64,000 bases of DNA. Origin: Rhodanobacter sp. Soil772. GTDB lineage: Bacteria; Pseudomonadota; Gammaproteobacteria; Xanthomonadales; Rhodanobacteraceae. This document shows positions 1 through 64,000 of the stretch, in pieces. Numbering within the stretch: the stretch's first letter is position 1; each line of letters opens with the position of its first letter. The position numbers were made by a program, and so were the translations under genes. Location of the stretch: positions 1,016,803 through 1,080,802 of the forward strand of contig NZ_LMSK01000001.1 in NCBI RefSeq assembly GCF_001428385.1, written 5' to 3'. Under the pieces are notes generated by a model. That model saw only the letters and a list, made by a program, of their open reading frames with translations. It did not search any database and was not told the DNA's origin.

Positions 1-926
1 CCGGCCAGGTTCACGCTGTGGCCGGGGATCAGGATGCTGGAAGTGGGCTTCAACGCGATCGAGGCGATCACCGGCTGGCCGCTGCTGATGCCGCCGAGAA
101 TGCCGCCGGCGTGATTGGACGCAAAGCCGTCCAGGCTCATCTCGTCGCGATGCTCGCTGCCGCGCTGGGCGACGGCGGCGAAGCCGTCGCCGATCTCCAC
201 GCCCTTGACCGCGTTGATCGACATCAGCGCGCTGGCCAGGTCGCCGTCGAGCTTGCCGTAGATCGGTTCGCCCCAACCCGGTGGAACACCGTCGGCGACC
301 ACGTTGACGCGCGCGCCGACCGAGTCGCCGGACTTGCGCAGCGCGTTGATGTAGTTTTCCAGCGCCGGCACCTGGGCCGTATCGGGCCAGAAGAACGGGT
401 TCTGTTCCACCGCGTCCCAGTCGAACGCATCCGGCACGACGTCGCCGATCTGCGCCAGGTAACCGCGCACGCGTACGCCGTGATGTTCGGCCAGCCACTT
501 CTTCGCCACCACCGCGGCGGCCACGCGCATGGTGGTTTCGCGTGCCGAGGAACGCCCGCCGCCGCGCGGATCGCGGATGCCGTACTTCTGCCAGTAGGTG
601 TAGTCGGCGTGGCCGGGGCGAAAGCTCGACGCGATGTCGCCGTAATCCTTGCTGCGCTGGTCGGTGTTGCGGATCAATAGCGCGATCGGCGTGCCGGTGG
701 TCTTGCCTTCGTAGACGCCGGAGAGGATTTCCACCTCGTCGGCCTCGTGCCGCTGCGAGGTGTAGCGACTCTTGCCGGTGGCGCGGCGGTCGAGGTCGCT
801 GCGGAATTCCTCCGCGCTGATTGCCAGCCCCGGCGGGCAGCCGTCGATCACGCAGCCGATCGCCGGCCCATGGCTTTCGCCGAAGGTGGTGACGGTGAAC
901 AGTTTGCCGAAAGAATTGCTGGACAC
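1..926 (-). CDS. aroC: Chorismate synthase, C-terminus cut off by window edge
   Basis: Chorismate synthase converts 5-enolpyruvylshikimate-3-phosphate to chorismate, the last step of the shikimate pathway, in the cytoplasm with reduced FMN. The reading frame opens at a GTG (924-926) with the family N-terminus [19 protein letters not shown], followed by the conserved GRSSARETT block and, near the window edge, [14 protein letters not shown]. About 308 codons are present against roughly 360 in the family, so about 50 C-terminal residues lie outside the window. The nearby upstream ATG is out of frame, which is why the GTG is chosen. It is the last of three co-directional genes (prmB, GNAT, aroC); a prmB-aroC linkage is common in gammaproteobacteria. 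Identification is secure. Confidence 0.96.
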
Positions 927-960
927 GGGGTTTGGACGTCCATTAGGTGATCGGGGCAGC

Positions 961-1506
961 TTACCCGCGATGGCGTTCGGTTGCCTGCCATTCGCGCGCC
1001 AGCAGGGCAAAGATCACGTCGTCAACCCACTCGCCTCGCAGCCACAGGCTCTCGCGGTGATGCGCCTCCTGGCGCATGCCGAGCCCGCGCAGCAGCGCCA
1101 TGCAGGCCAGGTTGCGCGGGTCGACCGAGGCGTGAACGCGATGCCGGGCGCACGGGCCGAACACCTGGTCGAACACGGCGCGCACCGCCTCGCCGGCATA
1201 ACCACGGCCCTGCCCGGCTGGTGCGATGCTGATGCCGAACTCGACCGATGCCCCGGCATCCTCCGGCAGGTTCAGGCCGAGATCGCCGATCAGCCGGCCG
1301 TCTTCACGCAGGCGGATCGCGCGCTGGAACCAGCCGTGCGCGGGCCTCAGCGGCTGCGCGGCGATGAACTCGCGCGCGGCGGCGACATCGGCCGGGCGCC
1401 AGCCCTGGTAGCGGGCCACCGCGGGATCGGCGCGACAGGCGAACAGGGCCTCGGCATCGGCCGGGCGCAACGCGTCGATCTGCAATCGCGCCGTGACCAG
1501 CTCCAT
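961..1506 (-). CDS. GNAT family N-acetyltransferase (RimJ/RimL-like)
   Basis: This 181-residue protein has the single-domain layout of the RimJ/RimL branch of GNAT acetyltransferases, which move an acetyl group from acetyl-CoA to an amine, often a protein N-terminus. It opens with the typical [18 protein letters not shown] segment and has the acetyl-CoA binding motif A as QGRGYAGEA at residues 99-107. A later stretch of the form [20 protein letters not shown] is the usual motif B region. It starts 3 bases after the stop of prmB and ends 34 bases before aroC, so it is probably co-transcribed with both. The substrate cannot be read from the sequence. Confidence 0.88.
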
Positions 1507-1509
1507 CGT

Positions 1510-2469
1510 TCAGCCCGGGCGGCGTGCGGCGGCCGCCGTGCGGATCGCCGCCGCGTGCTCGACCAGGTCGCGCCGTTCCAGCGCGAACACGCCCATCGGG
1601 CCGACCTTGAATTCGATCCATATGAAGGGGACTTGCGGCAGCAACGCGGCCAGCGCGTGCTCGCTCTCGCCCACCTCGACGATCAGTAGGCCGTCGTCGG
1701 TGAGGTAGCCGGCCGCCTCGTCCAGCATGCGCAGGCACAGGTCCAGCCCATCCACGCCGGAGGTCAGGCCGAGCTTCGGCTCGTGCGCGTACTCGCCCGG
1801 TAGCGCGGCGTATTCGTCCTCGGTGACGTACGGCGGGTTGGAGACGATCAGGTCGTACTCACGCCCGGCCACGCCGGCGAACAGGTCGGACTGGATCGCC
1901 TCGACGCGGCTCTCGACGTGCTGGAACGCGATGTTCTCGCGCGCCAGCGACAGCGCCTCGCCACTGACGTCGACGATGTCGACCTGCCAGTCCGGGTTGT
2001 ACTCGGCCATCGCGATGCCGATGCAGCCCGAGCCGGTGCACAGGTCCAGCGCGCGCTCGATGCGGCGCTCGTCCAGCCACGGCGCGAAGCCCGATTCGAT
2101 CAGCTCGGCGATCGGCGAACGCGGCACCAGCGCACGGCGGTCGCTCTTGAACTTCAGCCCGGCGAACCAGGTTTCGCCGACCAGGTAGGCCACCGGCAGG
2201 CGTTCGCTGACGCGGCGCTCGATCAGCGCCAGCACGTTCGTGCGCTCGGTCGTGGTGAGCCTGCCGGCTCCGTACGCCGGCGGAATGTCCGGCGGCAGGT
2301 GCAGACTGGCCAGCACCAGATGAGTGGCTTCGTCGATCGGGTTGTCGTGGCTGTGGCCGAAAGTGAGCCCGGCCGCCGAGAAGCGGCTGGCGCCATAACG
2401 GATGAAGTCGATGATGGTGGCAAGCTCGGCGGTCACGGCGATCCAGGGTGCGGCGGATTGGCCGGACAT
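1510..2469 (-). CDS. prmB: Ribosomal protein uL3 N5-glutamine methyltransferase
   Basis: PrmB methylates a glutamine side chain of ribosomal protein L3 using S-adenosylmethionine. The 319-residue frame has the SAM-binding motif I as [10 protein letters not shown] (142-151) and the glutamine-contacting NPPY at 211-214. The segment [15 protein letters not shown] (110-124) favours PrmB over the release-factor enzyme PrmC. The ATG at 2469 is taken as start, but it overlaps a TATAAT hexamer (minus strand 2471-2466). A GTG at 2436 would give a protein beginning [19 protein letters not shown], closer to what I recall of xanthomonad homologues, so the true start may be 33 bases downstream. It heads a prmB-GNAT-aroC unit divergent from psd. 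Confidence 0.93.
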
Positions 2470-2471
2470 TA
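2466..2471 (-). promoter_or_regulatory. Possible prmB -10 hexamer TATAAT
   Basis: A perfect TATAAT reads leftward and overlaps the annotated ATG of prmB. If functional, transcription would begin about 7 bases inside that codon frame, which would support the GTG start at 2436. I see no convincing -35 element upstream. Confidence 0.35.
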
Positions 2472-2508
2472 TAAGGCCTGCAGCGGCGCCACCCCGTATA
2501 CTGGGCGG

Positions 2509-3348
2509 ATGACTTTCAACGTATTCCTCCAATACATCCTGCCGCACCGCGCCTTGTCGCGAGTGGTCTACTGGGCTACGCGCTGGACCTTCGCGCCGTG
2601 GAAGAACTGGCTGATCTCTACCATCGTGCGCAACTACGGCGTGAACATGGCCGAAGCGGCGCAGTCCGATCCGCTGGCCTACCAGCATTTCAATGCGTTC
2701 TTCACGCGCAAGCTGCGACCAGACGCGCGCCGCGCGGATGCCGATCCGACCACCCTGCTCTCGCCGGCCGACGGCCGCATCAGCCAGGCCGGCACGATCG
2801 TCGACGGGCGCATCTTCCAGGCGAAGGGTCAGGAATACACCGCCGCCGAACTGCTCGGCGGCGACGAGGCCGCCGCCGTGCCGTACCGCAACGGCCGCTT
2901 CGTCACCGTGTACCTGTCGCCGCGCGACTACCACCGCGTGCACATGCCGCTGAAAGGCACGCTGAAGGAAACCGTGCACGTGCCCGGGCGCATCTTCAGC
3001 GTGGCGCCGTTCGCGGTCGCGGCGATCCCGCGACTGTTCGCACGCAACGAGCGACTGGTCTGCCACTTCGAGGGCGAACACGGCCCGTTCGTGGTGGTGA
3101 TGGTGGGCGCGATTCTGGTGTCGTCGGTGGCCACGGTGTGGGACGGCCTGGTGATCCCGCCGTACGCGTCATCGATCCGGCGCAAGTCGTTCGCCGACCA
3201 GAACATCACGCTGGAACGCTTCGCCGAGATGGCGCGCTTCAACATGGGTTCCACCGTGATCCTGCTGCTGCCCGAGGGGGCGGCCGAACTGGACGCCCTG
3301 CAGCCGCAACAGGCCGTGCAGGTGGGCCAGCGGCTTGGGCGCGGCTGA
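2509..3348 (+). CDS. psd: Phosphatidylserine decarboxylase proenzyme
   Basis: Psd decarboxylates phosphatidylserine to phosphatidylethanolamine at the inner membrane. The 279-residue proenzyme carries the self-cleavage site as MGST (246-249), where family members usually have LGST. Ser248 should become the pyruvoyl cofactor of the small alpha chain. Other family blocks are [26 protein letters not shown] and the histidine-rich DYHRVHMPL segment. A TATACT (2497-2502) lies only 6 bases before the ATG, which would give a very short or absent leader. The gene is divergent from prmB with a 39-base gap. Length and motifs make the call secure. Confidence 0.96.
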
Positions 3349-3493
3349 GAGCCAGTACTTCCACGCACCCTGAAACCTGACGCGGCAGGTCATTTTGTGA
3401 CGCCCTAGGCGCTATTCGGCTGATGGCTTCGCTACGCTCGTGGCTTCGCCGCGCGTCTTGCGCGCCGTCGAATTCCAGCGCCGAGGGGATCTC

Positions 3494-3931
3494 ATGCAAA
3501 TACTGACGCCACTCCTTGTGATGGTGCGCGCGCGCCAGCTTGGCCGCCAATTCCGCGACATCGAACGCAGCGTGCGGGCCTTGCCCAAGCGTAGCCGCGA
3601 GCGCCTGAGCACGCTGACCCTGCGCGAGATCGGACAAGCCTCGCGCAGCGATTTCCCGCACCTGTACGGCACCGCGCCGGAAGCGCGCTACCTGCCCTGG
3701 GGCCAGGGCACCGAGGCAGGTTACGAGCGCGCCTGTTCGAACAACGCCGAAGTGGCGCTGCGCGGCATCGCGCTATGGCTGGCCGTGGCCTACCACGAAA
3801 CCAAGAACTCCCCGCACGCCAGCCTGCAGCCGCAACACCGCCAGCTGATGCAGCTGCTGCGCGAACTGAAGGAAGTGCACGGCGGCGGCGGTACCGCCAA
3901 CAGCTGGGTGCAGGAAAGCGCGGTCGCCTGA
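3494..3931 (+). CDS. Hypothetical protein
   Basis: I do not recognise this 145-residue protein. It begins MQILTPLLVMVRARQLGRQF, is rich in arginine and leucine, has no signal peptide and no clear membrane span, and is predicted mostly helical. A central block reads LPWGQGTEAGYERA and the C-terminus is Gly/Ser-rich. The ATG at 3494 is preceded by GAGGGGATCTC, a good ribosome site; an in-frame ATG at 3440 would add 18 low-complexity residues and is less likely. It lies between psd and a convergent lytic transglycosylase gene. It may be a lineage-restricted conserved protein. Confidence 0.65.
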   Translation: MQILTPLLVMVRARQLGRQFRDIERSVRALPKRSRERLSTLTLREIGQASRSDFPHLYGTAPEARYLPWGQGTEAGYERACSNNAEVALRGIALWLAVAYHETKNSPHASLQPQHRQLMQLLRELKEVHGGGGTANSWVQESAVA

Positions 3932-3954
3932 AGCCCGGCGACCGCCATGGCCGC

Positions 3955-5406
3955 TCAGCGGCAGACCGGCAGTTTCAACGTCTGCCCGATGCTGATGTGG
4001 TGGTGCTTCAACCCGTTCATCTCGGCGACTTCCTGCACGCTGGAGCAATGCAGCTTGCGCACGATGCTGATCAACGTATCGCCACGGCGCACCTTGTAGC
4101 GGCTGGTTCCCCTCGCTGCCGGTGCCTGCACCGTCGGCGCCTGCACCACCGGCACCACCGCGCGATGCAGGTCGGCGGCGAGAATCGGCCACGGGCCATC
4201 GACGCAGCGCGCTGCGTAGGCCTGCTCCAGCAGCTTCGGCAACTGCAGCTGCGCGCCTGCCGGCTGGGTCACCTGCGGGTCCAGCCGTGGGTTGAGGTTG
4301 CGCAGGGTGCGGAACCAGCCATCCCGCATGCCGCCGGCCGAACCCAGGCATACGGTCAGCTCCGACAGCGAGACCGGCCGTTTCAGGGTGACCGTGCCGG
4401 GCGCGCCGTCGATCTTCGGGAAACGCAGGTTGTAACTGTCCGGATGCTGGAACAACCACGCCGCAGCAAGCACCGCCGGCACGTAATCACGGGTTTCCTG
4501 CGACAGCTGGTTGTAGATGCGCGGATCGTAGAAGCTCACCGAGGTGTCGTCGCCGACCGTGCGGCGCATGCGCCCTTCGCCGCCGTTATAGGCGCCGAGC
4601 GTGATTTCGAGGTTGTTGTTGAAGATCCGCAGCTGCTCGTTGATGTACTCGGCATTCGCCCGCGCCGATGCCGCGGGATCGAAGCGCAGGTCGAAACCGT
4701 TGTCGCTGACCAGGCCGAAGCGCATGCCGGTGGCGTACATGAACTGCAGCGGCCCCGACGCGCCCGAGCGCGAAACGGCGTGCACCTTGCCGCCGGATTC
4801 CTTCGCCATGATGCCGAACAGCAGCGCCTCAGGCAGGTCCGCCTTTTCGTACTGCGGCCACATCTGGTAGCGCAGGTACTGGTAATTGACCCAGGCGTCC
4901 ATCAGCTGCGGGCGCCATTGGGTCAGCCACATCTCCAGCGCTGCCTTCACCGGCCCGTTCATCGCGATCAGCTGCGACAGCTTCTGCCCGTGCAGCAGGG
5001 TCACGCTGCGCTGCGCCTGCGGCAGGCTGGCCGCGCCGGTGGTGCCGGCGGCAAGCGCGGCCTGCGACAGGTCGACATCGCTACCCAGGTTCTGCCCGTC
5101 GTCGAAATCGCCATCCTTCAGGCGCAGCAGGCGATCGAACACCGAGAAGAATCGCTGCGGATCGCAGCCGGGTGTCGTGCCACAGTGCGCCGAGGCTTCC
5201 TTCAGGCGGTCCAGCGACTGGGTCAGGGTGAGCTGCGAAGCCTGCTGGTTGCCTTCGCGCGACTGCTGCAGGGCGGTCTCGTAGCCCTTGCTGGCCAGGT
5301 CGAGCTGGCCGTACAGCGCATCCACCCGGGTCGAAGGTTTGCCGCCGCCGGCACTGACACAGGCACCGAGCAGGCCGATCGCCACGGCAAACGGCACCAG
5401 GCGCAT
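3955..5406 (-). CDS. Lytic murein transglycosylase lipoprotein with LysM domain (MltD-like)
   Basis: This 483-residue protein should cleave the MurNAc-GlcNAc bond in peptidoglycan and form 1,6-anhydro ends, from an outer-membrane-anchored position. A signal peptide ends in the lipobox LLGAC with Cys16 as lipid site. The SLT catalytic domain contains the glutamate in AKESGG (Glu203), followed by SGASGPLQFM and the AYNGGEGR motif typical of MltD/MltC-type enzymes. One LysM repeat, starting YKVRRGDTLISIVRKL, covers residues 437-483; E. coli MltD has two. The ATG at 5406 puts the lipobox at the expected distance; upstream in-frame starts (5433, 5502) would leave an over-long leader. It is divergent from the HerA-like ATPase gene. 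Confidence 0.87.
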   Translation of the reverse strand: MRLVPFAVAIGLLGACVSAGGGKPSTRVDALYGQLDLASKGYETALQQSREGNQQASQLTLTQSLDRLKEASAHCGTTPGCDPQRFFSVFDRLLRLKDGDFDDGQNLGSDVDLSQAALAAGTTGAASLPQAQRSVTLLHGQKLSQLIAMNGPVKAALEMWLTQWRPQLMDAWVNYQYLRYQMWPQYEKADLPEALLFGIMAKESGGKVHAVSRSGASGPLQFMYATGMRFGLVSDNGFDLRFDPAASARANAEYINEQLRIFNNNLEITLGAYNGGEGRMRRTVGDDTSVSFYDPRIYNQLSQETRDYVPAVLAAAWLFQHPDSYNLRFPKIDGAPGTVTLKRPVSLSELTVCLGSAGGMRDGWFRTLRNLNPRLDPQVTQPAGAQLQLPKLLEQAYAARCVDGPWPILAADLHRAVVPVVQAPTVQAPAARGTSRYKVRRGDTLISIVRKLHCSSVQEVAEMNGLKHHHISIGQTLKLPVCR

Positions 5407-5527
5407 GGAACGAATCACCGAGCACGACGACATCACGAACTTCACCCGCGGAAAACGTCCACCATAGCGGGCGCAGGGCCTCGACTCAACGCGCCACATC
5501 ACGCCACGACAGCCTCGCCGTCTTGGC

Positions 5528-5533
5528 TACAAT
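5528..5533 (+). promoter_or_regulatory. Possible -10 element TACAAT
   Basis: TACAAT lies 27 bases before the ATG of the HerA-like ATPase gene in the divergent gap. There is no strong -35 match, so this is a weak call. Confidence 0.3.
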
Positions 5534-5560
5534 CGCTCGACCAGCAACGGACGGAACGCC

Positions 5561-7057
5561 ATGACTGAGATCCTGATCGGCCGCAACGACAGCACCAGCG
5601 TCAACCTCGACCCGCATTACGGCAACCGCCACGGCATGATCGCCGGCGCCACCGGCACCGGCAAATCCGTTTCGCTGATGGTGCTGGCCGAAGGTTTCTC
5701 GCGGCTGGGCGTGCCGTGCTTCCTGGCCGACGCCAAGGGCGACCTGGCCGGCCTCGCGCTGGCCGCGGGCGAACCGGGCGACAAGCTCAAGGCGCGCCTG
5801 GCCAAGCTCAAGCTCGCCGACTGGAAGGCACAGGCCAACCCGGTGGTGTTCTGGGACATCTACGGCAAGCTCGGTCACCCGGTGCGCGCCACCATCAGCG
5901 AAATGGGCCCCACCCTGCTCGGCCGCGTGCTGGAGTTGAACGACACCCAGGAAGGCGTACTGGAAGTGGTGTTCAAGGCGGCCGACGACCAGGGCTGGCT
6001 GTTGCTCGACCTGGCCGACCTGCGCGCCCTGCTCACTTATGCCGCCGAGAACGCCAAGGCCATCTCGACCCAGTACGGGCTGATCAGCACGCAAAGCATC
6101 GCCGCGATCCAGCGCGCGATCCTGAAACTCGAAGGTGACGGCGCCGATCAGTTCTTCGGCGAGCCGGCGCTGGAACTGGCCGACCTGATGCGCCAGGACA
6201 TGAGCGGGCGCGGCATCATCAACGTGCTCGCCGCCGACCAGCTGATCATGAAGCCGCGGCTGTACTCCACCTTCCTGCTGTGGTTGCTGTCGGAACTGTT
6301 CGAGCAGTTGCCGGAAGTGGGCGACCTCGACCAGCCGAAGATGGTGTTCTTCTTCGACGAGGCGCACCTGCTGTTCGACGACGCCTCGCCGGCGCTGCAG
6401 CAGCGGGTCGAACAGGTGGTGCGGCTGATTCGCTCCAAGGGTGTCGGCGTGTACTTCTGTTCGCAGAACCCCGACGACGTGCCCGGCGTGATCCTGGGCC
6501 AGCTCGGCAACCGCATCCAGCACGCGCTGCGCGCGTTCACCCCGCGCGACCAGAAAGCGGTCAAGGCGGCGGCGGAAACCTTCGTGGCGAACCCGAAGCT
6601 CGACGTCACCGAGGCAATCACCAAGCTTGCCGTGGGCGAGGCGCTGGCTTCCACCCTGGCCAACGGCGGCGTGCCGACGCCGGTGGAACAGGTCCTGGTG
6701 ACGACACCGTGCTGCCGCATCGGCGCGATCACCGACGCCGAACGCTCCACCATCCGCCAGCGCTCGCCGGTCGGCGGCAAGTACGACACCACCGTCAATC
6801 GCGAATCGGCCGCCGAGATGCTGGCCAAACGCGCCAGCGACAAGGCCGCCGATGCGGCCACCGTGGCCGCCGACGCGCCCGCCAAAGATGCTGAGGCGGG
6901 CTGGGGTGGCGCTGTGCACGACGCGCTGTTCGGCACCAAGCGCCGCCAGGGCATGATCGAGACGATGGGCAAGCAGATGGTACGCACGGCGGGCAGCCAG
7001 CTCGGCCGGCAGATCCTGCGTGGCGTGCTGGGCGGCATCTTCGGCGGCAAGCGCTGA
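5561..7057 (+). CDS. HerA-like helicase/ATPase, DUF853 family (YjgR-like)
   Basis: This 498-residue P-loop ATPase belongs to the HerA/DUF853 group (E. coli YjgR), whose physiological role is unsettled but which resembles DNA-pumping ATPases. The Walker A motif is GATGTGKS at 29-36. Walker B is KMVFFFDEAH with Asp266 and Glu267, followed by the polar sensor segment YFCSQNPDDVP. The C-terminal about 110 residues are Ala-rich and end in a Gly-rich tail, as in YjgR. No partner nuclease (NurA) gene is adjacent. It ends 12 bases before the next gene, so 7070-8320 and greB may be in the same transcript. Confidence 0.87.
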   Translation: MTEILIGRNDSTSVNLDPHYGNRHGMIAGATGTGKSVSLMVLAEGFSRLGVPCFLADAKGDLAGLALAAGEPGDKLKARLAKLKLADWKAQANPVVFWDIYGKLGHPVRATISEMGPTLLGRVLELNDTQEGVLEVVFKAADDQGWLLLDLADLRALLTYAAENAKAISTQYGLISTQSIAAIQRAILKLEGDGADQFFGEPALELADLMRQDMSGRGIINVLAADQLIMKPRLYSTFLLWLLSELFEQLPEVGDLDQPKMVFFFDEAHLLFDDASPALQQRVEQVVRLIRSKGVGVYFCSQNPDDVPGVILGQLGNRIQHALRAFTPRDQKAVKAAAETFVANPKLDVTEAITKLAVGEALASTLANGGVPTPVEQVLVTTPCCRIGAITDAERSTIRQRSPVGGKYDTTVNRESAAEMLAKRASDKAADAATVAADAPAKDAEAGWGGAVHDALFGTKRRQGMIETMGKQMVRTAGSQLGRQILRGVLGGIFGGKR

Positions 7058-7069
7058 GCGCGCGACGGC

Positions 7070-8320
7070 ATGCCTCGCGTTGAAATCGTCGCTGCCGACA
7101 CGCCGTTTGGGGAACGCCTGAGAACAGGCCTCGGTTACCCGTTGCGTGGCGCGGCGCTGCCCACCTGCGTGGTCATCGCCTTGCTGCACTACGTCGGCTT
7201 GTTGCCCTCGTACATCGGTGCCCTGGCCAGTGCGCTGGTGTGGGCCGCCACCTGGCGTTACGCCGCCGACTGCCTGCTGCATACCGCCCATGGCTACGCC
7301 GATCCGCCCGATGTCGGCAGCGATGGCAACGACGCCAGCGGTTGGGGGCTGACCGCGATCCACCTGCTGCTCGTCGCGCTTTGCGTGATCGCCATCGTGT
7401 TCTTTCCGCGCCTGCTGTGGCCGGTGCTGATCGTGTCTGCACTGGCGCTGCCGGCGATCGACATGTCGCTGGCGTTCGACGGCAACCTTGCGCTGGCACT
7501 CAACCCGTTCAATTGGAAGCGCGTGATCGGCAGCTTCGGCGCGGCCTACCTGATCCCCGTGGCGATCAACCTGCTGCTGGGTGCGCTGATCGTGCTGGCC
7601 TCGATCAGCACCGCGCTGCTGCCCAGGCTGTTGGCGTTGCCGCTGTTTGCCTTCGCCTATACCTACCTGATCGTGCTTGCCTTCCATCTGATGGGCGCGA
7701 TGATCCACCAGCGCCACGAGCGTTTCGGCATCGAGCTGGAGGCCGAGAAACTCGTCGCAGCCTCCAACCAGGATGCCGACAGCCGCCTGCTCGAGGAGGC
7801 GCGCCGGCTTGCCACCGACGACCCGGTGGCGGCACTGCGGCAGCTGGCCGCCCGCCTGCAGGACCGCACTGCGCCGACGTCCGTGCACCAGCTGTATCGC
7901 GAGCTGCTGCATCGGCAAGGCTTGCGCGACGACCTGCTGGTGCACGGCCAGATCTGGATCGCCGCGCTGATCGCCCAGGGCGAACCGCGCCGGGCGCTCG
8001 GCGTGCTGCAGGAATGCGGCGGCATCGACAGCGGGTTCGTTCCGGACGATCCGCGCACCTGTGGCGAACTGGCCGACCTGGCCGCACGGCTGGGCATGAG
8101 CCGGCTCACGATCCAGCTGTGCCGCGGCTATCTCGCGCACTGGCCGCGCGATCCGCAGGCGCCGCACTACGGCCTGCTGGCCGCACGCCAGCTCGCCGCA
8201 CACGCCGACCAGCACGCCGAGGCGACGGCCTTGCTGGATCGGCTCGCGGCCGCCTGGCCCGACCACCCGCTGCGCGCCGAAATCGACGCGCAGCGGCGAC
8301 AGCTGGCCAGCCTCGCGTGA
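7070..8320 (+). CDS. Multi-pass membrane protein with TPR-like cytoplasmic tail
   Basis: I do not recognise a named family. The first about 215 of 416 residues contain roughly five hydrophobic spans, for example [36 protein letters not shown] and [17 protein letters not shown]. The remaining about 200 residues are helical and repeat-like, with [28 protein letters not shown] and [14 protein letters not shown] resembling degenerate TPR hairpins. The layout suggests an inner-membrane protein with a cytoplasmic interaction domain. Its TGA overlaps the GTG start of greB (GTGA, 8317-8320), so translation of the two is probably coupled. Confidence 0.7.
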
Positions 8321-8817
8321 GTCGCTGGCGTCCGCCCTCGCCCAGTTCCACCGCGATCATCACCCGCGAGGGTTTCGAGCGACTGAAGGCCGAACTCGAC
8401 CACCTCTGGCACGTGCTGCGTCCGGAGGTGGTGAAGGCGCTCGCCGCGGCGGCGGCCGAAGGCGACCGCTCGGAAAACGCCGAGTACACCTACCGCAAGA
8501 AGCAGCTCGGCGAGATCGACCGGCGCGCGCGTTACCTCAGCAAGCGGATTCCCTCGCTGAAGGTGGCCGAAGGCGCACCGGGCGACCGCAGCATGGTGTT
8601 CTTCGGCGCCCGCATCGAACTGGAAAACGCCGACACCGGCGAGATCCACCGTTACCGCATCGTCGGCCCCGACGAGACCGACGCGAAACGCGGCTGGATC
8701 AGCATCGATTCGCCACTGGCCCGCGCCGTCTTGAAGCGGCGCGTCGACGACGAATTCCTGGCCGAACTGCCGGGCGGCCCTGCGGAGTTTGCGCTGCTCG
8801 CGGTGGATTACGACTAG
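8317..8817 (+). CDS. greB: Transcription elongation factor GreB
   Basis: GreB enters the RNA polymerase secondary channel and stimulates cleavage of backtracked RNA. The 166-residue product starts at a GTG overlapping the previous stop and begins MSRWRPPSP, a start I associate with xanthomonad GreB. The N-terminal coiled coil ends in the loop [20 protein letters not shown], which carries the catalytic acidic residues (Asp and Glu of GDRSENAEY). The C-terminal FKBP-like domain starts near residue 92 ([17 protein letters not shown]) and ends in ALLAVDYD. Residues 93-166 are duplicated 4.4 kb downstream at 12960-13184. Confidence 0.95.
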
Positions 8818-8982
8818 CGCGCTGCGGGGGCGAACGCCGTCGCGCTGGAACCGATCGTTCGGACGTCCGTGCCTTCTGCTACTCGAGCAGGCGCTGGCTT
8901 CCCACTCCGGCCCGGCCGTGGCCATGGGGCTGGAGAAAGAAACCGTGTCCCGAAGTGCGCAAGGCGCTGGTTGATCAGGCCG

Positions 8983-11307
8983 TCAATGCAGGCTGGCGTA
9001 TTCGCGCCGGGCCTGTACCAGCACGGGAATATCGGGATCGGCGTTCTTCCACAGCATGAAGAAATCCCGATAGGCAGCTCGTGCCCGCACGGGATTTCCC
9101 TGCATGGCGTAGACGCGTGCCAGTTGCAATCGTGCCAGCGCGCCGATCGGGTCGGTTACCACCACCCCCGGATGCGCAAGCACCTTGCGGAACTCCGCCG
9201 CGGCCTCCACGGCGCGGTGCGACGCCAGTTGCGCTTCTCCGCGCAGGTACACCGTGTAGAGCGCGCCAAATGACCCATGCATGCTGCTGCGAGGCGTACC
9301 CAGATCGTACGGCGCGGCCATCTGCAGGATATCGATGGCCCGCTCCGGCGCATGCTCATTCAAGGCAAGCCGTGCGCGCAGCGCCGGCAGATAGCTGAAG
9401 TTGACCGAGGTGTCCTGCGGAAACCGCGACACCAGATCGTCCGCCAGTTTGCCGGCCTGCGCGGAATCGCCGGCAAGTGCCAGCGCGAATGCCGCGCCGA
9501 ATTCGACATGGCGGTCGTCCGAGAGCGTCAGCGCCGTCTCGGCTTGGCGCCGCGCCTCAGCCGCATGACCGTACAGCCCTTCGCGCAATGCCGCACCCGC
9601 CGCAAACAGGGCCGCCTGTTCCTGCTGTGAAGACTGCAACGACAATGCTCCGGCCTGGACCGACGCAGCGCGCGCGTCCTGCAACTTCCCCACGTATGCC
9701 AAGGCGAGCGACCGGTGATAGGCGATGCCGCCTTGCACTTCGCCATCGTCCAGTGCGGCCGCCACCTGGCGCTGCATGCCGTCGCTGTCAGAGCGCAGGA
9801 AAGCAAGGTCGTAACGCTGCAACGCGAAGTCGGGCGTGGCCAATTTACGCGCGGCGGCCGAATCCAGCGTTCTTCCCGCGGCGCCCGGATCGCCCTGGTA
9901 CTGCTGGGCGTAAGCGAGGATCTGATAGCCGATGACGAAATCGGGATCGAGGCCAAGCGCCATGCGCGCCTGCTCGACGGCTGCGCGGTAGTTGCCCTGC
10001 ACCGGAAGCACGATGCCTGCGAGAAAGGCATGCGGCCCCGCTGCGCGCGGGTAGGTGCTCGCCCAGGATTCGCAAACCGCCTGCGCGGCCTGCAGGTTGC
10101 CGGTCACCTGGAGCTGGTACGACGCATCGATGAAGAACTTCTCCGCATCGCTGGCGCGCCCGCGCAATCGCCACGCCCGCTCGGTGCTTTGTGCGGCGAG
10201 CACGAAATCGCCCAGGTCGCCATACATGCGCCCCAGCATCGCGTGGGCCATGGCGAACTGCGGATCGATCTCGACCGCGCGCCTGAACAAGGGCAGCGCC
10301 GCCGCGGAACCGGCCGCAGCGTGCACGCGCGATGCGGTGCTGTAGGCCTTCAACGCGTCCAGTGACGTCGTGGTCGCTTCCGCCAGGGGCACGTTGTGCC
10401 GGGCGATCGTGGGCAGCGACTCCCCTACGCGGTGGCGAAACCTGGCGGCCATTTCGTCCAGCGCCTGCAGTACGTCTTCGCGCCTGCCCGCCTGCGCCTG
10501 TTCCTCGTCGAGCACATCGCCGCTGCGGCAGTCGCGCGCGCGCAACCCCAGCACGTACTGGCTGCCGAGTTTGGCAATCGAGCCATCCAGCACCAGCGCG
10601 CTGTCGGTGCGCTCGCAGATTTCGCGGGCAAGCTCGGGGGTGAGCGAGGCGCCGGCCGGACGCCCCATCTGCTGTAGCGTCTGCTGGATTCGATCCTGCG
10701 AAATCAGGCTCAACAGCGGCGACTGCTGCAACTGCACCGCAAGCCCCTGCCGCAGCGTGTCATCGAACACCGGGTCGCCCGTGGCATTGACGAAATCGGC
10801 AACCAGCACGGGATCTTCCGCGCGCAGCATCGACGCCGACCGACCCGACAGGAAATACATCGCGCCGGCCGCCAGCGCGAGTATGCCGCCGGCCACCAGC
10901 CATATCGCTGGTGATCCCAACCGTCGTCTGCGGGTCGCTGGCGTCGGCGCGACGGCAACGTCTTCCGCGACCTCGCGCGCGATCACCCGCACCGGCGCCG
11001 CAAAGCGATAGCCGCGGCCGGGCAACGTCACGATGTAGCGCTGCTCCCCGCGCGTGTCGCCGAGCACCTTGCGCAGCATGAAGACGCTCTGGCTGAGATT
11101 GGCTTCCTCGACCACGGTCGTCGGCCAGACCGTCCGCATCAATTCGTCCTTGGAAACCACTTCGCGGCTGCGCCGAACCAGCACCAACAGCACTTCCAGC
11201 ACCTTGGGCGTCACCGCCACGGCACGGCCATCGCGCAACAGCAGTTGCTGATCGGGATCGATCCGGAACGGCCCGAACTCGTAGAGGGTTTTCGGTGCGG
11301 TTTCCAT
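8983..11307 (-). CDS. Membrane-anchored winged-helix regulator with TPR C-terminal region (CadC-like layout)
   Basis: This 774-residue protein has an OmpR/PhoB-type winged-helix DNA-binding domain at residues 7-108 (YEFGPFRIDPDQ at its start, then the recognition region EEANLSQSVFMLRKVLGD and wing YIVTLPGRGYRF). A basic stretch and one transmembrane helix follow (133-154, IWLVAGGILALAAGAMYFL). The long remainder is built of helical repeats consistent with TPRs in the periplasm. This is the CadC/ToxR topology, in which a membrane sensor binds DNA directly. The start at 11307 has TGGAG just upstream; a longer frame to 11427 adds no recognisable domain. It is divergent from the HAF-repeat gene, its likely target. 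Confidence 0.85.
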   Translation of the reverse strand: METAPKTLYEFGPFRIDPDQQLLLRDGRAVAVTPKVLEVLLVLVRRSREVVSKDELMRTVWPTTVVEEANLSQSVFMLRKVLGDTRGEQRYIVTLPGRGYRFAAPVRVIAREVAEDVAVAPTPATRRRRLGSPAIWLVAGGILALAAGAMYFLSGRSASMLRAEDPVLVADFVNATGDPVFDDTLRQGLAVQLQQSPLLSLISQDRIQQTLQQMGRPAGASLTPELAREICERTDSALVLDGSIAKLGSQYVLGLRARDCRSGDVLDEEQAQAGRREDVLQALDEMAARFRHRVGESLPTIARHNVPLAEATTTSLDALKAYSTASRVHAAAGSAAALPLFRRAVEIDPQFAMAHAMLGRMYGDLGDFVLAAQSTERAWRLRGRASDAEKFFIDASYQLQVTGNLQAAQAVCESWASTYPRAAGPHAFLAGIVLPVQGNYRAAVEQARMALGLDPDFVIGYQILAYAQQYQGDPGAAGRTLDSAAARKLATPDFALQRYDLAFLRSDSDGMQRQVAAALDDGEVQGGIAYHRSLALAYVGKLQDARAASVQAGALSLQSSQQEQAALFAAGAALREGLYGHAAEARRQAETALTLSDDRHVEFGAAFALALAGDSAQAGKLADDLVSRFPQDTSVNFSYLPALRARLALNEHAPERAIDILQMAAPYDLGTPRSSMHGSFGALYTVYLRGEAQLASHRAVEAAAEFRKVLAHPGVVVTDPIGALARLQLARVYAMQGNPVRARAAYRDFFMLWKNADPDIPVLVQARREYASLH

Positions 11308-11374
11308 GCGGACTCCACGCGGACGGCGCTCGTCGCCGGCACCCTTGATCATCGCCGGCGCCAATGTAGCACCG

Positions 11375-11416
11375 CCCCGCCATGGCGGGGTCTTGAAGAA
11401 ATTTGAGCAGATTTGA
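11375..11416. promoter_or_regulatory. Candidate operator: 16-bp palindrome plus direct repeats
   Basis: The 221-base gap between the regulator and the HAF gene contains the perfect palindrome CCCCGCCATGGCGGGG (11375-11390). Ten bases on are two ATTTGA copies exactly 10 bases apart (11401-11406 and 11411-11416), a spacing typical of winged-helix OmpR-family sites. The link to the adjacent regulator is inferred. Confidence 0.4.
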
Positions 11417-11528
11417 ACTGGCTCCAAGGACTTTTGAAGCTGCCACCGACCAACCTCGCAGCACGTCCGGCCGAGTGGCCGGTCCGCCGCACGCTGTCGG
11501 CGTGAACAGCGACCACGGGAGAAAACCC

Positions 11529-12821
11529 ATGCAACGCATACATTCGCTCTCTCTACGGCGCCGCCTGCTCGTCATGGCGATGGCCTTCGGCGCTTTCGGA
11601 GCGGCGGCGCAGGCCGCTCCGAGCCCACCGACACCTCATTACACCATCACGGACCTGGGCACCCTGGGCGGAACCTTCAGCCTCGCCTACGGGATCAACA
11701 GCCGCGGTCAGATCTCCGGCTTCTCCACCTTGGCGGGCGACACGGTCGAGCACTCGTTCGTGCGGAAATCCAGCCGAATGATCGACCTCGGCGCACTGGG
11801 CGGCCCGCACAGCCAGTCCCTGGCAGGCATCAACGAACTCGGCATGGCGACCGGCGCAGCCGAACTGGACACACCCGATCCCAGCGGCGAGGATTTCTGC
11901 GGCTTCGGGACCCACCTGATCTGCCGGGGCTTCGTCTGGCGCGACGGCCTCATGCTGCCGCTGGATACCCTGGGCGGCCACAACAGCGCCGCCGCCATGG
12001 TGAACAATTTCGGCGTAGTCGCCGGGTACGCCGAGACCGCCGTGCCGGACGCGGCCTGCCCGCCACCGCAGGTCCTGCACTATCGCCCGGCGGTATGGGC
12101 AGGAACGAAGGCGCTCACGCTTCCCCTGTACCAGGGAGACACCGAAGGCGCGGCGTTCTGGCTCAACGATCTGGGTGAGAGCGTGGGCGCATCCGGCGTG
12201 TGTGCGACCTTCGACGCGCGCTACTCGATGCCATTCCGGCCCGACCACGCGCTGTTGTGGCGGCTCGGGCGGGCTATCGACCTCGGCAATCTGGGCGGAA
12301 AGTTCAACAACGCGGCCTTTGGCATCAACGAACACTCCGAAGTCGTAGGTGCGTCCGAGCTGGCGGGCGATACGCCGACCAGCGGCTTCCAGCATGCCTT
12401 TCTGTGGCGCCGCGGCGTGATGACCGATCTGGGTACGCTGCCTGGCGACCAGCAAAGCGCTGCGATCGGTATCAACAACTACGCCCAGGCGACCGGCGTT
12501 TCGGTGGACGCCCAAGGCGACACCACCGGCTTCCTCTGGCAGCACGGCAGGATGTACAACCTCAACGACCTGATCCCGGCCGATTCCGGCATGTACATCC
12601 TGGATGGCTTCGGGATCAACGACCACGGACAGGTCGTGGGGCTTGCCGTGCAACTGGTCACCGGCGAGGTGCACGGCTTCCTGGCGAACCTCGATAACGG
12701 CGGCAGTACAGCCGTCCAGGTCCGTGCGCACCAGGCAAAACCCATGTTGTCGGCGCAAGCCCGTCGGCAGATCGGGGTTTGGGTGCACGCCAAGCGTATC
12801 GGCGTGCGTCTGGCAAAGTGA
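11529..12821 (+). CDS. Secreted HAF-repeat protein
   Basis: This 430-residue exported protein is built of HAF repeats, which are about 40-50 residues each and of unknown function, probably a beta-propeller-like extracellular structure. A signal peptide ends around AAAQAA. At least five units of the type DLGTLGGTFSLAYGINSRGQ are visible, each with a hydrophobic HAFLWR or GFVWRDG strand followed by DLGxLxG and a GIN segment. The ATG at 11529 follows GGGAGAAAACCC, a good ribosome site. It is divergent from the winged-helix/TPR regulator. No enzymatic motif is visible; the C-terminal about 50 residues fall outside the repeats. Confidence 0.82.
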   Translation: MQRIHSLSLRRRLLVMAMAFGAFGAAAQAAPSPPTPHYTITDLGTLGGTFSLAYGINSRGQISGFSTLAGDTVEHSFVRKSSRMIDLGALGGPHSQSLAGINELGMATGAAELDTPDPSGEDFCGFGTHLICRGFVWRDGLMLPLDTLGGHNSAAAMVNNFGVVAGYAETAVPDAACPPPQVLHYRPAVWAGTKALTLPLYQGDTEGAAFWLNDLGESVGASGVCATFDARYSMPFRPDHALLWRLGRAIDLGNLGGKFNNAAFGINEHSEVVGASELAGDTPTSGFQHAFLWRRGVMTDLGTLPGDQQSAAIGINNYAQATGVSVDAQGDTTGFLWQHGRMYNLNDLIPADSGMYILDGFGINDHGQVVGLAVQLVTGEVHGFLANLDNGGSTAVQVRAHQAKPMLSAQARRQIGVWVHAKRIGVRLAK

Positions 12822-12908
12822 CGCGGATTCGCACCGGGCCATGCTCGGTGAGCGCGAGCGGCCTGCTTTCCATATCTCGCTGGATGCAAGTCGCGTAGCC
12901 CAGCCATC

Positions 12909-12944
12909 ATTCTGCCCCGTACCGCGCAGCGATCGGGGCAGAAT
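12909..12944. terminator. Strong hairpin just before the greB fragment
   Basis: ATTCTGCCCCG (12909-12919) and CGGGGCAGAAT (12934-12944) form a perfect 11-bp stem with a 14-base loop. No T-run follows, so it may be a terminator of the HAF gene or a junction structure; it ends 15 bases before the truncated greB copy. Confidence 0.45.
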
Positions 12945-12959
12945 CCGAGCGATGTCGAC

Positions 12960-13184
12960 ATGGTGTTCTTCGGCGCCCGCATCGAGCTGGAGAACGTGGA
13001 CACCGGCGAGATCCACCACTACCGCATCGTCGGCCCCGACGAGACCGACGCGAAACGCGGCTGGATCAGCATCGATTCGCCACTGGCCCGCGCCGTCTTG
13101 AAGAGGCGCGTCGACGACGAGTTCCTGGCCGAACTACCGGGCGGCCCTGCGGAGTTTGCGCTGCTCGCGGTGGATTACGACTAG
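12960..13184 (+). pseudogene. greB: Truncated duplicate of greB (C-terminal domain only)
   Basis: This 74-codon frame repeats residues 93-166 of GreB, from [12 protein letters not shown] to ALLAVDYD. By my count the 225 bases differ from 8593-8817 at 9 positions (96% identity). Only two codons change the protein (Ala to Val, Arg to His), and the stop is TAG in both. The catalytic coiled coil is missing, so it cannot work as GreB. Homology begins abruptly at CATGGTGTTC and there is no evident ribosome site. It is most likely a remnant of a duplication or of an insertion at the greB 3' end. Confidence 0.85.
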
Positions 13185-13366
13185 GCCACCCGCAGCCCGC
13201 ACGCACGCCGTTGCGCCGGCATTGCCGGCGGCATCCGGCAGGTGTAGCGTGCACCGGAATTCCCTCCACTCCGAACGATATTCCGCCCCACTGGAACGCG
13301 TTGCCGGCGCTTTCCGGTCGCCCTTGGGCCGGCATGACGGGCACGAAAGTGCCATGAGAGGGTTTT

Positions 13367-13798
13367 ATGTACCGTGTACTCAGCAAATGCGTGCTGCTCG
13401 GCTTCGTGCTGGCCGCGCCCGCCGCGATGGCGCAGAACCGGACGCCGACGCAGGAACCCGGCCACGCGATGATCTCGCTCTATCGGGTCGCTCCCGGCAA
13501 GCAGGCCGATTTCCTCAAATGGATGGCCGCGCGGGATACCATCGATCAGCAGCTCGGCCTGCCGCGGGCGCAGTGGTACGCGCACCTGGACGGCGACTCT
13601 TGGGACTACATCGCCATCGCACCCGACCTGACCGACGCGCAGCAGAAGAAGGTGGACGCCGCCGCGCACGCCAAGGGCCTCGCCACGGGACCGAAGGCGT
13701 CGATCGAGTTCCGCGAATTCATCGCGTCGCACACCGACACGCTGAGCTCCGGGCCGATGACGGCCAGCGAGTTGTCGTCCATGGTGGGCAATCCCTGA
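13367..13798 (+). CDS. Secreted hypothetical protein, possible dimeric alpha/beta-barrel fold
   Basis: This 143-residue protein has a clean signal peptide (MYRVLSKCVLLGFVLAAPAA, cleavage near MAQ). The mature part begins with a strand-like segment AMISLYRVAPGKQADFLKWM, which resembles the opening of antibiotic-biosynthesis-monooxygenase or EthD-type ferredoxin-like folds. No catalytic motif is clear. The ATG at 13367 is preceded by GAGAGGG. It stands alone between the greB remnant and a convergent PhnD-like gene. Function is unknown; a periplasmic location is likely. Confidence 0.65.
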   Translation: MYRVLSKCVLLGFVLAAPAAMAQNRTPTQEPGHAMISLYRVAPGKQADFLKWMAARDTIDQQLGLPRAQWYAHLDGDSWDYIAIAPDLTDAQQKKVDAAAHAKGLATGPKASIEFREFIASHTDTLSSGPMTASELSSMVGNP

Positions 13799-13866
13799 AC
13801 GATGCCTGCGGGGCGGACGGCAGTGGCCTCCGCCCCGCACTTCGGCTCCCTGCGCGCCCTGGCAAC

Positions 13867-14913
13867 CTAGTGCGGCTGCAGCTGCCGCACGGCGCGCCGA
13901 TGGTCGCCCTCGATCTGTTCCAGCCGGGCCTGTCGCGCCTGCGGCGTGACCCACTGGCCGTGCTCGGCCTGCTGCCGCAGCAGCGTGTACTGCATGTCCA
14001 CGAAGGGTTCCAGCACGTAATTGTCCTCCGGCGCGAACCCGCCGAGGTCGGGGATGCGGGCCAGCTTCGCTCGCTCGCGCGCACCGTTTTCGCCGTGAGC
14101 CTTGCCGTAGCCGAGCAGGAACGCGGTCAGCTTCCGGCGCAGCGATGCGGGCATGCCGTCGCGGATCACCAGCACCCCGGAAGGAATCAGCGACGAGCGC
14201 CAGATCACCCGGAGCTGCTCCGCTTCGCGCGGAAAGTTGCGACGGAACAGGTCCATATCCGGATTGTTGCTGCTGGCCACGTCCGCGTCGCGGTTGACCA
14301 CTGCCAGCAGGTTGCTCTGATGGTCGCCCACCCGCACGCTGCCGAAGAACGTGTCGGAATTGAGGCCGTGCGGTGCGAATACATAGGCCTCCGGCGCAAT
14401 GTAACCGGTGACCGACAGAAGCTCGCTGCGGGCATAACGCCAACCGCTGCCGGGCGTCAGCAGGTCGTCGAGATGGCGGATGGTGCTGTCGCCGCGCACC
14501 ACCAGCATGGCCACGTTGCCCCTGGCGCCGTCGCTGCGCACGAACTGGGCGAATACCTGCATGTGCTGGTGCGTCACCGCCTCGACCGCCAGCTTGCCGG
14601 AGAGGAAGGCGATGTCCACCCGCTGCGCGTCGATCGCATTGGAAAGACTGGCGTAGCTGCCCACCGATACCGTGGCCACCGGGCGCCCCAGTCGCTTCTG
14701 CAGGTCGTCCAGCAGCGGGCGCCACTGCTCCAGCGATTCGGCCGCACTGCCGATCGGCAGGATGCCGAAGCGGACTGGCGTTGCCTGGCCGGACCCTTTG
14801 CTTTCCGCCACCGCACTGCCGGCGCACAGCAATGCCGCCGACAGCCCCGCGGCGATCACCGCCAGGCAACGATTGCGATGTCCATGGCGCCACCGAGACC
14901 TTGCGATGTCCAA
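13867..14913 (-). CDS. PhnD-like phosphate/phosphonate substrate-binding protein
   Basis: This 348-residue periplasmic protein has the PhnD/PtxB fold pattern: a signal peptide ending near AGSAVAES, then VRFGILPIGSAAES, the region LSNAIDAQRVDIAFLSG and the later GDHQSNLLAVVNRDADVAS segment. Family members bind phosphate, phosphite or phosphonates for ABC import, though many orphan members act as sensors. No permease or ATPase gene is nearby. The only in-frame start that includes the whole signal peptide is TTG (14911-14913). It is convergent with 13367-13798 and separated by 78 bases from DUF3025 upstream. Confidence 0.78.
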   Translation of the reverse strand: MDIARSRWRHGHRNRCLAVIAAGLSAALLCAGSAVAESKGSGQATPVRFGILPIGSAAESLEQWRPLLDDLQKRLGRPVATVSVGSYASLSNAIDAQRVDIAFLSGKLAVEAVTHQHMQVFAQFVRSDGARGNVAMLVVRGDSTIRHLDDLLTPGSGWRYARSELLSVTGYIAPEAYVFAPHGLNSDTFFGSVRVGDHQSNLLAVVNRDADVASSNNPDMDLFRRNFPREAEQLRVIWRSSLIPSGVLVIRDGMPASLRRKLTAFLLGYGKAHGENGARERAKLARIPDLGGFAPEDNYVLEPFVDMQYTLLRQQAEHGQWVTPQARQARLEQIEGDHRRAVRQLQPH

Positions 14914-14991
14914 TGCCCGTACCCCCTGACCTGCGCCGATGTCACGTATATAGTCGTGATCGCCGGTCGGGGCAAGGTCCGGCCTGTCCGC

Positions 14992-15795
14992 TCAGAAAGC
15001 CGGGGATGGCGGCGGGTATTCACGCCCGGCGCGGCGTGGCTGGTAGCAGACGGCACGGCGGTGAAAGGCCTCGTCGGCGTTGTCGGGATGCCAGCCTGGA
15101 ATGCCCGACAACGGCAACGGGCGCAGTTCCAGTGGATCGAGCAGCACGCGGCCTGCATTGATCGCGGCGGCACAGCGCGCCGGCAGGTCGGCACCGCCGC
15201 CTGTCTGGAACACCAGCGCCTTGCCCACCAGCAGCTTGCCCGGATTCAGCGCCAACTCCAGCAGGGCATGGCCAAACAGTTCCAACTGGATCGAGCCGTC
15301 CAGCCACGCCTGCCGCCGACGCCAGAACAGCCCATGCCAGTCGTGCGCATCCCACAGCGCCAGCAGCGCGGGGTCGCGTATGCCGACGATCACGCCGGCC
15401 TCGTCGAAGTGGGTCAGTGCGTACTGCGCGCGCGAACGCAGCTTCGGCCCCATGTGGGCAATCTCGTCCATCTGGCGCCGGTTCAGCGCCTGCTTCAACG
15501 CCGGATGGCGCAGCCATGCCAGCGCATTCAGCAGGTCGTGCCAGTTGTCTGCGCGGGTGGCGATCTGGCCGCAGTCGGCAATGCGCTGCTCGTAGTGCCG
15601 GCCATCGGCCAGCAGGGCCGGCGTCTGCGCCACGAAGCGCTGGGTCATGCCTGCGGGCAGGCGGCGGTTGAGCTCGTCGATCGACGGCCACGCCGTGCCT
15701 TCGAGCAGGTCGGCGTACTCGCGCCACGCCGCCAGCGGCGGCCGGCCGAACACCATCGGGTCGACCGTACCGCGGGCCGGCGCGACGTAGCGCAT
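14992..15795 (-). CDS. DUF3025 family protein
   Basis: This 267-residue protein matches my recollection of the DUF3025 family, which is widespread in beta- and gammaproteobacteria and has no assigned function. Typical features are FGRPPLAAWREYADLL, then LLADGRHYEQRIAD, the block NWHDLLNALAWLRHPALK and the motif FDEAGVIVGIRDPALL. It has no signal peptide. Its ATG is 6 bases downstream of the rimO stop, so it is probably translated from a rimO transcript. Confidence 0.78.
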   Translation of the reverse strand: MRYVAPARGTVDPMVFGRPPLAAWREYADLLEGTAWPSIDELNRRLPAGMTQRFVAQTPALLADGRHYEQRIADCGQIATRADNWHDLLNALAWLRHPALKQALNRRQMDEIAHMGPKLRSRAQYALTHFDEAGVIVGIRDPALLALWDAHDWHGLFWRRRQAWLDGSIQLELFGHALLELALNPGKLLVGKALVFQTGGGADLPARCAAAINAGRVLLDPLELRPLPLSGIPGWHPDNADEAFHRRAVCYQPRRAGREYPPPSPAF

Positions 15796-15801
15796 GGACG
15801 C

Positions 15802-17154
15802 CTACACCACCTTGAGCTGCGGATGGGCCAGCCGCGCGTGCAGGTCGTGCTCGCTGGCGGATTCGACCACCACCTCGACGAACTGGCCCGGCTTCAGCGA
15901 CTGGCCGTCGGCGATCAGCACGCTGCCGTCGATCTCCGGCGCATCGGCGGCCGAACGCGCCACCGCGCCGTCGGCACCGGCCTCGTCGACCAGCACCTTG
16001 ATCGTGCGGCCGATCTTGCGCTGCAGTTTCGCGGCGGAGATTTCCGCCTGCACCGCCATGAACTGTTCGAGGCGGTCTTCCTTCAGCTCCTCGGAGACCG
16101 GATCGGGCAGCTCGTTCGCCTTGGCGCCGTCCACCGGCGAATAGGCAAACGCGCCGACGCGATCGAGCTCGGCCTCGCGCAGGAAATCCAGCAGTTCCTC
16201 GAACTCCGCATCGGTCTCGCCGGGGAAGCCGACGATGAAGGTGCTGCGGATGGTCAGGTCCGGCACTTGAGCACGCCAGTTCTGGATGCGCTCCAGCGTC
16301 TTGTCGATGTTGCCCGGCCGCTTCATCAGCTTGAGGATGCGCGGGCTGGCGTGCTGGAACGGGATGTCGAGGTACGGCAGCAGCTTGGGCATGCCGTTGT
16401 GGGTCTGGGCCATCAGCGGCATCACCTCGTCCACGTGCGGGTACGGGTAGACGTAGTGCAACCGCGTCCACACGCCGAGTTCGGACAGGCCTTCGCACAG
16501 CTCGGTCATGCGCGTGCGGTACGCCTTGCCACGCCACTCGCGTTCGGCATATTTCAGGTCGACGCCGTAGGCACTGGTGTCCTGCGAGATCACCAGCAGC
16601 TCCTTTACGCCACCCTTGACCAGCTTCTCGGCCTCGACCAGCACCTCGTCGACCGGGCGCGACACCAGGTTGCCGCGCATCGACGGGATGATGCAGAAGC
16701 TGCAGCGATGATTGCAGCCTTCGGAAATCTTCAGGTAGGCGTAGTGCTTCGGAGTCAGCTTCACGCCCGTGTCCGGCACGATGTCCAGGAAACGGTTGCG
16801 CTGCGGCGGCAGCGCGGCGTGCACCGCACTCATCACGCTGGCGTAGTCCTGCGGGCCGCTGATCGACAGCACGTCCGGATACGCCTCGCGGATCAGCGCC
16901 TCGCGCTTGCCCAAGCAGCCGGTGACGATCACCTTGCCGTTCTCGTGCAGCGCGGTGCCGATCGAGTCCAGCGATTCCTGCACCGCCGCGTCGATGAAGC
17001 CGCAGGTGTTCACCACCACGGCATCGGCCGCGCCGTAGCTGGGCACGATCTCGTAGCCCTCGACCTTGAGCTGGGTGAGGATACGCTCGGAGTCGACCAG
17101 CGCCTTGGGGCAGCCGAGGCTGACGAAGCCGATCTTGTGTGCGGTCTGGGACAT
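15802..17154 (-). CDS. rimO: Ribosomal protein uS12 methylthiotransferase RimO
   Basis: RimO is a radical-SAM enzyme that adds a methylthio group to the conserved aspartate of ribosomal protein S12. The 450-residue protein has the three N-terminal cluster cysteines Cys15, Cys51 and Cys80. The radical-SAM CxxxCxxC is GCNHRCSFC (Cys147, 151, 154), and a C-terminal TRAM domain ends the protein. The segment [13 protein letters not shown] favours RimO over MiaB. The ATG at 17154 matches the usual N-terminus ([17 protein letters not shown]); the frame is open far upstream, but that part overlaps the divergent hydrolase gene and is not coding. Confidence 0.96.
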
Positions 17155-17259
17155 GGGGGGCGCTGCCGGGAACCTGCGAAGTAACCGCCGATTATACGGC
17201 AGTGCGGCCCGGCCACCGGCACGGCTAGACTTCACGCCATCCCCTCGCCGGAGCCAGCC

Positions 17260-17928
17260 ATGGGCCAGCACATCAACATTCCCACCACCCGCACCCAGTG
17301 CATCGGCGGCTACCTTGCCCAGCCGCAGGGCAAGCCGAAGGGCGGCATCGTGGTGATCCAGGAAATCTTCGGCGTCACCGCGCACATCCGCCACGTGGCC
17401 GACCGCTTCGCCGAATACGGCTATACCGCGATCGCGCCGGCGTTCTTCGATCACCTGGAAAGCGGCGTGGAACTGGGTTACGACCAGGTCGGTGCCAACA
17501 AGGGCAAGCAGCTGATCGCCGAGCTGGGACTGGAGCGCGCGCTCGAGGACGTCGCCAGCGCCGCCGAATCGATCGCCTCGGCCGGAAAGATCGGTACCGT
17601 CGGTTACTGCTGGGGCGGCACGGTGGCCTTGCTTGCCGCGCTGCGCCTGGGCCTGCCCTCGGTGAGTTATTACGGCGCGCGCAACCTGCCGTTCCTGCAC
17701 GAGACGCCGCAGGCGCCGGTGATGTTCCACTTCGGCGAGAAGGACCACAGCATCACGCCGGAGATGGTAGCGAAGCATCGCGAGGCGCTGCCGCAGATGG
17801 AAGTTTTCACCTACCCGGCCGACCACGCCTTCAACCGCGACGGCAGCGCCCCCTACGACGAAGCCAGCGCGAAGCTGGCGCTGCAGCGCACGCTGGCCTT
17901 CTTCGACCATCACCTGGCCGGCGCATGA
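17260..17928 (+). CDS. Dienelactone hydrolase family protein
   Basis: This 222-residue alpha/beta hydrolase has the dienelactone hydrolase signature with a cysteine nucleophile, GYCWGG (Cys117). The acid lies in [11 protein letters not shown] and the catalytic histidine is His189 in PADHAFNRD. Family members cleave dienelactones or related esters; the true substrate cannot be inferred here because no aromatic-degradation genes are nearby. The N-terminal lead-in [17 protein letters not shown] is typical. Its TGA overlaps the ATG of the HIT gene (ATGA, 17925-17928). Confidence 0.9.
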
Positions 17929-18353
17929 GCGAGGCCGGCTTCGCGCTCGATCCCCGACTCGCGGCGGATACCCGCCCGGTCGCTTCGCTGCCGCTGTGCG
18001 ACGTATTGCTGATGAACGATGCGCGCTACCCGTGGCTGATCCTGGTGCCGCGTCGCGCCGGCCTGGTCGAGATCGCCGACCTGCGCGACGACGAACAGGC
18101 CGCGCTGTGGCAGGAGGTGAATCGCGCCGCCGCCGCCCTGCGCGCCGTCGCCCCCTGCGACAAACTCAACCTCGGCGCACTGGGCAACATCGTGCGCCAG
18201 CTGCACGTACATGTGGTCGCGCGGGTCGAAGGCGATCCAGCGTGGCCGGGGCCGGTGTGGGGGAACGGCCAGGCCGTGGCCCGTGGCGACAACGAGGCAA
18301 GGGTCCTGACCGCAGCGCTGCAACGACAACTGGCCAACCCGGAGCGCACCTGA
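17925..18353 (+). CDS. HIT family protein
   Basis: This 142-residue protein is a histidine-triad nucleotide hydrolase or transferase relative. The triad region reads QLHVHVVAR with His94 and His96; His96 is the likely nucleophile, and the third histidine of the classic motif is replaced by valine. The N-terminal strand [12 protein letters not shown] and the pattern [13 protein letters not shown] support the family. It is translationally coupled to the dienelactone hydrolase gene by a 4-base overlap and is followed directly by a hairpin terminator. Confidence 0.85.
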
Positions 18354-18360
18354 CACCAAA

Positions 18361-18388
18361 AGGGCCCACGAATTTCTTCGCGGGCCCT
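18361..18388. terminator. Bidirectional hairpin terminator
   Basis: AGGGCCCACGAA and TTCGCGGGCCCT form a 12-bp stem with one mismatch and a TTTC loop. It sits between the convergent HIT and lipoprotein genes. On the minus strand four T residues follow the stem. Confidence 0.75.
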
Positions 18389-18409
18389 TCGATGAACAGC
18401 ACTCTGCCG

Positions 18410-18910
18410 TTAGTGCTGCTGCTGTGTCGGATCGCCGTAAGTGCTGTCGGCCGCGGACTTGCCTTTCTGCTCGTCGTTCATCTGCACCGGCGCGTGGTAA
18501 TCCTCCAGCCTGCGGGCCTTGGTGGCTACCGGGTTGATCTTCTTCAGCGTGCCGCCGTCGTCGTAGTACACGGTGAAGCCATAGTCGAGCTGCATGCGCG
18601 CCATGTACTGCAGGTGCTGCTTGCGCACCTTCGAGTCATCGCTGCGCTCCAGCAGCACAGTCTTCGGCAGCTTGCCCTGATCCTTCAGATAGGCGAAATG
18701 GCTGCCGGTATCCAGCGCGGACAACACGGCGCCATCCACCAGGAACTGGCCGCTCTTGTAGGCCTTGACGACGGTGTCGAACTGGCCTTGCGCCTGGGCG
18801 GCACTGACTTCGTCCTTGGTATTGCCGCGATGGCAGCCGGCCAGCACCAGCAGGCTGCCCAACATGGCAGCCGCGGCTGCGCGGGTCAGCAGGGTCGGTA
18901 AACGGATCAT
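18410..18910 (-). CDS. Hypothetical lipoprotein
   Basis: This 166-residue protein has a signal peptide with lipobox VLAGC, lipidated on Cys26. The mature part is hydrophilic, with no family I recognise, and ends in a Gln/His tail (DPTQQQH). The ATG at 18910 follows GGAGACACAG; a longer frame to 18940 would place residues in front of the signal peptide. It converges on the HIT gene across a shared terminator. An outer-membrane anchor is likely because the residue after Cys is His, not Asp. Confidence 0.72.
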   Translation of the reverse strand: MIRLPTLLTRAAAAAMLGSLLVLAGCHRGNTKDEVSAAQAQGQFDTVVKAYKSGQFLVDGAVLSALDTGSHFAYLKDQGKLPKTVLLERSDDSKVRKQHLQYMARMQLDYGFTVYYDDGGTLKKINPVATKARRLEDYHAPVQMNDEQKGKSAADSTYGDPTQQQH

Positions 18911-19006
18911 CTGTGTCTCCTGGAAAACATGTCGGTGCACTCGGCGGAGTGTAACGCCCGGCCGTGATCGTGAGCAGCCCGGGATGCCACCCGTTCAGGG
19001 GGCCGA

Positions 19007-19573
19007 TCAGGTGCGCGGCAAAGTCACGCCCTGCTGGCCCTGGTACTTGCCGCCGCGGTCCTTGTAGCTGGTTTCGCATTCCTCGTCGGATTCGAGGAAC
19101 AGCATCTGCGCCACGCCTTCGTTGGCGTAGATTTTTGCGGGCAGCGGCGTGGTGTTGGAGAACTCCAGCGTCACGTGGCCCTCCCACTCCGGCTCCAGCG
19201 GCGTCACGTTGACGATGATGCCGCAGCGCGCGTAAGTACTCTTGCCGAGGCAGATGGTGAGCACCTTGCGCGGGATGCGGAAGTACTCGACCGTGCGCGC
19301 CAGCGCGAACGAATTCGGCGGGATGATGCACACGTCCGCCTCCACGTCGACGAAGCTGGTCGGGTCGAACGACTTCGGATCGACGATGGTGGAGTTGATG
19401 TTGGTGAAGATCTTGAACTCGCGCGCGCAACGCACGTCGTAGCCGTAGCTGGAGGTGCCGTAGGAAATCAGCTTGGTGTCGTCGCGCAGCTTGACCTGGC
19501 CGGGTTCGAACGGCTCGATCATGCCGTGGCTTTCGGCCATGCGGCGAATCCACTTGTCGGGTTTGATGCTCAC
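19007..19573 (-). CDS. dcd: dCTP deaminase
   Basis: Dcd deaminates dCTP to dUTP, feeding dTMP synthesis. The 188-residue protein begins at GTG (19571-19573) as [18 protein letters not shown]. It has the family blocks [31 protein letters not shown] and [20 protein letters not shown], with the glutamate of the last block as the catalytic base. The C-terminal [12 protein letters not shown] is the usual lid. The GTG is chosen because homologues start there; the open frame continues upstream without similarity. Its neighbourhood (FMN reductase, apbC) is on the same strand. Confidence 0.96.
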
Positions 19574-19667
19574 GCGGACTCCGGTCGGTAGCGATATCGC
19601 CCAGTCGGGCCAGGCGCAAAACAGCAAAAATACATGGTCGGGGCGCCGCCGCGCCAGCCGGGCGGTT

Positions 19668-20209
19668 TCACGCCACCGGCAAAGCCTCGAGCAAAACGTC
19701 CAGCGCAGTGCGCAATTCCGCACAACGTTCCGCGCTGGCCAGCACCTGCGCGGCGCTGCAACCGGCCCCCGGCAACGCCACCAGCACGGGCTGTGGTGCC
19801 AGCAACTGCGCGGACATGGTGACCAGTATTTCGGCCAGCGCCTCCTGCGCATGGTACGAACCGCGCGCGGCCGTGTTCAGCAGCAGCACCGGCTTGCCCG
19901 GAAATTCCAGGCTGCCGACCAGCCAGTCGAGCAGGTTCTTGAACGCGCCGGGCACGCCATGCGCATACTCGGGACAGGCAATCAGCAAGGCATCCGCGCG
20001 ACCGACGGCTTCGCGCAAGGCCAATACCGACGCGGGCACGGCCGCCGTCTCATCGTCGGGATTGAACAGCGGCAAGGCGCCGAGTCCTTCGTACAATTCG
20101 AGGTCGATCGTCGACGGTGCAAGTTGCCTCGCGGCCTGCAGCGCCGCCGTATTCGAGGACACCCGGCGCAGGCTGCCGGACAGGCACAGCACGCGCCGTG
20201 CCGGCGCCG

Positions 20210-20213
<4 letters not shown>
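19668..20213 (-). CDS. NADPH-dependent FMN reductase family protein
   Basis: This 181-residue flavodoxin-like protein fits the NADPH-dependent FMN reductase family (ChrR/SsuE-like). The phosphate-binding loop near the N-terminus is [14 protein letters not shown], and the second flavin-contact region is [18 protein letters not shown], in which PEYAHGVPG matches the family motif. Members reduce FMN or quinones. Its start overlaps the apbC stop by 4 bases (20210-20213), so the two are coupled. Confidence 0.88.
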
Positions 20214-21304
<1,091 letters not shown>

Positions 21305-21460
21305 GTCATCTCGGGTATGTGCGGGGACGCCTATTATGCCAGCCCGCCGAAGCCGGCCCGCTGACCTGGATCAGCGGCGAGGATGGCGCAATGCAGCTTG
21401 ACGCTCCCGCCAAACCTCGCCAGTCTCACATCCATACGCACTCGTACGGGAGGACCATCC

Positions 21461-21925
21461 ATGAAGCATGCTTTCCGCCTCACCCTCGCCGCCGGCCTGC
21501 TGCTCGCCGCCGGTACCGCGCTGGCCGCCAACGACACCCCGGCCGGCACCTGGAAAACCATCGACGACGCCACCCATCAGCCGAAGTCGATCGTCGAGAT
21601 CACCGAGCACAACGGCGAGTTTCAGGCCAAGATCGTGCAACTGCTGAACCGCACGCCGGAAGACGTGGCCCGCGACGGCGAGCACCCGGTCTGCACCAAA
21701 TGCGACGGCGAACGCAAGAATCAGCCGATCGTGGGCATGACCATCATGTGGGGCGTCAGCAAGGACGATGACGTGTGGGACGGCGGCAGGATCCTCGACC
21801 CGAAGAACGGCAAGGTCTACAAGGTGAAGCTCTCCCTCAAGGACGGCGGCCAGAAGCTCGACGTGCACGGCTACATCGGCTTCGCCCTGCTCGGCCGTTC
21901 GCAGATCTGGGAACGGCAGAACTGA
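21461..21925 (+). CDS. DUF2147 domain secreted protein
   Basis: This 154-residue protein has a signal peptide (MKHAFRLTLAAGLLLAAGTA) and a DUF2147 domain, a lipocalin-like periplasmic domain of unknown function. Typical features are the N-terminal PAGTWKTIDDAT, then SIVEITEHNGEFQAKIV, the CTKCDGERKNQPIVGM block with a Cys pair and GGRILDPKNGKVYK. The ATG at 21461 follows GGGAGG. It stands alone and is followed by a strong terminator. Confidence 0.88.
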   Translation: MKHAFRLTLAAGLLLAAGTALAANDTPAGTWKTIDDATHQPKSIVEITEHNGEFQAKIVQLLNRTPEDVARDGEHPVCTKCDGERKNQPIVGMTIMWGVSKDDDVWDGGRILDPKNGKVYKVKLSLKDGGQKLDVHGYIGFALLGRSQIWERQN

Positions 21926-21948
21926 TCTACCCTCACCGCGTCTGACCG

Positions 21949-21984
21949 AACGCCCCGCACCGCCCGCCGGTCCGGGGCGTTTTC
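21949..21984 (+). terminator. Rho-independent terminator after DUF2147 gene
   Basis: ACGCCCCG (21950-21957) pairs perfectly with CGGGGCGT (21973-21980), and the stem is followed directly by TTT. It lies 24 bases after the DUF2147 stop. Confidence 0.8.
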
Positions 21985-22197
21985 GTGCCTGGCGCGGCGC
22001 CCCGCCTGCCACGAAAAAACGACGTGCGACACACCGGCACGCTCATGCCTCTGCCAGCCCGGCCGAAGCCGCGTCAGCAGCAACAAGCCGAATGAAGCTT
22101 CGCATCCGTCATGCGGCCCGGCCGGAAGCCTTGCCCCCGCGGGCGGGGCCGGCAAACAGGCATGGCATAATGCGCAGTCATCACCGGAATACGCCTC

Positions 22198-24300
22198 ATG
22201 AGTCGTCGCCTGCTCGTCACCAACGCCTTGCCCTATGCCAATGGCCCGCTGCACATGGGCCATCTGCTGGGCTACATCCAGGCGGACATCTGGGTGCGCG
22301 CGCAGCGGATGAGCGGCAACAAGGTGGTCTACGTCTGCGCCGACGACGCGCACGGCACGCCGATCATGCTGGCCGCAGAGAAGGCCGGCATGACGCCCGA
22401 GGCCTTCATCGCCGGCATCCGCGAGGGCCACGAGGCGGATTTCGCCGCGTTCGGCGTGGCGTTCGACCAGTACCACACCACCCATTCGGAAGAGAACCGC
22501 GAGCTCGCGACGCTGATCTACACGCGCCTGCGCGACGCCGGCTACATCGCCAGGCGCAGCATCCAGCAGTTGTTCGATCCGGAAAAGCAGATGTTCCTGC
22601 CGGACCGCTACATCAAGGGCGTCTGCCCGAATTGCGGCACGCCGGACCAGTACGGCGACAACTGCGAACACTGCGGCGCCACCTACGCGCCGACCGACCT
22701 GATCAACCCGTACTCGGTGATGTCCGGCGCCACGCCGGTGCTGCGCGACTCGGAGCACTACTTCTTCGAACTGGGCAAGTTCGAGGGACTGTTGCGCGAC
22801 TGGTTCGCCGGCAAGCTCACCCATGGCAAGCCGGTGGCGAACAGCGGCGTGGCGGCGAAGCTGCGCGAGTGGCTGGACAGCGGCCTGAAGGACTGGGACA
22901 TCTCGCGCGACGCGCCCTACTTCGGCTTCCCGATCCCCGACGCGCCGGGCAAGTTCTTCTACGTGTGGCTGGACGCGCCGGTCGGCTACCTGGCCAGCTT
23001 CAAGGCGCTGTGCGACCGCACCCGCCTGAAGTTCGACGATTTCCTCGCCCCTGGCAGCACGACCGAGATGCACCACTTCATCGGCAAGGACATCATCAAC
23101 TTCCACGGCCTGTTCTGGCCGGCGATGCTGCACGGCGCCGGCTTCCGCACGCCGACCGCGCTGCACGTCAACGGCTACCTCACGGTGAACGGCGCGAAGA
23201 TGTCCAAGTCGCGCGGCACCTTCATCCAGGCGCGCACTTACCTGGACGCCGGCCTGCATCCGGGATTCCTGCGCTACTACTTCGCCAGCATGCTCAGCGC
23301 CGCGCCGGTCGACGTGGATCTCGACCTCAAGGCGTTCGAGGAGCGCGTCAACTCGCACCTGGTCGGCAAGTGGGTGAACATCGCCAGCCGCACCGCCGGC
23401 TTCGTGCACAAATATTTCGGCGGCCGCCTGGCGCCGCAGTTCTGCGCGGAAGAGACCGCGTTGTGGAACACCCTGCTGGAACACTACGACGGCATCGCCG
23501 CGCTGTACGACAGCGGCGACTTCGCCGAGGTCACCCGCCGCTTCGTGCTGATGGCCGACCTGGTCAACGGCCACATCGCCGCCAAGGCGCCATGGAGCAT
23601 GGCCAAGGACGAAAGCCGCCGCGATGAACTGCACCAGGTGTGCTCGTTCGCGCTGACCGCGTTCCGCCTGCTGGCCGGCATGCTCAAGCCGATCCTGCCG
23701 ATTACCGTGGCTGCGGCCGAACAGTTCCTGGCCGCACCGATCGCCGACTTCGACGACGCCCGCGCCGCGCTGCGCAACCACGCCATCCATGCCTTCGAGC
23801 CGTTGCTCGGCCGCATCGATCCCAAGCGCATCGAGGCCATGGTCGAGGCCTCGAAGGATTCGCTGGGCGGCCCGGCCGAAGCCCCCGCCGCCCCGAAAAA
23901 GAAGAAAGCCATGAACGACACCGCCAAGCCCGCCGCCGCGATTATCGAGCCGGCCCCGGCCACGCCCGCCACCATCGGCATCGACGACTTCGCCCGGCTC
24001 GACCTGCGCATCGGCAAGGTCACCGCCTGCGAACTCGTGGACGGTTCCGACAAGCTGCTGCGCTTCGAACTGGACGCCGGCGCGCTGGGCACGCGGCAGA
24101 TCTTCTCCGGTATCCGCGCCGCCTACGCCGAGCCGGAGAAACTGGTGGGCCGCAACGTGGTGTTCATCGCCAACCTGGCCCCGCGCAAGATGCGCTTCGG
24201 CCTGTCCGAAGGCATGATCCTCTCGGCCGGCGACGGCGGCAGCGACCTGTTCCTGCTCGACGCCGACCAAGGCGCGCAGCCCGGCGCCACCGTGCGCTGA
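22198..24300 (+). CDS. metG: Methionine--tRNA ligase
   Basis: MetG charges tRNA-Met. The 700-residue protein carries the class I signature as HMGH in ANGPLHMGHLL near residue 20 and KMSKS at 334-338. A zinc knuckle CPNC...CEHC lies at Cys143, Cys146, Cys156 and Cys159. A linker rich in Pro, Ala and Lys then leads to a C-terminal tRNA-binding (Trbp111-type) domain at about 592-700, starting IDDFARLDLRIGKV, which dimerises the enzyme. Length is as expected for the long form. The upstream 272 bases contain a GC-rich potential hairpin around 22130-22155 but nothing I can name. Confidence 0.97.
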   Translation: MSRRLLVTNALPYANGPLHMGHLLGYIQADIWVRAQRMSGNKVVYVCADDAHGTPIMLAAEKAGMTPEAFIAGIREGHEADFAAFGVAFDQYHTTHSEENRELATLIYTRLRDAGYIARRSIQQLFDPEKQMFLPDRYIKGVCPNCGTPDQYGDNCEHCGATYAPTDLINPYSVMSGATPVLRDSEHYFFELGKFEGLLRDWFAGKLTHGKPVANSGVAAKLREWLDSGLKDWDISRDAPYFGFPIPDAPGKFFYVWLDAPVGYLASFKALCDRTRLKFDDFLAPGSTTEMHHFIGKDIINFHGLFWPAMLHGAGFRTPTALHVNGYLTVNGAKMSKSRGTFIQARTYLDAGLHPGFLRYYFASMLSAAPVDVDLDLKAFEERVNSHLVGKWVNIASRTAGFVHKYFGGRLAPQFCAEETALWNTLLEHYDGIAALYDSGDFAEVTRRFVLMADLVNGHIAAKAPWSMAKDESRRDELHQVCSFALTAFRLLAGMLKPILPITVAAAEQFLAAPIADFDDARAALRNHAIHAFEPLLGRIDPKRIEAMVEASKDSLGGPAEAPAAPKKKKAMNDTAKPAAAIIEPAPATPATIGIDDFARLDLRIGKVTACELVDGSDKLLRFELDAGALGTRQIFSGIRAAYAEPEKLVGRNVVFIANLAPRKMRFGLSEGMILSAGDGGSDLFLLDADQGAQPGATVR

Positions 24301-24317
24301 ATCAACAGCGTCGTAGA

Positions 24318-24332
24318 GCGGGCACTGCCCGC
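24318..24332. terminator. Short hairpin between metG and the convergent small gene
   Basis: GCGGGC-ACT-GCCCGC is a perfect 6-bp stem with a 3-base loop, 17 bases after the metG stop. No T-run follows; it may instead be one copy of a dispersed intergenic repeat. Confidence 0.4.
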
Positions 24333-24349
24333 CCTGCGAAGCGGAACCG

Positions 24350-24640
24350 CTACTGCCTCGTATACGTCACGAAGAAACCGACCAGGTCGCCGTTCTCGTT
24401 GTACGGTGCCATGTCCACGTAGCGGTAGCCGCGTGCCGCGTATTCGGCATGCGACTTGGTGAGCTGGTTCGCCATATGCTTCTTGCGGAAGCCGAGCGTG
24501 GCGTCGACGAACACCGTTACCGTGTCGCCGGAGACACCGGCCGTCTCGGCCTGCGCCGGACCGGCGTGGGCAACCAGGATCGAGCCGCCGGCACCGAGCA
24601 CGGCAGCCAGCAACAGCGAGGCGAGAAACGACGATTTCAT
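24350..24640 (-). CDS. Small secreted hypothetical protein
   Basis: This 96-residue protein has a signal peptide (MKSSFLASLLLAAVLGAGGS...AHA) and a mature part of about 65 residues with the pattern GDTVTVFVDATLGFRKK and ends GFFVTYTRQ. I know no family for it. The ATG at 24640 places the signal peptide at the N-terminus; an upstream TTG (24667) would add 9 residues. It converges on metG and is divergent from the rnfB-like gene 72 bases away. Confidence 0.65.
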   Translation of the reverse strand: MKSSFLASLLLAAVLGAGGSILVAHAGPAQAETAGVSGDTVTVFVDATLGFRKKHMANQLTKSHAEYAARGYRYVDMAPYNENGDLVGFFVTYTRQ

Positions 24641-24712
24641 GGCAGCACTCCAACAGGCGACGATCAATTGCGGGACAATGAGCGCTGATTATCGCCCGCC
24701 CAGCATCCACGC

Positions 24713-25333
24713 ATGAGTGATCCCATCACCGTTCTGGCCGACCGCATCGACGCCGTGCTGCCGCAGACGCAGTGCGAGCAATGCGGTTACCACGGTTGCC
24801 GGCCGTATGCGGAGGCGATCGCGCGCGGCGAGGCGGAAATCAACCAGTGCCCGCCCGGCGGCGCGGCCGGCATCGAAAAGCTCGCCGCACTGCTGCAGCA
24901 ACCGGTGCTGCCGCTGGATCCCGAACATGGTGTGGCAAAGTCGCGCATGCTGGCGCGCATCATCGAGGCCGACTGCATCGGCTGCACCAAATGCATCCAG
25001 GCCTGTCCGGTCGACGCGATCGTGGGCGCGTCCAAGCTGATGCACACCGTGCTCGCCGACGATTGCACCGGCTGCGAACTGTGCGTGCCGGCCTGCCCGG
25101 TCGACTGCATCGTGCTCGAACCGATGTCGCCCGCGCAGATCGACATGGCGCACGCCGACGCGGCGCGCACGCACTTCCAGCGCCGCGAAGCGCGCCTGCA
25201 ACGCCAACGCGACGAACGCGAGGCCGAACTGGCCGCGCGCAAGGCCGCGGTGGATACCTCCGCCGACCCGGTCAATCCCGTACTGGCCGCGCTGGCCCGC
25301 GCAAGGGCGAAACAGCAGGAACCGAAACCGTGA
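24713..25333 (+). CDS. rnfB: RnfB-like ferredoxin, soluble form
   Basis: This 206-residue protein resembles RnfB/RsxB, the electron-transfer subunit of the Rnf complex. A 4Fe-4S (Fer4_21-type) motif lies at the N-terminus with Cys21, Cys24, Cys29 and Cys46 (CEQCGYHGC). Two 8Fe ferredoxin motifs follow at Cys88/91/94/98 and Cys118/121/124/128. The N-terminal membrane helix of true RnfB is absent, and no rnfACDGE genes are adjacent, so it is an orphan soluble form. A charged coiled-coil tail (about 155-190) ends the protein. It overlaps nth by GTGA (25330-25333), so it may donate electrons to or help mature Fe-S enzymes such as Nth; that link is inferred. Confidence 0.85.
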
Positions 25334-25968
25334 AGCGTGCCGACGTGATCGAACTGTTCTCGCGCCTGCGCGAACTCGACCCGCATCCCACCACCGAACT
25401 CGTCTACAGCACGCCATTCGAGCTGCTGGTCGCGGTAGTGCTGTCGGCACAGGCCACCGACGTGGGCGTCAACAAAGCCACGAAAAAACTCTATCCGGTG
25501 GCGAACACGCCGCAGGCGATCCTCGACCTCGGCGAGGACAGCCTGAAGCGCTACATCAGCACGATCGGGCTGTTCAACGCGAAGGCGAAGAACGTCATCG
25601 CGCTGTGCCGACTGCTGATCGAAAAACACGGCGGCGAAGTGCCGCGCACGCGCGAGGCGCTGGAAGCGCTGCCCGGCGTGGGCCGCAAGACTGCCAACGT
25701 GGTTTTGAATACAGCTTTCAATGAGCCGACCATCGCGGTCGACACGCACATCTTTCGCGTCGCCAACCGCACCGGGCTCGCGCCGGGCAAGGACGTGCGT
25801 GCGGTCGAGGACAAGCTGGAGAAGACGATCCCGGCCGAGTTCAAGCACGACGCCCACCACTGGCTGATCCTGCACGGCCGCTACGTGTGCAAGGCGCGCA
25901 AACCGGATTGCCCGCACTGCGTGATCCGTGATCTGTGCCGCTACAAGCACAAGACCGTGGCCGACTGA
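25330..25968 (+). CDS. nth: Endonuclease III
   Basis: Nth is a bifunctional DNA glycosylase/AP lyase that removes oxidised pyrimidines in base excision repair. The 212-residue protein starts at a GTG that overlaps the previous stop. The helix-hairpin-helix is [12 protein letters not shown] with catalytic Lys120, and the catalytic Asp138 is in [11 protein letters not shown]. The C-terminal [4Fe-4S] ligands are Cys187, Cys194, Cys197 and Cys203 with the canonical 6-2-5 spacing. It is translationally coupled to the rnfB-like ferredoxin gene. Confidence 0.97.
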
Positions 25969-25974
25969 ATCCGA

Positions 25975-26583
25975 TCAGGCCGGCAACTGCGCCCGTTCCA
26001 GCGCCGCGATGTGGCGTTCCAGCCGCGGCCCCAGATAGCAATGCGAGCCGCACGGCAGCAAGCCCACCTTGCCGAACTCACGCAGGTACCAGGCCGGCGC
26101 GCGCGAGACGAAGCCGTGGTGGTCGCCGGCCACGTCGTCGCGGCTGGTGAACACCTCCAGGAACGCCACGCCTTCGAGCATCTCGCCGATGCCCTGCAGC
26201 CCGGCACGGATCTCCGCCGGCTTCAGGTAATGCAGCACGTCGGTGCACACGATCAGGTCAAAGCGTGTGTCGAAACGCAGCTGTTCCAGCTGGCCGAAAC
26301 GCGCCAGGCCGATGTTGCGGCTGCGCCCGTAGCGCGCCACCACGTACTCGCTGGCATCCAGCCCGCGATACGCGATGTCCGGCCGCAACGCGCGCAGCGG
26401 CGCGCGCCAGGTCGCCTCACCGCAACCCACGTCGAGCACGTTGCCGATAGGCCGGCCGAGGTAATACTCGGCCTGCGCCACCACCATCGCCACCTTGCGC
26501 CGCAGTTCCGCCGGCGAACCGACCGCATGCCGCGGGTTGCGGTACCACTTGTCGAAATAGGCGCGGTCGTAAGTTTTGGGCAT
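25975..26583 (-). CDS. Class I SAM-dependent methyltransferase
   Basis: This 202-residue protein has a Rossmann-type SAM site: motif I is VLDVGCGEATWRAPL near residue 65, followed by YRGLDASEYV (motif II acidic residue) and the motif IV region FDLIVCTDVLHYL. It begins MPKTYDRAYFDKWYRNPRH, as in many small-molecule methyltransferases of this type. The substrate is unknown. It is convergent with nth (6-base gap) and 43 bases downstream of the HAAS/sensor gene on the same strand. Confidence 0.83.
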   Translation of the reverse strand: MPKTYDRAYFDKWYRNPRHAVGSPAELRRKVAMVVAQAEYYLGRPIGNVLDVGCGEATWRAPLRALRPDIAYRGLDASEYVVARYGRSRNIGLARFGQLEQLRFDTRFDLIVCTDVLHYLKPAEIRAGLQGIGEMLEGVAFLEVFTSRDDVAGDHHGFVSRAPAWYLREFGKVGLLPCGSHCYLGPRLERHIAALERAQLPA

Positions 26584-26626
26584 CGGCAGTCAGTCCGGCA
26601 AAGGCTGCATGGTAACCGGGCGACCT

Positions 26627-27550
26627 TCAATCCGCCGCGCGCGGCACCAGCATGTGCTTGGCGATATGCCCGTGCAGGCGGCCCAGGCCACGCGCCAGGT
26701 GCAGGGTGGCGAACAGCAGCACGATGCCGATCACGCACATCGCGATCGCGTCGCCCCAACCTGGCGCATGCGTACCGAAGCCCCAGTCCACGACGACCTG
26801 GTGGTTCACGTACAGTCCGGGCAACCAGTCGTTGCGGAACAGCATCGCCAGCGGCGCGCCGATGAAGGCCACCGACACGCTGAGCAAAGTCACGGCAAGC
26901 GTGAAGTACACGATGCCCAGCGGCAGCATCAGCCACATGTAGCAAAGAGTGGTCCAAGTGTGCACGTCGGTGAACATGCTGCCGATGCGCTTCATCAGGC
27001 TCATGCCCTGGGTCGGGTACACCGGCCGGCGCGGCATGCGCATGCCGAGCATCGCCTCCACGATGCGTCCTTCCACCAGCGACAACACGCGCACGCTGCC
27101 GAAGAACAGCACGATGAACGGCAGGCCGATGATCAGCACCGACAACCCCGCCGACAGCGACAACCCGGTCACCGCCCAGGTGAAGTAGAAGATGCCGGTG
27201 GCCAGCGACAGCAGCATGTAGAACAGCGCGCCATAGGTGCGCGAATCGGCGGCGACGCCGAAGAAGCGCCCGACCAGCGAACGACGTTTCGGCGGCGGCG
27301 GTGGACGCAGCGCGCGCTGGATCTTGATCTCCTGGTCGCGGTAGATCTCGGCCACCTCGTCCGGCGCGCCGTAGCTGCCGACGACGTGTTCCAGCATCTC
27401 CGCTTCACCGCGGCCGGGTTGCTCGGCCAGTTCAGCGCGCAAGTGTTCCTCCGCGTCGTACAGCGCGTCCTGGATCAGGGCCGGGTCGGCACCGCGCAGC
27501 GCGGCACGCAGTTGCTCAAGGTATTCGACGATGGTGCGTGGCGCGTTCAT
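26627..27550 (-). CDS. HAAS / putative sensor-domain membrane protein
   Basis: This 307-residue protein has an N-terminal HAAS-type helical domain (about 1-75, with YLEQLRAALRG and VVGSYGAPDEVAEIY) followed by a multi-span sensor domain. Two pairs of long hydrophobic helices are visible (LFYMLLSLATGIFYFTWAV, LIIGLPFIVLFFGSV, LCYMWLMLPLGIVYFTLAV and AMCVIGIVLLFATLHLA). HAAS proteins are typically encoded next to PadR regulators, as here. The ATG overlaps the PadR stop (TAATG), so the two are co-translated. The signal it senses is unknown. Confidence 0.82.
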   Translation of the reverse strand: MNAPRTIVEYLEQLRAALRGADPALIQDALYDAEEHLRAELAEQPGRGEAEMLEHVVGSYGAPDEVAEIYRDQEIKIQRALRPPPPPKRRSLVGRFFGVAADSRTYGALFYMLLSLATGIFYFTWAVTGLSLSAGLSVLIIGLPFIVLFFGSVRVLSLVEGRIVEAMLGMRMPRRPVYPTQGMSLMKRIGSMFTDVHTWTTLCYMWLMLPLGIVYFTLAVTLLSVSVAFIGAPLAMLFRNDWLPGLYVNHQVVVDWGFGTHAPGWGDAIAMCVIGIVLLFATLHLARGLGRLHGHIAKHMLVPRAAD

Positions 27551-27921
27551 TACACCCCTCCTTGCAAGACGTTATCGACGGAATCGCGGGTGGCGTTCCA
27601 GGCGGCGATCCATTCGCGCAATACCTCGCGCCCCGGTTTGGTGATGCGGTAATAGCGGCGCGGCGGCCCGCTGACGGATGGCTCGACCTCGCTGGCGAGC
27701 AGGCTGGCGCCCTCCAGGTTGCGCAGCACCGGATACAACGCGCTCTGCTTGCCGGCCAGCACACCCTCGCCCACTTCTTCCAGCCGCTTGGCGATCTGGT
27801 AGCCGTACATCGGCTGGCGCGACTGCCCCAGCACCGCCAGCAGCACCAGCGACACGGTACCGCTGGAAAGCTCCTTCTGGAACTTCTTCAACTGGCTGAC
27901 GCTGTCGTCCACTTTGCTCAC
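27550..27921 (-). CDS. PadR family transcriptional regulator
   Basis: This 123-residue protein has the PadR winged helix: VLLAVLGQSRQPMYGYQIAK, then the recognition region GKQSALYPVLRNLEGASLL and the wing PPRRYYRITKPGREVLREW. It lacks a long C-terminal dimer helix, as in the short PadR subfamily. The chosen start is the GTG at 27921 (VSKVDDSVSQLKKFQ); the open frame continues to 28008 without similarity. It precedes and overlaps the HAAS/sensor gene and probably represses the pair through the inverted repeat just upstream. Confidence 0.88.
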   Translation of the reverse strand: MSKVDDSVSQLKKFQKELSSGTVSLVLLAVLGQSRQPMYGYQIAKRLEEVGEGVLAGKQSALYPVLRNLEGASLLASEVEPSVSGPPRRYYRITKPGREVLREWIAAWNATRDSVDNVLQGGV

Positions 27922-27925
27922 CTGC

Positions 27926-27940
27926 ACTACCGCTTGTAGT
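27926..27940. promoter_or_regulatory. Candidate PadR operator
   Basis: ACTACCGCTTGTAGT is an inverted repeat with perfect 5-bp arms, 4 bases upstream of the padR start. Two GTGAAC copies follow within 20 bases. Binding by PadR is inferred from position only. Confidence 0.4.
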
Positions 27941-28270
27941 TGAGTGAACCATAGTGTGAACTTGATACTAGTGCATGGGCCTGAAGTAATGCCTTCGTCA
28001 GGCAGCACCCGTGGCTCATTCTCGCGTCAAGCTGATGACGCAGCAGGAATGACTGGCAAAGACCCGGACCATTCTCATAGACCCAAGTCCACCAAGAAGA
28101 CTGCGGACGACGCGCGCATCACCGGCGCTCCATCCGTGGTGACACAGACTGCTGCCAGTTTCACGGACATCAACTTAGGTTTGATGATGAAGCCGGCAGC
28201 AGTCCAGTGTCCGGATGAGCTGCGCAGATCGGCTTGGAGCCGCTCACTGTTGGCTGTCTAGGCGAGCAAC

Positions 28271-28287
28271 AATTCTTCGCAAGAATT
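28271..28287. promoter_or_regulatory. Perfect 17-bp palindrome upstream of RHS gene
   Basis: AATTCTTCGCAAGAATT has 7-bp perfect arms around CGC and lies 79 bases before the RHS start codon. It may be an operator; no regulator can be assigned. Confidence 0.35.
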
Positions 28288-28366
28288 TGCTGGTTGACGT
28301 AAGGCCACTCCCGGGAGAAAGTTCTCGTTCCAGTCCGTGTGCAATGCCGGAACCAAGGGGAAGGAA

Positions 28367-31300
28367 ATGCGTAGTCGTTGGCGAGGGATCTGCCTGTTTT
28401 TTGTCGTGTGTGTTTTTTACAACGTCTCGGCGCACGCGCAATCGACCCCCGAGGCGGAATACAAGCAACTGATCCGGGTGAATGAAGACATTCAGCCACT
28501 GGGCGAGCACCCATTCGGCGAGAACATCAGTCTTTACGACGGCACCCTATCCTTTACCCAGACGGACATCAGCTTAGCGGGCACTGGCCCGCTGCTGCAG
28601 CTGGTCCGTCGGTTCGATGCTGAGGGTGATCGACCCAGCGGGCCATCGGGCGACCTCGTCTTTGGCGACTGGCACCTTGCGCTTCCCCACCTGGAAACCC
28701 TGACAGCGGGCATTCCTCCATCGGCGAGCGACCCTAACGGCACGCCGATGTGGAACTACAACGCGTATACCAATCTGCCGCAAAAGATCTACGGCTGGCA
28801 GATCGACAACTCCACGGCATCGGGCATCGATCTCAATGCACGGTGCAGCCACTTCGACGTGCCTCCCACGTTCGTCAGGCAACTGGGTGATCCCGCGCTT
28901 TCGCCGTGGGATCCCGAGGACTGGTGGAAGGGCTATCACCTCGTGATCCCTGGCGAATCAGGCCAGGACATGCTTTCCAACGTCGATGCCTCGACGAAAA
29001 GCAGCTATCCGGTGGTCACCAAGAGCCATTGGCGATTCAGCTGCCTTCCGACCACGTCGAATGGCCAACCCGGCGAGGCTTTCCTGGGTCAGGCACCCGA
29101 CGGCACGTTGTATTGGTTCGATGAGTTGGTCTATCGCGGCGCACCGGGTATGACACGTCCACTCTATTACAGCGGGGCGAGCGTGGAGTCGCACTCTTCC
29201 GGCATGGTGGCTTTTGCGAACCGGTCCGTCGAAACGCTCATCAGCGTGTTGTCCGGTTCGACCATGGCGCATGCCGTAACAACTTCCGACGGCATCTCGC
29301 GGAGCTTGGGCCTGTTACTGGTCACCAAGGTCCAGGACCGATTTGGCAACACGCTCAACTACAGCTACGACACCAACGGATATCTCACGGGCATCACGGC
29401 GAGCGATGGTCGCGCGCTCAGCGTGACCTACGTGCCGAATACCCATCTGATCCAGAGCGTGACTTTGCAGCCATTGTCGGGTGCAGCCCGAACCTGGACT
29501 TATGCCTATAGTTCCTGGAGCGACGGCACCTCTCTCAATGCCGTCACCCTGCCCGATGGCACCCAATGGCGTTACAACCTGACGGGCTTCGATGCGGCGA
29601 CCTTGTCTTCTGCCAATAGCTCCAGTTGCATCGCGCTGGCTGTCCCCGGCAACCTCGGTCCGACGACGGGCACGATCACCCACCCCTCGGGGTTGACGGG
29701 AACCTTCACGGTGATGCCGCTCAAGCACGGCCGCTCGTATGTTACGCGAGGATGCGTGGGGATGCAGAACAACGATCCGAGTACAGCGGGCAGCTACGCG
29801 CTGGTTCCCGACGCGTGGTACAGCTTGACGGCCACCCAGCTGACTACATCGGGCGCCGGTATCCCGAGCCAGACCTGGTCCTACAACTACTCGCCCGCCA
29901 ACGACAGTTGGGCCGACTGCACGGGCAGCTGCCCCACGACGATCTGGAGCGATGTCGTGGCGCCGGATGGCAGCACCGTGCGGCATATTTTCAGCAATCG
30001 GTTTGGCATGACCGAGAGCCAGTTGCTGCGAACGGAGTACTACGCCGGAGCCGCGGGCTCGTCGACCTTGCTGCGCTCAGAAGACGACAGTTACGCCCCA
30101 CCAACGACTGCGCCGCTGCCGGCGATTGCGGGCGTCAATCTTCAGAGCCTCCTCAACGCGGACCAGACGACCAAGTACTCGCCGCTCAACCAGCGCGTCA
30201 TCACCCAGGATGGCGACACCTACACCTGGCAGGCGGAGGCGTTCGACCAGTACGCGCAGGTGACCCAGACCAAGCGCTTCAATTCGATCGCCGGGCAAAA
30301 CCCGATCGAGGAGGCCACCACGTATCTCAACGATACCAGCCTGTGGGCACTGGGCCTGCCGCAACAGGTGACCAACCTCGCCACCGGCGAGGTCGAGAGC
30401 CTCAACACCTACAGCACCAGCAACGACACACTGCAGTCGCGCGCGCGCTTCGGCCAGACGCTGATGAACTACACGTTCAACAGCGCCGGCCAGCTGGCGA
30501 GCTTCACCGACAGCAACAGCCACACCACCAGCCTGAGCAACTACAAGCGCGGCATCCCGCAGACGATCGGCTATCCGGACGGCATCAGCGAGACCCTGGT
30601 CGTCGACGACTTCGGCCAGATCAGTGCCATCACCGATCAGGCGGGGCACACCACCAGCTACGGCTACGACAGCGTCGGCCGCATGACCGGCATCACCTAT
30701 CCCGGCGGGGACGAGGAGGCCTGGCTGCCCAAGACCTTCAGCTACGACTTCGTCACCAGCGACGAGCGTGGCGTCCCCGCCAACCACTGGCGCCGCACCA
30801 CGACCACCGGCAGTGCGGTGGGGGTGACTTACTTCGATGCGATGCTGCGCCCGGTGCTGACCGACAGCGACATCGGTGCCAATGTCCAGGTCAGCACACT
30901 GACCACCTACGATGCCAAAGGGCAGAAGACCTTCAGCGCCTATCCGAGTGCGACGGCACTGACCTTCACGCAGACGCCCGCCGCGGCCGGCATCAAAGGC
31001 GTGGCCACTACCTATGACGCGCTGGAGCGGGTGGTTCAGGTCCAGCAGGACTCCGAACTGGGGGTGCTGACCAGCAGCACCGCGTACCTGTCCGGTGCCC
31101 GGCAACAGGTGACCGACCCCAAGGGCAACGTCACCACCACCAGCTACCAGGTGTTCGACTCGCCCAGTGACGACGCACCGATCCAGGTGCAGGCCCCCAC
31201 CGGCATTACTCAGAGCATTGCCCGCGACCTGTACGGCAACCCGCTCTCGATCACCCAGTCCGGTCTGTACAGCACCGAGAGCGACAGCGTCACCAAGACG

Positions 31301-34300
31301 CTGACCTACGACAGCTACCACCGCCTGTGCCGCACCACCGAGCCGGAGAGCGGCAGCGAGGTGATGGCCTACGACGCGGCCAACAACCTGGCGTGGAGTG
31401 CGCAAGGCCTGGCCATTACCGGCACCGGCTGTGGCCAAGAGCAAGTGGCTGCCGGGGCCCAGACCACGCGCACCTACGATGCGATGAACCGGGTGAAGAC
31501 GCTCTTGCCGCCGGCGGGCACGCAGAGCACCACCTACGGCTACGATCCGGTCGGTCGGCTCACCAGCGCCGTATCCGGCATCAGCACGTGGAGCGGCACC
31601 TACAACTTCCGCGGCATGCTCACCGGCGAGAGCCTGCAGTTGACCGGGCAGAATGCCTGGGGCCTCGGCTACGCCCACGACGCCTACGGTAGCCTCACCC
31701 TGATCCATTACCCGGATGGCGAGAACGTCAGCTATGCCCCGGATGCGCTGGGTCGCCCGACCCAAGCAGGCAGCTATGCCACCGGCATCGGCTACTTCCC
31801 GAACGGACAGATCGCGCAGTTTGCCTACGCCAATGGCACCAGCTATGTCGCTGAGCAGAACGCGCGCCAGCTGCTGCGCAATTTCAGCTACGGCGTGAGC
31901 AGCACGATGCAGTTGAGCGAGGATCTGAGCTACGACGCCAACGGCAACATCACCGCGGTGGCCGACCTGACCGGCGGTCCGCGCAACAAGTCGTTCGGCT
32001 ATGACGCTCTGAATCGGTTGGCCAGCGCCAATGCGGCCGGCCTGTGGGGCACCCAAGCCTATACCTACGACGCACTCAACAACCTGCGCACGCTGCAGAC
32101 CGGCAGCCAGGTTTCCACCTACCACTACGACACCACCAACAAGCTGACCAGCATCAGCAGTGGCGCCACCACGCTGACCAGCTACCTCTATGACACCCGC
32201 GGCAACGTCACCGGCAAGAACGCGACCACGCTGGTGTTCGACCAGAAGAACCAGCTGACCCGGATCGCCGGTGGCGGCACGTACGCCTATGACGCGTCGG
32301 GGCGTCGGGTATCGAAGACGGTGGGTGGTGCCACCACCTACTATTTCTACAACCAGGCCGGGCAGCTGATGTACCAATGGGCACCCGGCAGTGCGCTGTC
32401 CACCAGCTTCGTCTACCTCGGCAGCAAGCTGATCGGTGACAACGAGACGATCATCCTGAGCGCGTCGGCCTCGGTGGGCTTCGACGCCAACCCGAACAAC
32501 GGCAGCTACACGGTGAGCTGGGGCGCCGTGCCGGGGGCGACCAGCTACCTGCTGCAGGAAAGCGCCAACGGCGGCGGCTGGACCACGGCGTACAACGGCG
32601 CGGCCACCAGCGCGGTGCTGAGCGGCCGGGCTGGCGGCAGCTACGTCTACCGGGTCGAAGGGTGCATCGGCGCTACCTGCGGCGGCTGGACCACCTCGGC
32701 CACGCTGGGCGTGCGTCCGGCCCTGCCGACGGTCACCGTGCCCACGGGCACCATCAACGGCACCTATACGGTGAGCTGGACGACGCCGGCCAGCGCCACC
32801 GGCTACGACGTGCAGGAGCGGGTGAACGGCGGCGGCTGGACCACGATCGCCAGCAACACCGCAGCGACCGCGATCAGCCGCCCCGGGACCAGCAGCGGCA
32901 GCTACACCTACCAGGTCTCGGCCAACAACGCCTACGGCAGCCGCGGCTGGGCCGCCTCCGGGGCGGTGACGGTGGACACCACCTACGGGGTGGTGCCGAC
33001 GGCGCCGGCCAGCCTGAGCGTGCCGGCCAGCAGCAGCACCGGCAGTGCCACGCTGAGCTGGAGCGCGTCCAGCCTCACCACGAGCTATACCCTCCAGCAG
33101 AGCAGCAACGGCGGCACCAGCTGGAGCGCGGCGTACACCGGCAGCGCCCCCAGTGCGGCCCTGACCGGGCTGGCCGATGGCAGCTACGTCTACCGCGTGC
33201 AAGCCTGCAACACCTACGGCTGCAGTGCCTGGACCGCCGGCAGCGCCACACTGGTGGTGACCCACCCACCGGCGACGGCACCCGGCCTTAGCGTGCCGGC
33301 CAGCAGCGCCAGCGGCAGCTACACGGTGAGCTGGGGCGGCGTGAGCGGAGCGACCAGCTACACCCTGCAAGAGCAGGTCAACGGCGGCGCCTGGACCACG
33401 GTGCAGGCCAACAGCCTGACCAGTTGGAGTACCAGCGGCCACGGCAATGGCACCTACGGCTACCGAGTACAGGCCTGCAACGTGGGCGGTTGCGGGCCGT
33501 GGAGCACCACCGGCAGCACCACGGTGCTGCTGCCGCCGGCTGCGCCGGCCAGCATCAGCGTGCCGGCCACCAGCAGCGGCAGCATCGCGGTGAGCTGGGT
33601 GGCCAGCGCCACGGCGACCAGCTATACGCTGCAGCAGCGTCTCGGAACGGGCAGCTGGGGCACTGTCTACACCGGCGCGGCCACCAACAGCACACGCACG
33701 GTCACCACCAGCGGCAGCTACACCTACCAGGTGCAGGCGTGCAACGCGGGCGGCTGCAGTGCATACAAGGCCAGCAGCACAGTGGCGGTGACGATTCCGC
33801 CGGCCAGCGCGCCGAGCCTGAGCGTGCCGTCGAGCAGCAGCAACGGCAGCTACACGGTGAGCTGGGGCGCGGTCACCGCGGCGACCAGCTACACCCTGCA
33901 GGAGCAGGTCAACGGCGGCGCCTGGGCCACGGTGCAGGCCAACGGTAATACGAGCTGGAGCATCAGCGGCAAGAGCAACGGCACCTACGGCTACCATGCG
34001 CAGGCGTGCAATGCGGGCGGCTGCGGGCCATGGAGTGGCGTCGGCAGCGTCAGTGTCGCCCTCGTGCCGGCACCACCCGCCAATCCAACTGTCACCGATA
34101 CTGTCGCGGGCAAGATCGAGACGTATGGCGGTAGCTGGAGCGCAGTCAGCAATGCAACACGTTATGAAGTGTTGCGCGTGCAGACGTCGTCAACCATCTA
34201 CAGCGGAACAGGCTTGTCCACTCCATTGGAAAGTGGCTCTGTTGGTTTCGAGCCGCAATACAGCTACAACCTCAGGGCCTGTAACGACGCAGGGTGTTCG

Positions 34301-34321
34301 GCGTGGGAGCGCTTGTTTTGA
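28367..34321 (+). CDS. Secreted RHS-repeat protein with seven C-terminal fibronectin-III-like modules, lacking RHS core
   Basis: This 1984-residue protein starts with a signal peptide (MRSRWRGICLFFVVCVFYNV, cleavage near AHAQ); the ATG at 28367 has AAGGGGAAGGAA before it. An RHS N-terminal region (EHPFGENISLYDGTLSFTQTD) follows. From about residue 320 to 1356 come many YD/RHS repeats such as YSYDTNGYLTGITASDGR, YGYDSVGRMTGITYPGG and YAYDASGRRVSKTVGG. RHS repeats form a large hollow beta shell around a toxin. The repeats stop at YLGSKLIGDNE (1350-1360), the strand that normally leads into the RHS-associated core. Instead, seven fibronectin-III-like units of 85-90 residues run to the end (about 1362-1984). 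The missing core is encoded by the next gene. No T6SS or VgrG gene is nearby, so Sec export is implied. Confidence 0.9.
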   Translation: MRSRWRGICLFFVVCVFYNVSAHAQSTPEAEYKQLIRVNEDIQPLGEHPFGENISLYDGTLSFTQTDISLAGTGPLLQLVRRFDAEGDRPSGPSGDLVFGDWHLALPHLETLTAGIPPSASDPNGTPMWNYNAYTNLPQKIYGWQIDNSTASGIDLNARCSHFDVPPTFVRQLGDPALSPWDPEDWWKGYHLVIPGESGQDMLSNVDASTKSSYPVVTKSHWRFSCLPTTSNGQPGEAFLGQAPDGTLYWFDELVYRGAPGMTRPLYYSGASVESHSSGMVAFANRSVETLISVLSGSTMAHAVTTSDGISRSLGLLLVTKVQDRFGNTLNYSYDTNGYLTGITASDGRALSVTYVPNTHLIQSVTLQPLSGAARTWTYAYSSWSDGTSLNAVTLPDGTQWRYNLTGFDAATLSSANSSSCIALAVPGNLGPTTGTITHPSGLTGTFTVMPLKHGRSYVTRGCVGMQNNDPSTAGSYALVPDAWYSLTATQLTTSGAGIPSQTWSYNYSPANDSWADCTGSCPTTIWSDVVAPDGSTVRHIFSNRFGMTESQLLRTEYYAGAAGSSTLLRSEDDSYAPPTTAPLPAIAGVNLQSLLNADQTTKYSPLNQRVITQDGDTYTWQAEAFDQYAQVTQTKRFNSIAGQNPIEEATTYLNDTSLWALGLPQQVTNLATGEVESLNTYSTSNDTLQSRARFGQTLMNYTFNSAGQLASFTDSNSHTTSLSNYKRGIPQTIGYPDGISETLVVDDFGQISAITDQAGHTTSYGYDSVGRMTGITYPGGDEEAWLPKTFSYDFVTSDERGVPANHWRRTTTTGSAVGVTYFDAMLRPVLTDSDIGANVQVSTLTTYDAKGQKTFSAYPSATALTFTQTPAAAGIKGVATTYDALERVVQVQQDSELGVLTSSTAYLSGARQQVTDPKGNVTTTSYQVFDSPSDDAPIQVQAPTGITQSIARDLYGNPLSITQSGLYSTESDSVTKTLTYDSYHRLCRTTEPESGSEVMAYDAANNLAWSAQGLAITGTGCGQEQVAAGAQTTRTYDAMNRVKTLLPPAGTQSTTYGYDPVGRLTSAVSGISTWSGTYNFRGMLTGESLQLTGQNAWGLGYAHDAYGSLTLIHYPDGENVSYAPDALGRPTQAGSYATGIGYFPNGQIAQFAYANGTSYVAEQNARQLLRNFSYGVSSTMQLSEDLSYDANGNITAVADLTGGPRNKSFGYDALNRLASANAAGLWGTQAYTYDALNNLRTLQTGSQVSTYHYDTTNKLTSISSGATTLTSYLYDTRGNVTGKNATTLVFDQKNQLTRIAGGGTYAYDASGRRVSKTVGGATTYYFYNQAGQLMYQWAPGSALSTSFVYLGSKLIGDNETIILSASASVGFDANPNNGSYTVSWGAVPGATSYLLQESANGGGWTTAYNGAATSAVLSGRAGGSYVYRVEGCIGATCGGWTTSATLGVRPALPTVTVPTGTINGTYTVSWTTPASATGYDVQERVNGGGWTTIASNTAATAISRPGTSSGSYTYQVSANNAYGSRGWAASGAVTVDTTYGVVPTAPASLSVPASSSTGSATLSWSASSLTTSYTLQQSSNGGTSWSAAYTGSAPSAALTGLADGSYVYRVQACNTYGCSAWTAGSATLVVTHPPATAPGLSVPASSASGSYTVSWGGVSGATSYTLQEQVNGGAWTTVQANSLTSWSTSGHGNGTYGYRVQACNVGGCGPWSTTGSTTVLLPPAAPASISVPATSSGSIAVSWVASATATSYTLQQRLGTGSWGTVYTGAATNSTRTVTTSGSYTYQVQACNAGGCSAYKASSTVAVTIPPASAPSLSVPSSSSNGSYTVSWGAVTAATSYTLQEQVNGGAWATVQANGNTSWSISGKSNGTYGYHAQACNAGGCGPWSGVGSVSVALVPAPPANPTVTDTVAGKIETYGGSWSAVSNATRYEVLRVQTSSTIYSGTGLSTPLESGSVGFEPQYSYNLRACNDAGCSAWERLF
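33290..33505 (+). repeat. Duplicated FN3 module DNA, copy A
   Basis: These 216 bases encode most of FN3-like unit 4 and are nearly identical in long stretches to 33821-34036 (unit 6), including a shared run encoding SYTLQEQVNGGAW. The two copies are 531 bases apart with exactly equal length, which points to a recent two-module duplication. Confidence 0.7.
33821..34036 (+). repeat. Duplicated FN3 module DNA, copy B
   Basis: Second copy of the 216-base block at 33290-33505, encoding FN3-like unit 6. Differences cluster in the loop after VQAN and at the start of the unit. Confidence 0.7.
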
Positions 34322-34511
34322 AGCCGGCACCGCATCCCGTGACACGGGCGCCACAGTGGTTCAGTAGGCTTGCCTCCAGAAATGAGTCGTCAGGCGGCAG
34401 GTTGCTCCCCTGGTTCTGGCTATGCAGGCGAGAGTGCCGGCGAGCACCAGGGGAGCATGCCCTTTACACGCGTGGCGCCATGCGGCAACCATCGATCAGG
34501 GATCGTCGATC

Positions 34512-35420
34512 ATGAACCTCATGAAGTATGCCGTCGTGTTGCTGCTCGCCTGTGTAACGACCGTCGCGCGGGCTGGCACGCACCATTACTACTACACCGA
34601 CCCGCAGGGCACGGTGCTGGCTAAGGCTGACGCCAGCGGCGCCATCGTCGCCACGTACGACTACGCGCCGTACGGCATGGCAGTGGCGAGCATGAGTCCG
34701 GCGCCGAATGGGCCGGGGTATACCGGGCACGTGAACGATCCGGATACCGGGTTGGTGTATATGCAGGCGCGGTATTACGACCCTGCGGTGGGGCGGTTTT
34801 TGAGTTCAGATCCGGTAAAACCGACGCCAGGAAATGCATTCAACTTTAATCCATACACATATGCAAACAATAACCCAATTATAAATTTTGATCCATCGGG
34901 CCGTGAGACATGTGACATAGAGTGCAAAAGACAGCGACAAGAACAAGACCGGCGTAGACGTAATGCCCCATACACTGGAGGAGGAATACTGGTAGGAAGG
35001 GCTACGGCGACCGGGCGTGCAACAGACGCAATAGGCTCTGCTCTGTTTGGCACCCGTTTCAATCTAATAAAACGTCCAGAGAACCCAACAAAAATACCTG
35101 ACAAATTGGCGCATGAATTGTTCATGACTGGTGCGGCAGGCGAAATAGTGGCTCTCGCTCCCTACGCAGGGCTTGTCGGTGGGTCTGTTGCTCCAGTTGC
35201 CGTAGATGCGGGAGGCGTGGTCGCTGGGGTAACGGGTGACGTGATGCTACGCTATGGAGGGCGAGCAGCTATGATTGGATGTCTATCTGTTTCCTGCCAT
35301 GGGGAAGATTTACCTGATCAATATGTCGCAGATCGCAAGATACTTCAGGAAATGTATGAAGAAGCAAAAATTGTTGGCTACCAAGCCTTTAAACAGGTGT
35401 TTCAAGACGGTAAAAATTGA
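34512..35420 (+). CDS. Separately secreted RHS-associated core with variable C-terminal (toxin-like) domain
   Basis: This 302-residue protein begins with its own signal peptide (MNLMKYAVVLLLACVTTVAR, cleavage near ARAG). At once it enters the RHS core: HHYYYTDPQGTVLAKADASG, then YDYAPYG, GYTGHVNDPDTGLVYMQARY, YDPAVGRFLSSDP and the end mark NPIINFDPSG (121-130). This is exactly the part missing from the upstream RHS protein. After residue 130 the sequence is variable: a Cys/Arg-rich segment (CDIECKRQRQEQDRRRR) and a hydrophobic Gly/Ala-rich stretch (about 205-245). I match it to no known toxin. DNA composition drops sharply in GC from about 34810, as in exchangeable RHS toxin tips. The start codon 4 or 1 (Met4) cannot be separated. 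Confidence 0.85.
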   Translation: MNLMKYAVVLLLACVTTVARAGTHHYYYTDPQGTVLAKADASGAIVATYDYAPYGMAVASMSPAPNGPGYTGHVNDPDTGLVYMQARYYDPAVGRFLSSDPVKPTPGNAFNFNPYTYANNNPIINFDPSGRETCDIECKRQRQEQDRRRRNAPYTGGGILVGRATATGRATDAIGSALFGTRFNLIKRPENPTKIPDKLAHELFMTGAAGEIVALAPYAGLVGGSVAPVAVDAGGVVAGVTGDVMLRYGGRAAMIGCLSVSCHGEDLPDQYVADRKILQEMYEEAKIVGYQAFKQVFQDGKN

Positions 35421-35425
35421 AGAAT

Positions 35426-36004
35426 ATGGAAAGAGAATCTCTTAGAGAACTTAAGAAAGAAGCGGATGCTGCGTTCAATAATAGGGATTTTGAACAAGCA
35501 TTTACTTTGTCGGAACGGCTAGCCAAAGAAAATATACCTTCGGCCATATTCACTTGTGGTCTAATCATGGAGAAGGGCTGGCTGCATGGCAATAAAGATT
35601 TTGACCGTGCCTTATATTTTTATCGCGACTTAGTACTAAAATTTAACGACGAAGAAGGTTATCTTGGTTGCGTTCGAATTTTTTTAGCTAGACGCGATCT
35701 ATCAAACCGGGATAAGGCGATTGAATACTGCCTTGGGGCAACCAAGGGGCGCTTGAAGCATCTCGCATTTCTTCTTCTTGGAAATGTTTATGAAGAATTA
35801 TATATTCCGCCTGAATATAAATTAGCAAGAAGCGCGTATCTGAAGTCGTTTTTTTCAGGTTCTGCTTGGGGTTTGCGTAAACATGCAATGTCGATGATGA
35901 AATCAAACAACATTATTGGCGGAGTTTTTATGCATATCATTGCAACCGTAGTGTCGCCTTTATTTGCAATCTTCGGTGGTTTAAGAACTACACGAAAGGG
36001 ATGA
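35426..36004 (+). CDS. Putative immunity protein with TPR/Sel1-like repeats and C-terminal membrane helix
   Basis: This 192-residue protein is encoded in DNA much richer in A and T than the neighbourhood and starts 5 bases after the stop of the RHS core/toxin gene. Helical hairpins such as DFDRALYFYRDLVLKFN and EYKLARSAYLKSFFSGSAW resemble Sel1/TPR repeats. Residues about 165-185 (GGVFMHIIATVVSPLFAIFG) form a hydrophobic helix. Position, composition and small size are those of an RHS immunity gene; the role is inferred. A TTG (35417) overlapping the previous stop is an alternative start. Nothing similar is duplicated in the window. Confidence 0.72.
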   Translation: MERESLRELKKEADAAFNNRDFEQAFTLSERLAKENIPSAIFTCGLIMEKGWLHGNKDFDRALYFYRDLVLKFNDEEGYLGCVRIFLARRDLSNRDKAIEYCLGATKGRLKHLAFLLLGNVYEELYIPPEYKLARSAYLKSFFSGSAWGLRKHAMSMMKSNNIIGGVFMHIIATVVSPLFAIFGGLRTTRKG

Positions 36005-36412
36005 TCGCGAAAAAGGGAGGCGCCATTTTGCCGCCTGCATCAACAGGCACGTACTTGCTCTTCCCCGGCGCTACCGAAGCGAAAAGGCCTGTCCTACCGC
36101 TCAGCAGCCGCCATTGTGTTTCGTGTGGCGCCAAGATTGCGCTAGTCGTCTTCTAATTGGGGCCGCATCGCAGCCCCGCTGTTGCCGAACACTCATCGCT
36201 CATCGTGGAATCTGCAGAAAAGGTGTCAGAAAAGGTGTCAGGGACAATTTCTGGGCGCTTGCATAGGTGTTGCCGAGATAGCTATGCGGGCCCGAGGGGT
36301 GCTCGCCTTCAGTGAACAACTGGCATTGCCGGCAGGCAGCCCAGTTGAACCCGCCACCCACTCTGCCTTTCACGGAACCGATGAATCGGCGACACGACTT
36401 GGGCGATTCCAT
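36005..36412. other. 408-base region without a convincing gene
   Basis: Composition returns to high GC. Open frames here (36182-36517 plus, 36200-36412 minus) have no ribosome site or recognisable product. The region holds a weak hairpin (GGGGC-N9-GCCCC near 36162-36180) and a 12-bp tandem repeat. It may be the downstream border of the exchangeable RHS tip. Confidence 0.55.
36216..36239 (+). repeat. Tandem 12-bp repeat
   Basis: AGAAAAGGTGTC occurs twice in direct succession and is followed by AGGGACAATT. It resembles fragments often left beside small transposons or REP-type elements, but no transposase is present. Confidence 0.5.
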
Positions 36413-37663
36413 TCACTCTGTGCGAATCGCGACCACGGGCGGCACTTTGGCGGCATAGCGTGCCGGTCCCCATACGGCCAGCTGACCGAGCAGCCACAAC
36501 AGCAGCGCACCCAGTAGTGGCACGTAAAGCGGCATGCGCGGCAATTCATAGACATGCATCAGGCCGAGATTCGCAAAGAACGCGAGCAACGCTCCGAGTA
36601 CGATGCCGCCGCTGACGATCAGGAAATTCTCGGTATGGAAGTAGCGCAGGATATCGCCGGTGGTTGCGCCGAGCGAACGGCGGATACCGATCTGTTTGCG
36701 TCGCTGGCTGACCCAGAAACTGCTCAACCCGACAATGCCGCCTGCCGTAGCCAACAGCAGCAATCCACAGACGATGCTCAGCAGTGTCGCCACGCTGTGA
36801 TCGGCTGCGTAAGCGCGCTCACGTACCTGGGCCATGGTAACGACGCCTTCTTTCGGATCGATGATGCGTACGCCGCCGCGTTCTTGCAGCGCTTTCAGTG
36901 CGGCACTGATCACCGGCTTCATCGCGGTGGAGTCAGTACGCACCAGATACACAACACCCGCTGGATCGAGATAATGCGTCGGGACCAGCACGGTATAGCC
37001 ATCTAACTGCCCCCCATTTCTGAATGGCCCCTGCAGGCTGGCGAGGATACCGATGATGGCGGCAGGCCCATCCGGCAGGTATACCGTCTTGCCCAGGGCC
37101 GAACCATCGGGAAACAGCTTGTCGGCAAGACTGCGGGTGACGATGATGCCTGAAGGAGACATCTTGTCGTTGGGGCCGATGGCGGTAATTTCATCGGGAC
37201 GAAAATTGCGCCCAGCGACTAGCGATATGCCCAGCGTATCGATCGCATGCTCGTCGGAAGCAAAGAACGTGACCAGTTGCCCGCTTGTCTTCTGGTCCGG
37301 TTTGAGCTTCAGTCTCAGGATGATGTCATCTTTGAATCCTCCCAGTGGAAACCCCTGGCTGGAAAACGCGTCACGCACGCCCGCGACATGACGCAAGGCG
37401 TCCAGGTCGGCGCGAATATTCGCATTCATCTGGGTTGCATTCTGACCCAGCTTCCACACGTTGCGGATAACGAAGAGATGGGCTTCGTCCGTGCTGGTAG
37501 GGCGAGACAGATGGACGATGCGCGTGGCCACGATAAACAGTGCGTTGGATGCCACCGCCAGCGTCAGCGCTACCTGCAGCACGATGAGCGCGGTGGCCAC
37601 CTTGTGTCGCCCCAGAGCTGCAAGGATCGGGCGCAGCTGCACGAATGTCCTGGTGAGTGCCAT
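36413..37663 (-). CDS. ABC transporter permease, MacB/FtsX type
   Basis: This 416-residue protein has the MacB_PCD/FtsX layout: an N-terminal transmembrane helix (KVATALIVLQVALTLAVASN), a periplasmic domain of about 220 residues, and three C-terminal helices. The cytoplasmic loop SQRRKQIGIRRSLGATTGDI is the usual ATPase-contact segment. The ATG at 37663 has GAGG 7 bases upstream. It follows the second permease gene by 11 bases and is probably co-transcribed with it. Such pairs often export peptides or lipophilic compounds, or act as mechanotransmission units. No ATP-binding subunit gene is adjacent. Confidence 0.85.
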   Translation of the reverse strand: MALTRTFVQLRPILAALGRHKVATALIVLQVALTLAVASNALFIVATRIVHLSRPTSTDEAHLFVIRNVWKLGQNATQMNANIRADLDALRHVAGVRDAFSSQGFPLGGFKDDIILRLKLKPDQKTSGQLVTFFASDEHAIDTLGISLVAGRNFRPDEITAIGPNDKMSPSGIIVTRSLADKLFPDGSALGKTVYLPDGPAAIIGILASLQGPFRNGGQLDGYTVLVPTHYLDPAGVVYLVRTDSTAMKPVISAALKALQERGGVRIIDPKEGVVTMAQVRERAYAADHSVATLLSIVCGLLLLATAGGIVGLSSFWVSQRRKQIGIRRSLGATTGDILRYFHTENFLIVSGGIVLGALLAFFANLGLMHVYELPRMPLYVPLLGALLLWLLGQLAVWGPARYAAKVPPVVAIRTE

Positions 37664-37674
37664 GACGGGAAACC

Positions 37675-38994
37675 TCAATTGATCTTGATTTGCCAGGCGG
37701 GCTGGGTTTGCGCCGCCCGCCAGGTCGGGTACAGGGCGGAAGCCACCGTGGCAGCGATGGCGAGCAGCACGGTCAGTGCGATCAACGAGCTATCGGCATG
37801 CACGAGCCGTGCAATGTTCGGCTCGAAAAGTCCCCCGGCTCCCCATACGCCTAGCAGCGTCAGTGCCACGCCGAGCAGGCCGCCGACACACCCCATGGTG
37901 GCCGCCTCGATCAGGAACTGCCGGTAGATGGCCGCTCGCGAAGCACCCAAGGCGCGGCGTATGCCGATTTCCGGTGCTCGCCGCATAAATCGTGCAAGCA
38001 TGAGCCCGACGACGTTGACCAGGACAATCAGCAGAAAGCTGGCAGAAACCAGCATGGACAAGCTTGATGCCCTGGGCGTGACCTGCAAGTACGCCAGCCA
38101 GACCGTCAGATTGCGCAGGCGTATGTTTGGCGGCCACGAGAAGCGCCCGAGCCGTTGCTGCTCCGCGGCATAGTGGCGCAAGTATTCGCGGTAGCGATCC
38201 GCGTCGGCAGGCGTCGCCAGATCCACCCAGGCAACGATCCGGTCACATTCGCTGTGCAGATAGGCACCCCAGTTGGACTCATCAAAAGCCTGCGAATCCG
38301 TCGGGCACAATGAGAATGTGCTGTCCTTCTTCATATCGGTCGCGCGGGTGAACGGGATGTAGATATCTCCCACGTCATCGAATGGACGCACGTCATCGCC
38401 AACGTCAAAGAAGCGGGGTCTCGGGTTCCAGTCCTCCAGCACACCGCCGATCCGGAAGAGTTGCCCATCCAGCCGGATCTCCTGCCCGACACTGTTTTGT
38501 CCGCCAAACAGCGCTTCGTTCAAGTGCCGACTGATGACCGCCACGGTGGCGTGCTGTGCATCGTCATTCGCCGTCCACCCGCTGCCAAAGCGAAAAGGCA
38601 CGTCGAACATCGAGAAGAAATCGGCGGTTACCGCGTCGCCTGTTTCGGTCATGGCAGGAACCGATGGATTATCCGATTCCACTTGCCACTTCGTGGGATA
38701 GAGCAGTGTTTGCCGGCTTGCCTTGTGTGCCTGCCACAGCACCATCGCATCAATGTAACTCAGCGTGTCACCTGGTTCGCCATACCAGTTATAGGACGGG
38801 CCAAGGTTGTCGATCAGCGGCACGTAAAGCCGGGAAGACTTGCCGGGAAGCGGATCGCTCGTGGTCGCCCGGAACACGGCATAAGACACCATGCAGGCCG
38901 ACACCCCGAAAGCCAGCAGCACGATCACCAGCGCGGTCAAAGCCTTGCTTCGTCCACTGCTTCGCAACGCCAACGCAACGTAATACCCCCACAT
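37675..38994 (-). CDS. ABC transporter permease, MacB/FtsX type
   Basis: This 439-residue permease has an N-terminal helix (KALTALVIVLLAFGVSACMV), a large periplasmic domain and three C-terminal helices including SFLLIVLVNVVGLMLARFM. The coupling loop is RRAPEIGIRRALGASRAAIY. The ATG at 38994 follows AGGGGGCGTT. The periplasmic part contains conserved-looking LNEALFGGQNSVGQEIRLDG. It is the first gene of a two-permease unit; upstream on the other strand is a peptidyl-prolyl isomerase gene, so an ATPase subunit must come from elsewhere. Confidence 0.84.
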   Translation of the reverse strand: MWGYYVALALRSSGRSKALTALVIVLLAFGVSACMVSYAVFRATTSDPLPGKSSRLYVPLIDNLGPSYNWYGEPGDTLSYIDAMVLWQAHKASRQTLLYPTKWQVESDNPSVPAMTETGDAVTADFFSMFDVPFRFGSGWTANDDAQHATVAVISRHLNEALFGGQNSVGQEIRLDGQLFRIGGVLEDWNPRPRFFDVGDDVRPFDDVGDIYIPFTRATDMKKDSTFSLCPTDSQAFDESNWGAYLHSECDRIVAWVDLATPADADRYREYLRHYAAEQQRLGRFSWPPNIRLRNLTVWLAYLQVTPRASSLSMLVSASFLLIVLVNVVGLMLARFMRRAPEIGIRRALGASRAAIYRQFLIEAATMGCVGGLLGVALTLLGVWGAGGLFEPNIARLVHADSSLIALTVLLAIAATVASALYPTWRAAQTQPAWQIKIN

Positions 38995-39129
38995 AACGCC
39001 CCCTGTGACGTCGTTCGACAATCGGCAGATGCCTAGTCTGCCGATCCCAAGAATTGCACACTTTGATGTCATGCCCATGCGCCTCCTGCTAAGTTGCGTC
39101 TTTGCCAGTCCGTTGCACAGGGGAACTCC

Positions 39130-40065
39130 ATGCTTCGCCGCCATCTCATCGCCGCACTCGCGCTGACCAGCGCCCTGCTGACACTTCCCTCCATCGCCGC
39201 CGAGCAGGACAAGCCCACGCCGACGGCGAAGGAAATCCTGGCCAAATCCACACCGGTCGAGTGGCGCACACCGGACCCGCAGAACCTGTTGTTCATGCAG
39301 CTGCCGACCGGGCGCGTGGTTATCGAATTGGCGCCGGACTTCACCCCGCTGCACGCGGCAAACATCCGCACCCTGGTGCGTGCGCATTACTTCGACGGGC
39401 TGGCGATCATCCGCGTGCAGGATAATTTCGTCACCCAGTGGGGCGACCCGAACGACGACGAGAACGGCGACAAGAGCAAGCTCCGTTCGTTGGGCAAGGC
39501 CAGCAAGACGCTGCCGCCGGAGTTCACCCGTGCGATCGACCCGAAGCTGGCGTGGACGGCGCTGCCGGATGGCGACGTGTACGCGCCCGAGGTCGGTTTC
39601 AGCGAAGGCTTTCCGGTGGGGCGCGACCCGGCCAGCGGGCAGGAGTGGGTGGCGCACTGCTACGGCACGGTCGGCGTGGCGCGCGACGTGGCGCCAGAGA
39701 CCGGCAGCGGCAGCTCGCTGTACGCGGTGATTGGTCAGGCGCGCCGGCTGGACCACAACCTCGCCGTGGCCGGCCGCGTGCTGGAGGGCATGCCGCTGCT
39801 GTCCGGGCTGCCGCGCGGCCCGGAGCCGATGGGCTTCTACGCCGATCCTGCTCAGCGCGTCACCATCGAATCGGTGCGACTGGCGGCCGACATGCCGGCG
39901 AAAGACCGCCCGGCGATCCAGGTGCTGCGCACCGACAGCGCCAGCTTCGCCGCGCTGGTCGAGGCGAAACGCAACGGCCGCAACGCGTTCTATCCCAAGC
40001 CGGCCGGCAAGGTCGACCTGTGCGGCATCGACGTGCCGGTACGCGAGGCGAAGCCGGCGCATTGA
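39130..40065 (+). CDS. Periplasmic cyclophilin-type peptidyl-prolyl isomerase
   Basis: This 311-residue protein has a signal peptide (LIAALALTSALLTLPSIAA) and a cyclophilin-type domain, which isomerises Xaa-Pro bonds. Visible family features are LPTGRVVIELAPDFTPLHAA, then FDGLAIIRVQDNFVTQWGDP, and GTVGVARDVAPETGSGSSLY. The latter block replaces the usual GTVSMAR, with an insertion before it that is common in xanthomonad homologues. The ATG at 39130 follows AGGGGAACTCC. It is divergent from the permease pair. Confidence 0.87.
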   Translation: MLRRHLIAALALTSALLTLPSIAAEQDKPTPTAKEILAKSTPVEWRTPDPQNLLFMQLPTGRVVIELAPDFTPLHAANIRTLVRAHYFDGLAIIRVQDNFVTQWGDPNDDENGDKSKLRSLGKASKTLPPEFTRAIDPKLAWTALPDGDVYAPEVGFSEGFPVGRDPASGQEWVAHCYGTVGVARDVAPETGSGSSLYAVIGQARRLDHNLAVAGRVLEGMPLLSGLPRGPEPMGFYADPAQRVTIESVRLAADMPAKDRPAIQVLRTDSASFAALVEAKRNGRNAFYPKPAGKVDLCGIDVPVREAKPAH

Positions 40066-40143
40066 TGCCACGACGCCACGGCGAACATTTTGTTCACCCG
40101 CGTCGGTTACCTTGCCCTTCTGGCCGACTGCGGAAACCGTGAC

Positions 40144-40737
40144 ATGCCGTTGAACGACACCCTGGCCTTCCTGCGCGCCTGGCTGCGCGACCCGCGCGGC
40201 ATCGGCGCGGTGACGCCGTCCGGCGCTGCGCTGGCGCGGCTGATGACCAGCCACGTCAGTGCGTTGGGCGGGCCGGTGATCGAACTGGGGCCCGGCACCG
40301 GCGCGTTGACGCGCGCCCTGCTGGCGCGCGGCGTGCCGCCGCATCGGCTGGCCCTGATCGAGGCCGATGTGCACTTCGCCGATGCGCTGAGCCGACGCTA
40401 TCCGGAGGCAACCATCCTGCGCATGGACGCCGCCCGGCTCGGCGATACCGAGTCGCTGTTCGGCGACGAACGCGCCTGTGCCGTGGTCAGCGGCCTGCCG
40501 CTGCTGTCGATGCCGCCGGCCCAGGTCGCCGCGATCGTGCAGGGCGTGTTCGAGCGCCAGTTGCACAGTGACGGCATGTTCTATCAGTTCACCTACGGCC
40601 TGCGCTGCCCGCTGCCGCCGGCCCTGCTTGCGCGGCTGAACCTGCAGGCCCGCCGGGTCGGCAACGCCCTGCTCAACCTGCCGCCCGCGGCGGTCTACTG
40701 CATCAGCCGGCGACCGGACCACCAGGTCGCGGCTTGA
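40144..40737 (+). CDS. PmtA-like phospholipid N-methyltransferase
   Basis: This 197-residue protein resembles the small PmtA/rRNA-adenine-dimethylase-like methyltransferases. It begins AFLRAWLRDPRGIGAVTPSG, typical of PmtA-type enzymes, and has the SAM motif VIELGPGTGALTRALL at about residues 45-60, then LIEADVHFADALSRRYP. PmtA methylates phosphatidylethanolamine towards phosphatidylcholine; psd, which makes phosphatidylethanolamine, is elsewhere in the window. The specific substrate is inferred from family resemblance only. Confidence 0.78.
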   Translation: MPLNDTLAFLRAWLRDPRGIGAVTPSGAALARLMTSHVSALGGPVIELGPGTGALTRALLARGVPPHRLALIEADVHFADALSRRYPEATILRMDAARLGDTESLFGDERACAVVSGLPLLSMPPAQVAAIVQGVFERQLHSDGMFYQFTYGLRCPLPPALLARLNLQARRVGNALLNLPPAAVYCISRRPDHQVAA

Positions 40738-40912
40738 TCCGCGGCCGATAGCCGAGGCGCGTCGAACAGGGTTCGCCTGTCGACTGCGCGTGAACGAGGT
40801 CTGAAAGCACCAGGCCATCACCACAAAACCTTTGCATCTCTCCAGCTATCACTTGGGCCGGTGCCCCAGCGCGTCCGGATGACGTGCGGGCCAACCGCCG
40901 CAGGAGTGACGG

Positions 40913-43063
40913 ATGCAACGCAGCCGAAAAATACTCAGCTGGATCGCGGGCATATTGTTCGCGTTGGTCGCAGTGCTGCTGATCGTGGTCGCCACGTTCG
41001 ACTGGAACCGCATGAAGCCGTTCATCGGCGACAAGGTCAGCCAGGCGATCGGTCGACCGTTCGCGATCAACGGCGAGCTGACCGTGGACTGGCAGCGCGA
41101 CCGCGGCGGCAGTTGGCCCGGCTCATGGTTGCCGTGGCCCGAGTTCACCGCGCGCGACATCAGCATCGCCAACCCGGACTGGGCAGCGCAGCCGCAGTTC
41201 GCCCACCTCGATGCGCTGCGTTTCCGGCTGTCGCCGCTGCCGCTGTTGGCGCACCGCATCGACGTGCCCACGCTGCAGCTGGTGCATCCCACCGCCGATC
41301 TCGAGCGCGACAAATCGGGGCGTGCCAGCTGGGATTTCACGCTGCCGGAAAACACGGCGCCTTCCGCCTGGAAGCTGCAGCTGGGCACGATCGGCTTCGA
41401 CCAGGGGCTGCTCACGCTCGACGACGCGGCCAGCCGCGTGAAGCTCAAGCTGGTGGTGGAACCGCTGCAGGCGGCGATCCCGTACGACCAGATCGTGGCC
41501 CAGCAATCCAGAGCCGCGCGCGAGGAGGTCGGCAAGACGGTCGGCACCGCGGCGAAAAAGATCATGGCCGGCAGCGACGCCAAACCGGCCCAGATCGGTC
41601 AGGCAACCGCATCGACGACTTATCAGTTCGGCTGGACCGCCGAAGGTAGCTACCAGGGCAGCCCGCTCAAAGGGCACGGCAAGACCGGCGCCGTGCTGGC
41701 ATTGCAGGACACGACCACGCCGTTCCCGCTGCAAGCCGACGTGCGCATCGGCGACAGCCGCATCGCCCTGGTCGGCACGCTGACCGATCCGCTGCACTTG
41801 GGCGCACTCGACGTACGCCTGTGGTTCTCCGGCTCCAGCATGGCCAGGCTGTATCCGATCACCGGCATCACCCTGCCCGACACCCCGCCGTACGCGACCG
41901 AAGGCCACCTGAAGGCCGAACTGCACCGCGGCGGCAGCCGCTACAGCTACCAGGACTTCCGCGGCCGCGTCGGCGGTAGCGACCTGGCTGGCAACCTGGT
42001 GTTCGTCACCGGCGGCAAGCGTCCCAAGTTGAGCGGCGACGTGCACTCGAAGCTGCTGCAAATCGCCGACTTGGCCCCGCTGATCGGCGCCGATGCCAAC
42101 GCCGAGAAAAAGCAGCGCGGCGACGCCACGCCGCAACCCGCCGACAAACTGCTGCCGGTCGAACCGTTCCGCACCGACCGCTGGCAAGCGATGGATGCGG
42201 ACGTGACCTTCACCGGCGCGCGCATCGTGCGCGGCGCGGCGCTGCCGATCGATTCGCTCAGCACCCACCTGGTCCTGAACAACGGCGCCCTGTATCTGGA
42301 CCCGCTGAGCTTCGGGCTGGCCGGCGGCACCGTGCGCAGCAACATCACCCTCGACGGCAGCCGGGCGCCGATGCGCGGCGTGCTGAAACTCGACGCGCGC
42401 CACCTCAAGCTCAAGCAGCTGTTCCCGACTTTCGAGCCGATGCGCACCAGCTTCGGCGAGATCAACGGCGACGCCGCGCTCGATGCGCAAGGCAACTCCA
42501 TCGCCGCCCTGCTCGGCAGCGCGAACGGCGAGCTGAAGCTGCTGATGAACGATGGCGCGATCAGCAAGACCCTGCTGGAAACCGCCGGCCTCAACGTCGG
42601 CAACATCGTGATCGGCAAGCTGTTCGGCGACAAGACCGTGCAGATCAACTGCGCCGCCGCCGACATGGCCGCCAGCAACGGCCTGTTCGACATGCGCCTG
42701 TTCGTGTTCGACACCGACGACGCGGTAGTCAACGTGACCGGCACGGTGAACTTCGCCAGCGAGAAACTCGACCTGGACGTGAAACCGCACACCAAGGGCT
42801 TCCGCGTGTTCTCGCTGCGCTCGCCGCTGTACATCCGCGGCACGCTGAAGAACCCGAACGTCGGCGTGCAGGCCGGCCCGCTGCTGGCACGCGGCGCCGG
42901 CGCGGTCGCGCTGGGCGTGGTCGCCGCCCCGGCCGCCGCCCTGCTCGCCCTGGTCGCGCCCAGCCACGGCGACGCCGGCGACAACACCTGCCGCACCGTG
43001 CTGCAGCAGCTGCGCAGCTCCGGCACGATGATGCCGGCAAGCAAGCCGGCGGCGAAGAAGTAG
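40913..43063 (+). CDS. AsmA family protein
   Basis: This 716-residue protein has one N-terminal membrane helix (ILSWIAGILFALVAVLLIVV) and a long periplasmic beta-rich body of the AsmA/TamB/YhdP type. These proteins are thought to bridge inner and outer membranes and move phospholipids. Family landmarks are the first periplasmic block RPFAINGELTVDWQRDRGGS and the C-terminal AsmA_2 region with LNVGNIVIGKLFGDKTVQIN and VNVTGTVNFASEKLDLDVKP. The ATG at 40913 follows GCAGGAGTGACGG. It resembles YhjG-type members, and no partner is adjacent. Confidence 0.9.
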   Translation: MQRSRKILSWIAGILFALVAVLLIVVATFDWNRMKPFIGDKVSQAIGRPFAINGELTVDWQRDRGGSWPGSWLPWPEFTARDISIANPDWAAQPQFAHLDALRFRLSPLPLLAHRIDVPTLQLVHPTADLERDKSGRASWDFTLPENTAPSAWKLQLGTIGFDQGLLTLDDAASRVKLKLVVEPLQAAIPYDQIVAQQSRAAREEVGKTVGTAAKKIMAGSDAKPAQIGQATASTTYQFGWTAEGSYQGSPLKGHGKTGAVLALQDTTTPFPLQADVRIGDSRIALVGTLTDPLHLGALDVRLWFSGSSMARLYPITGITLPDTPPYATEGHLKAELHRGGSRYSYQDFRGRVGGSDLAGNLVFVTGGKRPKLSGDVHSKLLQIADLAPLIGADANAEKKQRGDATPQPADKLLPVEPFRTDRWQAMDADVTFTGARIVRGAALPIDSLSTHLVLNNGALYLDPLSFGLAGGTVRSNITLDGSRAPMRGVLKLDARHLKLKQLFPTFEPMRTSFGEINGDAALDAQGNSIAALLGSANGELKLLMNDGAISKTLLETAGLNVGNIVIGKLFGDKTVQINCAAADMAASNGLFDMRLFVFDTDDAVVNVTGTVNFASEKLDLDVKPHTKGFRVFSLRSPLYIRGTLKNPNVGVQAGPLLARGAGAVALGVVAAPAAALLALVAPSHGDAGDNTCRTVLQQLRSSGTMMPASKPAAKK

Positions 43064-43130
43064 GCACCGGGCACGTCGCACACGGTGGCCGGCGCTAGAA
43101 TGCCGGCACTCCTCTTCGTGCGAATTCCCC

Positions 43131-44060
43131 ATGCAACCCGTCAACCAGGCCCGTCTGCAGATTCATTTCTGCGTGTTGCTGTGGGGCTTCACCGCGATTC
43201 TCGGCAAGTTGATCACGCTGCCCGCGCTGCCGCTGGTGTGGTGGCGCATGTTGCTGGTGGTGGTGGCGCTGCTGCTGATTCCGCGGGTCTGGCGCGGCTT
43301 GCGCGCGATGCCGGCGCGGCTGATCTGGGCGTACGCCGGCATCGGCGTGCTGGTGTCGCTGCACTGGCTGAGTTTCTATGCGGCGATCAAGTTGTCGAAC
43401 GCCTCAGTCGGCGCCACCTGCATCGCGCTGGGGCCGGTGTTCCTGGCCTTCATCGAGCCGTGGATCGCCAAGCGCAAGTTCGATCCGCGCGAGCTGCTGA
43501 TCGGCGTGGCGGTGGTGCCGGGCGTGGTGATGGTGGTGGGCGGCGTGCCGCACGACATGCGCCTGGGCATCGCGGTGGGCGTACTGTCGGCGCTGTTCGT
43601 GGCGTTCTTCGGTTCGCTCAACAAGCGGCTGGTCGAGCATGGCGACCCGCTCACGGTGACCTTCATCGAGCTGGGCACCGGCACCGTCTTCCTCACCCTG
43701 CTCGCGCCGCTCATTCCGCATGCCGGCCCGGCGTTCATGCTGCCGGGCACGCACGATGCGCTGTTGCTGCTGGCGCTGTCGTTCGGCTGCACCCTGCTGC
43801 CGTTTGCGCTGGCGCTGGTGGCGCTGCGCCACATGAGCGCGTTCGGCACGCAGATGGTGACCAACCTGGAACCGGTCTACGCGATCATGCTGGCGATCGT
43901 GCTGCTGGGCGAGCAGCATGAGCTGGACGGCTGGTTCTATGCCGGCGTGGCGGTGATCCTGGCCGCGGTGTTCATGCACCCGCTGCTGAACCGGCGGGCG
44001 CGTACCGCCACGCAACCCGAACTGCTCGGCACCGCCGAAAGCCACAGCATGGTCGACTGA
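43131..44060 (+). CDS. EamA/DMT family transporter
   Basis: This 309-residue protein has ten predicted membrane helices in two EamA repeats, as in drug/metabolite transporters. The first repeat opens HFCVLLWGFTAILGKLITL and ends VGATCIALGPVFLAFIEPW. The second closes with MVTNLEPVYAIMLAIVLLGE, the hallmark helix of the family. Substrate is unknown. It precedes a second EamA gene by 68 bases on the same strand, but the two are clearly different in sequence. Confidence 0.9.
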   Translation: MQPVNQARLQIHFCVLLWGFTAILGKLITLPALPLVWWRMLLVVVALLLIPRVWRGLRAMPARLIWAYAGIGVLVSLHWLSFYAAIKLSNASVGATCIALGPVFLAFIEPWIAKRKFDPRELLIGVAVVPGVVMVVGGVPHDMRLGIAVGVLSALFVAFFGSLNKRLVEHGDPLTVTFIELGTGTVFLTLLAPLIPHAGPAFMLPGTHDALLLLALSFGCTLLPFALALVALRHMSAFGTQMVTNLEPVYAIMLAIVLLGEQHELDGWFYAGVAVILAAVFMHPLLNRRARTATQPELLGTAESHSMVD

Positions 44061-44128
44061 CCAAGCCTCGTGTGTTCGGGCAACCGCAGCACGCGCCGCC
44101 AGCGTCGAACCGCCCGGGAGTGGAATTC

Positions 44129-45199
44129 ATGACGACAGCGAAGCACGATCACACCCGCGGCATCCTGCAGGCACTGGCGGCAGCGGCCTTGTTCGGCCTG
44201 AGCACGCCGCTGGCCAAGCTGCTGGTGGGCACGATGCCTCCGCTGCTGTTGGCCGGGCTGCTGTATGCCGGCTCAGGGCTGGGCCTGTCGCTGTGGATGC
44301 TGCTGCGCAGGATGCGCCGCCAGCCAGCGACCGAGGCACCGCTGGTGCGTCGGGACGCGCCGTGGCTCGCGGGTGCGGTGCTGTTCGGCGGCGTGCTGGG
44401 CCCGATCCTGCTGATGCTGGGGCTGGCGCAAACACCGGCATCGACCGCCTCGTTGCTGCTGAACCTGGAAAGCGTGCTGACCGCCGTGCTCGCCTGGGTG
44501 GTGTTTCGCGAAAACGTGGACCGGCGCGTGCTTCTCGGCATGCTGGCGATCGTCGCCGGCAGCGTGCTGCTTTCCTGGCAGCGCCAAGCTGGCAGCGACG
44601 TTCCGTGGGGCGCGCTGGCGATCGCCGGCGCATGCCTGTGCTGGGCCATCGACAACAACTTGACCCGGCCCGTCGCCGGCGGTGACCCGGTGCAGATCGC
44701 GGCGATCAAGGGTGGCGCGGCCGGCGCCATCACCCTCACTCTCGCGCTCGTCATGGGCTACCGCTTCCCACCGGCACTGCCCCTCCTGGCCACCGGCCTG
44801 CTCGGTTTCGTCGGCTACGGCCTGAGCCTGGTGCTGTTCGTGCTCGCCCTGCGCAGCCTGGGCACGGCGCGCACCGGCGCGTACTTCTCCACCGCGCCGT
44901 TTGTCGGTGCCGGCCTGTCGCTGTTGCTGATCGCCGAACACCCGCACCTCACGTTCTGGCTGGCCGGCGCGTTGATGGCGCTCGGCGTGTGGCTGCACGT
45001 CAGCGAGCGGCACGCACACGAACACGCGCACGAGGCGTTGGCGCACAATCATCGCCACTACCACGACGAACATCACCAGCACGCTCACGACTTCCCGTGG
45101 GACGGCAAGGAACCCCACACGCACCCGCACGTGCACGAACCGCTCGTGCACAGCCATCCGCATTATCCGGATATCCATCATCGCCACCGGCACTCTTGA
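44129..45199 (+). CDS. EamA/DMT transporter with histidine-rich C-terminal tail
   Basis: The first about 290 of 356 residues form ten helices in two EamA repeats (ALAAAALFGLSTPLAKLLVG, LLNLESVLTAVLAWVVFREN). After VSERH comes a tail of about 63 residues with 23 histidines, in pairs and HxH patterns (HEHAHEALAHNHRHYHDEHH), ending HHRHRHS. Such tails bind transition metals in ZIP, CDF and nickel/cobalt transporters and chaperones. The ATG at 44129 is chosen because it directly precedes the first helix. A CDF-like gene lies two genes downstream, which supports a metal role, although the EamA core alone does not prove it. Confidence 0.87.
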   Translation: MTTAKHDHTRGILQALAAAALFGLSTPLAKLLVGTMPPLLLAGLLYAGSGLGLSLWMLLRRMRRQPATEAPLVRRDAPWLAGAVLFGGVLGPILLMLGLAQTPASTASLLLNLESVLTAVLAWVVFRENVDRRVLLGMLAIVAGSVLLSWQRQAGSDVPWGALAIAGACLCWAIDNNLTRPVAGGDPVQIAAIKGGAAGAITLTLALVMGYRFPPALPLLATGLLGFVGYGLSLVLFVLALRSLGTARTGAYFSTAPFVGAGLSLLLIAEHPHLTFWLAGALMALGVWLHVSERHAHEHAHEALAHNHRHYHDEHHQHAHDFPWDGKEPHTHPHVHEPLVHSHPHYPDIHHRHRHS

Positions 45200-45208
45200 G
45201 GGCCCGCC

Positions 45209-45853
45209 ATGACCGACAAGCAGCAGCACTGGGAAACGGTCTACCGGACCAAGGCGCCGGATGCGGTCAGCTGGTACCGCCCGCATCTGGATACCTCGCT
45301 GGCGCTGATCGAGCGCGCCGCACCCGACCGCGGCGCCGCCGTGCTCGACGTCGGCGGCGGCGCATCGACCCTGGTCGACGACCTGCTCGAGCGCGGCTAC
45401 CGCGACCTCAGCGTGCTCGACATTTCCGCGGCGGCCCTGCATGTTGCCCGCGAACGCCTGGGCGAAGCGGCGGATACGGTGACCTGGCTTGCGGCCGACC
45501 TGCTCGACGCGCCGCTGCAGGAAGCACGCTACGACCTGTGGCACGACCGCGCCGTGTTCCACTTCCTGACCGAGGCGGAGCAACGCGCGCACTACCTGCA
45601 GCAACTGACCCGTGCGCTGAAGCCGGGCGGCCACGCGGTACTGGCCACGTTCGGTCCGCAGGGCCCGCTGAAATGCAGCGGGCTGGATACGGTTCGCTAC
45701 GATGCCGGGGAACTTGCCCGCGCACTCGGCGACGGCTTCACGCTGCTCGACAGCACGCTGGAGTTCCACGCGACTCCGTTCGACACCACCCAGCAGTTCG
45801 TCTACGCCCTGTTCCGGCGGACGTCCGCTGACACCATGGGAGACACGCGCTGA
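45209..45853 (+). CDS. Class I SAM-dependent methyltransferase
   Basis: This 214-residue protein begins with a YRTKAPDAVSWYRPHLDTSL segment and has SAM motif I as VLDVGGGASTLVDDLLERG near residue 50, motif II LSVLDISAAAL, and motif IV YDLWHDRAVFHFLT. The pattern is that of small-molecule methyltransferases; the substrate cannot be assigned. It sits between the His-tailed EamA gene and the CDF-like gene, 9 bases after the former, and its TGA overlaps the latter's ATG (TGATG). Confidence 0.85.
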   Translation: MTDKQQHWETVYRTKAPDAVSWYRPHLDTSLALIERAAPDRGAAVLDVGGGASTLVDDLLERGYRDLSVLDISAAALHVARERLGEAADTVTWLAADLLDAPLQEARYDLWHDRAVFHFLTEAEQRAHYLQQLTRALKPGGHAVLATFGPQGPLKCSGLDTVRYDAGELARALGDGFTLLDSTLEFHATPFDTTQQFVYALFRRTSADTMGDTR

Positions 45854-46461
45854 TGGCCAATTGCGACGAATGCTGCGGCGCCGCGGCCGCGCAACTGGCG
45901 CTGCGCCAGCGTGGCGTGCTGAAGACCGTGCTCGTCATCAACGCCGCCGCCTTCGCAATCATGATCGTGGCCGCCATGCAGGCACGCTCCTCGGCGCTGC
46001 TGTCGGACAGCTTCGATTACCTGGGCGACGCGCTGACCTATCTGGCCAGCCTGTGGGCCGTCGGCCGCAGCGTGCACGCCAAGACGCAGGTCGCGCGCAT
46101 CAAGGGCGGCCTGATCGTGACGGCCGGGCTGCTCGTGCTGGCGCAGTTGGGCTGGCGCGCGTGGCACCCGGCCGAACCGCTGTTTGCGTGGATGGGCGCG
46201 TTCAGCCTGCTGGGCCTGTTCGCCAATGGCCTGTGCCTGCTGCTTCTGTACCGGCACCGCGACGACGACCTCAACATGTCGTCGGTCTGGATCTGCTCGC
46301 GCAACGACGTGGCCGCGAACCTGTCGGTGCTGCTCGCCGCTGCCGGCGTGTGGGCGTTCGACGCCGCCTGGCCCGACCGGCTCGTCGCCCTCGGGCTGGC
46401 CGTGCTGTTGCTGCGCTCCGGGTTCGGCGTTCTGCGCGACGCCGCACGCAGCACCCGCTGA
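45853..46461 (+). CDS. Short CDF-like cation transporter
   Basis: This 202-residue protein has about six membrane helices and resembles the membrane part of cation diffusion facilitators, which export zinc, cobalt or cadmium by proton antiport. Helix 2 has the acidic pair in LSDSFDYLGDAL, and helix 5 has SSVWICSRNDVAANLS with one aspartate where CDF proteins have HxxxD. There is no cytoplasmic C-terminal domain. A Cys-containing N-terminus (MANCDECCG) could bind metal. It overlaps the methyltransferase gene and is followed by a strong terminator facing czcA. Confidence 0.82.
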   Translation: MANCDECCGAAAAQLALRQRGVLKTVLVINAAAFAIMIVAAMQARSSALLSDSFDYLGDALTYLASLWAVGRSVHAKTQVARIKGGLIVTAGLLVLAQLGWRAWHPAEPLFAWMGAFSLLGLFANGLCLLLLYRHRDDDLNMSSVWICSRNDVAANLSVLLAAAGVWAFDAAWPDRLVALGLAVLLLRSGFGVLRDAARSTR

Positions 46462-46472
46462 AACGTGCCCAG

Positions 46473-46504
46473 GCCATCGGCCACCCGCTCGGGTGGCCGA
46501 TGGC
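46473..46504. terminator. Bidirectional terminator with 14-bp perfect stem
   Basis: GCCATCGGCCACCC pairs perfectly with GGGTGGCCGATGGC around a GCTC loop, followed by TTCTTC. It separates the convergent CDF-like and czcA-type genes. Confidence 0.8.
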
Positions 46505-46508
46505 TTCT

Positions 46509-50915
<4,407 letters not shown>

Positions 50916-50919
<4 letters not shown>

Positions 50920-52163
50920 GGGGATGGAACTCCGGCAGTGACCGTCATCCGTTCGATGTCGGTCAACAAGGTGTGGTAACGGACGGCCGCGTCGATCTGC
51001 GCGTTGCGCAGTTCGAGCAGCGTGCGCTGGGCCTGCGACAGCGCGACGAAGCTGAAGCGCCCGGCCTCGAAACCCTTGCGGGTCAACGCCAGTGCGGTCT
51101 CGGCTTTCGGAATCATGCGGTCGCGATGCGCTTCGAAGGCGGTGCGCGCGTGGACCAGCTCCTGGTACGCCGTGAACAGCCGCTGGCGCACGTCCATCTG
51201 CTGCGCCTGCGCGCGCGCATCGGCCGCCTCGGTCTCGGCCACGGACTGGGCCACGCTCAGCGCCGAGCGCCCGGCGCTGCCCAGCGACAGCGAGACCCCG
51301 GCAATCAGCGCCGTGTCGTTGAATGCAGACAGCCGCCGCACGCCGACGTGCACGCTGACATCCGGCTTGGCGCTGGCAGCGGCCACGCGCTCGCGCGCCT
51401 GCGCTGCGCGCGTGTCCAGAACGAGGCCGCGCAAGGTCGGGTTTTCGGGCAAGCGCGCCACCAGGGTTTCATACGGCGGTGCCGCCGGCAGCTCGAACAG
51501 ATCGCCGGCGGCCGTATCGAAATCGGGCTCGACGGTATTCCACAAGGCAGCGAGCGAAACCCTGGCGCTGGCCAGCTCGTGCGCCGCGTGCTCCACCTCG
51601 ATATCAGCTCGTTCCTCGGCGATCTGCATCAGGCTGAGGTCCGATTCCGGACTGCGACCGGCCTGCACCCAGCGGCGCACGGTCGCGGTCAGCTCGTGCG
51701 CGAGGGCGAGATCCTGCGCTGCCACGGTGGTGCGCGCCTGATCGGCGAGCACTTCGACGAAGCGCCTGGCCGTCTCGGTGGCCAGTTCCAGGCGGGTCTG
51801 GTCCAGCGCATTGCGCGACCGCTCGACGTCGATGGCGCCCACCGCCCGGCGTGCGTCGCGCTTGCCGCCCCGTTCGAGGACACGGCCCAGCCGCACCGTG
51901 GTTTCCGCAGCCTGGACGCCGGCTACCGATCCGGTACCGCCCAGATTTTCCACATCCGCCCCCACCACCCAGGGTGGCGCCAGCCCGGCAATATCCGCCT
52001 GCCGTTCGGCAGCGACGACCGTCCGGTCACCGGCGCGGATGGCCGGGTTGTGCGCAAGCGCACGGGTTACCGCCTGCGGCAGCGAAAGGGCCTCGCCCGC
52101 GACCGCAGGCATGCCAAATCCGCCTGCCAATAGCAGGAGGCACCAACAACGTAAAGAAAGCAC
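50916..52163 (-). CDS. czcC: TolC-family outer-membrane protein of the czc-type pump
   Basis: This 415-residue outer-membrane efflux channel subunit has a signal peptide (CLLLLAGGFGMPAVAG) and two OEP repeats typical of CzcC/CusC/TolC proteins. It begins EALSLPQAVTRALAHNPAIR, followed by long coiled helices such as ARRFVEVLADQARTTVAAQD and RDRMIPKAETALALTRKGFE. The start is GTG (52161-52163). It precedes czcB with a 4-base overlap and lies 66 bases downstream of a His-rich small gene on the same strand. Confidence 0.9.
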
Positions 52164-52229
52164 GACGTTCTCCCATCGAATGCACAGTCAACGATTTCAG
52201 GCCGCAATGCGGCCGTCGGGACGTTGCCG

Positions 52230-52619
52230 TCAGACGATGGGAGGGCGGTGCAGGCGCGTCAGTGAACCGCCGGCTATCGACGCATCTTGCCAGGGCGGGC
52301 ATGCGTCGCCCGGCGGTGCCAGCTGACACAGGCCGGTGAGCGTCGCCGGCAACGTCGCCGTCGCCCCGGCCAGGTAATGCGCATGGACGTGCGACCCGTC
52401 CGGAAGCGGCACGATCGGTTCGCCGGCATCGTTGTGATGATGGTCGGCGGACGTGCCGATGGCGAGCGAAGGAGCCGTTTCGTGCGCACCGTCATGGCCG
52501 TGCACGATCCATTTCGGCATCGAGGCAAAGGTCACGATCGCCAGCAGGAGCAGCAGCACCCCACGCACCACGACGGGGTGGTGCTGCGGCAAGCGGCGGA
52601 GGATGCGAAAGGCTGGCAT
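52230..52619 (-). CDS. Small histidine-rich membrane protein at the head of the czc operon
   Basis: This 129-residue protein has one membrane span near the N-terminus (PVVVRGVLLLLLAIVTFASM) and a periplasmic part rich in histidine (WIVHGHDGAHE, SADHHHND, GSHVHAHYL) plus two cysteines. I know no named family, though short His-rich proteins are often first genes of czc/cus-type operons and may sense or buffer metal. The ATG at 52619 is chosen to place the span near the N-terminus. It is 66 bases upstream of czcC and 90 bases downstream of the GDCCVxC gene, all on one strand. Confidence 0.7.
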   Translation of the reverse strand: MPAFRILRRLPQHHPVVVRGVLLLLLAIVTFASMPKWIVHGHDGAHETAPSLAIGTSADHHHNDAGEPIVPLPDGSHVHAHYLAGATATLPATLTGLCQLAPPGDACPPWQDASIAGGSLTRLHRPPIV

Positions 52620-52709
52620 GGCCGGCCAACTATGCGCAGGGCGAGCGGCAAAGGCAACCGGGGACGTGAAGCGACACTCGCCGTTCACCCGGCGCCCGCG
52701 GCCCGATCA

Positions 52710-52925
52710 TCAACCGCAACAGGCCTTCTGCTGCTGGATCGGCGGGCACGGCACGCTGCCCCAGGAACAGAACACGCAGCAGTCGCCCGGCTTGGGCTGC
52801 AACAATTTGCCGCAGCCGGGACAGTCGTAGAAAAACTGGCAGGCGTCAGTCGGCATGGTCTCGGTGACCTGATGACCGCAATGCGGACAGATCAGCGTGC
52901 TGCGCAGGATGAGTTCAGCCGCCAT
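52710..52925 (-). CDS. GDCCVxC domain protein
   Basis: This 71-residue cysteine-rich protein belongs to the small GDCCVxC-type family found near mercury and other metal genes; its role is not established. Cys13 and Cys16 (CPHC), Cys29, Cys35 and Cys38 (CPGC) and GDCCVFC (47-53) give a pattern that would bind metal, and it ends QQQKACCG. Ten cysteines in all suggest one or two bound ions. Its start lies inside the end of merP (11-base overlap). Confidence 0.85.
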   Translation of the reverse strand: MAAELILRSTLICPHCGHQVTETMPTDACQFFYDCPGCGKLLQPKPGDCCVFCSWGSVPCPPIQQQKACCG

Positions 52926-53202
52926 GGGCTTCGTCCGTGACCGGGAAACCCGCCTCGGTAATCGTGCGCGCCAACACCGGCTGCGTGGTGCGATCCGCAT
53001 CGAACGCCACGGTGACCGTGCCGGCCTTGAGGTCGATCTCCGTGCGCGTCACGCCGGGCACGCGGCTCAACGCCTTCTCGATCGTGATGCTGCAGGTCGG
53101 ACAGGTCATGTTCGCCGCATGCAACACCGCCGTAGTGGGCGTTGCCGCATGAGCCACGCCCAGCCACAGGATGGCGCTCATTGCACATATCCACTGACGC
53201 AT
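52915..53202 (-). CDS. merP: MerP-like periplasmic metal-binding protein
   Basis: This 95-residue protein has a signal peptide (cleavage after VAHA) and a heavy-metal-associated ferredoxin-like domain. The metal site is NMTCPTC with Cys34 and Cys37. MerP captures Hg(II) in the periplasm and hands it to MerT. The ATG at 53202 matches the signal peptide start. It follows merT by 10 bases and overlaps the GDCCVxC gene. Confidence 0.87.
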   Translation of the reverse strand: MRQWICAMSAILWLGVAHAATPTTAVLHAANMTCPTCSITIEKALSRVPGVTRTEIDLKAGTVTVAFDADRTTQPVLARTITEAGFPVTDEAHGG

Positions 53203-53212
53203 CGTTCGTCTC

Positions 53213-53569
53213 CTACAAAAACCAGCCCACGACATAGGGAAACAGCAACAAAAGCACGATCAATACCGTGGCTACCCACAGCCAGAACCGGCGCCGACGC
53301 AAGACGGAGGGTTCGACACAGACGCCCTCGGTGCGGCAACGCGACGAGGGGCCATACAGCGTCCAGAACGCCAGGCCCAGGCAAAGCAGCGTGGCCGCAA
53401 TGAACCATGGGCGCCAGGGATCGAGCGCGGTGAGCTGGGCGATCCACGCGCCACTGATGCCCAGCAACACCAGCAACAGCGGCACCACACAACACACGGA
53501 GGCGCCGATCGCGGCGAGCAGCGCAACGATCACGGCAGGCAGCGACGATTTGGCCGGCAGCGTAGTCAT
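53213..53569 (-). CDS. merT: Mercuric transport protein MerT
   Basis: MerT moves Hg(II) across the inner membrane. The 118-residue protein has three hydrophobic spans, a vicinal cysteine pair Cys26-Cys27 in the first (GASVCCVVPLLLVLLGI), and a second pair Cys78/Cys84 (CRTEGVC) in the cytoplasmic loop. These are the residues known to carry mercury in MerT. The ATG at 53569 lies just downstream of a typical mer promoter. It is the first gene of a merT-merP-GDCCVxC unit; no merA is present. Confidence 0.88.
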   Translation of the reverse strand: MTTLPAKSSLPAVIVALLAAIGASVCCVVPLLLVLLGISGAWIAQLTALDPWRPWFIAATLLCLGLAFWTLYGPSSRCRTEGVCVEPSVLRRRRFWLWVATVLIVLLLLFPYVVGWFL

Positions 53570-53575
53570 GGGCGC

Positions 53576-53607
53576 ATACTAACTTCCGTACCCGACTACG
53601 GAGTCAA
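53576..53607 (-). promoter_or_regulatory. MerR-controlled mer promoter/operator
   Basis: On the minus strand TTGACT (53607-53602) is followed after exactly 19 bases by TTAGTA (53582-53577; TAGTAT with 20). The spacer carries the dyad CTCCGTA-N5/6-TACGGAA. A 19-bp spacer with this dyad is the hallmark of MerR-activated promoters such as that of Tn501, and the sequence is close to it. It lies between divergent merT and merR. Confidence 0.88.
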
Positions 53608-53609
53608 GC

Positions 53610-54008
53610 ATGGCTGCCGCACTCACCATTGGCCGACTGGCCCTGGCCGCCGACGTGCACGTCGAAACCGTGCGCTATTACCAGCGTGTGGGCCTGCTGC
53701 ATGAGCCCGCGCGGCCGCTGGGCGGCGTGCGTCGCTACGGGCCGCCGGACGTGGCGCGTCTGCAGTTCATCCGCCGCGCCAAGACCATGGGCTTCACGCT
53801 GGAGGAGATTGCCGGACTGCTGCAACTCAAGGGTCAGCGGGCCTGCGCACAGACCCGCCAACTGACCGAGCACAAGCTCCTCGATGTGCGCCGCAAGCTG
53901 GAGGACCTGAAGCGTCTGGAGCAGGAGCTGGTACAGCTCGCCGACGACTGCGTACACACTCCGCGTGGCGGACACTGCCCGACACTGGATTTTCTGCGAC
54001 AGGCCTAG
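53610..54008 (+). CDS. merR: Mercury-responsive MerR-type regulator
   Basis: MerR represses and, with Hg(II), activates the mer promoter by untwisting its long spacer. The 132-residue protein has the MerR winged helix (LTIGRLALAADVHVETVRYY) and the dimer coiled coil. All three mercury ligands are present: Cys79 (QRACAQTRQLTEHKL), Cys114 and Cys123 (DDCVHTPRGGHCP), with the same 35 and 9 residue spacing as in Tn501 MerR. It is divergent from merT; its ATG is 3 bases from the -35 of that promoter. Confidence 0.93.
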   Translation: MAAALTIGRLALAADVHVETVRYYQRVGLLHEPARPLGGVRRYGPPDVARLQFIRRAKTMGFTLEEIAGLLQLKGQRACAQTRQLTEHKLLDVRRKLEDLKRLEQELVQLADDCVHTPRGGHCPTLDFLRQA

Positions 54009-54024
54009 TGCGCGCCTGCTCGTG

Positions 54025-54045
54025 CAGGTGCACGCCCACCTGTTT
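54025..54045 (+). terminator. Terminator after merR
   Basis: CAGGTG (54025-54030) and CACCTG (54037-54042) form a perfect 6-bp stem with loop CACGCC, followed by TTT. It overlaps the end of the convergent small gene. Confidence 0.6.
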
Positions 54046-54238
54046 ACGGCAACACTGCGATCGACGTCACCGTGCTGGCCATGCCGGCCGGGCGCAGGGT
54101 GAACCGCACCTTGTCGCCGACCTTCACGTGTTTCAGCAACCCGGGCGAAGCCAGAGAGCCTATTTGCCGGGCGGCAGCCATGGCGGAAATGGCGATCAGC
54201 GCACCGGTGAGCACGAGGGCGACGAGAAGCTTTTTCAT
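54044..54238 (-). CDS. Short CusF-like periplasmic protein, probably truncated
   Basis: This 64-residue protein has a signal peptide (MKKLLVALVLTGALIAISAM) and ends with KVGDKVRFTLRPAGMASTV, which matches the C-terminal strands of CusF, the copper/silver chaperone of the Cus pump. CusF is longer and binds copper through a His, a Trp and two Met residues. Here the Trp and Met pair are absent, so metal binding is doubtful. It starts 3 bases after the cusA stop and is the last gene of the copper series. Confidence 0.6.
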   Translation of the reverse strand: MKKLLVALVLTGALIAISAMAAARQIGSLASPGLLKHVKVGDKVRFTLRPAGMASTVTSIAVLP

Positions 54239-54241
54239 GAA

Positions 54242-57200
54242 TCAGTTTCCTTGCGGGTCGGAGTGAAACGAGGCGTGCGCCTGGCCGGCCCGGCGCAACC
54301 GGCGCAGCACCAGCAGACGGAACGCGGCGGGGATGACCAGCATGGACAGCAGCGGTGCAGTGAGCATGCCGCCGATCATCGGCGCGGCGATGCGCTGCAT
54401 CACTTCAGAGCCGGCGCCGTGGCCGAGCAGGATCGGCAACAGGCCGGCGAGAATCACCGCCACGGTCATCGCCTTCGGCCGCACGCGCTGCACCGCGCCC
54501 TCGCGGATCGCGTCATCCAGTTCGGCCGGACCCGACCGCGGATCGATGGCCAACTGGCGATCCCACGCGTGACGCAGGTACAGCATCATCACCACGCCGA
54601 ATTCGGCGGCGACGCCGGCCAGCGCGATGAAGCCGATCATCGTCGCCACCGACACCGCATGGCCCAGCAGCCAGATCAGCCATAGTCCGCCGACCAGCGC
54701 CAGCGGCACGCTGGCCATGATCAGCGCCGCCTCGCTCCAGCGGCGAAACACCGCGAAGATCAGCACGAAGACGATGAGCAGCACGACCGGCACCACCAGG
54801 GTCAGTCGCTGCATGGCCTGCGCCAGATATTCGAACTGGCCCGACCACGCCACAGTGATACCCGACGGCAACCGAACCTCGCGGGCTACCGCGCGCTGCA
54901 GATCCGCTACCACCGCACCGAGGTCGCGGCCGGCGGTGTCGACGTACACGTAAGTCGCCAGCTGCCCGTTTTCGCTTTTCAGCATCGACGGCCCGGCGAC
55001 CACCTTGATATCGGCCACCTGCCCCAGCGTCAGCTGCGCGCCGTTTGCCGCGACGATCGGCAGCTGCCTCAGCGCGGCCAGCGAATCGCGCGCCGCCCGC
55101 GGATAACGCAACACGATCGGATAGCGCTCGCGCCCCTCGACGGTCTGGCCAATCGGATCGCCGCCGACCACGGTCGCTACCAGCTGCTGCACTTGCTGTT
55201 GGGTCAGACCGTAGCGTGCGGCATCGGCACGCCGGATGCGCACGTCGACATAACGCCCGTTGGCGGCCCGTTCGGCAATCGCCGTACTCACCCCGGGCAC
55301 GCCGCGCGCCACCGCCTCGATCCGGTCAGCGACTGCCTGCAGGCTGTCGACGTTGCTGCCCAGCACCTTGATGCCGATCGGACTCTTGATGCCGGTGGCG
55401 AGCATGTCGATGCGGTTGCGCAGCGGCGGCACGAACAGGTTGGTCAAGCCCGGCACCTGCACTGCCCGGTCCAGTTCCGCCTTGATCTTGTCCATCGTCA
55501 TGCCCGGCCGCCATTGGTCCTTCGGCTTGAAGGTGATCGTGGTTTCGAACATTTCCATTGGCGCCGGATCGGTGGCCGTGTCGGCACGCCCGGCCTTGCC
55601 GAACACGTGATCGACCTCGGGCACGGTCTTGATCATGCGATCGGTGAGTTGCAGCAATTGCGCAGCCTTGCCCGAGGACAACCCGGGCAGCGCGGTGGGC
55701 ATGTACAGCAGCGTGCCTTCGTCCATCGCCGGCATGAACTCGCTGCCGAGCCGGTCGAGTGGCAGCAGCGCGGTGAGCAGCAACAGCCCGGCCAGCGCCA
55801 GGGTCGCTTTCGGGTAGCGCAGTACCGCTTCCAGGATCGGGCGGTACAGCGCGATCAAGCCGCGGTTGAGCGGGTTGGCGCGCTCCGGGCGAATGCGCCC
55901 CCGGATCAGGTAGCCCATCAGCACCGGCACCAGGGTCACCGCCAGCCCGGCCGCCGCCGCCATCGCGTAGGTCTTGGTGAACGCCAGCGGCTTGAACAGC
56001 TTGCCCTCCTGCCCCTGCAGCGCAAACACCGGGATGAAGGACAGCGCGATGATCAGCAGGCTGACAAACAGCGCCGGGCCGACCTCCGCCGCCGCGTCGG
56101 CGATCAGCGACCAGCGTGCCGTACCTTGCGGCTCCTTGCCGTCGTGTGCGTCGCGCCAGTGTTCCAGATGCTGGTGCGCGTTCTCGATCATCACCACCGC
56201 CGCATCGACCATCGCGCCGATCGCGATGGCGATGCCACCGAGCGACATCAGGTTCGCCGTCACGCCCTGCAGGTGCAGCGCGATGAACGCGACGAGCACG
56301 CCCAGCGGCAGGCTGACCACCGCCACCAGCGCCGAGCGCAGGTGGCCAAGAAACAGTATGCAGACCAGCGCGACCACCAGGAATTCTTCGAACAACTTGC
56401 CCCACAGGTTGCTCACCGCCGCGTCGATCAGTTGTGCGCGGTCGTAGGTCGGCACGATCTCGACGCCGGCCGGCAGGCTGCGCTTGAGCTCGGCGAGCTT
56501 CGCCTTGACCGCCACGATCGCGGCCTTCGCGTTCTTGCCCGAGCGCAGCACGACGATGCCGCCGGCCACTTCGCCCTGGCCATCCAGCTCGGCGATGCCG
56601 CGCCGGAAGGTCGGGCCGCGCCGCACCGCAGCGACCTCGCGCAGCAGCACCGGCACACCGCTCGCAGGGGTGGTGATCGGCACATTCTCGAAGTCCGCCC
56701 GGCTGCGCAGATAGCCTTCGCTGCGCACCATCAGCTCCGCCTCGCCCTGCTCGATCACCGAGCCGCCGTTGGCACCGTTGGCCGCGCGCACCGCATCCGC
56801 CAATTGCGCCACGGTGATGCCGCGCGCGGCCAGCGCCTGCGGGTCCGGCACGATCTGCCAGGCGCGTTCCATGCCGCCGAGGCTGGCCACCTCGGCCACG
56901 TCGGGCACGGTCTTCAGTTGATAGCGCAGGAACCAGTCCTGCAATGCACGCAGTTCGCCAAGATCATGCTTGCCGGTGCAGTCGACCAGCGCGTATTCGT
57001 AAACCCAGCCCAGGCCGGTGGCGTCGGGGCCCAGCGACGGATTGACCCCGGCCGGCAGCTGGCCGCGCACCTGGCTCAGGTACTCCAGCACGCGCGAGCG
57101 GGCCCAGTACAGGTCGGTACTGTCGTCGAACAGCACATAGACGTAAGAGTCGCCGAAGAACGAATACGCGCGCACCGTCCGGGCGCCAGGCACCGACAGC

Positions 57201-57418
57201 ATGGTGGTGGCCAGCGGATAGGTGACCTGATCCTCGACCACCTGCGGCGATTGCCCGGCCCAGCTGGTGCGGATGATCACCTGGGTGTCCGACAGATCCG
57301 GCAAGGCATCGAGCGGCGTGCGCATGAGCGAGAACACGCCAGCCGCGGCCAGCACCAGCGCGGCCAGCAAGACGAGCATGCGATTCGCGATCGCGGCACG
57401 AATAAGGGCGGCGATCAT
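54242..57418 (-). CDS. cusA: CusA-type copper/silver RND efflux pump
   Basis: This 1058-residue pump exports monovalent copper or silver from the periplasm through CusC. It has the RND fold with N-terminal [20 protein letters not shown]. The copper-class signature [17 protein letters not shown] (helix 4, Met403 and Asp405 inside it) is the HME4 pattern, in contrast to czcA at 46509-49658. Met residues along the periplasmic cleft, as in the E. coli methionine pathway, were not mapped. It overlaps cusB by ATGA (57415-57418). Confidence 0.93.
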
Positions 57419-58716
57419 GGGTGGCCTCCCGTCGGCATCGGGTGGGACAGCGCATGGTCCGCTGCGCTGGTGGCCGCTGCGGGTGCGTCCCGGCCATCAC
57501 CCAGACGCTCCAGCGCGCCGGACAGGCTGGCCTCCGAATCGATCAGGAACTGGCCGGACACGACGACCTTCTCGCCGCCGCGCACGCCATCCAGAATCTC
57601 CGTGTAGCCATCGGCCGAGCGACCGGCATGCACGGCGACCGGACGGAAATGGCCGTCCGTTTCCGCCACGATCACCCGCGTCTGCTGGCCGGTCGCGATC
57701 AGCGCATCGTCCGGTACCACCGTTACCGCCTTGCCATCGGCCGGACGCAATTGCACGGTGACGAACATGCCCGGGCTCAGCCGACCGTCCGGGTTGGCCA
57801 GCACGATGCGGGCGCGCCGGGTGCGTGTGGCGTTGTCGATATCCGGCAACAGCGCCTCCACGCTGCCGTGAAACTCCTGGCCCGGCAGTGCGTCGACCGT
57901 GACGGTGACGGGCGTACCGCCGCGCACCGCGCCGGCAACCGCCTGCGGCAGTGCCGCCTCGACCCAGACCGTGGCCAGACCGTTCAACGTCATCAGCGTC
58001 TGCCCGGCACTGACCCGCTGCCCTTCGCGCACATCCAGCGTGGTGACCACGCCGGCCTGCGGCGCATGCAGCGTGATCGCCGCGCCCGCACCGTGGCGTG
58101 CCGCGCGGATATCCGCGGAGGTCAGGCCGAGTACCTGCAGGCGCTCGCGCGCGGCGCCGCGCAAGGCCTTCGCGTCGGCCGACTGCGCGCCCTGCAGCGC
58201 GTCGTACTCAGCCAGCGCGCTGCTCCACTGCGGCGCCAACAGGTCGGCCAGCGGCTCGCCCGCCGTCACCTGCGTGTACGGCGCACGCACCCGCAGCTTG
58301 CCGATCACCGCATCGACGCGGGCACTGACCGTGGTGGCCTCGCGTGGATTCCACGCCACTGTGCCGGGCACACGCAGCGCGGTCGACAGGACGCGGCGCT
58401 CGACCAGCGCGGTGCGCACGCCCAGGTTCTGCACGGTCGCCGGATCGATCCGCACGACACCATCGGCCGTCCCGGTATCGGCATACCGGGGCACCATTTC
58501 CATGCCCATCGGCGACAAGCCAGGTTTGTCGAAATGCTGCTCCGGCACCATCGGGTCGTACCAGTACAGCACCTTGCCGGCCGTGTCCGGCGCGGTCGCC
58601 GACGGGTGCGCCGATGCGGGAGCGGTGGCGGCCTGGCGACGGCCGCCGAGATAACCGACGACGAACAAGACAACGGCCGCGACGACGGCGACAAAGATGA
58701 CCAACAGACGCTTCAT
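57415..58716 (-). CDS. cusB: CusB-type periplasmic adaptor with heavy-metal-binding domain
   Basis: This 433-residue membrane fusion protein has an N-terminal anchor ([20 protein letters not shown]) and then the short heavy-metal-binding domain [16 protein letters not shown], ending MGMEMVP, typical of CusB. Lipoyl and beta-barrel regions follow ([40 protein letters not shown]). The C-terminus is His-rich ([14 protein letters not shown]). CusB passes copper from CusF to CusA. The ATG at 58716 overlaps the cusC stop by ATGA. Confidence 0.92.
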
Positions 58717-59984
58717 GGCGTCACCTCCGAAGGCAGCAGGTAGGCAAGCGAAGCCCACAGCCGTGCGCGTGCGGCCAACGCATCGGCATAGCTCAGGCGC
58801 AGTTCGATCTCGGCGCGGCGGGCATCCAGCCACGGTTGCAGCGAACCACCGCCGCGATAGCCGGCCAGCGCGGTTCGTGCGCGATCGCGTGCCAGCGGCA
58901 ACAGGACCTGCTGATAGCGCGCGATCTGTCGCCCCCAGCCTTGCCAGCCAGCCACCGCCCGCGTCACCGCCTCGCGCTGGGCGCGGCGCGCGTCCTCGTG
59001 ATCGGCCTGCACGGCGTCCCATTGCGCCTGCCTGGCGCTGATGCCGCGGTCCTGCCGGTTGCGCGTGAACAGCGGCAGGCTGACGCCCACCTCCAGCATC
59101 ACCATGTCCGACAAACCCGCGGCGCGCTTGCCATAGCTGGCGCTCACGCTCCAGTCCGGCTGCCTGGCCGCGCGCGCCTGTTCGAGTGCCGCCTGCGCCA
59201 CCTGTTCGCGTGCAGCCCACGCTTGCAACGGCGCCTGCCGGTCGACGGCGGACACCAGGCGATCGGCATCCATCGGCAATTGACCGAAGTCCGGCGCCGT
59301 ACCAAGCGCGCCGGGCGGCGTCCCCAGCCAGCGTTGCAGGCCTGCCTGCGCGGCGGCGAGATCGGCCTCGACCGCTTCCAGCCGATTGTCCAGCGTGGCG
59401 CTCTCGGCCCGCGCCGCCAGCGCATCGACCGCACTGCCTTCGCCGCCGCGCAAACGGGCCTGCGCGATCCGCACGGCCAACGCCGCCTCGTCATGCAAGC
59501 CGGCCAGCAACGCACGCTGCTGCTCGGTCGCCCACGCGTCGATCCAGGCATCGGCAATGCGCTCGCGCACACTCTGCGCGGTGGCCACGCGATCGGCCTG
59601 CGCCGCATCGATCCGCGCGCTGGCCAAGGCACGCTCCGCGCGACGCGCCGTGCGCGACGGAATGGCCTGCATCACGCCGACCGTACGCGCGGTCATCTCG
59701 TCCGAACGCAGGCTGAAAGCGCCCGGGCTGGTGACCGGATAATTGGCAAGCCCGAACGTCAGGGTGGGGTCCGGCAGTCGGCCGGCACGCGCCGCTTCCT
59801 CGCGCGTCGCCGCGATGTCGGCGGCGCGCGCTTCAAGTTGCGGCGCCCGCGCCAGGCCTTGCTGGACAGCCGCTTCCAGTGTCAGCGGCGGTTCGGCGGC
59901 ACGCGCCGTCGCAGCCACGGCTCCCCACAGGAGCGCGGCCAGACCCGTCACCATCAGGTGCCGGGCAAAGTGAAGGGAGAACAT
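58713..59984 (-). CDS. cusC: CusC/TolC-type outer-membrane channel
   Basis: This 423-residue outer-membrane efflux protein has a signal peptide (VTGLAALLWGAVAATARAAE) and two OEP repeats; the mature protein starts PPLTLEAAVQQGLARAPQLE. Long helices such as RDRARTALAGYRGGGSLQPW are typical. The ATG at 59984 follows GTTCACCC; a longer frame to 60032 has no signal-peptide logic. It is the outer-membrane part of the CusCBA set. No lipobox Cys is visible. Confidence 0.9.
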   Translation of the reverse strand: MFSLHFARHLMVTGLAALLWGAVAATARAAEPPLTLEAAVQQGLARAPQLEARAADIAATREEAARAGRLPDPTLTFGLANYPVTSPGAFSLRSDEMTARTVGVMQAIPSRTARRAERALASARIDAAQADRVATAQSVRERIADAWIDAWATEQQRALLAGLHDEAALAVRIAQARLRGGEGSAVDALAARAESATLDNRLEAVEADLAAAQAGLQRWLGTPPGALGTAPDFGQLPMDADRLVSAVDRQAPLQAWAAREQVAQAALEQARAARQPDWSVSASYGKRAAGLSDMVMLEVGVSLPLFTRNRQDRGISARQAQWDAVQADHEDARRAQREAVTRAVAGWQGWGRQIARYQQVLLPLARDRARTALAGYRGGGSLQPWLDARRAEIELRLSYADALAARARLWASLAYLLPSEVTP

Positions 59985-60066
59985 GGGTGAACACTCCGTC
60001 GATCTGCATTTGCGTCTTGCCAAAGCGGGCACGACGCCACGTCGGTGAATACCGCGACGTGTCAGA

Positions 60067-60489
60067 TCAAATCAGGAGCGAGCAGTACAACAACGTGGGT
60101 GTGGGTGGCGGCGTGCGCAAACGCTCGAGATGCGCCAGGGTTCGATGCGACGGCAATGTCACGGCCGCCACGGACAACGACATCGGCGGCAGCGCGGCCA
60201 GCGCATTGAACGGCACCGAGGCGGTGCGGACGTCGACCTGGGTGGCATGCTCGGGTTGGCAGTGTTGCTGGCAGATCGGGGCGACCGGAGCCGCCGGCAT
60301 TTCAGCGCAGCCGTCGCCCATCGCCGCCATCGAAGGCGCATTCGCCTGCGTCGCCACCGCAGCCGGCGATGCCGGCATGGTGGTACAGGCGTACGCAGCC
60401 ACCGCCACCTGCTGCCACAACAGCAGCAAGGCCACCAGCCACGCAAGGCGGCGGCGGGTACGCGGGCGGAGGTGGAATGCGCGCTTCAT
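60067..60489 (-). CDS. Small secreted protein in the copper operon
   Basis: This 140-residue protein has a basic signal peptide (RRRLAWLVALLLLWQQVAVA) and a mature part with Cys, His and Met residues in ACTTMPASP, DGCAEMPAAPVAPICQQHCQ and PEHATQ. It resembles the CopL/DUF2946-type small exported proteins seen in xanthomonad copper operons, but I cannot confirm this. The ATG at 60489 is chosen over a TTG-like start 21 bases upstream. It is 86 bases downstream of DUF411 and 82 bases upstream of cusC. Confidence 0.65.
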   Translation of the reverse strand: MKRAFHLRPRTRRRLAWLVALLLLWQQVAVAAYACTTMPASPAAVATQANAPSMAAMGDGCAEMPAAPVAPICQQHCQPEHATQVDVRTASVPFNALAALPPMSLSVAAVTLPSHRTLAHLERLRTPPPTPTLLYCSLLI

Positions 60490-60575
60490 GCCGACGCCAC
60501 TGTAATGCAAACGGGTCGAGCCGGCGATTGACGCGGGTCAAGCGAGCAGCAACGCCAATGACGCGTCGGCGTTGT

Positions 60576-61028
60576 TCACGCGCCCGGGCCGTGGCTCGCA
60601 TAAACGCGGGTCGAGCCATCGTGACCGATCAACACCACGTCATAGCGTTCGGACGCGCCCATCTCCATGCCGGGCGAACCCATCGGCATGCCGGGCGCGG
60701 CCAGGCCACGCGCGTCCGGTCGCTCGGCCAGCAGGCGGCGGATGTCCTCCACCGGCACATGCCCCTCGATCACGTAGCCGTCGATCAGCGCGGTATGGCA
60801 GGACATGGCGCCCGGCGGCACGCCGAACCGCGCCTTCACCGCCGCCATCGGCTGATCCTGATGCACGGTGACGGTGTAGCCCTGCGCGCGCATGTAACCG
60901 ACCCACGCGCCACAACAGCCGCAGGACGGATCGCTGTATACATCGAACGCGTTCGCCGCCATCGCCACCGGCGCGAACAGCGCGGCAAACAGCAGGCTGA
61001 TGCCCAGGCGGGAAAGCCATCGTTTCAT
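60576..61028 (-). CDS. DUF411 metal-binding protein
   Basis: This 150-residue secreted protein has the DUF411 domain, common in copper resistance loci. A signal peptide (LGISLLFAALFAPVAMA) precedes the Cys cluster CGCC (Cys36, 38, 39) in VYSDPSCGCCGAWVGYM, and the conserved segments MSCHTALIDGYVIEGHVP and DIRRLL follow. A Met-rich tail (GMPMGSPGMEMG) adds possible copper ligands. The ATG at 61028 has AGGAG 7 bases upstream; the ATG at 61034 would be too close. Confidence 0.88.
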   Translation of the reverse strand: MKRWLSRLGISLLFAALFAPVAMAANAFDVYSDPSCGCCGAWVGYMRAQGYTVTVHQDQPMAAVKARFGVPPGAMSCHTALIDGYVIEGHVPVEDIRRLLAERPDARGLAAPGMPMGSPGMEMGASERYDVVLIGHDGSTRVYASHGPGA

Positions 61029-61042
61029 CGTCATTCTCCTGG

Positions 61043-62080
61043 TCATTTTTCTGGCACGGGGGTGGTTTGCCACTGGATGGACACGATCTTCCAGCTGTCG
61101 CCGTCTTTTCTGAGGTTGAGCATCTCGCGGCTGCGCAGCGTGGCCGGCTTGCCCTTGACCGTGGCCTGCATGTCGCTTTCGCTGCCGACCATCGCGGTAT
61201 CGCCCATCGGCATCGAGCCCAGCGAGACCGGCGTGATCCGCGCGGTTTTCAGGAAGGCGATGTCCTCGCCCAGGTGACCGCTGGCATAGTCGTCGCGCGT
61301 CTGCGTCTGGCCGCCTTCGCTGATGCTGACATCGGGCGCCAGCAACGCAAGCACGGCGGCGCGATCGCCGCGCTGCAACGCCGCCTGGAACGCCCGCGCC
61401 ACGGCTTCGGCCGCGGGTGCCGCGTTCGGCTTCATTCCCTCCATCGACAGCGGCGTCTCGACCGCCGGAGTGCCGGCGGCGTGTTCGTGAGCATCGCTAT
61501 CCGCGGCGGTCGCCGCACGGCTGTGGCTGTGGCCACCCTCGTCGTCCATGTCCATGTCTTCATCCGGCGGAGCCTTTGCCACCATGTCCCTGTATTGCGC
61601 CGGCGTCATGTCGGGCAGCTTCTGCAGGAAGGCGACCATGCTCCAGATGGTGGGATCGTCGTGGCTGAGTCCCCACGCCGGCATCGCGCTCATCTTGATG
61701 CCGTGCTTGATCACCCAGAACGCTTCCTTCGGCGCGACCCGCACCTGCGACAGGTTCGGCGGCTGCGGGTACAGGCCCGGGCGGATTTCCGAATCTTTCA
61801 TGCCGGGCTTCAGATGGCACTCGGTGCACATCGCCGCGTACTGGCCGGCTCCCTTGAGGATCAGCTGCTCATCATTGAGGTTGGGCACCTGGATGTCTTT
61901 CGAGTGCACCTCGATCGAACGCTCGCGCATGGCCTGCATGACGGCGAAGACGGGTTTGGTGTGAGGGGCATCGGCACCCATGTCGTAGCGGCCCGAGTAC
62001 ACGAACACGCCCGCGCCGATGACAAAAACGCCCAGGACAACGGCGACGGTGATGCCATGCTGCTTGATCTGCTGTTTCAT
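61043..62080 (-). CDS. Membrane-anchored cytochrome c fused to an NTF2-like domain
   Basis: This 345-residue protein has an N-terminal anchor (GITVAVVLGVFVIGAGVFVY) and a cytochrome c domain with the haem site CTECH (Cys85, Cys88, His89) and likely axial Met133 in KMSAMPAWG. A Met/His/Asp-rich linker (PDEDMDMDDEGGHSHS) leads to a C-terminal SnoaL/NTF2-like (DUF4440) domain at about 220-345, containing ALQRGDRAAVLALLAPDVSI. The cytochrome could accept electrons from periplasmic copper oxidation by CopA; this is inferred. The genes on either side (DUF411, copB) are copper genes on the same strand. Confidence 0.85.
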   Translation of the reverse strand: MKQQIKQHGITVAVVLGVFVIGAGVFVYSGRYDMGADAPHTKPVFAVMQAMRERSIEVHSKDIQVPNLNDEQLILKGAGQYAAMCTECHLKPGMKDSEIRPGLYPQPPNLSQVRVAPKEAFWVIKHGIKMSAMPAWGLSHDDPTIWSMVAFLQKLPDMTPAQYRDMVAKAPPDEDMDMDDEGGHSHSRAATAADSDAHEHAAGTPAVETPLSMEGMKPNAAPAAEAVARAFQAALQRGDRAAVLALLAPDVSISEGGQTQTRDDYASGHLGEDIAFLKTARITPVSLGSMPMGDTAMVGSESDMQATVKGKPATLRSREMLNLRKDGDSWKIVSIQWQTTPVPEK

Positions 62081-62092
62081 GCTGCGTTCTCC

Positions 62093-63244
62093 TCAGAACC
62101 AGATGCGCACGCCGGCAACGATCTGCCGGTCGAGCACGGGTTGGCGATCCTGTCGTGCGTAGTCGGCGCTGGTGCCAACGCGGCGTACCCAGTTCACCCC
62201 GACGTACGGAGCGAACTGACGGCGAATCTCGTAGCGCAGGCGCAGGCCGAACTGTACATCGGAGATACCGCGGCCGATGCGTCGCTGCGGATCGCTTTTA
62301 CCGTACAGGTTGATCTCCGCTTCCGGCTGCAGGATCAGCCGCTGGGTGAACAGCAACTCGTATTCCGCGCGCAGGCGTGCCGCCGTGCGGCCGCCAGTGC
62401 CGACGTAACCGGTCGCCTCCAGCTCGAACCAGTACGGCGCCAGGCCCTGCACGCCGAACGCGGCCCAATTGCGCGCCGGGCCTTCGCCGAAGTCGTGGCG
62501 CACGCCCAGTTGCGTGCTCCAGAACGTGGCGATGTTGCGATTCCAGAGCACCTCCACGTTGCCGTCTTCGAGCTTGCCGCGACTGCGTTCGCCTTCGCTG
62601 CGCAGCCACAGCTTGTCGCTGTCGTTGCCGTACCAGCCCTGGATTTCCCAGCTCTGGCCGTTGGCGTCGCGGCCGCGGAACGCCTCCAGTTGATCGATCA
62701 GCAGCATGCCGGCCGGTGCGCCGCCGTGCATGTGCAGCTCATGCGCGGGGCTGGCGGCGATGCCGTCGGAATAATCGCCGCTGCGTGCATCCGCCGGCGC
62801 GCGGCCGCCCTGCATCGGCCCCATCGTCATGCCCGGCATCGAATCCATGTTGTGCGTCGCGCCGCGGCTCATGCCAGGCATCGCCTGGTGATCCATGCCG
62901 TGCATCGGGCCGTGATCCATCTGCAGCACCGTGCCGTGATCCATGCCGCCCATGTCATGCGCTCCGACGGACGAAGGTGCCGGTGTGGCCGGAGCATGCG
63001 GCGTCTTCTCGACCGGCGTTTTCATCGCCGGTTTCGTGGCGCTGTCTGCGGTGGCCGGCATCGCCATGTCGTGCATGCCGGCGTGATCCATGCCCGGCAT
63101 GGCACCCATGCCCGTCGGCGCCGTGCTGCTCGACGAGGCGGGAGCGCTCTGCGCCACTGCTGCCAGCGGCAACGCCAGCAGCAGTGCAGCCAGCAACGCC
63201 GAACGAAGCGGAACGATCGAGGTATTGCGGCGAAGCATCCTCAT
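62093..63244 (-). CDS. copB: Copper resistance outer-membrane protein CopB
   Basis: This 383-residue protein has a signal peptide (LLAALLLALPLAAVAQ), a Met/His-rich region (residues about 40-140) with repeats such as MPGMDHAGMHDM and MDHGPMHGMDHQAMPGM, and a C-terminal beta-barrel domain (about 170-383) ending VAGVRIWF. CopB binds copper at the outer membrane. The ATG at 63244 overlaps the copA stop by ATGA. Length and the DHxxM repeats fit the xanthomonad CopB type. Confidence 0.93.
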   Translation of the reverse strand: MRMLRRNTSIVPLRSALLAALLLALPLAAVAQSAPASSSSTAPTGMGAMPGMDHAGMHDMAMPATADSATKPAMKTPVEKTPHAPATPAPSSVGAHDMGGMDHGTVLQMDHGPMHGMDHQAMPGMSRGATHNMDSMPGMTMGPMQGGRAPADARSGDYSDGIAASPAHELHMHGGAPAGMLLIDQLEAFRGRDANGQSWEIQGWYGNDSDKLWLRSEGERSRGKLEDGNVEVLWNRNIATFWSTQLGVRHDFGEGPARNWAAFGVQGLAPYWFELEATGYVGTGGRTAARLRAEYELLFTQRLILQPEAEINLYGKSDPQRRIGRGISDVQFGLRLRYEIRRQFAPYVGVNWVRRVGTSADYARQDRQPVLDRQIVAGVRIWF

Positions 63245-64000
63245 GACACCACCACTTCGCGGAACATGCCCGCCTCCATGTGGTACAGCAGGTGGCAGTG
63301 GTAGGCCCAGCGCCCCGGTGCATCGGCCGACACCGCATAGGTGATGCGTTGCGCCGGCTGCACGTTGATGGTGTGCTTGCGCACCTGGAACTGGCCGTCC
63401 GGATTTTCCAGTTCGCTCCACATGCCGTGCAGGTGGATCGGGTGGTTCATCATGGTGTCGTTGACCAGCACGATGCGCAGCCGCTCGCCGGTATTGAAAT
63501 GCACCGGCTTGGCGTCGGAGAACTTCACGCCGTCGAACGACCAGATAAAGCGCTCCATGTTGCCGGTCAGATGCAGCTCGATCTCGCGGCCGGGTTCACG
63601 CGCATCGATCGGCCCGCCGATGGTGTGCAGGTCGGCGTAGGTCAGCACGCGGCGTCCGTTGTCGCGCAGGCCGATGCCCGGATCGTCGAGATTGCTGCGC
63701 GGCATGTCGACATGCATGTCCACGCCGGGGCCGTATTCGGTGCGGGCGTGGCGTACGACGGGTGCGGATGCAGCCGTCATGCCGACCATGTTGCCGTGAT
63801 CCATGCCGGGCATCGCGGCATGGCCACCGCCGTGGTCCGCGTGCGGCATCGCGCCCATCATGTCCTGCATGCCCAGCCACACGCGCTGGTCCAGCGCCGG
63901 CACCTCGGCGGACATGCCCTGCCGCGGCGCCAGCGTGCCGCGCGCATAACCGCTGCGGTCGATCGACTGGGCGAACAGGGTGTATGCACGCTCGTCCTGC
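63241..64000 (-). CDS. copA: Multicopper oxidase CopA, C-terminal part (N-terminus beyond window)
   Basis: The last 252 residues of a CopA-family multicopper oxidase are present; the start lies to the right of the window. CopA oxidises Cu(I) to the less toxic Cu(II) in the periplasm. The type 2/3 copper ligands appear as HPIHLHGMW and, near the end, HCHLLYHMEAGM with the blue-copper Cys, His and Met. A methionine-rich stretch (MQDMMGAMPHADHGGGHAA, MPGMDHGNMVGM) is typical. It is the first visible gene of the copper series. Confidence 0.94.
   Translation of the reverse strand, partial: QDERAYTLFAQSIDRSGYARGTLAPRQGMSAEVPALDQRVWLGMQDMMGAMPHADHGGGHAAMPGMDHGNMVGMTAASAPVVRHARTEYGPGVDMHVDMPRSNLDDPGIGLRDNGRRVLTYADLHTIGGPIDAREPGREIELHLTGNMERFIWSFDGVKFSDAKPVHFNTGERLRIVLVNDTMMNHPIHLHGMWSELENPDGQFQVRKHTINVQPAQRITYAVSADAPGRWAYHCHLLYHMEAGMFREVVVS

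What the first reader, a model, noticed from the sequence alone, without database searches (positions are those of the whole stretch)
28367..35420. RHS protein split into two separately secreted halves
The 1984-residue RHS protein stops its repeats at YLGSKLI, the strand that normally precedes the core, and ends instead in FN3-like modules. The next gene starts with its own signal peptide and resumes at YYYTDPQGTVLAKADASG, runs through the RHS core end NPIINFDPSG and carries the variable tip. Both have clear signal peptides and ribosome-side starts, so this is not a simple frameshift. I infer that the halves are exported by Sec and reassemble outside the cytoplasm, with the FN3 array serving as stalk or cell-binding part. 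I recall similar two-gene arrangements in Xanthomonadaceae but no description of the mechanism.
Basis: partly seen in the sequence, partly recalled or inferred. Interest (0 to 1): 0.82.

Follow-up and report, generated by a model that had tools for sequence, protein, structure and literature searches.

The report
Two-gene Rhs toxin shell, separately exported
A soil bacterium appears to make a shell-like Rhs toxin as two separately exported proteins, a big shell with a tail and a small lid carrying the payload; related bacteria keep the same split, which suggests that one shell might be loaded with different payloads.

Summary
Gene 1 (28367-34321): signal peptide, head, YD repeats to YLGSKLI, then FN3-fold modules. 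Gene 2 (34512-35420): its own signal peptide, RHS core with the aspartyl-autoprotease residues, and a 172-aa variable tip. A presumed immunity gene follows (35417-36004). No frameshift: among 91 core ORFs in the 78 closest named loci, 88 stand alone, 78 of 88 with a rule-called signal peptide, 34 within 300 nt of a repeat+FN3 scaffold, 15 of these overlapping it. Core and scaffold co-occur (57, 55, both 47 of 197 family genomes). The split recurs in a second family (9 loci with FN3-like motifs upstream). Continuous homologues in the genus join the halves exactly at the gap, show no FN3 array, nest among split scaffolds and share two tip families with split genes. Best reading: gene 2 is a trans-acting lid-plus-toxin subunit of a Sec-exported Rhs shell, like TcB/TcC but cut elsewhere. 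Docking is inferred: the model of a fused homologue left the core unresolved and no complex could be folded. Some cores lack a close scaffold. New variant of a known kind.

The parts
28367..28438 (+). signal peptide of scaffold gene 1 (MRSRWRGICLFFVVCVFYNVSAHA|Q)
   Evidence: read from the sequence; cleavage site by eye
28439..32413 (+). scaffold head and YD/RHS repeats (shell)
   Evidence: Pfam RHS_repeat 1.5e-28; the model of residues 785-1984 matches Rhs shells, teneurins and TcdB2-TccC3
32414..32434 (+). YLGSKLI, where the shell chain stops and continuous homologues run on into the core
32435..34321 (+). FN3-fold array (about seven modules, counted by eye) and stop codon of gene 1
34512..34574 (+). 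signal peptide of gene 2 (MNLMKYAVVLLLACVTTVARA|G)
   Evidence: rule applied to relatives
34578..34901 (+). RHS-associated core (presumed lid and autoprotease); Arg87, Asp100, Asp127 of gene 2
   Evidence: NCBIfam TIGR03696 7.5e-23; these residues are R 88, D 87, D 87 of 88 standalone cores, the one miss being cut off by the end of its locus
34902..35420 (+). variable C-terminal tip, 172 aa, presumed toxin of unknown kind
   Evidence: no Pfam or NCBIfam hit at E<=0.01, no PADLOC hit at E<=1; besides the own genome one weak match (E 9e-4) in 299 order genomes; tips of relatives 8-20% alike to it
35417..36004 (+). presumed immunity gene, overlapping the stop of gene 2 (TTG 35417; or ATG at 35426)
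   Evidence: position and low GC; a 64% homologue lies about 1.5 kb from a core gene in a Dyella

Best explanation
This is a polymorphic Rhs toxin whose shell is made from two separately exported chains. Gene 1 makes a Sec-exported, open-ended YD-repeat shell whose chain leaves at the last repeat strand and ends in an external FN3 tail. Gene 2 makes a Sec-exported small subunit: after signal-peptide cleavage its N-terminus is the first strand of the RHS core, so it can add to the open edge of the shell, close it, place its toxic tip inside and cut the tip free with its own aspartyl protease. The gene behind protects the producer. Shown by sequence: two genes with export-type leaders, the exact split point, conserved protease residues, recurrence of the pair, co-occurrence, tip variability. 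Inferred: docking, closure, autocleavage in trans, toxicity, immunity, and export across the outer membrane (type II secretion is present in the genus; T6SS is absent from this genome).
For: Exact cut: continuous KLIARHKG-STVTYLLTD against split KLIARN-[FN3]-stop plus signal peptide..HAG-TVTYVYTD. 88 of 91 core ORFs stand alone; 34 have an adjacent scaffold, 15 of these overlap it, 8 by 4 nt. Co-occurrence: Fisher p 4e-27 over 197 family genomes; in 45 genus genomes 20 have both, 2 core only, 0 scaffold only (lists copied by hand, shared ancestry not corrected). Continuous forms nested among split ones and sharing tips with them: L098/L115 65% over 101 aa, L108/L118 67% over 208 aa. R, D, D conserved in 88, 87 and 87 of 88 standalone and 3 of 3 continuous cores; the R-to-D spacing of 13 equals that of BiTLP (PMC13018210, results part 1 of 3). 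The core profile matches the RHS core segment of 43 solved sequences, among them TccC2, TccC3, T6SS Rhs proteins, Tse5 and teneurins. Core divergence tracks the last 140 residues of the neighbouring shell more than its head (r 0.34 against 0.04; partial Mantel 25 of 2000 permutations). Cores within one genome are more alike than between genomes (0.88 against 0.775; 0 of 5000 shuffles). No VipB in this genome; GspD matches in 45 of 45 genus genomes, 43 over the cut-off.
Against: No complex was modelled; in the continuous-homologue model the core has pLDDT of about 28-65, mostly 30-48, so docking is unseen. 36 of 88 standalone cores have no scaffold upstream in the stretch fetched, some because a contig ends there. 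Of 19 genomes with such solo cores (22 of 35 solo loci given), 4 have no close scaffold, two of them MAGs and two isolates. In the genus G003 and G016 have a core and no scaffold; in the family 10 of 57 core genomes lack a scaffold and 8 of 55 scaffold genomes lack a core at my thresholds. 14 of the 20 scaffold carriers of the genus do have VipB (9 of the other 25), so a T6SS link in those is not excluded. The Mantel and within-genome signals could come from linkage, duplication or gene conversion. The tip has no known toxin fold and no activity is shown.
Confidence: 0.6

Rival explanations
1. The gene 2 product is an independent small secreted toxin; the core is only a self-cleaving leader, and gene 1 is a separate FN3-tailed adhesin that merely lies next door.
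For: Solo cores without a scaffold upstream in the stretch fetched (36 of 88); four of 19 genomes with no close scaffold; the core keeps the whole protease motif.
Against: Co-occurrence, overlap of start and stop in 15 of 34 adjacent pairs, continuous homologues joined at the same point, shared tip families. In solved structures the matching segment belongs to a larger shell, so a lone copy would lack its fold partner (inference).
Confidence: 0.2
2. A decaying or rearranged Rhs: an FN3 array came between last repeat and core, and the detached core-tip is a displaced cassette that serves mainly as a recombination donor, like silent orphan Rhs tips.
For: Truncated core-tip fragments lie near some loci (L095 16151, L096 3571); tip and immunity gene are low in GC, 39-55% in 300-base bins against 58-74% over the scaffold.
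Against: Purifying selection on ten cores; recurrent signal peptides and starts, whereas most orphan cdiA-CT genes are reported to lack translation initiation signals (PMC3150448, passages); persistence through several genera and a second family.
Confidence: 0.15
3. Sequencing or assembly artefact, or a lone frameshift of one continuous gene.
For: None beyond the existence of continuous homologues.
Against: Same arrangement in many independent assemblies; each half has its own signal peptide.
Confidence: 0.01

Closest known systems
TcB-TcC of ABC (Tc) toxin complexes
   Same: One RHS shell built from two chains, the second carrying core and hypervariable tip; Yersinia entomophaga YenB can package C subunits from distinct loci, one an orphan (PMC11067744, introduction and section 2.2 read).
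   Different: TcC brings several hundred residues before the core (core at 591-689 of the YenC2 chain and 558-663 of the TccC2 chain); gene 2 brings only its signal peptide. Here both chains have signal peptides and the first ends in FN3 modules; no TcB-type Pfam domain on gene 1 at E<=0.01.
T6SS Rhs effectors (RhsA, Tse5, RhsP)
   Same: YD shell, core aspartyl protease, variable tip; among the best solved matches of the shell models.
   Different: Single chain with VgrG/PAAR delivery (established knowledge); here Sec-type leaders, and no VipB in the genome.
Bacterial teneurin-like proteins and Sec-exported RHS polymorphic toxins
   Same: Exported YD shells with toxin tips; Gram-negative ones carry predicted signal sequences (PMC13018210, results part 1 of 3; PMC3482391, passages).
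   Different: One chain, adhesion modules at the N-terminus; here the added modules follow the shell and the core is another gene.
Orphan rhs-CT / cdiA-CT cassettes
   Same: Extra tip-immunity modules near the main gene (PMC3150448, passages).
   Different: Most standalone genes here keep a start codon, a signal peptide and the whole core, so they could be made and exported as they stand.

Membership tests
Rhs/YD polymorphic toxin system | YD/RHS repeats plus RHS-associated core | tested here: met
   RHS_repeat on gene 1, Rhs_assc_core on gene 2; on two chains
Rhs/YD polymorphic toxin system | conserved Arg-Asp-Asp aspartyl autoprotease in the core | tested here: met
   R 88, D 87, D 87 of 88 standalone cores and 3 of 3 continuous (the earlier 28-core alignment was picked with a motif holding R and the second D, so it is no independent test); cleavage itself not tested
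Rhs/YD polymorphic toxin system | hypervariable C-terminal tip behind a conserved core | tested here: met
   27 cores 58-87% alike to the window, 34 tips 8-20%
Rhs/YD polymorphic toxin system | cognate immunity gene directly behind | tested here: inconclusive
   an ORF of 80 aa or more starts within 50 nt of 72 of 87 core-tip stops, no control run; no activity data
TcB-TcC (ABC toxin) | two chains form one closed RHS shell | not testable with these tools
   only single chains could be folded; core unresolved in the continuous homologue
TcB-TcC (ABC toxin) | second chain carries RHS repeats before the core | tested here: not met
   gene 2 has only 22 residues, its leader, before the core
TcB-TcC (ABC toxin) | SpvB / TcdB-type domains on the first chain | tested here: not met
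   no such Pfam hit at E<=0.01
TcB-TcC (ABC toxin) | TcA translocation pentamer | not tested
   not searched
T6SS Rhs effector | T6SS in the genome and PAAR/VgrG N-terminus | tested here: not met
   no VipB in G000; no PAAR or VgrG Pfam hit on gene 1 at E<=0.01
Teneurin-like protein | FN-plug, NHL and YD-shell on one chain | tested here: not met
   only a sub-threshold TEN_YD-shell hit on gene 2 (16.8 bits, cut-off 50) and none on gene 1

The most novel reading that the evidence does not exclude
A reloadable Rhs weapon: one exported shell with an FN3 tail is closed outside the cytoplasm, in trans, by any of several lid-toxin subunits made from genes scattered over the same genome, so that new payloads are gained by adding a gene and not by recombining the shell gene.
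Probability: 0.35. Interest if true: 0.8.

Novelty: new variant of a known kind. Interest (0 to 1): 0.63.

Why it matters
If true, an Rhs shell can be assembled from two exported chains, and the lid can be exchanged without touching the shell gene. That would turn standalone toxin cassettes found in two families of one order from recombination stock into working ammunition, give a natural split site for studying how Rhs shells close, and point to a Sec-type delivery route for Rhs toxins in Gram-negative bacteria that lack T6SS. I found no description of it: searches of the open-licence library gave none; subscription papers and preprints were not searched.

Tried and rejected
Frameshift or artefact: rejected. 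Lipoprotein export of gene 2 (LLLAC at residues 10-14): considered and set aside by eye, since the relatives printed mostly lack that Cys and keep an A-x-A-like site. T6SS delivery: rejected for this genome only. Fold of a natural continuous homologue to see docking: shell good, core unresolved, so it says nothing about docking. Known toxin family for the window tip: none. Tips of relatives: of 35, Pfam at E<=0.01 matched Peptidase_M15_3 in 3, Tox-REase-7 in 2, Phage_lysozyme, Peptidase_M91 and a weak HH_signal in 1 each; the two Tox-REase-7 tips are L098 and L115, both just under the curated cut-off (24.8 and 23.3 bits, cut-off 25); NCBIfam gave four families, one tip each.

Limits of counts. 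The 78 loci are the 80 best of 448 relatives of a mostly split-type query (26 of 28 rows of A1), so 88 of 91 overstates how often such cores stand alone in general; in the order search many matches lie in long frames. Upstream reading of L022, L024 and L026 was made without orienting those loci and is discarded. In one search, 8 of 30 loci could not be read by my motif; of 22 read, by eye 14 stand alone with a signal-like leader and 8 are continuous. In one search, 27 of the 34 adjacent pairs plus the window passed my filter, and 26 of these 28 were long enough for the Mantel test. The lists were copied by hand (family: core E<=1e-34, scaffold E<=1e-180; genus: core 120 bits, scaffold 600 bits); the scaffold searches do not tell split from continuous proteins. 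In one search the label gap<=30 stands for gaps of up to 60 nt, and gaps depend on the start my rule chose.

Full report
What is there. Gene 1 (28367-34321, + strand) encodes 1984 aa: a signal peptide, a head, YD/RHS repeats to YLGSKLI (residues 1350-1356), then FN3-like modules to the stop. Gene 2 (best start 34512, stop 35418-35420) encodes 302 aa: a signal peptide ending ARA|G, the RHS-associated core THHYYYTD...NPIINFDPSG, and a 172-aa tip. A 195-aa gene (35417-36004) overlaps its stop. Pfam sees RHS repeats on gene 1 and NCBIfam the RHS-associated core on gene 2. The FN3 reading is structural: the model of residues 785-1984 (mean pLDDT 84.3) matches Rhs shells and strings of Ig/FN3 domains. 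GC in 300-base bins falls from 58-74% over the scaffold to 39-55% over tip and immunity gene, as for a payload acquired from elsewhere (inference).

It recurs and is not a frameshift. A pattern scan of the species genomes found 448 relatives of the core; the best 80 gave 78 loci, titled Rhodanobacter, Dyella, Frateuria, Luteibacter, Fulvimonas, Oleiagrimonas, a few unnamed MAGs and one contig titled Eremiobacteraeota. In these, 88 core ORFs stand alone and 3 are continuous; the query was mostly split-type, so this ratio is biased. 78 of the 88 pass a home-made signal-peptide rule that passes 300 of 1700 shuffled leaders and 25 of 416 positions inside tips. Of the ten failures, two have open 5' ends and several others look like signal peptides by eye. 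34 of 88 lie within 300 nt of a repeat+FN3 scaffold, 24 of them within 60 nt, 15 overlapping, 8 by exactly 4 nt; 9 lie beside a partial scaffold, 9 have a repeat-bearing ORF farther upstream, and 36 have none upstream in the stretch fetched. The window's gap of 190 nt is on the long side. Of 40 long scaffold ORFs, 37 have FN3-array hits; the three without are the continuous one (L164), one running off the fetched stretch (L200), and Oleiagrimonas (L206), where FN3 hits lie in a separate ORF. In a second family of the order (f2), 9 standalone cores with a signal-like leader lie behind FN3-like cysteine motifs, among 14 standalone and 8 continuous loci of 22 readable and 30 fetched. I take f2 to be Xanthomonadaceae/Lysobacteraceae; the tool does not say.

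Where the cut lies. Continuous homologues in the same genus (L098/L164, L100, L108, and a broken one in L109) run, as in L108, from YLNGKLIARHKG straight into STVTYLLTD; split ones stop the shell at YLGSKLIARN or similar, add FN3 or other modules, and resume behind a signal peptide at G-TVTYVYTD or G-THHYYYTD. So tail and signal peptide occupy the hinge between last repeat and core, and nothing of the shell is lost. In a tree of 39 shell domains L100 and L108 pair inside a well-supported group of split Rhodanobacter scaffolds, and L164 is sister (support 88/84, not starred) to a group of eight rows, six split plus L100 and L108; all other rows are split and the root is a midpoint. Continuous forms thus look secondary: two fusions, or one fusion and later re-splitting. 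Two tip families occur in both architectures: L098 and L115 (65% over 101 aa, both near Tox-REase-7) and L108 and L118 (67% over 208 aa). This is Rosetta-stone evidence that the two chains do together what one chain does elsewhere.

How it would work. The core profile matches the RHS core segment in 43 solved sequences, among them Tc, T6SS Rhs and teneurin chains. It holds the aspartyl protease: R, D and D are present in 88, 87 and 87 of 88 standalone cores and in 3 of 3 continuous ones, the one miss being cut off by the end of its locus; the Arg-Asp spacing of 13 equals that reported for the Bacillus teneurin-like protein (R2103/D2116; PMC13018210, results part 1 of 3 read). After signal-peptide cleavage gene 2 begins with the first core strand, so it could pair with the open YLGSKLI edge of gene 1, close the shell and cut its tip. 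This step is inferred. The one model that might have shown it, the L164 protein, gave a good shell but an unresolved core. Weak support: core divergence follows the neighbouring last 140 shell residues (r 0.34) and not the head (0.04), partial Mantel 25 of 2000; linkage could cause this.

One shell, several lids. Some scaffolds are followed by two standalone cores (L103; L133, L157, L184 and L204), and solo cores occur away from scaffolds. I gave 22 of the 35 loci with a solo core to a genome search: of their 19 genomes, 15 have a close scaffold (over 800 bits, split and continuous not told apart) and 4 do not, two of these being MAGs. In 45 genus genomes 22 have the core, 20 the scaffold, 20 both; in 197 family genomes 57, 55 and 47 (Fisher p 4e-27; shared ancestry not corrected). 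Cores of one genome, without tips, are 88% alike against 77.5% between genomes (34 cores, 23 within-genome pairs, 0 of 5000 shuffles), as expected if they fit one shell, or if they are recent duplicates. Most orphan cdiA-CT genes are reported to lack translation initiation signals (PMC3150448, passages); most of these keep start, signal peptide and core.

Export and target. The genome lacks the T6SS sheath gene VipB, and so do five other scaffold carriers (G002, G013, G023, G030, G061); but 14 of the 20 scaffold carriers have it, against 9 of the other 25 genus genomes. GspD of type II secretion matches in 45 of 45 genus genomes, 43 over the cut-off. Sec then type II secretion is therefore the likeliest path here, not a shown one. 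Tips of relatives include a lysozyme, M15 and M91 peptidases and REase-type tips, a mix of envelope and cytoplasmic targets by their labels. The window tip has one weak match besides itself. The presumed immunity protein has a 64% homologue about 1.5 kb from a core gene with another tip in Dyella mobilis, on the other strand, as an orphan immunity gene would.

Verdict. It works like TcB-TcC, where C subunits from an orphan locus can load one shell (PMC11067744, introduction and section 2.2 read), yet fails that family's tests on cut point and first-chain domains. No description was found in searches of the open-licence library.

Noticed in passing
L103 10238-16060, L161, L176, L182: In some scaffolds the stretch after YLG.K.IARN is not FN3-like at first but begins with a G-x-IDGV-type stretch (in L103 followed by GWAC), so the tail of the shell may itself be exchangeable.
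   Followed up: no
L109 8440-10497: A gene of FN3 modules that starts at the last shell strand (NFIYLGRKLVADNE) precedes a complete core gene with a signal peptide: a scaffold without its shell.
   Followed up: partly
L173 7795-8379 (-): Orphan homologue (64%) of the window's presumed immunity gene beside a core gene whose tip looks deaminase-like by a recalled motif, in Dyella mobilis.
   Followed up: partly
window 32435-34318: Several FN3 modules carry paired cysteines (ACN..GC), fitting an oxidising, exported environment.
   Followed up: no
genus genomes: VipB (T6SS) is commoner in scaffold carriers (14 of 20) than in the rest of the genus (9 of 25), although the window genome lacks it.
   Followed up: no
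window 26627-28008 (-): PadR-type regulator next to a HAAS/Sensor membrane protein gene, just upstream of gene 1 on the other strand.
   Followed up: no
window 36413-40824 (-): MacB/FtsX-type permease genes apparently in tandem behind the toxin locus; only the first was checked by Pfam.
   Followed up: no
L095 16151-16783, L096 3571-4203: Two truncated core-tip fragments with the same printed start, downstream of one scaffold: classical silent cassettes beside the complete ones.
   Followed up: no
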